DNA of 29,850 nucleotides from a virus. A model generated the notes under the pieces. That model was given only the letters and a program-made list of their open reading frames with translations, did not search any database and was not told where the DNA came from. The position numbers and the translations under genes are program-made. Location of the stretch: the IMG/VR virus record IMGVR_UViG_3300027985_000945, positions 1-29,850 of that record; one strand, 5' to 3'. Numbering within the stretch: the first letter of the stretch is position 1; every line of letters begins with the position of its first letter. Shown piece by piece: positions 1-29,850 of this stretch.

Positions 1-207
1 AACACTTGGATTTATATTGAAATATGCAAGTGCTTGCTTCAGTTTCATTTCGTGATAATCGGAAAGAACCTTTTGGTGCTTCTCGTAAATCTCATAGAAT
101 TCATTATTTTCCAACGGCTTCTGTGGTTTATGGCATCTTTCACAAACACCTGAAAAGCAATTTGGATGTGGAACCGGGCAAGTGCAATAGTTACTAATTT
201 GATTCAT
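1..207 (-). CDS. Cys-rich protein, partial (runs off left edge)
   Basis: The frame is open from the ATG at 205-207 to base 1 (69 codons) with no stop, so the C-terminus is outside the window. Five cysteines lie in the first 25 residues (C8, C10, C17, C22, C25, with prolines and a histidine between), which suggests a small zinc-binding knuckle; the rest is charged and probably helical. It overlaps the end of the gene upstream by 14 bases. GGAGGAG ends about 7 bases before the ATG, a strong Shine-Dalgarno sequence that is exceptional here, where most starts have only AT-rich leaders. I do not recognise the family. Confidence 0.7.
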   Translation of the reverse strand, partial: MNQISNYCTCPVPHPNCFSGVCERCHKPQKPLENNEFYEIYEKHQKVLSDYHEMKLKQALAYFNINPSV

Positions 208-559
208 TTGTTTTCTCCTCCATTAGTTCAATTACTTTTAAGATTGCTTGTTCTTGAGAATCTTCACATATTAATTCGTTTCTATCTGAATTTACACACC
301 ACAATCTATTCTCAATTTTCTCAAATACTATAATAGGATAATATTCAGATAATTTATCTAATACAAACTGCCAAGCTTGCTGCCAAAGAGGTGCTCTTAG
401 AGTTTGCCCAATTCTCAATGTTTCTCTAAAGATATCCATTGCATTATCCATGATGATTAATTCTTTCCGATCAACCCCATAAATTGCTAAACATTCTTCT
501 CGAAATCCAAATTCTTTAAGCTTCAATGCAATTTCGTACGTTACAAATTGTTCTTTCAT
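194..559 (-). CDS. Hypothetical protein with APLWQQA motif
   Basis: A 121-residue protein. The segment around residues 5-20 (TYEIALKLKEFGF) and the APLWQQA segment at about residues 56-62, followed by a tryptophan/leucine-rich helix, resemble a small domain that recurs in Bacteroidales phages and prophages (usually APLWQQAF-W-REK). Its function is unknown to me. The acidic C-terminus ends in LMEEKTNESN. The gene lies between two other small genes, 6 bases after the 50-residue gene on its right, and its stop overlaps the next start. It supports a Bacteroidota host; no enzymatic motif is visible. Confidence 0.75.
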   Translation of the reverse strand: MKEQFVTYEIALKLKEFGFREECLAIYGVDRKELIIMDNAMDIFRETLRIGQTLRAPLWQQAWQFVLDKLSEYYPIIVFEKIENRLWCVNSDRNELICEDSQEQAILKVIELMEEKTNESN

Positions 560-565
560 TACGGT

Positions 566-718
566 TTACTTTTTGATTTTGATTACTTCCCCCTTTTGAT
601 TTAGGTACTTAACAGGCTTTGCATTTACTGCTGCCATACGGTCAGTATCTTTTTTCAATAGATCTATCTTTTCCTTGTCAGTTAGCTGTTGCTCATTGTA
701 AGAAATTGGTGACATCAT
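566..718 (-). CDS. Small hypothetical protein (50 aa)
   Basis: An open frame extends to 790, but that part overlaps the end of the neighbouring 123-residue gene. I place the start at the tandem ATG codons at 716-718 or 713-715, just after that gene's stop at 723. The product, starting MMSPISYNEQQ and ending in KGEVIKIKK, is lysine-rich and has no recognisable domain. It is supported by its position inside a compact string of co-oriented genes rather than by homology. Confidence 0.55.
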   Translation of the reverse strand: MMSPISYNEQQLTDKEKIDLLKKDTDRMAAVNAKPVKYLNQKGEVIKIKK

Positions 719-722
719 AGCT

Positions 723-1094
723 TTATTTATCGAATTCGATGAACATAAAATCCTGAATTGAGATATACTTCCGACGGAATTCCGGTTCATACATTAAATT
801 GTCAATACAACGCAAATTCAATCGGTAGAACTTAGTTCTTGATGAATCGAATATCTTATACAGTTGGTGCGGTTTAATGTTCATAAACGATTGCATGATG
901 TGCGAAGCAGCCGATTGTGCGTTCAAATCGTTTATTACCGCAGCATTTGGGATTGAACTATGTCGCTTGAACTTTATCAGCTCCTCTACGTCAATTTTAA
1001 ACACTTTTGCCGTACGTTCAAGAACCATCTTTACGTATTTACGAACATAGTAGTCGTCAATTGCAGAAAGCAATCTTTGGTCAACAGTTTCCAT
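723..1094 (-). CDS. DnaA domain IV-like DNA-binding protein (candidate)
   Basis: A 123-residue protein. From about residue 25 the layout resembles the C-terminal helix-turn-helix domain of DnaA: a helix ending in a VEEL-type motif (VFKIDVEELIKFKRHSSIPNA), a central helix, then HQLYKIFDSSRTKFYR in the place of the EIGR-FG-RDHSTV signature, then CIDNLMYEPEFRRKY, close to the usual terminal L-x-D-x-x-FR-x-KY. The signature is degenerate (SSRTKFYR rather than GRDHSTV) and there is no AAA+ domain. It may bind DNA as a small regulator or replication accessory factor. Family assignment is by eye only; an unrelated helical protein is possible. Confidence 0.6.
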   Translation of the reverse strand: METVDQRLLSAIDDYYVRKYVKMVLERTAKVFKIDVEELIKFKRHSSIPNAAVINDLNAQSAASHIMQSFMNIKPHQLYKIFDSSRTKFYRLNLRCIDNLMYEPEFRRKYISIQDFMFIEFDK

Positions 1095-1102
1095 TTTGTT
1101 AT

Positions 1103-1303
1103 TTATTTACGGTTTATTTTTCGTGATTGTTTAGCAGCCTTGGCACGTTTACGTGATTTACTCTGCTTTGGTGTCAATTGGCTTTTACACCGTTTGAACT
1201 TGCGTGGATCTAATCCCCCTCTTTGGTCGAAAAACTCTTCTACTTCTTTCATCACCTTTAGATCCCCTAATGGTAAATATTCGGTAAATTGCATTGGTGT
1301 CAT
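1103..1303 (-). CDS. Small basic hypothetical protein (66 aa)
   Basis: The N-terminal half is ordinary (MTPMQFTEYLPLGDLK). The C-terminal third is almost all Lys, Arg, Ser, Ala and Gln (about residues 35-66), a disordered basic tail of the kind seen in nucleic-acid-binding phage proteins. It lies 8 bases before the DnaA-like gene and 13 bases after the 41-residue membrane protein gene. Family not recognised. Confidence 0.6.
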   Translation of the reverse strand: MTPMQFTEYLPLGDLKVMKEVEEFFDQRGGLDPRKFKRCKSQLTPKQSKSRKRAKAAKQSRKINRK

Positions 1304-1316
1304 AGTGTTATATTCT

Positions 1317-1442
1317 TTAATATGCGTAATAAGGTAAATTCACTTGAGCATACCATACCATGAAGCAGATAACTGCTGCCAACACGGTAAGAACAGTTCC
1401 AATCAAAATATTGACTTTTTGGTTTAAAGTTAAATGTTTCAT
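1317..1442 (-). CDS. Single-pass membrane miniprotein (41 aa)
   Basis: Translating the minus strand from the ATG at 1440-1442 gives a complete 41-residue protein ending at the TAA at 1317-1319. After a short polar N-terminus (MKHLTLNQK) residues 10-31 form a continuous hydrophobic segment (VNILIGTVLTVLAAVICF then MVWYA), one transmembrane helix, followed by the short tail QVNLPYYAY. It fills an otherwise empty 157-base gap between the SprT-like gene and the small basic gene. Role unknown: an inner-membrane miniprotein; a holin or superinfection function is possible but not shown. Confidence 0.6.
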   Translation of the reverse strand: MKHLTLNQKVNILIGTVLTVLAAVICFMVWYAQVNLPYYAY

Positions 1443-1460
1443 GATTCTTACTTTTAATTG

Positions 1461-2024
1461 TTAATAATTCTGAACGATTTTGAATTTATATTTGTCATTG
1501 TAATGACTACAACATTTACCACAAGATTTGCTTCTTTTCGGCATTTTGTGTGCTGAAACTTCGTAACCACATTCCGGACAAATAAGTGTATATTTGCTTT
1601 TGGGTTTTACTACAGCTTCAGATGAATAACATCTATCACCGGAACATCCGATTGACGTTGCTATACGGTTCCACCGTGCTCCGTGAGAAGACCTTCCGAA
1701 AACTACTGCGTCCAACGCATGGGCTATTTCGTGAAGGATAGTGTCTTTTATTTGATCTCCGTTTTTAAGATTCATCTCACATAATGGTTGAGACAAAGAT
1801 ATGATCTTTTTACTCCAATTACAAAGACCGAATCTACGTTTAGCACTATCGTAGGTGAATCTCCAGCCAATTTCTTTCAAGTTAATCTCAACGCCCATCA
1901 CATCATAAGTTTCTTGTAACATGTGTTCTGCAGTGAACTTTACGTGGTTTAAATGCTTAAATTTCATTACAGTATCTTCCTTTTGGTTTTGTGTTACAGT
2001 ATTAATTATATCTTCTTGCGTCAT
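1461..2024 (-). CDS. SprT-like zinc metalloprotease
   Basis: A 187-residue SprT/Spartan-family protein. The zincin motif HEIAH is at residues 98-102 with the catalytic Glu at 99 and a likely third ligand at H114 (SSHGARW), followed by a zinc ribbon with C149-x2-C152 and C168-x2-C171. Spartan-type proteases degrade proteins crosslinked to DNA; bacterial and phage SprT proteins are less well understood. The ATG at 2022-2024 lies inside the preceding gene. An internal ATG at 1965-1967 gives MKFKHLNHVKF, matches the expected domain start, and has AAGGAAG a few bases upstream, so the protein may be 168 residues. Confidence 0.88.
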   Translation of the reverse strand: MTQEDIINTVTQNQKEDTVMKFKHLNHVKFTAEHMLQETYDVMGVEINLKEIGWRFTYDSAKRRFGLCNWSKKIISLSQPLCEMNLKNGDQIKDTILHEIAHALDAVVFGRSSHGARWNRIATSIGCSGDRCYSSEAVVKPKSKYTLICPECGYEVSAHKMPKRSKSCGKCCSHYNDKYKFKIVQNY

Positions 2025-2436
2025 GCATTAAGTCGTAAGCAGGATTCCGGAATAAATTTACAGAACCTTGGAATACGGTCTTTTTGTTTTTAATAGAATC
2101 CAAACGATATACCTCATAATGTTCATTTACCCGTTGGTTCGCTCCGAACGTTCCATTCTCAAGAATCACGTTATTTTCCAAAGCTTGAAGAACAACTTTA
2201 TGGTCTCCGTTAGTTGAAGTAAGTTTCTCGTGACGTTCGCAATTGTAAATCCATTCACCGCTATCAAACTGTTCAATACTACGAACCACTGTCAAACGGT
2301 AAAAATTACAGACTGGAATTGGGTTTTTGCTAACCTTATTTCTCTCCAGCTGACGACGTTCAATGATAAAAATTACATCACCTTGTTTAAGATCAGCTGC
2401 GCTGTAAATTCTTGTTTTTGCGATTTGAGTTTTCAT
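2002..2436 (-). CDS. Hypothetical protein (144 aa)
   Basis: No family recognised. The first half (LKQGDVIFIIERRQ, then FYRLTVVRSIEQ) has the alternating hydrophobic pattern of a small beta-barrel, and the C-terminal half has more beta-like strands (HYEVYRLDSI, TVFQGSVNLF). No catalytic motif or membrane segment is visible. The start follows ATTGTACCAAAATG, a leader like those of its neighbours. The 3' end overlaps the SprT-like gene by 23 bases. Confidence 0.65.
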   Translation of the reverse strand: MKTQIAKTRIYSAADLKQGDVIFIIERRQLERNKVSKNPIPVCNFYRLTVVRSIEQFDSGEWIYNCERHEKLTSTNGDHKVVLQALENNVILENGTFGANQRVNEHYEVYRLDSIKNKKTVFQGSVNLFRNPAYDLMHDARRYN

Positions 2437-2454
2437 TTTGGTACAATTTATTGG

Positions 2455-2823
2455 TTATCTTTCAATTCCATAGCATCCAGTTGATTTTTTCAACTTGAAA
2501 GATGCATTTTTACTTTTATTTACACCAGTAACAAGAGCATTCAGTTTGTTTTTCTTCCCTGAAAGATTGTAACAAGTTAAATTTTGTTCTCCAAATATTT
2601 CGATCATTAATTTTCTGTTAGCAACAAATTCATCTGATATTCTTTTGTATTCTTCTGCTCTATCAGTTGTCATCACATTAGGAACGTAAAGATCAGCCAT
2701 TTCTTTTCCCAAAGTTTCATCTTTGTTTATTAATACTTTTGCTTTTGCAACTTCTAGGCTATCTCCATTAATAATGTTTTCCATTATTGCTTCTGATTCT
2801 TCTGGTGACCAAATATTTTTCAT
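2455..2823 (-). CDS. Hypothetical protein (122 aa)
   Basis: A mostly helical, charged protein: MKNIWSPEESEAIMENI at the start, a central helix (RAEEYKRISDEFVANRKLM), and a basic C-terminus (LKKSTGCYGIER). The opening WSPEESEAI looks like the start of a Myb/SANT-type helix (W-x-x-E-E), but no second or third helix with the usual tryptophans follows, so I do not call it one. The leader is CTGTAACAAAATG. Second gene of the operon downstream of the promoter at 3027-3034. Confidence 0.65.
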   Translation of the reverse strand: MKNIWSPEESEAIMENIINGDSLEVAKAKVLINKDETLGKEMADLYVPNVMTTDRAEEYKRISDEFVANRKLMIEIFGEQNLTCYNLSGKKNKLNALVTGVNKSKNASFKLKKSTGCYGIER

Positions 2824-2841
2824 TTTGTTACAGTTTAATGG

Positions 2842-3003
2842 TTAAAATTTATCGTTGCGGCATTCTTTGTGAAGTTTTGTCAAATGTGCTTCAACTTCTT
2901 TTTTGATTTCGCTTTCTTTTTTACTTGAGTTAGCTGCTTGGTAAAAACCTTTTGCTGATTGCTCCATTAAAGCTTGAATCCGTGGGTCGATAAATTTTTT
3001 CAT
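2842..3003 (-). CDS. Small charged hypothetical protein (53 aa)
   Basis: Complete small gene from the ATG at 3001-3003 to the TAA at 2842-2844. The product (MKKFIDPRIQALMEQSAKGF to KLHKECRNDKF) is almost wholly helical and rich in Lys and Glu, with no domain I recognise. It is the first gene after a Bacteroides-type -7 box and the terminator, and its AT-rich leader resembles the other starts in the window. The spacing on both sides supports it as real. Confidence 0.65.
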   Translation of the reverse strand: MKKFIDPRIQALMEQSAKGFYQAANSSKKESEIKKEVEAHLTKLHKECRNDKF

Positions 3004-3026
3004 TTTGTTTTGTTTTAATTACACTA

Positions 3027-3058
3027 CAAAGATATGAGACTTTTCTGGAATATAAAAA
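3027..3058 (-). promoter_or_regulatory. Bacteroides-type promoter candidate for the 2842-3003 gene
   Basis: On the minus strand TATCTTTG (3027-3034) matches the Bacteroidota -7 consensus TAnnTTTG, followed by TAGTGTAAT. Nineteen bases upstream lies a T-run (3054-3058) instead of TTTG. The same 8-mer, the same 3' flank and the same spacing to a T-run recur at 23506-23537. It lies between an intrinsic terminator and a gene start, as expected for a new transcription unit. Confidence 0.6.
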
Positions 3059-3100
3059 TATATTTGGAATTATTTTTAAATTATTTTTACATATGTGCAT

Positions 3101-3135
3101 AAAAAACCCTGCAACCATTTGTGGCTACAGGGTTT
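3101..3135 (-). terminator. Intrinsic terminator
   Basis: On the minus strand AAACCCTG (3128-3135) pairs perfectly with CAGGGTTT (3104-3111); an inner CCA/TGG pair extends the stem around a four-base loop, and six T residues run from the end of the stem (3101-3106). It ends the transcription unit whose last gene stops at 3172, and a fresh promoter follows at 3027-3058. No other terminator of this quality was seen in the window. Confidence 0.85.
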
Positions 3136-3171
3136 GCATGAAAGAAATAAAAATTACCGACCCCTTATATT

Positions 3172-3495
3172 TTACGCTGAAACTATCATATATTTTGTTC
3201 TGGAACCAAATATCAATGTCAATTTTGGAGTTGAATCCAATCTTGCCTCCAATGATCCCCGGTCAACTAATGCAATAGGTGTAATCATTATATTGTTGAT
3301 AGGATAACCGTGAATTCGGTTCTCATGAATGTGATTAGACGGATTATACATGTTAGTGCTTTCCGCAAGGAAGAAGTCAAACCCACCTTTCATATTCTCA
3401 ACAATGAATACTGGTTTTTCCCAAAGCTTACTTACCAGCAGTGCCCGGTCATAGTAATTAATACCATTTTCTTCGAATTGTTTTTCTCCAATCAT
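3172..3495 (-). CDS. Hypothetical protein (107 aa)
   Basis: Last gene before the terminator. It begins MIGEKQFEENGINYYDRALL and ends with TKYMIVSA; the middle (KPVFIVENMKGGFDFFLAES) suggests a small alpha/beta fold. No catalytic motif, membrane segment or cysteine pattern is visible. Its ATG overlaps the stop of the preceding zinc-ribbon gene (ATGA at 3492-3495), which indicates translational coupling. Function unknown. Confidence 0.65.
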   Translation of the reverse strand: MIGEKQFEENGINYYDRALLVSKLWEKPVFIVENMKGGFDFFLAESTNMYNPSNHIHENRIHGYPINNIMITPIALVDRGSLEARLDSTPKLTLIFGSRTKYMIVSA

Positions 3496-3806
3496 AATTC
3501 ACCTCTCGTCATTCGTTTATTGTCTTCAATTATTTTCTTTTTGTAGTTGGCAAGATCCCCCTTGTCAGTTTTCTTGAAGTGATCCATACTTCGCTTTTTG
3601 ATCATACGCTTTTTATCTGTGTCACTTAATGATTCAAATCGTAGCAATCCACCGTATGTTTTAATACCAACAACCTTTAATTTACCACCGCATTCGTCAC
3701 AAACAAATGAATCAATTTCTTCGTCTGTTCCATTCACTTCAATGTTCTTGAATTTTTCAGAACATTCTCCATTTATGCAAAAGCAATTGAATGTCTTGTA
3801 TGCCAT
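3492..3806 (-). CDS. Zinc-ribbon hypothetical protein (104 aa)
   Basis: The first 40 residues hold the likely metal site: C8-x-C10, C15, and C36-x2-C39 (CDECGGKL), a two-knuckle zinc ribbon. The rest is a lysine-rich helical tail (about residues 60-104). Similar short Cys4-type proteins occur in many phages as unannotated genes. It may bind nucleic acid, but nothing beyond the ribbon and the charge supports this. It overlaps the next gene by 4 bases. Confidence 0.7.
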   Translation of the reverse strand: MAYKTFNCFCINGECSEKFKNIEVNGTDEEIDSFVCDECGGKLKVVGIKTYGGLLRFESLSDTDKKRMIKKRSMDHFKKTDKGDLANYKKKIIEDNKRMTRGEL

Positions 3807-3807
3807 A

Positions 3808-4359
3808 TTAATTGAAGAATTTTAGTTCATTATTGCAGAATAGTAATGCTTCTGATTTACGTCTTGCTAGCAGCCCCGGTAGAACCTTAAATCCTGCATA
3901 TTTCCATTTAAGGAATTCGTCCCGGATTAAATCACACATGTAATCATTCTCAATAGTCTTGAGCAACGTTGAATTACGCAAAGCATTTGTTCCAAGATTG
4001 TAAGCGAATGACACAAGTGCATCGAATTCATTCTGTGTTGCCACTGCTTCAATTGTATTTACGTACTTCTCAAAACGCTCCAAATCTTCTTCAAGCAGAG
4101 CATCTGCTTCCTCTTGAGTGATTGTTATGTAGTAAGGATAAATCTCTTGTAGCCGTTTAAATCCTTCAATACCACGTAACCAACTCCCATCAATGTCTTT
4201 CAGTGCATGACCCCAACCAATTGTCCAAATCCCTGCCGGGCATAGTTTAGGTTGGAGACCTATTTCTATTAGGTCTCCATCATGCAATCCCTCGTAGTGC
4301 TTGATAATTTCAAGCCCGTTACTACTTGTTTTTCTTTCCTTCACCATACTTGTAATCAA
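3808..4359 (-). CDS. Endolysin, T4-type lysozyme (GH24)
   Basis: A 183-residue muramidase that would cleave the MurNAc-GlcNAc bond of peptidoglycan at lysis. The GH24 signature is clear: HYEG with catalytic Glu23, CPAGIWTIGWGHAL at residues 40-53 with the conserved Thr46, VSFAYNLG in the middle, and GLLARRKSEALLF near the C-terminus. There is no signal peptide or N-terminal anchor, so it probably needs a holin, not identified here. The ATG at 4357-4359 lies inside the preceding gene; a second ATG at residue 5 is an alternative. It is in a replication operon, away from structural genes. Confidence 0.93.
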   Translation of the reverse strand: MITSMVKERKTSSNGLEIIKHYEGLHDGDLIEIGLQPKLCPAGIWTIGWGHALKDIDGSWLRGIEGFKRLQEIYPYYITITQEEADALLEEDLERFEKYVNTIEAVATQNEFDALVSFAYNLGTNALRNSTLLKTIENDYMCDLIRDEFLKWKYAGFKVLPGLLARRKSEALLFCNNELKFFN

Positions 4360-4507
4360 TGTAACGATCGTCGATCAAGTTATAAATGCCATAAGAATCT
4401 TCATCTTTTAGATGTTGATTACACTCTTTGAATCGTTCGTAACTCATGTTAGGAGACCAACGATACCCCATAGAAACTTCCTGCAGCTCTTTTTTAGTAA
4501 GATACAT
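4322..4507 (-). CDS. Hypothetical protein (61 aa)
   Basis: A small polar protein starting MYLTKKELQEVSMGYRW with many Tyr, Asp and Lys residues and no membrane segment. It precedes and overlaps the endolysin gene by 38 bases, and has an AT-rich leader after the resolvase gene. It is not long enough or hydrophobic enough to be a holin. No family recognised. Confidence 0.55.
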   Translation of the reverse strand: MYLTKKELQEVSMGYRWSPNMSYERFKECNQHLKDEDSYGIYNLIDDRYIDYKYGEGKKNK

Positions 4508-4545
4508 ACATTAAAATTAATTCGTAAATATTCTAGTTAATTAAC

Positions 4546-5049
4546 TCAAAATTTTCTTCGACAATATTCTGCCATTAAAATGCCATCAGCATCACCATGC
4601 TTGTCAATCAATTCAGTGTGTACGGGGAATAACCTTTTCCCAATCGCTTTTGAATCTGTTTTCAATTGGTCGCCCTTTGATCCCTTAGGTAATAATTCTC
4701 TTTGCCATTCCTTTGAATCAATGTAAGCATGCGGGATACCTAAATCTTCAATGATAACTAATGTAGCTTCCAGTGCCCTCAATGCAGAAACTGAAGCTTG
4801 GAATCGTGTTGGATTCACCATTGGTCGTTCTATTAAACACATGCAAGATTCAACTTCTTCCTTTTCCCTTAGCAAAGCAAGATTGTCCCTCAGAACCTTT
4901 GAATTGACCCGTGAAATGTTTGCTTTCTTTTTGGTGTAGCTCTGTTCTTTTTTAACCGGAGTATGAAAGAACCAACTCTGATTATTTAAGATAACACCAA
5001 TTGTCCCGGTGACACCGTTGTCAATGCCTATGTAAAGTTTATTCTCCAT
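4546..5049 (-). CDS. RuvC-like Holliday junction resolvase
   Basis: A 167-residue RNase H-fold endonuclease. The first strand carries YIGIDNG with acidic D10, the second acid lies in CLIERP (E74), and the C-terminal helix holds HGDADG (D153, D155), as in RuvC and the phage/poxvirus resolvases. The region QASVSALRALEATLVII matches the RuvC substrate-facing helix. It would cleave four-way junctions made during recombination-dependent replication or before packaging. It shares an operon with Rad50, Mre11, RecA and the SSB candidate. RuvC class is secure; the exact DNA substrate is not. Confidence 0.85.
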   Translation of the reverse strand: MENKLYIGIDNGVTGTIGVILNNQSWFFHTPVKKEQSYTKKKANISRVNSKVLRDNLALLREKEEVESCMCLIERPMVNPTRFQASVSALRALEATLVIIEDLGIPHAYIDSKEWQRELLPKGSKGDQLKTDSKAIGKRLFPVHTELIDKHGDADGILMAEYCRRKF

Positions 5050-5290
5050 CGTTCATGCAATCTTTCAGCCAATCATTTAATTGGATCTGTTCGTTGATTG
5101 AACTAAGATGCTGTTCTTCTAACCATTCAAGATATAGTGACGGCTTGCTTTCAGCACTCATTCCTGTTTCGTTTCTGAATTTCAAATACAAATCTGTTTT
5201 TGTGTATGGCATAATTTTATTTTTTAATTTGTTTTTACATTGAGTCTCAACTCTGTCAATAAAATCTTCAGCATCCAAATAGTATTTCAT
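5039..5290 (-). CDS. Hypothetical protein (83 aa)
   Basis: I place the start at the ATG at 5288-5290, which overlaps the stop of the HAD gene as ATGA; a longer frame up to 5317 would lie inside that gene. The product (MKYYLDAEDFIDRVETQ onward) is helical, acidic at the C-terminus (LNDWLKDCMNDGE), and has no motif I recognise. It overlaps the resolvase start by 11 bases and so is probably translationally coupled on both sides. Confidence 0.65.
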   Translation of the reverse strand: MKYYLDAEDFIDRVETQCKNKLKNKIMPYTKTDLYLKFRNETGMSAESKPSLYLEWLEEQHLSSINEQIQLNDWLKDCMNDGE

Positions 5291-5664
5291 AGTAACCCCT
5301 TCCCCCATAGTAGCCACGTTGTCCTGTCCCAGTCAACGTAAGGTCTGTTACTGAAAGTTGGATCGTATTTCAACGGAATTCCTAAAGCACGATCATCAAT
5401 GTATAATTCCCCGTAAGCTTTTGGGGAATCTGTCCACTCAGATTGAGTAGGATAGTGATTTATCCCGTAAAGGTCAATCCCATTTTTAGTGAACCAATTC
5501 ACTGCATCGTCAAGCTCTGGTCCATTTTTACGCATAGTATTCAAGATAAGTTTGTTCCCCTTACTCACCAACATTTTTAATACATTTACTGCACCTATGT
5601 CCTTACCCACCTTTGGGTGTTCATGTGTTACACACGTTCCGTCAAAATCAATACAAATAACCAT
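5287..5664 (-). CDS. HAD-superfamily phosphatase-like hydrolase
   Basis: A compact 125-residue HAD protein. The nucleophile motif DFDGT is at residues 6-10 (D6, D8), and YIDDRALG at about residue 88 supplies the acidic motif IV. An asparagine/threonine segment (LILNTMR) fits motif II. There is little room for a cap domain, so a small or macromolecular phosphate substrate is likely. Short HAD genes next to recombination and nucleotide genes are common in phages of Bacteroidota; the substrate cannot be read from the sequence. It starts one base after the stop of the Rad50-like gene. Confidence 0.8.
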   Translation of the reverse strand: MVICIDFDGTCVTHEHPKVGKDIGAVNVLKMLVSKGNKLILNTMRKNGPELDDAVNWFTKNGIDLYGINHYPTQSEWTDSPKAYGELYIDDRALGIPLKYDPTFSNRPYVDWDRTTWLLWGKGLL

Positions 5665-5665
5665 A

Positions 5666-7663
5666 TTATTTAACTAAAGTTGATACGTCATTTACTTTTC
5701 TAACCAGTAGAATATTTTCACCAATGTTCCGGTTAACAACATGCGTGGTGATCATAATTGTCTTTTCAACCACACTCAATGATTTCATAATGTCACTCAA
5801 CCCTTGAGCATCCGTTCCTTCACCTATTTCATCCAATGAAAGAAACTGCAAACCACCGTATTTGTGGGTGGAATTAATCATCCCCTGAAGTGTTAGGATC
5901 ATTGAAATGTCCAGCCGTGCACGTTCACCTCCTGAAAATGACCAAAAATCACGTTCTTCACCATTCCGGTAAATGTAACTTGTGATCTCTTCTTTCAGTT
6001 TACCCGTTCCAAGAACTTTAAACCCTTCCCAACGAACCTGAATGTCACTTTTTATGCTTTCCAAGAACTTGTTGCAGTTGGTTTGAATAGTTGCCAATGA
6101 ACGGTTTGCAAGGTGCATATTGAACTTTTTGAAATTTGTAATCCACTGTTCAGTGTCAAATATACTGATTTTCAAGATATTTATATCCTTATTCACGGAA
6201 TAAAGAACTTTACCCTGTTCTTTCAGCTTTACACGATATTCAGAAATCAATTTGTCATTCCTTCCAAGCAACATTACAGCATCTTTACTAGCTTCTTTTT
6301 CCTTGATGGACTTTCGCTTTAGACGGATACTTTCGTTGTTGTATTCAACCTCTTTCTTCTTAGAAGCCATATCACGGTTCAACCCTTCAAACTCATTAAC
6401 AATACGTGAAATCATTTTGTTTAGTTTCACCGTCCAACGGCTGCTGAATCCATCACGAATCATCAAAATACTTTTGTCCGATTGCAACGCTTTTGCTTCA
6501 CTTTCGATGCTGTTAATTGCAGCCTTTATCTTTTGGATATTATTCCCAACTCCTTTCAAAATGTCTTCCGAAAGATGCTTCGCCTCACGTTCATCTTCTA
6601 TATCAATATCAGGATCACCAATCAAGAATTCATGCTTACACTTAGGGCAAGTAACAGCCCCGGTGATGTTTTTCTCTATATCACTGATAATATCTTCAAC
6701 CTCACGACGATTATGCACCAAACGAGATAAGTCCTTTTCCTTACTTTTAAGGGAATCAGAGTTTGATTTGATATATTCATCAAGCATCTCAAGATCCTTC
6801 GTGCAATCGCTCCCAGCTACTTCTGAAAGGATCTTCTCAACACGTTTAAGTTTTCGCTCCACGGCTGCTGATTCCTTCAGCTTATATTTTATTGAAGCTT
6901 CAATTTCTTCATTGTGACGGTTAACATACCGGATTGAATCTTCAACCAATTTAATCTCCGAATTGATGTCATTTATTTGTTGAGCCCGGTCTGCCTCAAT
7001 ATCACGATCAAGTTCATTATCAATCTCCTCTTTGTAAACTTTAATCTTACCAATGATTGAATCCTTTGTACTTTTCTTAGATGCCAATTCAGCTTCTAAA
7101 ATCTTCACATCAGCCTTCACAAATTCGTCAATTCCATCTATAAGATCAGACTTACTAAACCGGGAAATCAATGCCATTTTCTCACGGTTACTGCTACTGA
7201 AAATAGACTTGTACCGTTCCTTATTTACGATATAATAATTCTGCAAATCTTCCTTACTCACATCAATCCAATCGAACATTTTTGTGTCAATTTCTGCCAC
7301 CATTTTGTCCTCGAACGAATGCAAAATTTCACCGTTGATTGAAAGTTGAGATGCACCGCTGCCTTTTACTTTTATCTTGCGTTCAATCAACAATGTTTCC
7401 TTCCGAATAGGGCAATATATTTCAAGGCTCAAGTAGGCTTCCTTCTGTCCGTGACGCACCAACTCAATGTCCTTTACCTTTCGTGTGGATTTGAATAGGC
7501 AATATTCAATTGCTGAATTAATAAACGATTTACCACTACCATTTGATTCTTGGCTATCGTCGGAAAGATTCTCCCCCTGCACTAAGACAGGGGAAGAACT
7601 GAAATTATAGTCAAGGGATTTAAAAGAACCAAAATCTCGTGCTTTTACATTTTTAAAGATCAT
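5666..7663 (-). CDS. SbcC/Rad50-like recombination ATPase (T4 gp46 type)
   Basis: A 665-residue ABC-type ATPase, shorter than bacterial SbcC and close in size to T4 gp46. The Walker A motif is at residues 40-46 (SNGSGKS), followed by long coiled coils on either side of a zinc hook CPKC near residue 339, the ABC signature FSGGERARLD near 574-583, and Walker B with FLSLDEI near 604-610. With the Mre11-like nuclease it would resect DNA ends. That partner gene lies two genes upstream, with RecA between them. The coiled coil is short, as in phage enzymes. Confidence 0.95.
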   Translation of the reverse strand: MIFKNVKARDFGSFKSLDYNFSSSPVLVQGENLSDDSQESNGSGKSFINSAIEYCLFKSTRKVKDIELVRHGQKEAYLSLEIYCPIRKETLLIERKIKVKGSGASQLSINGEILHSFEDKMVAEIDTKMFDWIDVSKEDLQNYYIVNKERYKSIFSSSNREKMALISRFSKSDLIDGIDEFVKADVKILEAELASKKSTKDSIIGKIKVYKEEIDNELDRDIEADRAQQINDINSEIKLVEDSIRYVNRHNEEIEASIKYKLKESAAVERKLKRVEKILSEVAGSDCTKDLEMLDEYIKSNSDSLKSKEKDLSRLVHNRREVEDIISDIEKNITGAVTCPKCKHEFLIGDPDIDIEDEREAKHLSEDILKGVGNNIQKIKAAINSIESEAKALQSDKSILMIRDGFSSRWTVKLNKMISRIVNEFEGLNRDMASKKKEVEYNNESIRLKRKSIKEKEASKDAVMLLGRNDKLISEYRVKLKEQGKVLYSVNKDINILKISIFDTEQWITNFKKFNMHLANRSLATIQTNCNKFLESIKSDIQVRWEGFKVLGTGKLKEEITSYIYRNGEERDFWSFSGGERARLDISMILTLQGMINSTHKYGGLQFLSLDEIGEGTDAQGLSDIMKSLSVVEKTIMITTHVVNRNIGENILLVRKVNDVSTLVK

Positions 7664-8039
7664 TTTCTAAATCTTTTAAGTTCAATTTTTGTTTCACTTC
7701 TTCGGCATATTTTTTTGCCTCTTCAAATTTGTCAAAATATATTGACTTATCAAGCTCACCCGGGAAATAAAATATCACTTCAGGTTTATCCCAAACAAAA
7801 TTATTCTCGTCCACTTGTTTTGTTTTAGGTAAACATGATTTTGATTCACTAATAAACGAATCTTCACCCAATGGTTGCCACCAATAAAATCCCCGTTTTA
7901 CATGCTTTCTTCCAAAAAAGAATCTTTGTGCCCAAGTTGGTTTGTATTCCTTTTTGAAGACTATTTTATCACCCCAATCTTGAATACATTTATCAAAGAC
8001 TTTTACTTTGATTAATTTATCTAAGTTGTAGAATTCCAT
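7653..8039 (-). CDS. Hypothetical protein (128 aa)
   Basis: Lies between RecA and the Rad50-like gene and overlaps the latter by 11 bases. The sequence is rich in aromatic and basic residues (WAQRFFFGRKHVKRGFYWW at about residues 36-54), followed by an acidic/lysine helical C-terminus (FEEAKKYAEEVKQKLNLKD). No known domain was recognised. The position suggests a recombination accessory role, but there is no direct evidence. Confidence 0.65.
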   Translation of the reverse strand: MEFYNLDKLIKVKVFDKCIQDWGDKIVFKKEYKPTWAQRFFFGRKHVKRGFYWWQPLGEDSFISESKSCLPKTKQVDENNFVWDKPEVIFYFPGELDKSIYFDKFEEAKKYAEEVKQKLNLKDLENDL

Positions 8040-8040
8040 T

Positions 8041-9015
8041 TTATTTCAATCCAAGTGTTTCGTATACTTTCAAAGTAATTTCATCCATCAGCTCAGGATT
8101 GTCCTGAAGAATAGATTTCACGCTTGCAGCTCCTTGTCCTAACTTAGTATCACTGTAGCTATACCAGCTTCCTGATTTATTGATAACACTGTATTGCACA
8201 GCAACGTCAATTAAATCTCCAAGCTTGTCATATCCTTCCCCGAATACAATACCAAATTCAGCCTTGCGGAATGGTGGAGCAACTTTGTTTTTCAGAATCT
8301 TCACACGTGTTTTATTGGCAATGATTTCTTCACCGTCCTTTTCCTGTCCTGACCGGGCAAATTCTGCTCTTACCGATGCATAAAATTTCAATGCATTACC
8401 ACCTGTAGTTGTTGTAGGGTTACCAAACATTACCCCGATTTTATCCCGGTATTGGTTTATGAATAAAATGATTGCTCCTGATTTACGTGCTGGTCCGATT
8501 AATGTTGGCACCATTTGTGATAATAATCGTGCGGTAACTGCCATTTTTGCATCACCTGCTTCACCCTGAATAACTGACTTTGGAACCAACGCTGCAACTG
8601 AGTCAAGCACAATCAAACCAATTTCTTCAGACTTAGCAAATTCACGTACAATTTCCAAAGCATCTTCAGCGCAATCCGGCTGAGACAAAAAGAAATTTGG
8701 ATTCTCTGCTTCAATATCCACATCAACGCCCAATGCTTCGGCATAGAATAAATCAAGTGCCTGTTCCGTGTCAATGTATGCTACCTTTTTGCCTGTTTTT
8801 TGGACTTCAGCAGCTAAGTGCAATGCCCCGGTACTTTTACCGCTTGATTCCCATCCCATATATTCAATGACACGCCCCTTTGGTACACCACCACCTAAGG
8901 CTAAATCTAAACTCAAAGTACCCGAAGAAACGAATTCAACATCCTGTTTCTTGCCGGAAATTGCTTCCTTACCAAATCTCTTTTCAATTGATTTTACTGC
9001 GTCAATCGCTTTCAT
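8041..9015 (-). CDS. recA: RecA recombinase (bacterial type)
   Basis: A 324-residue strand-exchange ATPase. Walker A is GWESSGKST at residues 54-62, where the usual Pro is Trp; the catalytic Glu lies in YIDTEQAL; Walker B is LIVLDSVAAL; and the DNA-binding L2 loop is conserved (GNPTTTTGGNALKFYAS). It is a true RecA, not the UvsX type found in T4-like phages. It lacks the long acidic C-terminal tail of host RecA. Gene order SSB candidate, Mre11, RecA, Rad50 marks a recombination module. It begins by overlapping the end of the Mre11 gene by 4 bases. Confidence 0.96.
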   Translation of the reverse strand: MKAIDAVKSIEKRFGKEAISGKKQDVEFVSSGTLSLDLALGGGVPKGRVIEYMGWESSGKSTGALHLAAEVQKTGKKVAYIDTEQALDLFYAEALGVDVDIEAENPNFFLSQPDCAEDALEIVREFAKSEEIGLIVLDSVAALVPKSVIQGEAGDAKMAVTARLLSQMVPTLIGPARKSGAIILFINQYRDKIGVMFGNPTTTTGGNALKFYASVRAEFARSGQEKDGEEIIANKTRVKILKNKVAPPFRKAEFGIVFGEGYDKLGDLIDVAVQYSVINKSGSWYSYSDTKLGQGAASVKSILQDNPELMDEITLKVYETLGLK

Positions 9016-10040
9016 AGTTTCAACTTTAAATATTTAATTCCTACGTTCTTGTCTAAATTTTCTTTCTCACAGAAAGAATTGAATTCCTCAATTATTGAGT
9101 CCTTACTAAATTCAACGAATTCTTCAACCTTTTCCGAAACAGCTTCTTCTTCGATTTCCTTTATCTTAGAAGTAACGTCAATACCAAGATCATAGAATTG
9201 CTGTTTATCCAGTGCTTTTACTTTGTTCTCGGAACCTTTTATCTCAAACCGGATATTGTTATCACTCATCTTGTGCTTTGCCTTTAACAGCTTCAAATCC
9301 TTATCAGAGCAAGTGTCAAGATCTACCTGAACTTTTATGTATTCCTTGAAGTCAGATTTAACCAATTCATGGCTCCCGTCTCCAAATAATACCGTGAATC
9401 CCTTATCTGAATCTTCCCCGTAATTGTTTTGTTGGATTGACGGAATGTGATAGAAATTACCAATTTTTTGCTGGTCATGATAATGCCCTGAAAATACTTT
9501 GAAGTGATTCTCAAAAGTCTTAATTGTTGTACCAGCTTCCACGATTGTTCCGTCGTTATTTTTAGACCCGGTTGTTGCTATGTGTGTGAATAAAATGTGT
9601 TTCAATTTCCCACTGAAAGTGCTTTTCTTGAATTCTTCCATCCAAACATCTTCTTTAAAGAACGGAATGAATTCATACACGAATTCCCCATCATTATGGT
9701 AGTAAAAATGTTCACGTATCAATTCAATACCTGGATGGCTTTCGTAAGGATCTAGGAAACTTTCCTTTGAATCATATTGAGTCTTATCATGGTTCCCTGG
9801 TATAATGATAATTTTCATCCCGTAGTCAAGATGAATCATGTTCAATATACGGTTAAATGCATTCAATACATCCAACCGCTGAGAAATGCGGCTATCAAAA
9901 ACATCACCAAGGCATACTAAAGTATTACATTTCAATTCAACTGCTAATTCACATTGTTGTTGGACAAGACCAATAATTTGGTCAATATTTTCACGTTTTA
10001 GATGCCAATCTGTTGACATCACGAATACAGCTTCTTTCAT
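9012..10040 (-). CDS. SbcD/Mre11-like nuclease (T4 gp47 type)
   Basis: A 342-residue calcineurin-like phosphoesterase. The metal-binding motifs are all visible: D11 and H13 (TDWH), GDVFDS at 45-50, GNHD at 82-85, FTHI at 151-154 and GHYH at 185-188. The C-terminal third is charged and helical, the part that in gp47/SbcD contacts the Rad50 partner. With the Rad50-like protein it would form the end-resection nuclease. A GC-rich hairpin sits in its 77-base 5' leader (10055-10080). Confidence 0.94.
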   Translation of the reverse strand: MKEAVFVMSTDWHLKRENIDQIIGLVQQQCELAVELKCNTLVCLGDVFDSRISQRLDVLNAFNRILNMIHLDYGMKIIIIPGNHDKTQYDSKESFLDPYESHPGIELIREHFYYHNDGEFVYEFIPFFKEDVWMEEFKKSTFSGKLKHILFTHIATTGSKNNDGTIVEAGTTIKTFENHFKVFSGHYHDQQKIGNFYHIPSIQQNNYGEDSDKGFTVLFGDGSHELVKSDFKEYIKVQVDLDTCSDKDLKLLKAKHKMSDNNIRFEIKGSENKVKALDKQQFYDLGIDVTSKIKEIEEEAVSEKVEEFVEFSKDSIIEEFNSFCEKENLDKNVGIKYLKLKL

Positions 10041-10054
10041 TTGATTTTAATTTA

Positions 10055-10080
10055 GGGGAGGACTTGACGGAATCCCCCCC
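10055..10080 (-). promoter_or_regulatory. GC-rich hairpin in the 5' leader of the Mre11-like gene
   Basis: GGGGAGGA (10055-10062) can pair with TCCCCCCC (10073-10080) through one mismatch, in an AT-rich genome where runs of five or more G or C are rare. It ends about 15 bases before the start codon and is not followed by a T-run, so it is not a standard terminator. It may control mRNA processing, termination or translation between the SSB candidate and Mre11. A similar hairpin is at 24019-24038. Confidence 0.4.
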
Positions 10081-10117
10081 ATTATGAGTAATCTTCGTAC
10101 TTATGGGAAATATAGAA

Positions 10118-11440
10118 CTACTTCTTACGATTCGATCCACGACGCAAAGCAGCAATCTGATCATCGTATTGAGATGAATCAATTGCACCAGCTTCGTCAA
10201 CATCACCTACTTCTTCAGCTTCAACTTCTTCCGGTGCTTCTTCTTCAAATGGAAGTTCATCTCCGTCTTCCATCAATGCATACCATTCTTTCACGTCAGC
10301 AGCCTTTGTAGGAATTTGATCAACGAAATCTGCACCGTAAACTTTCTTCACGAAACGCTTCAATGCAATTTTCATTTCAGCTGGAGTCATTTCATCTTCT
10401 GCTTCCTCTTTTACAACTGGTTTAGTAGTTGTTTTAGGTGCTTTGGCTGTTCCTTTTTTGTTGAACATATCATCAACGTCTGAATCATCCTTCGGTTTGT
10501 CTTCCGGAACCTCTTTAGACAACGCTTCAATTTCGTCCAAGAATTCTTCATTGTCGAAGATTTGGTATTTGTTTGCATCGTCGAAACGCTTCAGCCCGTC
10601 AAGTGCAAAATCGAAATCACGTTGGGTGTAAACTTTATTGCCGTAGTAATCCGACAATGGCTTTTGTTCCATCAACTTCTCAAGTTGTTCATCGGTGATT
10701 TTAACCCGTTCGAAGAATTGATCCCAGTTTTCACGTCTTGCTTCGCTTGGGATGTCTTTTGACAAGGTGTATTCCCAGCTTGTTGTCGGCTTACCGTCTT
10801 TGTCAAGCTTGTGTTCTTTAGTGATAACCAGCGGATAACCTTCATCCGGATTTGAGAATGGATCAACGGAAATAACTTCATCAGCTTCTTCTTGCATGGC
10901 AATTTTATCCATTTGCTTGATCCAGCTTTCATACATTTCCAATCTACCCAGTTGCCCTTCTTTCAATGCATAAGCAACGAAAGTTGTTGACGGTTTAATA
11001 CCCCAGACCCATCCTTTTGCAGAACGATACCCGGTGACAGGATTCATGAATTTGCGTCGGTCTTCCTTATCAGAGAATTCGTCATTTGCACGCTTATAAA
11101 CGTAATCAATGTAAAGCTCAATAGGATCCTTTGACAAACCACCGTGCTGCGTTGCAATAAAAATTGCTTTACGCTTCACTTCTTTGTCTCCGGTTGGTTC
11201 ACCGTCTTTGTACTTATCAACTTCGCATTCCAGCATGGCTGTTCGCTTCGGCATGTATGCTGCACCAATCTCACAATTGGGGTGTGGTGGCATAATGCGG
11301 AATACGTTTTTACCCTCTTCCACGGAGAAGAAACTAGCCCGACCGTCTGTGTTTGTTTTACTAACTTCTGCTGCCTGTTTTTGGACTTCTTTGTTGGCAG
11401 ACAATTTTGCGCCCTTAAATTTACTTCTATCAAAAGCCAT
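10118..11440 (-). CDS. Single-stranded DNA-binding protein (gp32-like, candidate)
   Basis: A 440-residue protein that opens with MAFDRSKFKGAK, basic, and has a central beta-rich region (NVFRIMPPHP near residue 50 and KGWVWGIKPSTTFVAYAL), followed by a long acidic and glutamate-rich C-terminal region (residues about 320-440) and a final basic RRGSNRKK. This layout matches phage SSBs of the gp32 class in gene context and charge, but no zinc-binding Cys set is visible. The acidic tail is the part that recruits partner proteins in known SSBs. It is directly upstream of Mre11 and RecA. Assigned by layout, not by a diagnostic motif. Confidence 0.7.
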   Translation of the reverse strand: MAFDRSKFKGAKLSANKEVQKQAAEVSKTNTDGRASFFSVEEGKNVFRIMPPHPNCEIGAAYMPKRTAMLECEVDKYKDGEPTGDKEVKRKAIFIATQHGGLSKDPIELYIDYVYKRANDEFSDKEDRRKFMNPVTGYRSAKGWVWGIKPSTTFVAYALKEGQLGRLEMYESWIKQMDKIAMQEEADEVISVDPFSNPDEGYPLVITKEHKLDKDGKPTTSWEYTLSKDIPSEARRENWDQFFERVKITDEQLEKLMEQKPLSDYYGNKVYTQRDFDFALDGLKRFDDANKYQIFDNEEFLDEIEALSKEVPEDKPKDDSDVDDMFNKKGTAKAPKTTTKPVVKEEAEDEMTPAEMKIALKRFVKKVYGADFVDQIPTKAADVKEWYALMEDGDELPFEEEAPEEVEAEEVGDVDEAGAIDSSQYDDQIAALRRGSNRKK

Positions 11441-11466
11441 AATGCTTAAAATTTAATTGTGTATAA

Positions 11467-11991
11467 TTATTTATTTCGAAGATCCGTAATGGATCCGTGT
11501 TTCTTTATTGTCATGTTGTTGATTTTTCCTTCAACAATCTCATTCAAAAATTCTTCAGGGGTAACACCCTTAATCAAATTGTTCAACTTCATATCCTTAC
11601 TTTTAACACCCCACCAAAGGCTTTCTACCAATTCAAAGTTGTAATTCGCAGTGATCATATTTTTCTTTTTGATTTGAAAACCATGGTCAATTATCACCAT
11701 TTCATTTACTGCATTTTCTGTAAGCTTAGAACCTGTTGTAGCAGCCTCCTTGCGAATCCGTTGACGTAAATCAGCTTCAAAAACATCAAGCTCCAATTTC
11801 TTCTCAGAAAGTATCTTTTCAGATTGTGCTTTCAAAGTGCCGATTTGGTTCAACAATGCAGGAACGGTAACGGCTTCACCGTATAAATTTGAAGGATCTA
11901 TTGATGTTAATTGATCTACATCTACTTCCCCTTCAAGGGAATTCATTATAAAAGTAACCAGCTTTCCAGCCAAATAAATTTCTGCTACCAT
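11467..11991 (-). CDS. Hypothetical coiled protein upstream of SSB
   Basis: A longer frame up to 12066 would run through the promoter, so I place the start at the ATG at 11989-11991 (174 residues, MVAEIYLAGKL). A helical segment (about residues 60-90, LKAQSEKILSEKKLELDVF) is followed by KLTENAVNEMVIID and LVESLWWGVKSKDMKLNNL. Proteins of this length and layout often sit next to phage SSB genes and are thought to be recombination mediators, but I do not recognise a named family. It is the first gene of the recombination operon. Confidence 0.75.
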   Translation of the reverse strand: MVAEIYLAGKLVTFIMNSLEGEVDVDQLTSIDPSNLYGEAVTVPALLNQIGTLKAQSEKILSEKKLELDVFEADLRQRIRKEAATTGSKLTENAVNEMVIIDHGFQIKKKNMITANYNFELVESLWWGVKSKDMKLNNLIKGVTPEEFLNEIVEGKINNMTIKKHGSITDLRNK

Positions 11992-12011
11992 ATTGTTAAG
12001 ATTTACAGTTA

Positions 12012-12042
12012 CGAATATAAAAACTATATTTTTACTTGCAAA
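12012..12042 (-). promoter_or_regulatory. Bacteroides-type promoter for the recombination operon
   Basis: On the minus strand TTTG (12039-12042), 19 bases, then TATATTCG (12012-12019), close to the Bacteroidota consensus TTTG-N19-21-TAnnTTTG. It lies 20 bases before the ATG at 11991 in a 67-base gap after the polymerase gene. The same arrangement with a 20-base spacer is at 24537-24568. Confidence 0.7.
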
Positions 12043-12058
12043 ATAAAAGTATAAAATA

Positions 12059-15000
12059 TTACTCAAGAATTATCAATTCAGAATCTTCTTTCATTGACAC
12101 AACATTTTGATCCTTAAACGAATCGAATGAGATTTTGCCTGTCAATAATACTAAACTTTTAACCTTATCCACCAAATTTAGACTACTCAATTTTGCGTAT
12201 TCACGTGAAAATATATTCACTGTAAAAAAGTTGTAATTGTTCTCAAGCATCAGCCTGCACCACTTACCATTTTTACTTTTACGTTCTATCACTTCAGTCA
12301 CATACCCGGCAATTGCTACCGTTCCCATTGAAGTAGAAGACTCAATCTGTAAATCTTCAATTGGAAATATTTCAGCTCCTTTGAAATTTGCTTCATGAAG
12401 AATCTTTTCATAATTGAAGAAAGCAATACTTGACAGTCTTTTTTGTTGTAACGTCCACCACCAGTTCTGATCTAACTTATCCCGGTTCATTTCAAATAGA
12501 TCCTTTCCAGCATCTACTTTTATCTTATTCAAGACCCTGAATTGTTTTATCAATGTATAACGGTCTGACGTTGAATTGATATTTTCAATATCATCAAACG
12601 CCCCGGACATTATCAGATTCTCTATTATCTGCTTCGTTACCTTTGACCCCTTAAATCTATTTCTATCCAAAAATTCAACAAGTGAAAAGTATTGACCATC
12701 ATCATCCCTAAGCTTAATTATTTGCTCTGATGCCTTTTCTCCGCATTGCTTAATTGATGAAATTGGCCAGTATATAGTGTTCTTCAAAAAGTCAACACGA
12801 ACCCCATCACGGGAATTATTTATGTCTACTGACATAACTTTAATGTCACCACTCAATTCAATTTCGGCTATGTAATTTGAAACCTTTTTCTCGTCAGCAA
12901 ATTGTATGGCAGTAGACCAATATTCAATAGGGTAATTCACCTTGAACCATTCACTAATGTATCCGGTTATTGAATAAGCTGTTGCGTGAGATTTATTGAA
13001 AAGATATGTACTTGCCTTATCAATTGAATCCCAAACCTTATCTGCATACTCCTTATCCACATTGAAATTTTCAACATAGAATGGTAAGAACCTTTCCTTG
13101 TATTTAGTAAGCTCTTCAAATTTCTTCTTTACCATCGCTTTCCTTACGTCATCAGCCTCAACCAACGACAATCCACCAAGCACTTGACAAAGTTTCATGA
13201 TCTGCTCCTGATACACGAATACACCAAATGTATTTTTCAATATCTCTTCAGACCCCGTGAAATATTCAACTTCATTACGCCCTTCTTTCCGTGCAATGTA
13301 CTCGTTATGGAAATTGTTTTCCATCGCACCCGGTCGATATAATGATATCCCGGCAATCAAGTCATTTATATCTTTTGGCTTCAGCTCCTTGCAATACCCG
13401 GTCAATCCCGTAGAACCAAAGTGAAATACATCGCCATTCCAACCCTTTGAGAAATATTCGTAAACCGTTTTGTCATCAAGTGGTATGTCATATATGTTTA
13501 TGTCAATACCCTTGTTTATCTTGATCAAATTTATAATGTTCTCAAACTTGTCAAGCTGCTTAACACCCAAAATATCTTCTTTTAAGAACCCAGCTGCTTC
13601 AAGTTCACCACCTTCCCATTCGCTTACCATTTGCCCATCAATATCGACAACTGGTATCCATTCAAACATTGTCTTTTCTTTCGGCAAAATAAGCATAGCA
13701 CAGGCATGTATAGATTTTGCCTTTGGCTGATGCAGAATCAATTGAATGTCATTGATTAAATCTACATTTTTCTTCACAAAAGATTTTATACGACTATCCC
13801 CTGCGGAACAGGCAAACAAGTCGTTGAATTCTTTCATAATTGGCATCATTGTCGTTACCTGATTCACATCAGCAAAATCAACACCGTGTATGCCTGCCAA
13901 ATCTTTTATAGCTGCCTTTACCTGCAATGCAGTATAAGTACCAACTGAACAAACTTGATCTATCCCGTATCGCTCTTCCATGTAACGCTTAATCAATGGT
14001 CGCTTTGCACCGGGGAAGTCTGTATCAATATCAGGAAGTGATTTCTTGATACGCCCTTCATTCAAGAACCGTTCAAACAGCAAGTCAAAATCAAGAGGAT
14101 TCAATTGAATAATATCTAACAAATAGGATATCAATGAACCCCCGGCAGAACCACGACCAATGCCAACTAAAATATCATTAGCTCGTGCATACTTAATGAT
14201 ATCCCACAGGATCAAGAAATAGTCAATTACATCACCTTTTTCAATAACACCGAACTCTGTCTTTATCCGGTCAATGTAAACTTGGTGATCTTTTTTTATT
14301 TTACGCTTAAACCCGTCTTCTATAAGAAACCAAAATAAATCTTCATTTGTCTTGAACTTGGCTGCCTCATCAGCATTCATCTCATATTTCGGAAGGTGAC
14401 GAACCCCTAACTCAACCGTAAAATTGCAATTATCCACAATCAATTGTTCATTCGCCATAGACTCCTTTACAAGCCCGTAGAAGGAGTTATCTTCCGGATT
14501 GAACAATTCATCAAGCTCACTAATATAAACCTCCTTACTCTTGAAAAACTGGTTCCTCGCCTCGAATTCATGAACTCCTGAAATCGTATTCAAACTTTTC
14601 TTGATATATGAATGACTTTCTTCCAGATAAAATGCATCGGTAATTGAAACAGGCTTGAGTGCAGATTGACGAACAAACTTCTTAAGATTATCAAGATATT
14701 CCTTGTCGCGGGAATTGCTTACATATTCTACTGGATCCAATTGATAGAAATTGGAAACCCCGTAAAAATTTGATTTTATTAAATCTTCATATGGAATTGA
14801 TTTAGGATCTACCACAACAAACAAATCCCCGTTAGCACATAATGATGAAAATCTATTAGTGTCAATCCAACGGTTATTTATTACATTCACTTCTTTATTC
14901 ATCAATAGAATTGAATGCCAGCCGTCAGCATTCTTAGCATACACCTTGACATCGTACCGTTTGTCTGACTTCTTATCATTTACGGTATAAGTTGCACCAA

Positions 15001-15463
15001 TTATCGGTTTTATTTTATTCTTTTGACATTCAAGCTGAAATTTCAACACCCCGGCAAGTGTATTCTTCTCACAAATACCAAGTGCATTACATCCAAGGAA
15101 TTTAGCTTTCTTCACCCAATCCTTATACATACGAGAACCATTCAAAATCTCATATGCACCACGGATCCCTAAGAAGTTAGGAGTTGGTAATCCATATTTT
15201 CCTATTCCAATATATTTCAATTCGTTGAACTTCGGCGAATCATAATTCTTTTGTTCTTCCCAATACCAATTACCCCCAAATTTATACACGTACCGATCAC
15301 AATCCTGCTTATATGCATACAACACAAGTTTCTCATTGAAAATAGCACCTTCGCTTGTTGTAGTTACCAAATAATAGCGTAACCCGTCAATTGAGATATA
15401 ATGGTTGTCAATTTGATTGAACCAAATCTTGTTTTCAGTAAGGTATTTCTTCAGTTCTTCCAT
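12059..15463 (-). CDS. Family C DNA polymerase (DnaE-type Pol III alpha)
   Basis: A 1134-residue replicative polymerase. The active site shows GIGRGSAGGS near residues 433-442 and PDIDTDF at 477-483 with D480 and D482; QLDKFENI farther on holds the likely third Asp. FNKSHATAYS in the palm-finger region is typical of DnaE. About 95 extra residues precede the PHP domain. The PHP domain looks inactive: in place of the usual HS-x-x-S-LDG and DHG motifs it has GIRGAYEILNGS (99-110) and GICEKNTLAGV (129-139). An OB-like region follows near 1040. Proofreading may come from the DnaQ-type enzyme at the right edge. Confidence 0.95.
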   Translation of the reverse strand: MEELKKYLTENKIWFNQIDNHYISIDGLRYYLVTTTSEGAIFNEKLVLYAYKQDCDRYVYKFGGNWYWEEQKNYDSPKFNELKYIGIGKYGLPTPNFLGIRGAYEILNGSRMYKDWVKKAKFLGCNALGICEKNTLAGVLKFQLECQKNKIKPIIGATYTVNDKKSDKRYDVKVYAKNADGWHSILLMNKEVNVINNRWIDTNRFSSLCANGDLFVVVDPKSIPYEDLIKSNFYGVSNFYQLDPVEYVSNSRDKEYLDNLKKFVRQSALKPVSITDAFYLEESHSYIKKSLNTISGVHEFEARNQFFKSKEVYISELDELFNPEDNSFYGLVKESMANEQLIVDNCNFTVELGVRHLPKYEMNADEAAKFKTNEDLFWFLIEDGFKRKIKKDHQVYIDRIKTEFGVIEKGDVIDYFLILWDIIKYARANDILVGIGRGSAGGSLISYLLDIIQLNPLDFDLLFERFLNEGRIKKSLPDIDTDFPGAKRPLIKRYMEERYGIDQVCSVGTYTALQVKAAIKDLAGIHGVDFADVNQVTTMMPIMKEFNDLFACSAGDSRIKSFVKKNVDLINDIQLILHQPKAKSIHACAMLILPKEKTMFEWIPVVDIDGQMVSEWEGGELEAAGFLKEDILGVKQLDKFENIINLIKINKGIDINIYDIPLDDKTVYEYFSKGWNGDVFHFGSTGLTGYCKELKPKDINDLIAGISLYRPGAMENNFHNEYIARKEGRNEVEYFTGSEEILKNTFGVFVYQEQIMKLCQVLGGLSLVEADDVRKAMVKKKFEELTKYKERFLPFYVENFNVDKEYADKVWDSIDKASTYLFNKSHATAYSITGYISEWFKVNYPIEYWSTAIQFADEKKVSNYIAEIELSGDIKVMSVDINNSRDGVRVDFLKNTIYWPISSIKQCGEKASEQIIKLRDDDGQYFSLVEFLDRNRFKGSKVTKQIIENLIMSGAFDDIENINSTSDRYTLIKQFRVLNKIKVDAGKDLFEMNRDKLDQNWWWTLQQKRLSSIAFFNYEKILHEANFKGAEIFPIEDLQIESSTSMGTVAIAGYVTEVIERKSKNGKWCRLMLENNYNFFTVNIFSREYAKLSSLNLVDKVKSLVLLTGKISFDSFKDQNVVSMKEDSELIILE

Positions 15464-15465
15464 TG

Positions 15466-15963
15466 TTACAAATTGTATTTTGCGAAATAAAATGCCTTTT
15501 CCTCAAGCTCTTTTTTACTACCATCATTATTGATAGTGATGTCGTATTTTGTGTTGTATACATCACGGTCAGCATCATTATCAGGAACTTCAACCCCTTC
15601 CCGTTTAATAAGAATTGTTTTACAACCATAACGGTCTACATATTTCTTGATCTCATCTGATTCCCTAACGTGCAAAAAGACAACAAACGAATCTTCTTCA
15701 ACTTGGTCAATAACCTCGCACCAATGCTTGAAAATACCGTCGTTGTAATTCTTCATTGAAGTCATCAATTCAGCTAAAAATCGTCTACCCCGGTCATCCT
15801 TTTTTCCATCCCAACCTAAGTATTCACTGGCAAGATGCTTGACATGATCTGATGAACGTATGTTGAATACACTCCTTTTGCTGTGTTTATTTACATATTC
15901 AACAAAAGTGTCCTTTCCACTTGTGCCAACCCCGTTTATGATGAACAAATTTTCAGACTTCAT
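15466..15963 (-). CDS. P-loop (deoxy)nucleoside monophosphate kinase
   Basis: A 165-residue kinase. Walker A is GVGTSGKDTF at residues 11-20; the Asp after Lys matches phage dNMP kinases and adenylate-kinase-type folds. RSSDHVKHLASEYLGWDGKKDDRGRR fits a nucleotide-binding/LID segment, and FLHVRES-DEI carries the Walker B strand. Its substrate is probably a deoxynucleoside monophosphate, perhaps the modified hmdUMP, because it follows the thymidylate synthase homologue and the HD nucleotidase. The polymerase gene starts 3 bases after its stop, and it overlaps the HD gene by 11 bases. Confidence 0.75.
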   Translation of the reverse strand: MKSENLFIINGVGTSGKDTFVEYVNKHSKRSVFNIRSSDHVKHLASEYLGWDGKKDDRGRRFLAELMTSMKNYNDGIFKHWCEVIDQVEEDSFVVFLHVRESDEIKKYVDRYGCKTILIKREGVEVPDNDADRDVYNTKYDITINNDGSKKELEEKAFYFAKYNL

Positions 15964-16477
15964 ATGTTTCTACAAATTTTATGATTTTTGTAAATTTGAA
16001 TTCCAGTGAATTTAGAACCTTAATACAATTGTCAACAATCTCTTGAACGAATCTTGTCTTATTACCAATCGCCTGTTCTTCCTTGCAAAAAATCCAAAGA
16101 TCCAACATGTCACATGCTTTGAATAAAGCGAATTGCAAAGGTGTCAATGAACTTTTTATTTCTGCATCACTATATGGCTCAAGCTGGAAATGTCGGCTCA
16201 CCAATTCATCTTCTATTTCTTCCCAAGCCTGTTTTGTGACTTGGCTGAAATTTTTAATCGTGTAAGGAAGATCAGTTGTTTCAACTTCAACGATGTCATG
16301 GTGTAAAACAATATCCCAAACGTTGATATCATACGGAACATTTTCAAGTGAAGCAAAGTGCCGGAACAGCATCCCAACCCCATAGCAGTGTTCCAATAAG
16401 TTGTAAGGACGATTCTTGAATCCCATTGCCATACGGTCAATGTTCTTCATTTTGCGGTAATACTTAATATCTATCAT
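15953..16477 (-). CDS. HD-domain 5'-deoxynucleotidase-like protein (YfbR type)
   Basis: A 174-residue HD phosphohydrolase. Key residues: H30 (LLEHCYGV), the HHD motif at 59-61 and E64 (HHDIVEVETTDLPY), which are the metal-binding set of the YfbR family. YfbR removes 5' phosphate from deoxynucleoside monophosphates. In phages with modified pyrimidines such enzymes can deplete dTMP or dUMP pools, and this position between thymidylate synthase and a nucleotide kinase fits. Only the fold and position are shown here. Confidence 0.85.
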   Translation of the reverse strand: MIDIKYYRKMKNIDRMAMGFKNRPYNLLEHCYGVGMLFRHFASLENVPYDINVWDIVLHHDIVEVETTDLPYTIKNFSQVTKQAWEEIEDELVSRHFQLEPYSDAEIKSSLTPLQFALFKACDMLDLWIFCKEEQAIGNKTRFVQEIVDNCIKVLNSLEFKFTKIIKFVETYEV

Positions 16478-16486
16478 GATTACAAT

Positions 16487-17521
16487 TTAATTATTTATAA
16501 AATCTGCATAGTGCAATTCATTCAAATATGGATTGTTGAACATCACAGGCTTTTTAGTATGGTGATAATATATCACTTTAGCCCAGTCATTGAACAAATC
16601 ATTTCCGGTGTCAATAGTGTATTTTTGCTTGTTTTCACGCAAAGTCTTTTCATAGTGAAACAACGTATCAAGCAAAGAATCTAAATGCTCGAGAGACTCT
16701 ATTTTGTCCTTATAGAAGAACCTCCCCCCAGTCATAAATGCATCCGTTGAATACTTAGCAAAAGATTCAATTTTATCCCTGAAATTTTCATAGAAGTGAA
16801 AGTTGTCAGCTTTCAAATAATAATTACCAACCGGAACGCCAACAATATTGGCAATGTACTCTTGAATCAATGTAAAGTTGAATGTATTCACAGCGGAAAA
16901 TCCCCAAAGTATATCATTGCTACGCATATCAACAATCAAGTCCATTTTACCGTAAGTATTTACTTGAAAGTGCAAGCTACGAGTGCACGGGTAATCTTTT
17001 GTTTCCTTTAAACTTCCATCAATATTGAAGCAATCTTTTGCTGGATCTGCAATTGATATAATTGCTTGCCGTGTGTTGATGTCACGTTTGAAACTTTCAA
17101 TGATGTATTTGAATTGATCTGTTACACCACTTATCCCTGCCATGATATGCCCGTGTTCCCGTTCTGGAATATCGTAATCATTCATGAACCCTGAATAGAA
17201 TCTAAATCTTGGTCCATAACCTGCTCTCCAAGTACGACCATTATCACTGAAATTATACAAATTCTTCACATAATTACCGGGTATTGTGTCCAAATCATTT
17301 AACCCCAAGGCAAGCCAAAGTGACTCAATGAACGGAAGTATCTTATTCCACTTACGTTCATGTATTGTTACATAGCGATCACTTGGATTTGTTATTTGAA
17401 TCATAACCGGGTATGGCATTTCTATGCAATCGAATCCACGTGTTTTCCGGGTTACCCCAGACTTGAGCAGTTCCTTGCTCATACCAACCAATGCTTGGTT
17501 CAGGTTATTGAATGTGTACAT
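16487..17521 (-). CDS. Thymidylate synthase homologue (dTMP synthase or dUMP hydroxymethylase)
   Basis: A 344-residue ThyA-type protein. The nucleophile is C179 in YPCTRSLHFQV, followed by MRSNDILWGFSAVNTFNF (the R-S-x-D phosphate and nucleotide site) and DNFHFYE, which holds the conserved His and Tyr. The Asn in SAVNTF, allowing one inserted residue, matches the uracil-selecting Asn of TS (N177 in E. coli), so a dUMP substrate is more likely than dCMP. Methylation versus hydroxymethylation cannot be told by eye. Because a 5-hmdU kinase-like gene follows in the neighbouring operon, hydroxymethylation to hmdUMP is an attractive inference. It overlaps the gene upstream by 17 bases. Confidence 0.9.
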   Translation of the reverse strand: MYTFNNLNQALVGMSKELLKSGVTRKTRGFDCIEMPYPVMIQITNPSDRYVTIHERKWNKILPFIESLWLALGLNDLDTIPGNYVKNLYNFSDNGRTWRAGYGPRFRFYSGFMNDYDIPEREHGHIMAGISGVTDQFKYIIESFKRDINTRQAIISIADPAKDCFNIDGSLKETKDYPCTRSLHFQVNTYGKMDLIVDMRSNDILWGFSAVNTFNFTLIQEYIANIVGVPVGNYYLKADNFHFYENFRDKIESFAKYSTDAFMTGGRFFYKDKIESLEHLDSLLDTLFHYEKTLRENKQKYTIDTGNDLFNDWAKVIYYHHTKKPVMFNNPYLNELHYADFINN

Positions 17522-17867
17522 TGTATTTTTTTAAAATTGATTCAAATTTTTCTTGTTCAGAAAGCTTAAAGAATATGATGTCAAATGGATATCTTGTCAC
17601 AACAACTTTTATCCCTCTTAGTTCTATCAATTGATATTCAGCACCAGCTGCGTCAATTGATTTTATTGGTTTCAGATACTTGTTAATCATCTCAGTGAAG
17701 CATTGGAATTCTTCCATACTTGATGTGTCTTCACTGGTAACTAAATTAAATTCTTCAAACTTTGCATTCAAAAGTCTACTTACTGCTGTACCTTCTTCAA
17801 GGTTACATTCTTCACCACCATATTCTTCGGTGAGTAAAACTGAAAAATTTTTAATTGGGTATTCCAT
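17505..17867 (-). CDS. Hypothetical protein (120 aa)
   Basis: First gene of the nucleotide/polymerase operon, 20 bases downstream of a promoter-like box. It is acidic at the N-terminus and alternates helix and strand (YQLIELRGIKVVVTRYPFDIIFF near residues 77-99). No family recognised. Its 3' end overlaps the thymidylate synthase start by 17 bases. Confidence 0.65.
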   Translation of the reverse strand: MEYPIKNFSVLLTEEYGGEECNLEEGTAVSRLLNAKFEEFNLVTSEDTSSMEEFQCFTEMINKYLKPIKSIDAAGAEYQLIELRGIKVVVTRYPFDIIFFKLSEQEKFESILKKYNVHIQ

Positions 17868-17887
17868 GATTATTTTTATTTGTTAAA

Positions 17888-17918
17888 CGAATATAATTGT
17901 TCTTCGGCAATATAAAAA
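17888..17918 (-). promoter_or_regulatory. Promoter candidate for the TS-polymerase operon
   Basis: The minus-strand box TATATTCG (17888-17895) is identical to the boxes at 12012 and 24537 and lies 20 bases before the ATG at 17867. A TTTG at the expected spacing is missing; a T-run lies 18 bases upstream (17914-17918) as in the sites at 3027 and 23506. The 63-base gap between two operons is the largest for several kilobases. Confidence 0.5.
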
Positions 17919-17930
17919 TTATACGCACAA

Positions 17931-18929
17931 TTATTTCATTTCACCAACTAGCCATTTATCCGGAAATACATAATTGATCTTTTTGTTGTTCTCTTTGAAC
18001 ACTTGTTTGATCCGCTTTCCGGCAACTTTTTTCCCTTCTGTTTCAACTCCAGCTCCCCGTAAATATTTATCTGTCTCGCAAAAGCAGTTAGATAAATCCG
18101 GCACTGTCGGCATATGATTTGCTATTGAATGGAACTTGATGCCGTAGGCGTCACAAAGACTTTCGAAGTTATTTTGCACCCATTTTACGATCTCTTGATA
18201 ATCAGCCTTGCCTGTTATATTAAAACAACGCTCTATACCTCTAATCGTCCCCGGTCCAGCTGCGCAGAAGCTATTATCATCCCAATCCACAAAATTGGTG
18301 TAATTGATATCCTGAATGTATTGATAGGTAGTAAACCCACCGAATGATGTAACAGAAGACATAATGTTGAATGCTTCTTCCATCGTTTTAGCAGCCATGA
18401 TCTCGCTAACTTTACCACCTTCGATCAATTCCCGTTCAAAAATGTAAAAGTAATATTGGTGTTTGCGCCATTTGTTAGCTTTCAAGTGACAATATTTACC
18501 TGTATTTCCTGATAAGAATGCCGAAGTCATCATGTATGCATTTGAATACAACGTATGACCTTCATCAATCTTTTTCACAAGGTAATCCGAAATTTGACCC
18601 AATGACACCCGTGAATCAATGTCACCAAATTCTTCAATAAGCAAATCCCAAGTTGACGGCAAATTGAAATGTTTGTAAATGAGTATTCGCCAGAACATTT
18701 CCTCTGCGGTGTATTCATTACCATTGTAAATTACATGAGTCAACAAATATTGGCTTGCCCGGTCAAGAGCACGGTAAACGTTTGTGAACTTATGTTGCTT
18801 CAAAATCTCATCATTTGTATACGGTGCAGGTTTACCCTCGAAACGGTTCCAAAAAATGTTCATTCGTTCGTTAATCCAATACATGTAATATTGGAAGTTT
18901 GCATTTGGGCTAAAATTTTTCATAGACAT
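17931..18929 (-). CDS. 5-hmdU kinase helical-domain / thymine pyrophosphorylase-superfamily protein
   Basis: A 332-residue helical protein, the last gene of the modification cluster. Motifs: WINERMNIF (18-26), KFTNVYRALDR (47-57), SFGGFTTYQYIQDINY (195-210), AAGPGTIRGIER (223-234) and NCFCETDKYLRG (281-292). I associate this pattern with the proteins described by Iyer and colleagues as 5-hmdU DNA kinase helical domains or alpha-glutamyl/putrescinyl thymine pyrophosphorylases; which of the two I cannot settle. It acts, if so, on DNA carrying 5-hydroxymethyluracil. ATG codons at 18927-18929 and 18921-18923 are both possible; the second overlaps the upstream stop as ATGA. Confidence 0.75.
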   Translation of the reverse strand: MSMKNFSPNANFQYYMYWINERMNIFWNRFEGKPAPYTNDEILKQHKFTNVYRALDRASQYLLTHVIYNGNEYTAEEMFWRILIYKHFNLPSTWDLLIEEFGDIDSRVSLGQISDYLVKKIDEGHTLYSNAYMMTSAFLSGNTGKYCHLKANKWRKHQYYFYIFERELIEGGKVSEIMAAKTMEEAFNIMSSVTSFGGFTTYQYIQDINYTNFVDWDDNSFCAAGPGTIRGIERCFNITGKADYQEIVKWVQNNFESLCDAYGIKFHSIANHMPTVPDLSNCFCETDKYLRGAGVETEGKKVAGKRIKQVFKENNKKINYVFPDKWLVGEMK

Positions 18930-19360
18930 ATCCTATCACAGCTTTCTTTAATTTGCTCAAAAACTTCGTAATACTTTGCCATACCCTTTGAAAATCCTGG
19001 ATCTTTTATTCTGGCTAAATCAATAACCTCCGGCAACAATTCTAATTTTTCTACACCTTCAGACCCGTACTTTCGAATGTAATGTTCTTTATTGTTGCTG
19101 TCCATAATAAACACTCTTTTCGAATTACGAACGATTTCTGGAGTCAACAATTTAGAACGTGTAGTTCTATCGAATTGGATTTCATTTTCATCCAAAATAG
19201 TTCTTGTTTTCTTAGTGATGAGAACCCCGGCACGGCTCTTCACTCCTGCGGCAAATGAATCAACTTTTAAATTTGGGTGAATTTTTTTAAAATAGAATTC
19301 AGCCATTTTAGAACGGTTAACATTTCCGTGGCAAACAAATATTACATCAAATTTCTCCAT
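18920..19360 (-). CDS. Low-molecular-weight phosphatase-like protein
   Basis: A 146-residue protein starting at the ATG at 19358-19360. It has the LMW-PTP phosphate-binding loop CHGNVNRS (C10, R16, S17), equivalent to the usual C-x-GN-x-CRS, and the general acid segment KDPGFSKG (D120 followed by Pro). SFAAGV and MDSNN are other family marks. Family members are tyrosine phosphatases or, in related folds, arsenate reductases. Within this cluster it might dephosphorylate a modified base intermediate or a small metabolite; that is inference. It overlaps the amidoligase gene by 14 bases. Confidence 0.82.
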   Translation of the reverse strand: MEKFDVIFVCHGNVNRSKMAEFYFKKIHPNLKVDSFAAGVKSRAGVLITKKTRTILDENEIQFDRTTRSKLLTPEIVRNSKRVFIMDSNNKEHYIRKYGSEGVEKLELLPEVIDLARIKDPGFSKGMAKYYEVFEQIKESCDRICL

Positions 19361-20282
19361 ATAAATCAGTTTTAGAGATAACACCCTCATTAATTAGATT
19401 ATCGATATTTTCTTTCACTTGGTTTCTTGAATGTTTCCCAACAGAAGTAAGTGACATTATCTGTTGTATTTTATGATTATATTTTGCAAATTCCGGGAAC
19501 ACCATCCAGTAGTTATCAGCAATAATTTCTTTAGGGGAACGCCCTGTATTCAAAGCTGCGTCCATGAATAACGAACACCACATAATGCTTGAATAAATTT
19601 CAGATTTGTCAAATGTCATAGGGAAATGCCTAAATTCAACGGTTGGAGTTTCCTTATACATTTGTAAGAAATTAATCCCACAACGCGTAACCGTCCCCCA
19701 ATAAACAGTGCCGTCTTCCCCTACCGGAGCAAATGATTCAAAAAATTCATCAATGTTTGTAGCCAACATCATTTTGTCATACACCTTTTTGCTCAATTGC
19801 TTTTGGTGCGAAATCTTCCTTCGGTTATACCGTTTTTTAGCTCCTTTGTATTCTTCATCCGTGTCAAATTCCTCTCTTTTTGGTGGAATTAAATCTTCAA
19901 CTATGCTGAAAGCTTCTTTCTGATATTTGAAAACATATGTTGCTAATTTCTTCAAGGCTTCTAAATCATTCCGCAGCCCGTCAACACCAACATGTATATG
20001 CAAATTACAGGTGTGATTTATTGATTTACGGTCACCCAATCTATCGTATATATCAGCAATCAGATCAACTTGTTCCATTACCGTTTTCGTCGGTTTAGTG
20101 TTTATTTCTCCACCAAAAATTATAAACTCTTTTTTAGGATCATTACAAACACCACAAGTGTTTCCGATTGTATAATCTTTACGATCCCAAATACATCCTT
20201 CAGGAAGTTCAACCCTAGTGTCAACATCAGCAATTTCTAATTCGACACCGTATGTAAAACCCTTAATGTTGTAGATACTCAT
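19347..20282 (-). CDS. Amidoligase (COOH-NH2 ligase, glutamine synthetase-like fold)
   Basis: A 311-residue protein with the marks of the Amidoligase_2 family: YGVELEI (11-17), the ATP/metal motif GGEINTKP (57-64), NHTCNLHIHVG (89-99) and VEFRHF (215-220). The family uses ATP to join a carboxylate to an amine. A CGVC pair near residues 43-46 in the N-terminal part is unusual. The gene is coupled to the amino acid:DNA transferase (overlap 20 bases) and the phosphatase, which suggests it builds an amide on the thymine substituent or on its amino acid precursor. The family is clear; the substrate is inference. Confidence 0.88.
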   Translation of the reverse strand: MSIYNIKGFTYGVELEIADVDTRVELPEGCIWDRKDYTIGNTCGVCNDPKKEFIIFGGEINTKPTKTVMEQVDLIADIYDRLGDRKSINHTCNLHIHVGVDGLRNDLEALKKLATYVFKYQKEAFSIVEDLIPPKREEFDTDEEYKGAKKRYNRRKISHQKQLSKKVYDKMMLATNIDEFFESFAPVGEDGTVYWGTVTRCGINFLQMYKETPTVEFRHFPMTFDKSEIYSSIMWCSLFMDAALNTGRSPKEIIADNYWMVFPEFAKYNHKIQQIMSLTSVGKHSRNQVKENIDNLINEGVISKTDLYGEI

Positions 20283-21261
20283 AATATTTTATGTTACCAG
20301 TTTGTAAAAAATATTTCATGTCTTCATTTATAACACCAGTACCCCTTACGGTTCTACTGTCCAAAATTTCTTTACGCCCATCCCAGAGAAGTTCCCATTC
20401 TATTCCATCCCAACCGTCATTTTCGACTGTTTTAATGTCTTCAAATTGCCGGTCTAAGTAATATCCTAAGTAACGTCCCTTACGTTCTCTAAACGTCTTC
20501 TTAAATGCGCATAATGTTGTTTCCAATAAGAACATATCCGGTCTCAATTCAGGGTTTGATTCCTTTACGGAATTAATTACCCTTTTGGCTTCTAAATCCA
20601 ACATTAAAACACGACCTTTGTCCTTTCGCAGCACCTTATCCCCAACCCATTCATCTTCAGCAATTGAATAGCAAAGACCATCACGTTGTGTATGTGTATT
20701 ATCATCAGTCAAAAGCAGATCCCGTGGTTCAACATTCAATCCGCAAGTTTCCTTTAATGTCTGAATGTAAAACCAAGCTGAATATCTTCCGAATTTATAA
20801 AAGTTTTTGATGATGTATTTATACAGCCTGTCAAAGTTTTCGTATGGATCTTTACTGCTGCAAATTGATTCAAAAAACTCCTTTTGTGTGGAATTATTCT
20901 TTAAGATATTTTCACGGTAGGATTCAAACATTTTTGGTAAATGCCCCTTCTGCCATTTCTGATCAGACTGGTATCTCAACCGTTTATAGTTCTCGCTATT
21001 CCATGTTGTTAAACGTTCCAAATCTACGTTTTCGAAATCAGGGAATTCATTAGCAATCACCCAAGCAGTAGCTAATTGGTAAGTGTTCCCGTAAAGCCAA
21101 GCAACCCAATATCTTTGTTCGATATTCAGTTCCATCCTTTCATTGATGTAATTCAATAAAAACAAAGCTGGATCACAATCGTAAAATTTCAAAGACCAAG
21201 TGAAGTACTTGTCCAAATATTCCCGTCTGGTTTCTTTATCTTTCACCCTGTAATCTTTCAT
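20263..21261 (-). CDS. Amino acid:DNA transferase-like (alpha-glutamyl/putrescinyl thymine pyrophosphorylase superfamily)
   Basis: A 332-residue mostly helical protein. Recognisable blocks are YINERM (38-43), RYWVAWLYGNTYQ (50-62), KFGRYSAWFYIQTL (156-169), LTDDNTHTQRDG (174-185), and ETTLCAFKK with GRYLGYYLDRQ (247-272). This is the pattern I recall for proteins that replace the (pyro)phosphate on 5-hydroxymethyl-dU in DNA with an amino acid or amine (ADDT, in SP10/ViI-type pathways). It overlaps the amidotransferase gene as ATGA and the amidoligase by 20 bases. Recognised by motifs from memory; the donor amino acid is unknown. Confidence 0.75.
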   Translation of the reverse strand: MKDYRVKDKETRREYLDKYFTWSLKFYDCDPALFLLNYINERMELNIEQRYWVAWLYGNTYQLATAWVIANEFPDFENVDLERLTTWNSENYKRLRYQSDQKWQKGHLPKMFESYRENILKNNSTQKEFFESICSSKDPYENFDRLYKYIIKNFYKFGRYSAWFYIQTLKETCGLNVEPRDLLLTDDNTHTQRDGLCYSIAEDEWVGDKVLRKDKGRVLMLDLEAKRVINSVKESNPELRPDMFLLETTLCAFKKTFRERKGRYLGYYLDRQFEDIKTVENDGWDGIEWELLWDGRKEILDSRTVRGTGVINEDMKYFLQTGNIKYYEYLQH

Positions 21262-21980
21262 ACAACTTTTTTATATCGTTTTACACATTCTAAATTTGGA
21301 TTCTGCCATTCATGTAAGTCATTTGATCCATTATAGACAGTTACGCCACCTTCCATAAATGCTGAATACGTAGCTCCATTTATGCATTCTATTAAATCTT
21401 GAGTAATCCCAAACTTTGAGAAAGCCCGTTCTAAAATATTCTTAGTACTTGCAATGAATACTGATTTACCAATAATTGAATACCAAAGTGGTCTATTCCC
21501 GTTCCGGTAGAACAAAATGCCACGGCTCGTCAACTCAATCACAGCCATGCTTGATCTATTGAACTCTGAAAGTGGATCTAATTCCTCCTTAGAAGCTCTA
21601 AAAATCAATTCTGAATCATTTGCTGTAACACAGTTAAAGCCGAATCTTTCATGCCATTTAGACGGATCTTCTTGTGTTACAACCCCGTTATGTACGATTG
21701 ATAAATCGTCATCGCTTATCGGTTGATTATAACGTAAATCTGAAGTGCTATAACGGGCATGTGCAATAACTGCACATTTACCCGTCAAGTCAACCTTACT
21801 CAATAAATCCCGGATAGGATAAGAACCCTTCACTGTTGAAATGTGGTCATTCTCAATGAATGATACCCCTGAAGCATGCTTGCCCCTAATTTGAGATTGC
21901 CACATTATTTCTTCAAGCAAATCTAAATCTTGTTTAGACTGCTTCCCTTCTGAATTCAAGTACCCTATTACCCCGCACAT
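21258..21980 (-). CDS. Class II glutamine amidotransferase (free-standing)
   Basis: A 240-residue Ntn-type glutaminase domain. The nucleophile is C2 (MCGVIGY, needs Met removal), followed by RGKHASG (32-38), HARYST (74-79), NQP (85-87), the oxyanion HNG (97-99) and NDSE (121-124). The domain ends near residue 240 with no synthetase or isomerase domain, unlike AsnB or GlmS. It would free ammonia from glutamine for a separate acceptor enzyme; the amidoligase two genes downstream is the natural candidate. Starts at TAATG after the kinase. Confidence 0.93.
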   Translation of the reverse strand: MCGVIGYLNSEGKQSKQDLDLLEEIMWQSQIRGKHASGVSFIENDHISTVKGSYPIRDLLSKVDLTGKCAVIAHARYSTSDLRYNQPISDDDLSIVHNGVVTQEDPSKWHERFGFNCVTANDSELIFRASKEELDPLSEFNRSSMAVIELTSRGILFYRNGNRPLWYSIIGKSVFIASTKNILERAFSKFGITQDLIECINGATYSAFMEGGVTVYNGSNDLHEWQNPNLECVKRYKKVV

Positions 21981-22696
21981 TACTGGAAATTTTCGAATTT
22001 GTTCTTATTTATGTAATCAAACTCCTCCGTGAATTTGATGAAGTCTGCTGTCTCGAAACGGTCATCATTCATAAGTACTATGAGTTTAGAACCGAAATCG
22101 AAAATTGGAGTTTTGAAGTCATTCTCAAAAACATTTATGAAAGACTCATCAGTGCATTGAGCCAGCTCCTTCCGTGAGAATTTGCAGTCGTTTATAAACC
22201 CAATATTCTTATCCCACATCACATCCTTTTTCGGCTTCTCACCACTACGGTAAATGATCCGGTTATAATATTCCTGTTTTCCATCTTCCGGGTAATTGTA
22301 ATACTGAATTAAAATGTCCTCGAACCCAATTTCCTGTAGGAACTTTGGACGCAAACGATGTGTTTGAGTTATACCAGCCCCTTCAACGATGAATGAATAT
22401 TTGTCAAGGTTTTCTTTCAAGAATTTACTGAAGTATTCAGCTTTCTTGAAAGCTCCTGTTACAGCATCATAACCTTGCCAACGTTCAACTTCTCCGCTAC
22501 GGTAAATCTTACCAACGAAGATCAAATTCAATTCTTCAACTAATACACCAATGATTTTTTCTTTTTCCTCAACATTAGTGTATTTGAAATCTGAAAGTGT
22601 TAATCCACAACTTTCAAAGAACTTCAATAATTGGAAAACTCTGGAAGATTTTCCACTTCCAGAGATTCCTTTTGCTATAAAAATGCTTTTGATCAT
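21980..22696 (-). CDS. P-loop kinase, probable 5-hydroxymethyl-dU DNA kinase
   Basis: A 238-residue kinase with Walker A GISGSGKSS at residues 10-18, the segment FVGKIYRSGEVERWQGYDAV (60-79), and VEGAGIT (104-110) as the acidic strand. The ELNLIFVGK followed by a basic, Ser/Gly-Trp loop is what I recall of 5-HMUDK kinases from hypermodified thymine phages (where the loop reads SNKSG-SWTSMD). It would phosphorylate 5-hydroxymethyl-dU in DNA. Alternative: a general polynucleotide kinase. Overlaps TAATG with the genes on both sides; the helical partner domain is in a separate gene (17931-18929). Confidence 0.75.
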   Translation of the reverse strand: MIKSIFIAKGISGSGKSSRVFQLLKFFESCGLTLSDFKYTNVEEKEKIIGVLVEELNLIFVGKIYRSGEVERWQGYDAVTGAFKKAEYFSKFLKENLDKYSFIVEGAGITQTHRLRPKFLQEIGFEDILIQYYNYPEDGKQEYYNRIIYRSGEKPKKDVMWDKNIGFINDCKFSRKELAQCTDESFINVFENDFKTPIFDFGSKLIVLMNDDRFETADFIKFTEEFDYINKNKFENFQ

Positions 22697-23460
22697 TATT
22701 CTACGATTTTGATTCCACCAACAGCTTTGAAGTAAACTTTGCTGCCGGATTTAATTCGACATTTCTCTTTTGTTGTTTTGTTCTCAATGAAGATCCGGGT
22801 AATGGTACCTTCAAGTTTTACACCGCTAACTTCAAACGAAACCTTCACCCCAACAGAAAATGTATCATTGCCTGTGAATTTCTCAATAGTTTCACTCTTA
22901 GCATCAGAACTACCTTCAGCCTTTGGAGCCTTTGGTGTTTTTGGAGTTTTGGGGGTTTTCGGTGTTTCAGGTTCAGCCGTAGCTTTTAGCTCTTCTTTCT
23001 TCACCTCCGGTTTTGCTACTTCTGCAGGTTTCTTAACACCTTTAAAAGTCAATGCCTCATGCAATTGTTCTTTTGTGGCATTTACAAGCAGTTCTTCAAT
23101 ATCCGAAGCTGAGTGTCCACCAAGTGCCTTCATGACTTGTTCAAAAACACCTTGACGGTTAGCTGCAACCAATACATCCAAGAATTCATCAACCTCTTTG
23201 ATCAAGGCTTTGTTTGAATCATCAACTTTTGGTTCCGGTTTCTCAACTTCAGCAACTTCTTCTACCACTTCTGGTTCAGCCTTAATTTCTTCTGAAATTT
23301 TTTCGATAGCCACTTCAGCAGGTTTGAATGCTGAAACATCTTGACCACGAGAGGAAAGTATCTCAATAATACAATCAAGTTCATCACCACTTACTTTTGT
23401 TACTTTTTTCAACAATGCATCAGTAGTGTACTTTTTTAGTTTTTTAGTTAAAGCTTCCAT
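22696..23460 (-). CDS. Linker-rich hypothetical protein, first gene of the modification operon
   Basis: I place the start at ATG 23458-23460 (254 residues); a frame from 23469 starts with TTG. A helical N-terminus is followed by a long acidic, Glu/Lys/Pro/Val region, then a helical segment (residues about 85-140), a linker with four consecutive Thr/Ala-Pro-Lys repeats (PKTPKTPKTPKAPKA), and a C-terminal beta-rich domain (SVGVKVSFEVSGVKLEGTI onward) that looks like a small SH3/KOW-type barrel. The proline/lysine repeats are in a region of simple DNA sequence at 22921-22970. Function unknown; its position suggests a DNA-binding or scaffold part of the modification pathway. Confidence 0.7.
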   Translation of the reverse strand: MEALTKKLKKYTTDALLKKVTKVSGDELDCIIEILSSRGQDVSAFKPAEVAIEKISEEIKAEPEVVEEVAEVEKPEPKVDDSNKALIKEVDEFLDVLVAANRQGVFEQVMKALGGHSASDIEELLVNATKEQLHEALTFKGVKKPAEVAKPEVKKEELKATAEPETPKTPKTPKTPKAPKAEGSSDAKSETIEKFTGNDTFSVGVKVSFEVSGVKLEGTITRIFIENKTTKEKCRIKSGSKVYFKAVGGIKIVE

Positions 23461-23505
23461 GATTTTCAATTTTAAATTTGTTTACGATTTATATTTATTA
23501 CACTA

Positions 23506-23537
23506 CAAAGATAAAATGTTTATTTGAAATATAAAAA
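23506..23537 (-). promoter_or_regulatory. Promoter candidate for the modification operon
   Basis: Minus-strand TATCTTTG (23506-23513) matches the Bacteroidota TAnnTTTG box, with TAGTGTAAT after it, identical to the site at 3027-3034. A T-run (23533-23537) lies 19 bases upstream. The 5' leader would be about 40 bases to the ATG at 23460. It is the only promoter-like site seen before the six coupled genes and is not shared with the dUTPase gene upstream. Confidence 0.6.
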
Positions 23538-23558
23538 TATATTCGCAACTTTTTTCAA

Positions 23559-23999
23559 TTATTTTTTACCGGTGTGACCAAATCCACCCTCGCCACGGTC
23601 TGTTTCATCCAAGATATCAACCATATTCCAGCTGACAGTCTCGTGTTTAGCAATTACCATTTGGCAAATACGTTCACCATGCTCAAGTATGAAATCTTCT
23701 TTCGATAGGTTTATTAATATGATACCAATTTCGCCACGATAATCAGCATCGATAGTTCCGGGTGAATTCAATACTGTTATACCTTTCTTCAATGCTAATC
23801 CACTACGTGGTCTTATTTGTGCTTCGTAGCCTTCTGGTAACTCAATGAATAATCCTGTTGAGACAAGTACTCTTGACATTGGTTTAATAGTTATAGCCTT
23901 ATCAACTGGAATATTAGCACGCACATCCATTCCTGCGGATAAATGCGTAGCATACTTTGGCAAATCATTAAATGATTTATTGACGATTTTTACTTCCAT
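23559..23999 (-). CDS. dut: dUTP diphosphatase (trimeric dUTPase)
   Basis: A 146-residue dUTPase. All five motifs are present: AGMD (22-25), RPRSG (63-67), [10 protein letters not shown] (81-90), GERICQMV (108-115) and [10 protein letters not shown] (135-144). It converts dUTP to dUMP, limiting uracil incorporation and supplying the substrate of the thymidylate synthase homologue, a useful step in a phage that replaces thymine. A GC-rich hairpin sits in its leader at 24019-24038. It does not overlap its neighbours. Confidence 0.97.
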
Positions 24000-24018
24000 A
24001 AAAAATATTTGTGAATTT

Positions 24019-24038
24019 GGGGGAAGTTTCCTCCCCCC
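24019..24038 (-). promoter_or_regulatory. GC-rich hairpin in the 5' leader of dUTPase
   Basis: GGGGGAAG (24019-24026) faces CTCCCCCC (24031-24038), giving a short stem with one mismatch, 20 bases before the dut start and 9 bases after the stop of the preceding gene. Similar in composition and position to the hairpin at 10055-10080. It is followed on the minus strand by AAATTC, without a T-run, so a terminator is unlikely. Confidence 0.4.
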
Positions 24039-24045
24039 GTTGATA

Positions 24046-24510
24046 CTAAAATTTTACTTCTTCGGTTCTTTCCAGTTTCCCAGTGTAACCTCTTCTTTTC
24101 AATTCAGCAATAAGATCTTCAGTTGAAAAGGTGCTAATTGCATTTGATGCAATAACTTCTTCAGTTTTTTCACCACCTATCACACAACGTTCTGCTGCAT
24201 TTTCTTTGTAATCTTGACTTGGATGATTCAAGAGATAACGCAAACTTTTTTCAGCAATACATCTTCCATGAAATTCTGTAACATTATTAGCTTCAATAGA
24301 AGATTTATAATTAGGCGATTTCCTGCTACCTGTGTTCACTATGAACCCAAGTTCTAAACAATGTTTAACAAAGTTTTTTGATAATCTTCCTTCCCTTGTA
24401 AAATCAGAAGCATTAAATGTGTGATGATACCTGTTGATTTTAACGATTAATGATTGCAAGTAAAGAGTATATTTCTTTACTGTTTCAGGACGTGGTTTTG
24501 ATACTTTCAT
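24046..24510 (-). CDS. Hypothetical protein (154 aa)
   Basis: The first 70 residues alternate helices and short strands in a way that could be a winged helix ([32 protein letters not shown], then a strand), and the C-terminus carries [19 protein letters not shown], a small helical tail seen in many Bacteroidales proteins. No enzyme motif is visible. It is the first gene downstream of the promoter at 24537-24568, with dUTPase after it. A regulatory role is possible but not supported further. Confidence 0.65.
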
Positions 24511-24536
24511 TGTTACAATATTTAAAGTTTACACAA

Positions 24537-24568
24537 CGAATATAAAAATTATATTTTAATTGTGCAAA
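24537..24568 (-). promoter_or_regulatory. Bacteroides-type promoter
   Basis: On the minus strand TTTG (24565-24568), 20 bases, then TATATTCG (24537-24544), the closest fit in the window to the Bacteroidota promoter structure. It lies 26 bases before the ATG at 24510 and between two unrelated genes. Confidence 0.7.
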
Positions 24569-24576
24569 CTTTTTTA

Positions 24577-25065
24577 TCAAAAATCGAAAAAATTATTTGG
24601 GAAAATCCGGGTAACATTATAATAATGTAGGGTATAAGAATTTCCATAGGAATCATGAACACGAACCAAGTTATCCCGGGTGTTGTTGTAATCTACAGTT
24701 CCAACATTTGTTGTACCGTCAACCAAGAATGATACGGAAGTCCCTTTCCGGAAATAATAATAGTTGTCCCAACGACCCATCTTAGCCTTTATGTATTCAT
24801 CCTTGTAGGTGAAATCAGGAATACTTGAATGCCCCAAGAATTCATTAATGAATTTCTCACGCACTGCAGCATTATTGAATATTGAATGAAGATTATTGTA
24901 GGAACTAATTTTTTCAATTTTATCCTTCTTCATGTTTGCTGCGTTCATATAATTCTCCGCAAAGTTTTTACAGTATATTTTTGAACGCATAAAATAGCTA
25001 AGATATTCCTTCTGTAGGTTATGGAATAAATCAGCCAATGTAAGATCTCTTGTTTTTTCTGACAT
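24577..25065 (-). CDS. Hypothetical protein (162 aa)
   Basis: A helical N-terminal two-thirds with many Asn and Tyr, and a beta-rich C-terminus (GTSVSFLVDGTTNVGTVDYN, then LVRVHDSYGNSYTLHYYN) that looks like a small barrel of the KOW/SH3 class. No family recognised. It is 1 base downstream of the primase and probably part of the replication operon; it ends before the promoter at 24537-24568. Confidence 0.65.
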   Translation of the reverse strand: MSEKTRDLTLADLFHNLQKEYLSYFMRSKIYCKNFAENYMNAANMKKDKIEKISSYNNLHSIFNNAAVREKFINEFLGHSSIPDFTYKDEYIKAKMGRWDNYYYFRKGTSVSFLVDGTTNVGTVDYNNTRDNLVRVHDSYGNSYTLHYYNVTRIFPNNFFDF

Positions 25066-25066
25066 A

Positions 25067-26074
25067 TTACGATTTGTTAAAATTCAATTTATTGGTATAA
25101 AAATATAAAAAATTTTCTCTTTTACTCAAAACTTCCGCTAAATAATCCATTTCAATGTTTCCGGGATCAATTCCTTCACGGTCAATGTAACAGATTTCAG
25201 TGTTAAAATGTTTAGACAATTCAAGCCCATACCGTTTACTTTGTTTCACAGTATTGTAATCATACATCAATATAACATTCTCAACATTAGTTGATTCAAG
25301 CAATTTTATTTGATGATCACTGAACTTATTGCCAAATGTGCAAATAACTTTTAACCCGTCATCTTCTTCAGTTTTCAACAGCGCACTTATATTTGTCTTG
25401 TCAAATAGACCTTCAACAGCTATAACTGTATGTGTATTGTTATTTATTTCATCAAATCCACCTATGAACTTTTCGAAATCCGTTCCGGTCGAATTTATAT
25501 ACCGTAGCACCAACCTGCTTCCGTTAAATTTATGTTCCTTCAAATTTTCAGCATGCCATTCTTTGCTCTTCTTGCTACGTGCTAACCAACCCACAACCTT
25601 CCCCCGAACCTTAACTAAAAATACCAAATAACCATGTAATTTCCTTTCAAGTGGGCTGTTGGTAATTCCAACCTCGAATTGTTCATACTGATAATCTTCA
25701 AATCCACGGCCTTCAAGGTATTTATCATAGTAGATACGCTTAAACCCTATTGGGATTTTTACCTCTTCAATCTCAACTTCCTCTTCTTCCCTTACCCCAA
25801 AAATTGGTTCAATCAACGGTCTTTCTACTGAAATTATTCTGTCCTTTGATACTAAATCATCTCTCCCAATTTTACGCAAGTAAGCTGGAAGTGACAAATT
25901 ATCTCCACAATCGTAGAAGCAGTGAGTAACACCGCCCTTATCAGTAAAAAGTATTCCAAACTTTTCACTCCTTCCGCAATATGGACATTTAAGATCATCA
26001 GAACCCATCCACCCCTTCGCACCGAATGGATGAAGCTTATAATCTTCCGTTAGTTTTTCTACGTCAATAACCAT
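25067..26074 (-). CDS. DnaG-type primase
   Basis: A 335-residue primase, shorter than host DnaG because it lacks the C-terminal helicase-binding domain. The zinc-binding module has C30-x2-C33 (CPYCGRSEKFG) and HCFYDC (H51, C52, C56), and the Toprim domain has VEGLFDK near residue 219 and MYDYN near 268 followed by DPGN. It would make RNA primers for the family C polymerase. It overlaps the helicase stop by one base (TAATG), the classic helicase-primase pair. Confidence 0.88.
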   Translation of the reverse strand: MVIDVEKLTEDYKLHPFGAKGWMGSDDLKCPYCGRSEKFGILFTDKGGVTHCFYDCGDNLSLPAYLRKIGRDDLVSKDRIISVERPLIEPIFGVREEEEVEIEEVKIPIGFKRIYYDKYLEGRGFEDYQYEQFEVGITNSPLERKLHGYLVFLVKVRGKVVGWLARSKKSKEWHAENLKEHKFNGSRLVLRYINSTGTDFEKFIGGFDEINNNTHTVIAVEGLFDKTNISALLKTEEDDGLKVICTFGNKFSDHQIKLLESTNVENVILMYDYNTVKQSKRYGLELSKHFNTEICYIDREGIDPGNIEMDYLAEVLSKRENFLYFYTNKLNFNKS

Positions 26075-27447
26075 TATTTATACATGTATGAATAGTCCTT
26101 CATTGTCTTTGCCTTGTCGTAGAATTTACCGAATTCATATGCTGTACAAATAGGGTATGTCGCTTCTTTTGTATCATAGTTCCTGAACTTATCGACGTGA
26201 ATTCTCATGATATTCTTTTTCTTTTCGTCAATTGTTTGGTTCCCTGTAAACACGTAGGAGAACGGTTTTACCAATGTTCTATCACCTTCAGTGTTATTCC
26301 TTGTAATCACCCAATCAGGATTGTTATACCGCTCCGGAGCAATGTCTCCAGTTTGAGTAGCAGTGATTATTCTCGAATTTACTTCAACAGCTAAATCTTT
26401 CATCCGTTGGGCAACCAATTGCAGCCGTTCCTTTTTATACTCAGGATCATTATCCACCTTTTTATTTTCCCCGGTTTTTGCTAAGTCAAGTGAATCTATA
26501 ATTATCAAATCAGGGAAACATCCCATTACCTTTTGGTAATCATATACTACATCTCTTACTTCAATCATTGTGGCTGAACCGAACCTCTCAAAAGAAAAAA
26601 TATGTATCTCCCTTTGCCGGGATTCCATTTCCTTTATCACCTTTTCTATTTCAACCATTTTTTCACGGGGGATATCACCCCATTTTGCCTGACTGAATGT
26701 TGATGCTGTCCAAATTTGAGTATACTTATCGTAAGCTTCTTTTTTGCCACCTTCAAGCTGAATATGCAGAACCCTATACCCCAATCGGCAAGCAGCCATT
26801 CCTGTGTGCTTCAATGCTGTTGATTTACCAACCCCTGAACGCATAATCCAAAGTGCAGTATCACCGTTGTCAATGCCACCCTCAGTAAGTGCATCCAAAA
26901 CATCTATTCCAATTGGAACTTTTTCTTTTACATCTTCTCCAGCTTCTTTGTCAATTTGCCGTTGAGAAATTTGGTATTTGAAATCTGAAAACACCCGGAC
27001 AAAACTATCAGTCTCGTCTTTAATTTTGAAATCAGATAACTCTTTTGCCCCGGATATAAACATTTCTAATGCATCATCCTTACTACCCTTATTATAGGAA
27101 TCATAAACGTCTTCAAACAACAACTGGAATTTTATATCGCGAATAAAATCATACAATTGCTTCAATGCCAATTCTTGATCAATAATGTCACAATCCTTTA
27201 TTCTTTTTAATGCATTTTGTACATCAGGATCTATATCATATTGCTGGGAAATTACACCGTAGCTTGGTAATTTACCATTCAATGAATATTGATTTATAAT
27301 TGACTGGAGAATCAATTTATAATGTTTGAATTCTTTCGGTATATAGTGATACTGAAGCTTTTTAGAAACGATTTCTAAAAACGATTTCTTGACAAAACAC
27401 AATTTCAATAGTTCATCCAAAAATGACCCTGTTAATTTCTTGCTCAT
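26074..27447 (-). CDS. DnaB-like replicative helicase
   Basis: A 457-residue RecA-fold helicase. The N-terminal 170 residues are helical and not obviously the host DnaB N-domain. Walker A is RSGVGKST at residues 203-210, after the DALTEGGI strand typical of DnaB; LIIIDSLDL is the Walker B/H2 strand, and QRMKDLAVEVNSRIITATQ matches motif H3 with its Gln. It should unwind DNA at the replication fork with the adjacent primase. Its gene begins 3 bases after the terminase stop. Confidence 0.9.
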   Translation of the reverse strand: MSKKLTGSFLDELLKLCFVKKSFLEIVSKKLQYHYIPKEFKHYKLILQSIINQYSLNGKLPSYGVISQQYDIDPDVQNALKRIKDCDIIDQELALKQLYDFIRDIKFQLLFEDVYDSYNKGSKDDALEMFISGAKELSDFKIKDETDSFVRVFSDFKYQISQRQIDKEAGEDVKEKVPIGIDVLDALTEGGIDNGDTALWIMRSGVGKSTALKHTGMAACRLGYRVLHIQLEGGKKEAYDKYTQIWTASTFSQAKWGDIPREKMVEIEKVIKEMESRQREIHIFSFERFGSATMIEVRDVVYDYQKVMGCFPDLIIIDSLDLAKTGENKKVDNDPEYKKERLQLVAQRMKDLAVEVNSRIITATQTGDIAPERYNNPDWVITRNNTEGDRTLVKPFSYVFTGNQTIDEKKKNIMRIHVDKFRNYDTKEATYPICTAYEFGKFYDKAKTMKDYSYMYK

Positions 27448-27449
27448 AA

Positions 27450-29114
27450 TTATACTGAATAGCCTCTAAATATAACTTTATTTTCACGCAACTCATTAAT
27501 AGCCATGAAATCACTCATACAAATATCATCATGACCCCCAACACTTTCCAATTTACCATTATCCGGTCGGAACGTTATGCTGTTGTATTCTTGGAATCTA
27601 ACTTCAGCCAAATTCCTTGTCGACCCTTCTTTGAATGGAACTTTTATTTGTCCCCTTTCATACATAGCAGCAAGGGATGGCAACCCTTCATAAAGATTCT
27701 TTTTAATCCCTGATGTCGTTGTGAATTCCTTGATATTTTTCAACCCACGTTGTTTAGCCATATCAGCTAAAATACCTTGGAATCCATTAACTTCAACAAC
27801 AATTGAATTCGGTTTAAATCTACTGTTTATTGAAATGATTTGTGATATCTGTTCATTATGTGTTGCTCCCTGTTTCCTCCAAGTGTGAAGCAAATAATAA
27901 TTATCCATTGTATCAACCCCCCAAACTGAATATACAGTATAGTCAGCACCAACATTTGCTGATTTAGCAAAGTCACAACCAACAACTACTTTCCTCAATT
28001 TAATTGGATAAGAATCAATGTTCTCAACCAAATCAATGGTTTCCATTCCAATTGTTGAACGCATCAAAATATCATACGGAAATATAGTCGCATCATCTGA
28101 AATTGGAACAACTAAATATTCACGTGAAAACACCAGTGAACCCAGTGAATCCTTTTCCGTCATCAATTTCTGAAATGTAAAACGGTCTGGTGAAAGCAAC
28201 CTTCCATCAGGAAATATAGCAGGGTATTCAAAGTTCATAAACCGCTTGTCCTGCTGTATGTCATAATAAATATCCCTCTCCGAATATGGTGTTCCTGTCA
28301 CCAATAAATATCCACCCGGTTCAACAATAGGTGTGATACCCCCAAAAAATAAATCCCTAAGTTTATCTCTTTGCTCTTGGGAATAGATAGAACTTTCATC
28401 AGGAACGTCATCCAAAACAACAGACCCGGTGTGAAGACCACGGAAGAAACCAGCAATACCACGCATGTGGACTTGTGAACCAGTTTCCGTAACAATACCG
28501 GTGTTACCTAACTTAGCCTTTCCATTTGGATTCAATTTATCAGCAAGCAAATCATTGAACTTTATTTCTTCAACAACCTTATCCAAGTGGGTAGAACCCA
28601 ACGTTGCTGTGTTTGTGATTAATAAAGTTTCTTTCCGGTTTTTGTTGTCTATACTTTCCGGCAGATAAAAATTTGGCTTGTCATAGCTGTATAACCGCCA
28701 CAATGGCCATGCATAACAGCTTTCATAACTCTTCCCATGTGACCGTGATGCCAATATGCTAACATATTGATACAGCTGGAATAAATTCCCCCATTCCAAA
28801 TTCCTCCATTCTTGTCTGAAGTTCGGGAGACAATTTGCCTTAAAGTAATTGTAATTGATCTTCCGGAGCCCATATTCAAACGATTTCTCAAGGTCTGATA
28901 GATATTGCAGGTTTGCAGTTTCAATCCCTGTCTCGTTGTAATTAACAACGTTAGATGTCTGGATTAATATTTCATCAAACAACTTTTCTAAATCGTTATC
29001 ATACCCACCCAGTAATTCACTTACTGCTTCATTCGTTAGATTGTTTATTATTTCTTCAACGTACCCTAATGTATTTTCTAATTGCTTTGTTGTTAAAACA
29101 ATATTATTCTTCAT
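27450..29114 (-). CDS. Terminase large subunit (TerL)
   Basis: A 554-residue packaging motor. The ATPase part has Walker A ASRSHGKS (122-129), Walker B VVLDD (232-236) with E240, and a coupling motif VTGTP near 272. The nuclease part has VVGCDFA (D381), and GGHDDICMSDF near the C-terminus with paired Asp. GSLVFSREYL (about 325-334) is the usual segment between the domains. It would cut and translocate DNA into proheads. No small subunit is recognisable; only a 44-residue gene lies just upstream. Confidence 0.95.
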   Translation of the reverse strand: MKNNIVLTTKQLENTLGYVEEIINNLTNEAVSELLGGYDNDLEKLFDEILIQTSNVVNYNETGIETANLQYLSDLEKSFEYGLRKINYNYFKANCLPNFRQEWRNLEWGNLFQLYQYVSILASRSHGKSYESCYAWPLWRLYSYDKPNFYLPESIDNKNRKETLLITNTATLGSTHLDKVVEEIKFNDLLADKLNPNGKAKLGNTGIVTETGSQVHMRGIAGFFRGLHTGSVVLDDVPDESSIYSQEQRDKLRDLFFGGITPIVEPGGYLLVTGTPYSERDIYYDIQQDKRFMNFEYPAIFPDGRLLSPDRFTFQKLMTEKDSLGSLVFSREYLVVPISDDATIFPYDILMRSTIGMETIDLVENIDSYPIKLRKVVVGCDFAKSANVGADYTVYSVWGVDTMDNYYLLHTWRKQGATHNEQISQIISINSRFKPNSIVVEVNGFQGILADMAKQRGLKNIKEFTTTSGIKKNLYEGLPSLAAMYERGQIKVPFKEGSTRNLAEVRFQEYNSITFRPDNGKLESVGGHDDICMSDFMAINELRENKVIFRGYSV

Positions 29115-29238
29115 TAGTATCCCTTACTTTTTTCTTTAAAAACTCGTAGAACCCAAGGATACTTACTTCTCCTGCCGGGTAAATTTTGTCCTGTGAATCT
29201 ATATATTCACCTAATGATTCAACCAATTCATTTAGCAT
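29104..29238 (-). CDS. Small hypothetical protein upstream of terminase (44 aa)
   Basis: Complete frame from the ATG at 29236-29238 to the TAA at 29104-29106, overlapping the terminase start by 11 bases. The product (MLNELVESLGEYIDSQDK to KKKVRDTNEE) is charged and probably helical. Although it sits in the usual place of a small terminase subunit, it is far too short for one and has no helix-turn-helix that I can see. It is kept because it fills the gap and is coupled to terL. Confidence 0.55.
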   Translation of the reverse strand: MLNELVESLGEYIDSQDKIYPAGEVSILGFYEFLKKKVRDTNEE

Positions 29239-29241
29239 GCA

Positions 29242-29850
29242 TTAAAATTCAAATGTTTCACGATAACGAATTTCCTCACTCTTATTCTCACCACCGCTTC
29301 CTCGTAGAAACCCAATATATTTCTTGAATAATTCTGCGTTAGCCCTTGTGTCAGCTAAAGCACGGTGAGCATTTACCAAATCAACACCATTTTCTGAGCA
29401 CATTGTTCCAAGCTTATAATTTGTAGATTCAACATACCTAAGCCAAGACCACTTCAAAGTATCTATCGTATCCGACGACACATACTTCGACAGATCATAA
29501 CCAAAACAAGTAAAATAATCATCAAGTAACGGTATATCAAATGAATCAATATTGTGCCCGACCAAAATTGGAAAGGTTTTGCCCTTCGTAAATTTAGCAA
29601 AAAAATCAATTAGTTTTTTCGCTTGAACTTTTGGATCAACACCGTTCTCAATTTGATCTACGGTTATTCCGTTGGCATCCAATGCACTCTGTGTTATGAC
29701 TTTATCACCATACATTTTCATCACACCAGATTCAAACTCTGCCACGGTATTCATATCAATATCAACAACAACACATGCTATCTCAACAACAGCTGGATTC
29801 TGGTGTGGTAATCCTGTAGTCTCAAGGTCAAATACGATAAAATTATTTAG
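29242..29850 (-). CDS. DnaQ-type 3'-5' exonuclease, partial at right edge
   Basis: The frame is open through the right edge. Beyond the internal Met at 29754 the translation continues as FIVFDLETTGLP with the first catalytic pair (Asp and Glu of DLET), so the internal Met is not the true start. The second motif is GHNIDSFD and the third HRALADTRA (His and Asp), making a DEDDh exonuclease like DNA polymerase III epsilon. It is probably the proofreader for the family C polymerase, whose PHP domain looks inactive. The extreme N-terminus is missing. Confidence 0.92.
   Translation of the reverse strand, partial: LNNFIVFDLETTGLPHQNPAVVEIACVVVDIDMNTVAEFESGVMKMYGDKVITQSALDANGITVDQIENGVDPKVQAKKLIDFFAKFTKGKTFPILVGHNIDSFDIPLLDDYFTCFGYDLSKYVSSDTIDTLKWSWLRYVESTNYKLGTMCSENGVDLVNAHRALADTRANAELFKKYIGFLRGSGGENKSEEIRYRETFEF

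Follow-up and report, generated by a model that had tools for sequence, protein, structure and literature searches.

A probable viral thymine-hypermodification cluster that combines a class II glutamine amidotransferase with a putative amidoligase

Results

The window analysed here is a 29,850-nucleotide stretch of viral DNA (IMG/VR record IMGVR_UViG_3300027985_000945, positions 1 to 29,850). Its minus strand carries a run of six genes at 17931-22696, and all six proteins were found there (Table 1). The initial annotation had described these as coupled genes of thymine modification, and each reaches the curated cut-off of a Pfam family (HMUD2, GATase_6, ADDT, Amidoligase_2, LMWPc and HMUDK_hel). 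The overlaps of 1-20 bases that it reported are also present, measuring 1, 4, 20, 14 and 10 nt with the ATG at 19360 taken as the start of the low-molecular-weight phosphatase (LMWP). The six-gene extent was too short, as the run continues on both sides, with one ORF before and hydroxymethylase, YfbR-like and deoxynucleoside monophosphate (dNMP) kinase genes after. The placing of the six genes behind one promoter is not supported: the coupled run starts one gene earlier, and -7-like words occur in the window no more often than expected by chance. Scans of the window for sigma-70-like and TTTG-N-TANNTTTG/TANNTTTG promoters likewise stayed at chance level, so we claim no promoter for the run. 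Family searches with the 120-aa ORF gave no match. A dUTPase as upstream neighbour is consistent with exclusion of dUTP, and the host of the phage is probably a member of the Bacteroidota.

Table 1. Features of the modification cluster and its surroundings (L-numbers denote individual comparison loci)
Feature	Position	Strand	Remarks
Deoxynucleoside monophosphate kinase-like, candidate hmdUMP kinase	15466..15963	-	phrog_139 E 3e-14; PF21448 below cut-off
YfbR-like 5'-deoxynucleotidase	15953..16477	-	PF12917 E 5e-18; by gene order, occupies slot of M6/PaMx11 HD protein
Thymidylate-synthase-like pyrimidine hydroxymethylase, dUMP type	16487..17521	-	C179 and N212 kept
120-aa ORF	17505..17867	-	same place in L052 and L057
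HMUDK_hel, helical subunit of 5-hmdU DNA kinase	17931..18929	-	PF18723 E 6e-77; 62% identical to L051
LMWP	18920..19360	-	PF01451 E 3e-14; ORF can open at 19390, ATG 19360 preferred
Amidoligase (glutamine synthetase / glutamate-cysteine ligase fold)	19347..20282	-	PF12224 E 5e-7
ADDT, transferase on 5-phosphomethyl-dU, GAT2-associated clade	20263..21261	-	PF18724 E 8e-20
GAT2 (class II glutamine amidotransferase) domain	21258..21980	-	PF13522 (GATase_6) E 1e-8; Met-Cys start; HARYSTS, NG and ND motifs intact
P-loop 5-hmdU DNA kinase, HMUD2 family	21980..22696	-	PF18747 E 9e-27; Walker A GISGSGKS near N-terminus
257-aa ORF	22696..23469	-	1-nt overlap with kinase; first gene of coupled run; conserved in L051, L052, L057
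TATCTTTG, candidate Bacteroidota -7 promoter word	23506..23513	-	in 89-nt gap upstream of run; not above chance overall
dUTPase	23559..23999	-	translation; homologues adjoin cluster in L052

Both parts of a 5-hmdU DNA kinase, P-loop (PF18747) and helical (PF18723), score far above cut-off and lie in two separate genes. Family placement of these proteins had been chosen beforehand as a refutation test, and profile searches assigned both to 5-hmdU kinase families by a wide margin. The helical protein, previously taken for a second kinase, does belong to the HMUDK_hel family and more plausibly contributes the helical half of an enzyme encoded by two genes; by analogy with M6 and PaMx11, it and the P-loop protein would probably form a single split kinase. 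The P-loop protein is 25% identical to the kinase beside ADDT in a ViI-like phage and 52-58% identical to those of L051, L052 and L057, and a PDB sequence search with HMUDK_hel found no match. The hydroxymethylase is 31% identical to SPO1 gp29, annotated as a dUMP hydroxymethylase, and its Cys179 and Asn212 are invariant with SPO1, M6 and PaMx11, whereas the CMP hydroxymethylase MilA has Asp where the window enzyme has Asn. The enzyme would supply the starting base of the pathway.

The AlphaFold model of ADDT (pLDDT 95.7) had a single real match in the PDB, the PaMx11 5-PmdU glycinyltransferase (8z2m/8z2n; probability 1.00, TM 0.55-0.64, 12-13% identity), and a PDB search with the ADDT sequence found none. 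Public phage sequences were left out of the alignments behind the structure predictions. We class the protein as PUGT-like rather than PUGT, its donor being putative. GAT2-associated ADDTs form one side of a tree branch with support 100/98; the window ADDT falls in this clade, separate from PaMx11 gp46. Explaining partner distribution on the ADDT tree takes 2 changes for GAT2, 9 for amidoligase, 11 for LMWP and 9 for GNAT acetyltransferases. The best NCBIfam match of GAT2 is purF, and its profile matches the structures of GlmS and PurF; used as a single sequence in a PDB search, it found nothing. The glutamine-site motifs are invariant in the alignment. Of 77 homologues, 74 start with MC, two with VC (GTG start) and one is truncated.

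To place these genes in context, we compared 182 non-redundant loci, with counts drawn from 129 ADDT loci and 69 amidoligase loci; the contigs are fragments, and GAT2-clade sequences served as seeds for the ADDT scan. A single-sequence scan of viral contigs with the amidoligase gave no match, and a scan with an amidoligase alignment that included phage Simon and Vibrio phage 2.275.O gave 46 loci. The gene set of the window recurs in many divergent viral contigs. In a collection of 50,697 phage records, the combination of GATase, transferase and amidoligase was found in none, amidoligase matches occurred in only three, and the closest ADDT match was about 27% identical. Most GAT2-clade relatives lie in TET/JBP clusters that lack hydroxymethylase and HMUDK_hel, and the modified base there may differ from that of the window.

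Profile search detected no FAD, rSAM or PALP tailoring enzyme in the window, itself a fragment, and GAT2 is present instead. Co-occurrence across the survey suggests that GAT2 is an alternative to the FAD route to an amine and that it most likely serves ADDT rather than the amidoligase, bringing ammonia instead of an amino acid. Amidoligase is missing from 16 covered GAT2+ADDT loci, of which 13 carry a GNAT gene; L059, L110 and L167 have neither gene. Three Bacteroidales MAG contigs hold minimal triads of GAT2, ADDT and kinase. L003 and L004 pair GAT2 with an amidoligase but have no ADDT, so the two can be partners elsewhere.

The amidoligase scores 30.3 bits against an Amidoligase_2 cut-off of 22. 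Its model (pLDDT 95.7) has leading PDB matches that all belong to the GCL/GS/PafA/Dop superfamily, with TM 0.42 for the best; a PDB search by sequence found no match. Invariant residues among 42 sequences are ExE, D48, E59, H97, R200, N204, E216 and R218. Of the 69 amidoligase loci, 43 have GAT2+ADDT, 13 an FAD enzyme and three M6-type rSAM+PALP enzymes, and in Vibrio phage 2.275.O the gene lies beside a two-domain QueF (preQ1 route). The partners appear to represent four routes, each predicted to end in a primary amine on the base: GAT2+ADDT, PaMx11-type FAD, M6-type radical-SAM+PLP and QueF. The last three should leave no carboxylate there. We propose that the amidoligase is an N-acylating ligase acting on this amine, in what seems to be the same acylation slot as that of the GNAT acetyltransferases. 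In L051, ADDT is fused to GNAT. That the amidoligase makes an amide, as first suggested, is strengthened by the four alternative amine routes and by this common slot.

LMWP has the motifs of its phosphatase class, namely the CHGNVNRS loop and the DP general acid. Of 36 homologues, 35 retain CX5R[ST], and the remaining one probably lacks its N-terminus. LMWP was counted with a profile built from clean seeds and domain-level hits, as the LMWP-kinase fusion in L005 otherwise draws in kinases. It never shares a locus with GNAT (22 and 16 loci, respectively). A clean-up role on unreacted 5-phosphomethyl-dU is disfavoured, because LMWP would then be expected without amidoligase too, and this was never seen in the 129 ADDT loci.

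Known systems share parts of this arrangement. PaMx11 gp46-gp52 encode the 5-PmdU glycinyltransferase, an FAD enzyme, an acetyltransferase, kinase, HMUDK_hel, hydroxymethylase and HD protein. The window resembles it in both kinase halves, transferase fold, hydroxymethylase, HD protein and the apparent logic of an amine on the base followed by a cap; it differs in that GAT2 replaces the FAD enzyme, amidoligase and LMWP replace the acetyltransferase, and ADDT belongs to another clade. The unannotated phage Simon (PQ683277) follows the gene order of the window for its amidoligase (34% identical), LMWP, split kinase, hydroxymethylase and YfbR, but has an FAD oxidoreductase in place of GAT2, and its ADDT is of the FAD clade; its FAD-amidoligase-LMWP genes correspond in place to the glycinyltransferase, FAD enzyme and acetyltransferase of PaMx11. 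Pseudomonas phage M6 (gp51-gp59), whose modified base is 5-(2-aminoethyl)-dU, shares the ADDT, kinase, HMUDK_hel, hydroxymethylase and HD order, but has rSAM and PALP enzymes and no GAT2, amidoligase or LMWP there. In ViI-like Ackermannviridae, which carry 5-(2-aminoethoxy)methyl-dU, an HMUD2-type kinase adjoins an ADDT about 26% identical to that of the window, with no GAT2, amidoligase or LMWP nearby.

Discussion

Protein families, intact motifs, gene order and co-occurrence, together with the folds predicted for ADDT and the amidoligase, make it probable that this operon phosphorylates 5-hmdU, converts it with glutamine-derived ammonia to 5-aminomethyl-dU and N-acylates the amine through the amidoligase. 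The thymidylate-synthase-like enzyme would make hmdUMP, which after phosphorylation would enter the DNA as 5-hmdU during copying; the P-loop protein and HMUDK_hel would then phosphorylate the base in DNA to 5-phosphomethyl-dU. From here on we infer the steps: GAT2 would free ammonia from glutamine and ADDT would use it to displace the phosphate, giving 5-aminomethyl-dU by PurF chemistry on DNA. The ATP-dependent amidoligase would attach a carboxylic acid to the amine through an amide bond; the acyl group, which we also infer, is probably an amino acid. LMWP may work with or after the amidoligase, perhaps taking phosphate off the attached group. The modification would presumably protect phage DNA from host nucleases.

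An unlikely alternative is that ADDT, like its counterparts in M6, ViI and PaMx11, adds an amino acid, and that the amidoligase uses ammonia from GAT2 to convert the carboxylate of this base-bound amino acid into a carboxamide. The pairing in L003 and L004, where GAT2 adjoins amidoligase without ADDT, would suit this scheme, and some members of the CmoY family have been proposed to use ammonia to form an amide on a carboxylate borne by the base (PMC12783734). The CmoX/CmoY carboxymethylcytosine system resembles our proposal in that an amide bond is formed on a DNA base at the expense of ATP, but it uses an asparagine-synthetase-type ligase on a cytosine carboxymethyl group (PMC12783734), whereas the ligase proposed here has a GS/GCL fold and a thymine-derived base as substrate. 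Against the carboxamide, GAT2 stays with ADDT in the 16 covered loci and three minimal MAG loci that lack amidoligase, one ORF (in L167) fuses GAT2 to ADDT, and amidoligase occurs without GAT2 in the 13 FAD and three rSAM+PALP loci, where no carboxylate should remain.

We doubt still more that ADDT adds one amino acid and the amidoligase joins another to its carboxylate or amine, with GAT2 as an accessory glutaminase or gamma-glutamyl transferase. This scheme would agree with the fold and family of ADDT, those of amino acid:DNA transferases, and with the glutamate-cysteine ligases, joiners of two amino acids, among the leading fold matches of the amidoligase; yet GAT2 stands in one-to-one for the FAD enzyme (together in none of 129 ADDT loci), and its best family matches are the ammonia-channelling PurF, AsnB and GlmS. 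Although Amidoligase_2 and GAT2 also occur outside thymine-modification clusters (L004, L038, L042), it is very improbable that chance alone placed GAT2, amidoligase and LMWP between two kinase genes as a module with an unrelated task, such as protein or metabolite modification by Amidoligase_2 systems. Dozens of divergent loci have the set surrounded by ADDT, kinase and hydroxymethylase or TET genes, and there are fusions of amidoligase with LMWP (L028), LMWP with kinase (L005) and GAT2 with ADDT (L167).

Returning to ammonia transfer followed by N-acylation, we regard the cluster as a new variant of thymidine hypermodification, of which earlier literature may hold some mention. We are more tentative about a broader reading, in which GAT2-ADDT would be a DNA-base amidotransferase placing glutamine ammonia directly on a phosphorylated pyrimidine, a PurF-type chemistry on a polymer, the GS-fold amidoligase would then aminoacylate the base and LMWP would trim a phosphorylated acyl group; this may define a widespread, biochemically unexplored class of aminoacyl-thymines, perhaps aminoacyl-cytosines in TET/JBP clusters.

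Given the distance of the closest ADDT and the rarity of amidoligase matches among the phage records searched, the common laboratory phages would lack this chemistry. If the proposal is correct, it predicts specific new nucleosides, gives LMW phosphatases a use in DNA modification and offers enzymes for DNA labelling. Phages would then possess a ligase that can attach new groups to DNA through amide bonds. The proposal would also add a third phage route to a thymine amine beside flavin lyases and radical-SAM/PLP enzymes, one that starts from ammonia rather than from an amino acid.

Gene content and starting base

Within the 29,850-base window, an IMG/VR virus record, the six genes adjoin and overlap. 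Pfam places every product above its curated cut-off: in gene order, HMUD2 (the P-loop kinase), GATase_6 (class II glutamine amidotransferase, GAT2), ADDT (amino acid:DNA-transferase fold), Amidoligase_2, LMWPc (LMW phosphatase, LMWP) and HMUDK_hel (helical 5-hmdU-kinase protein). This confirms the coupled genes of the initial annotation, but the run does not end with them: a 257-aa ORF overlaps the kinase gene by 1 nt upstream, and downstream the run continues through a 120-aa ORF and then genes for a thymidylate-synthase (TS)-like hydroxymethylase, a YfbR-like protein and a dNMP kinase. The single promoter proposed for the block was not borne out in the window. Because the terminase lies nearest a human-faecal phage contig (54%) and Bacteroides phages (36%), a Bacteroidota host is likely.

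Features of the window and of compared loci (L-numbers)
Feature	Locus	Coordinates	Strand	Remarks
Six-gene block	window	17931-22696	minus	overlaps of 1, 4, 20, 14 and 10 nt
ORF, no family match	window	22696-23469		kept in place in L051, L052, L057
ORF, no family match	window	17505-17867		kept in place in L052, L057
LMWP+kinase fusion	L005	3211-4260		
Amidoligase+LMWP fusion	L028	9671-11350		
ADDT+GNAT fusion	L051	3477-5060		
GAT2+ADDT fusion	L167	5280-7268		662 aa
Halogenase-family gene	L020	10139-11614		PF04820, E 8e-93; between ADDT and kinase
Amidoligase_2 copies, tandem and fused	L038	9962-12597		beside methyltransferase-like gene; no ADDT
Amidoligase_2 copies, tandem and fused	L042	9998-14080		beside methyltransferase-like gene; no ADDT
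Amidoligase, QueF, QueC, GAT2, FolE	L003	11887-16147		Vibrio phage 2.275.O
GAT2-ADDT-kinase triad	L218	6366-8439		MAG contig
GAT2-ADDT-kinase triad	L219			MAG contig
GAT2-ADDT-kinase triad	L220	6351-8502		MAG contig

Both kinase-class proteins keep their family placement, but they are probably not two separate kinases. In phages M6 and PaMx11 the P-loop kinase gene is followed directly by that for HMUDK_hel; in the window the pair occupies opposite ends of the block, and we infer that it forms one split enzyme.

SPO1 gp29, annotated as a dUMP hydroxymethylase, shares 31% identity with the TS-like protein, which also matches M6 and ViI-like enzymes. In the TS family, Asn at the site equivalent to Asn212 reads uracil and Asp reads cytosine. 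SPO1, M6, PaMx11, Simon, L051 and the window all share Cys179 and Asn212, and MilA, a CMP hydroxymethylase in the PDB, has Asp at the position aligned to Asn212. On these grounds, the most likely product is hmdUMP and the replaced base thymine.

As judged from gene content, the operon follows the logic of the thymidine-hypermodification clusters already known and has the same core, although the amino-acid-tailoring enzyme usual in them was sought and is absent from the window. Its GATase-coupled transferase and GS-fold ligase appear to set it apart from them. Amide ligation to a DNA base has a precedent in 5-carboxymethylcytosine (PMC12783734), where the ligase is of the asparagine-synthetase type. 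A search of phage records gave a best ADDT match of about 27% identity and amidoligase matches in three records, one of which, phage Simon, has its amidoligase in a thymine cluster.

GAT2 and ADDT as a candidate amine route

An alignment of three amidoligases yielded 46 loci in viral contigs, and ADDT and HMUDK_hel alignments up to 80 each; 182 loci left after duplicate removal were annotated with purpose-built profiles. The controls came out as expected: PaMx11 returned ADDT, a FAD enzyme, an acetyltransferase (GNAT), kinase, HMUDK_hel, TS and HD, and annotation of M6 and a ViI-like phage found no GAT2, amidoligase or LMWP. ADDT was present in 129 of the 182 loci, 71 with enough flank to read absence. 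GAT2-clade sequences served as seeds for the ADDT scan and the best 80 hits were kept, so the counts hold for that clade rather than for phages in general; thinning of near-copies was confined to the tree.

The predicted partner of GAT2 is ADDT. The two share one ORF in L167, where kinase, HMUDK_hel and TS are present and amidoligase is absent. In a 74-row ADDT tree, a branch (support 100/98) separates GAT2-associated from FAD-associated sequences, with rows in neither group uncounted and some falling inside. Over 48 covered rows, this tree requires 2 changes for GAT2, 4 for FAD, 9 each for amidoligase and GNAT and 11 for LMWP. Amidoligase occurs in 29 of 45 covered GAT2 loci and is absent from 16, 13 of which carry GNAT; two loci (L003, L004) have GAT2 and amidoligase without ADDT. 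A separate search of bacterial genome contigs yielded three flanked contigs from Bacteroidales MAGs; each carries GAT2-ADDT-kinase, with a 4-nt GAT2/ADDT overlap and no amidoligase found. These minimal triads, from Prevotella and Phocaeicola, had no acylation gene detectable with the profiles used.

The window GAT2 scores best against PurF, in which glutamine-derived ammonia displaces a phosphate leaving group. ADDT relatives act on 5-phosphomethyl-dU, according to the titles of PDB 8z2m/8z2n. None of the 129 ADDT loci carries both GAT2 and the DAO-family FAD enzyme. PaMx11 gp46 matches 8z2m, 'Glycinyltransferase', across all 292 residues. The most likely end point of the FAD route is 5-aminomethyl-dU. 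GAT2 could be an alternative way to this amine, GAT2 and ADDT together placing glutamine-derived ammonia on the base in one step.

Amidoligase, phosphatase and the tail step

The amidoligase model (pLDDT 95.7) has a GS/GCL-like predicted fold, with GCL, GS, PafA or Dop as leading PDB matches at low TM; ExE, D48, E59, H97, R200, N204, E216 and R218 are invariant. Among 69 amidoligase loci, 43 have GAT2 and ADDT, 13 FAD and three (L028, L029, L049) the M6-type radical-SAM/PLP route; the L029 proteins share 57% (radical-SAM enzyme, with M6 gp53), 45% (PALP, the PLP enzyme, with gp52) and 39% identity (ADDT, with gp51). Six lack a route: L033, L091 and L126 are truncated at the left near the cluster, and in L038, L041 and L042 the amidoligase belongs to other phages that have no ADDT.

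QueF makes preQ1, an aminomethyl base. Vibrio phage 2.275.O has an amidoligase of the same subfamily close to a two-domain QueF, which hints at acylated deazaguanine of the preQ1 type in its DNA, though QueF and QueF-L are hard to separate by sequence (PMC6884629). The FAD, radical-SAM/PLP and QueF routes are all expected to yield products that have an amine but lack a carboxylate. This favours N-acylation of a base-borne amine over amidation of a base-borne acid; the window amidoligase would thus acylate the amine on the modified base. An acetyltransferase takes its place in PaMx11 and L051, and the tail step appears swappable.

Of 36 LMWP homologues, 35 retain CX5R[ST] and all 36 retain DP. 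Among ADDT loci LMWP was never found without amidoligase, to which it is fused in L028 (in L005, to the kinase), and never together with GNAT (covered amidoligase loci: LMWP 22, GNAT 16, neither 4). In the weakest step of the scheme, LMWP would act with or after the amidoligase, perhaps on a phosphorylated acyl group.

Most GAT2-clade relatives (e.g. L009, L012, L014, L018-L025) have a TET/JBP dioxygenase (PF12851) in place of the hydroxymethylase and lack HMUDK_hel, so their modified base may differ from the window's. Several carry inserted glycosyltransferases (PF00534; TAGT, PF20691). In L020, a flavin-dependent tryptophan-halogenase family gene sits inside a TET-GAT2-GT-amidoligase-LMWP cluster, which could possibly make a halogenated DNA base. 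On gene content, the TET/JBP GAT2-ADDT clusters are suggested to form a large family of hypermodifications built on an amine, all in uncultivated viruses.
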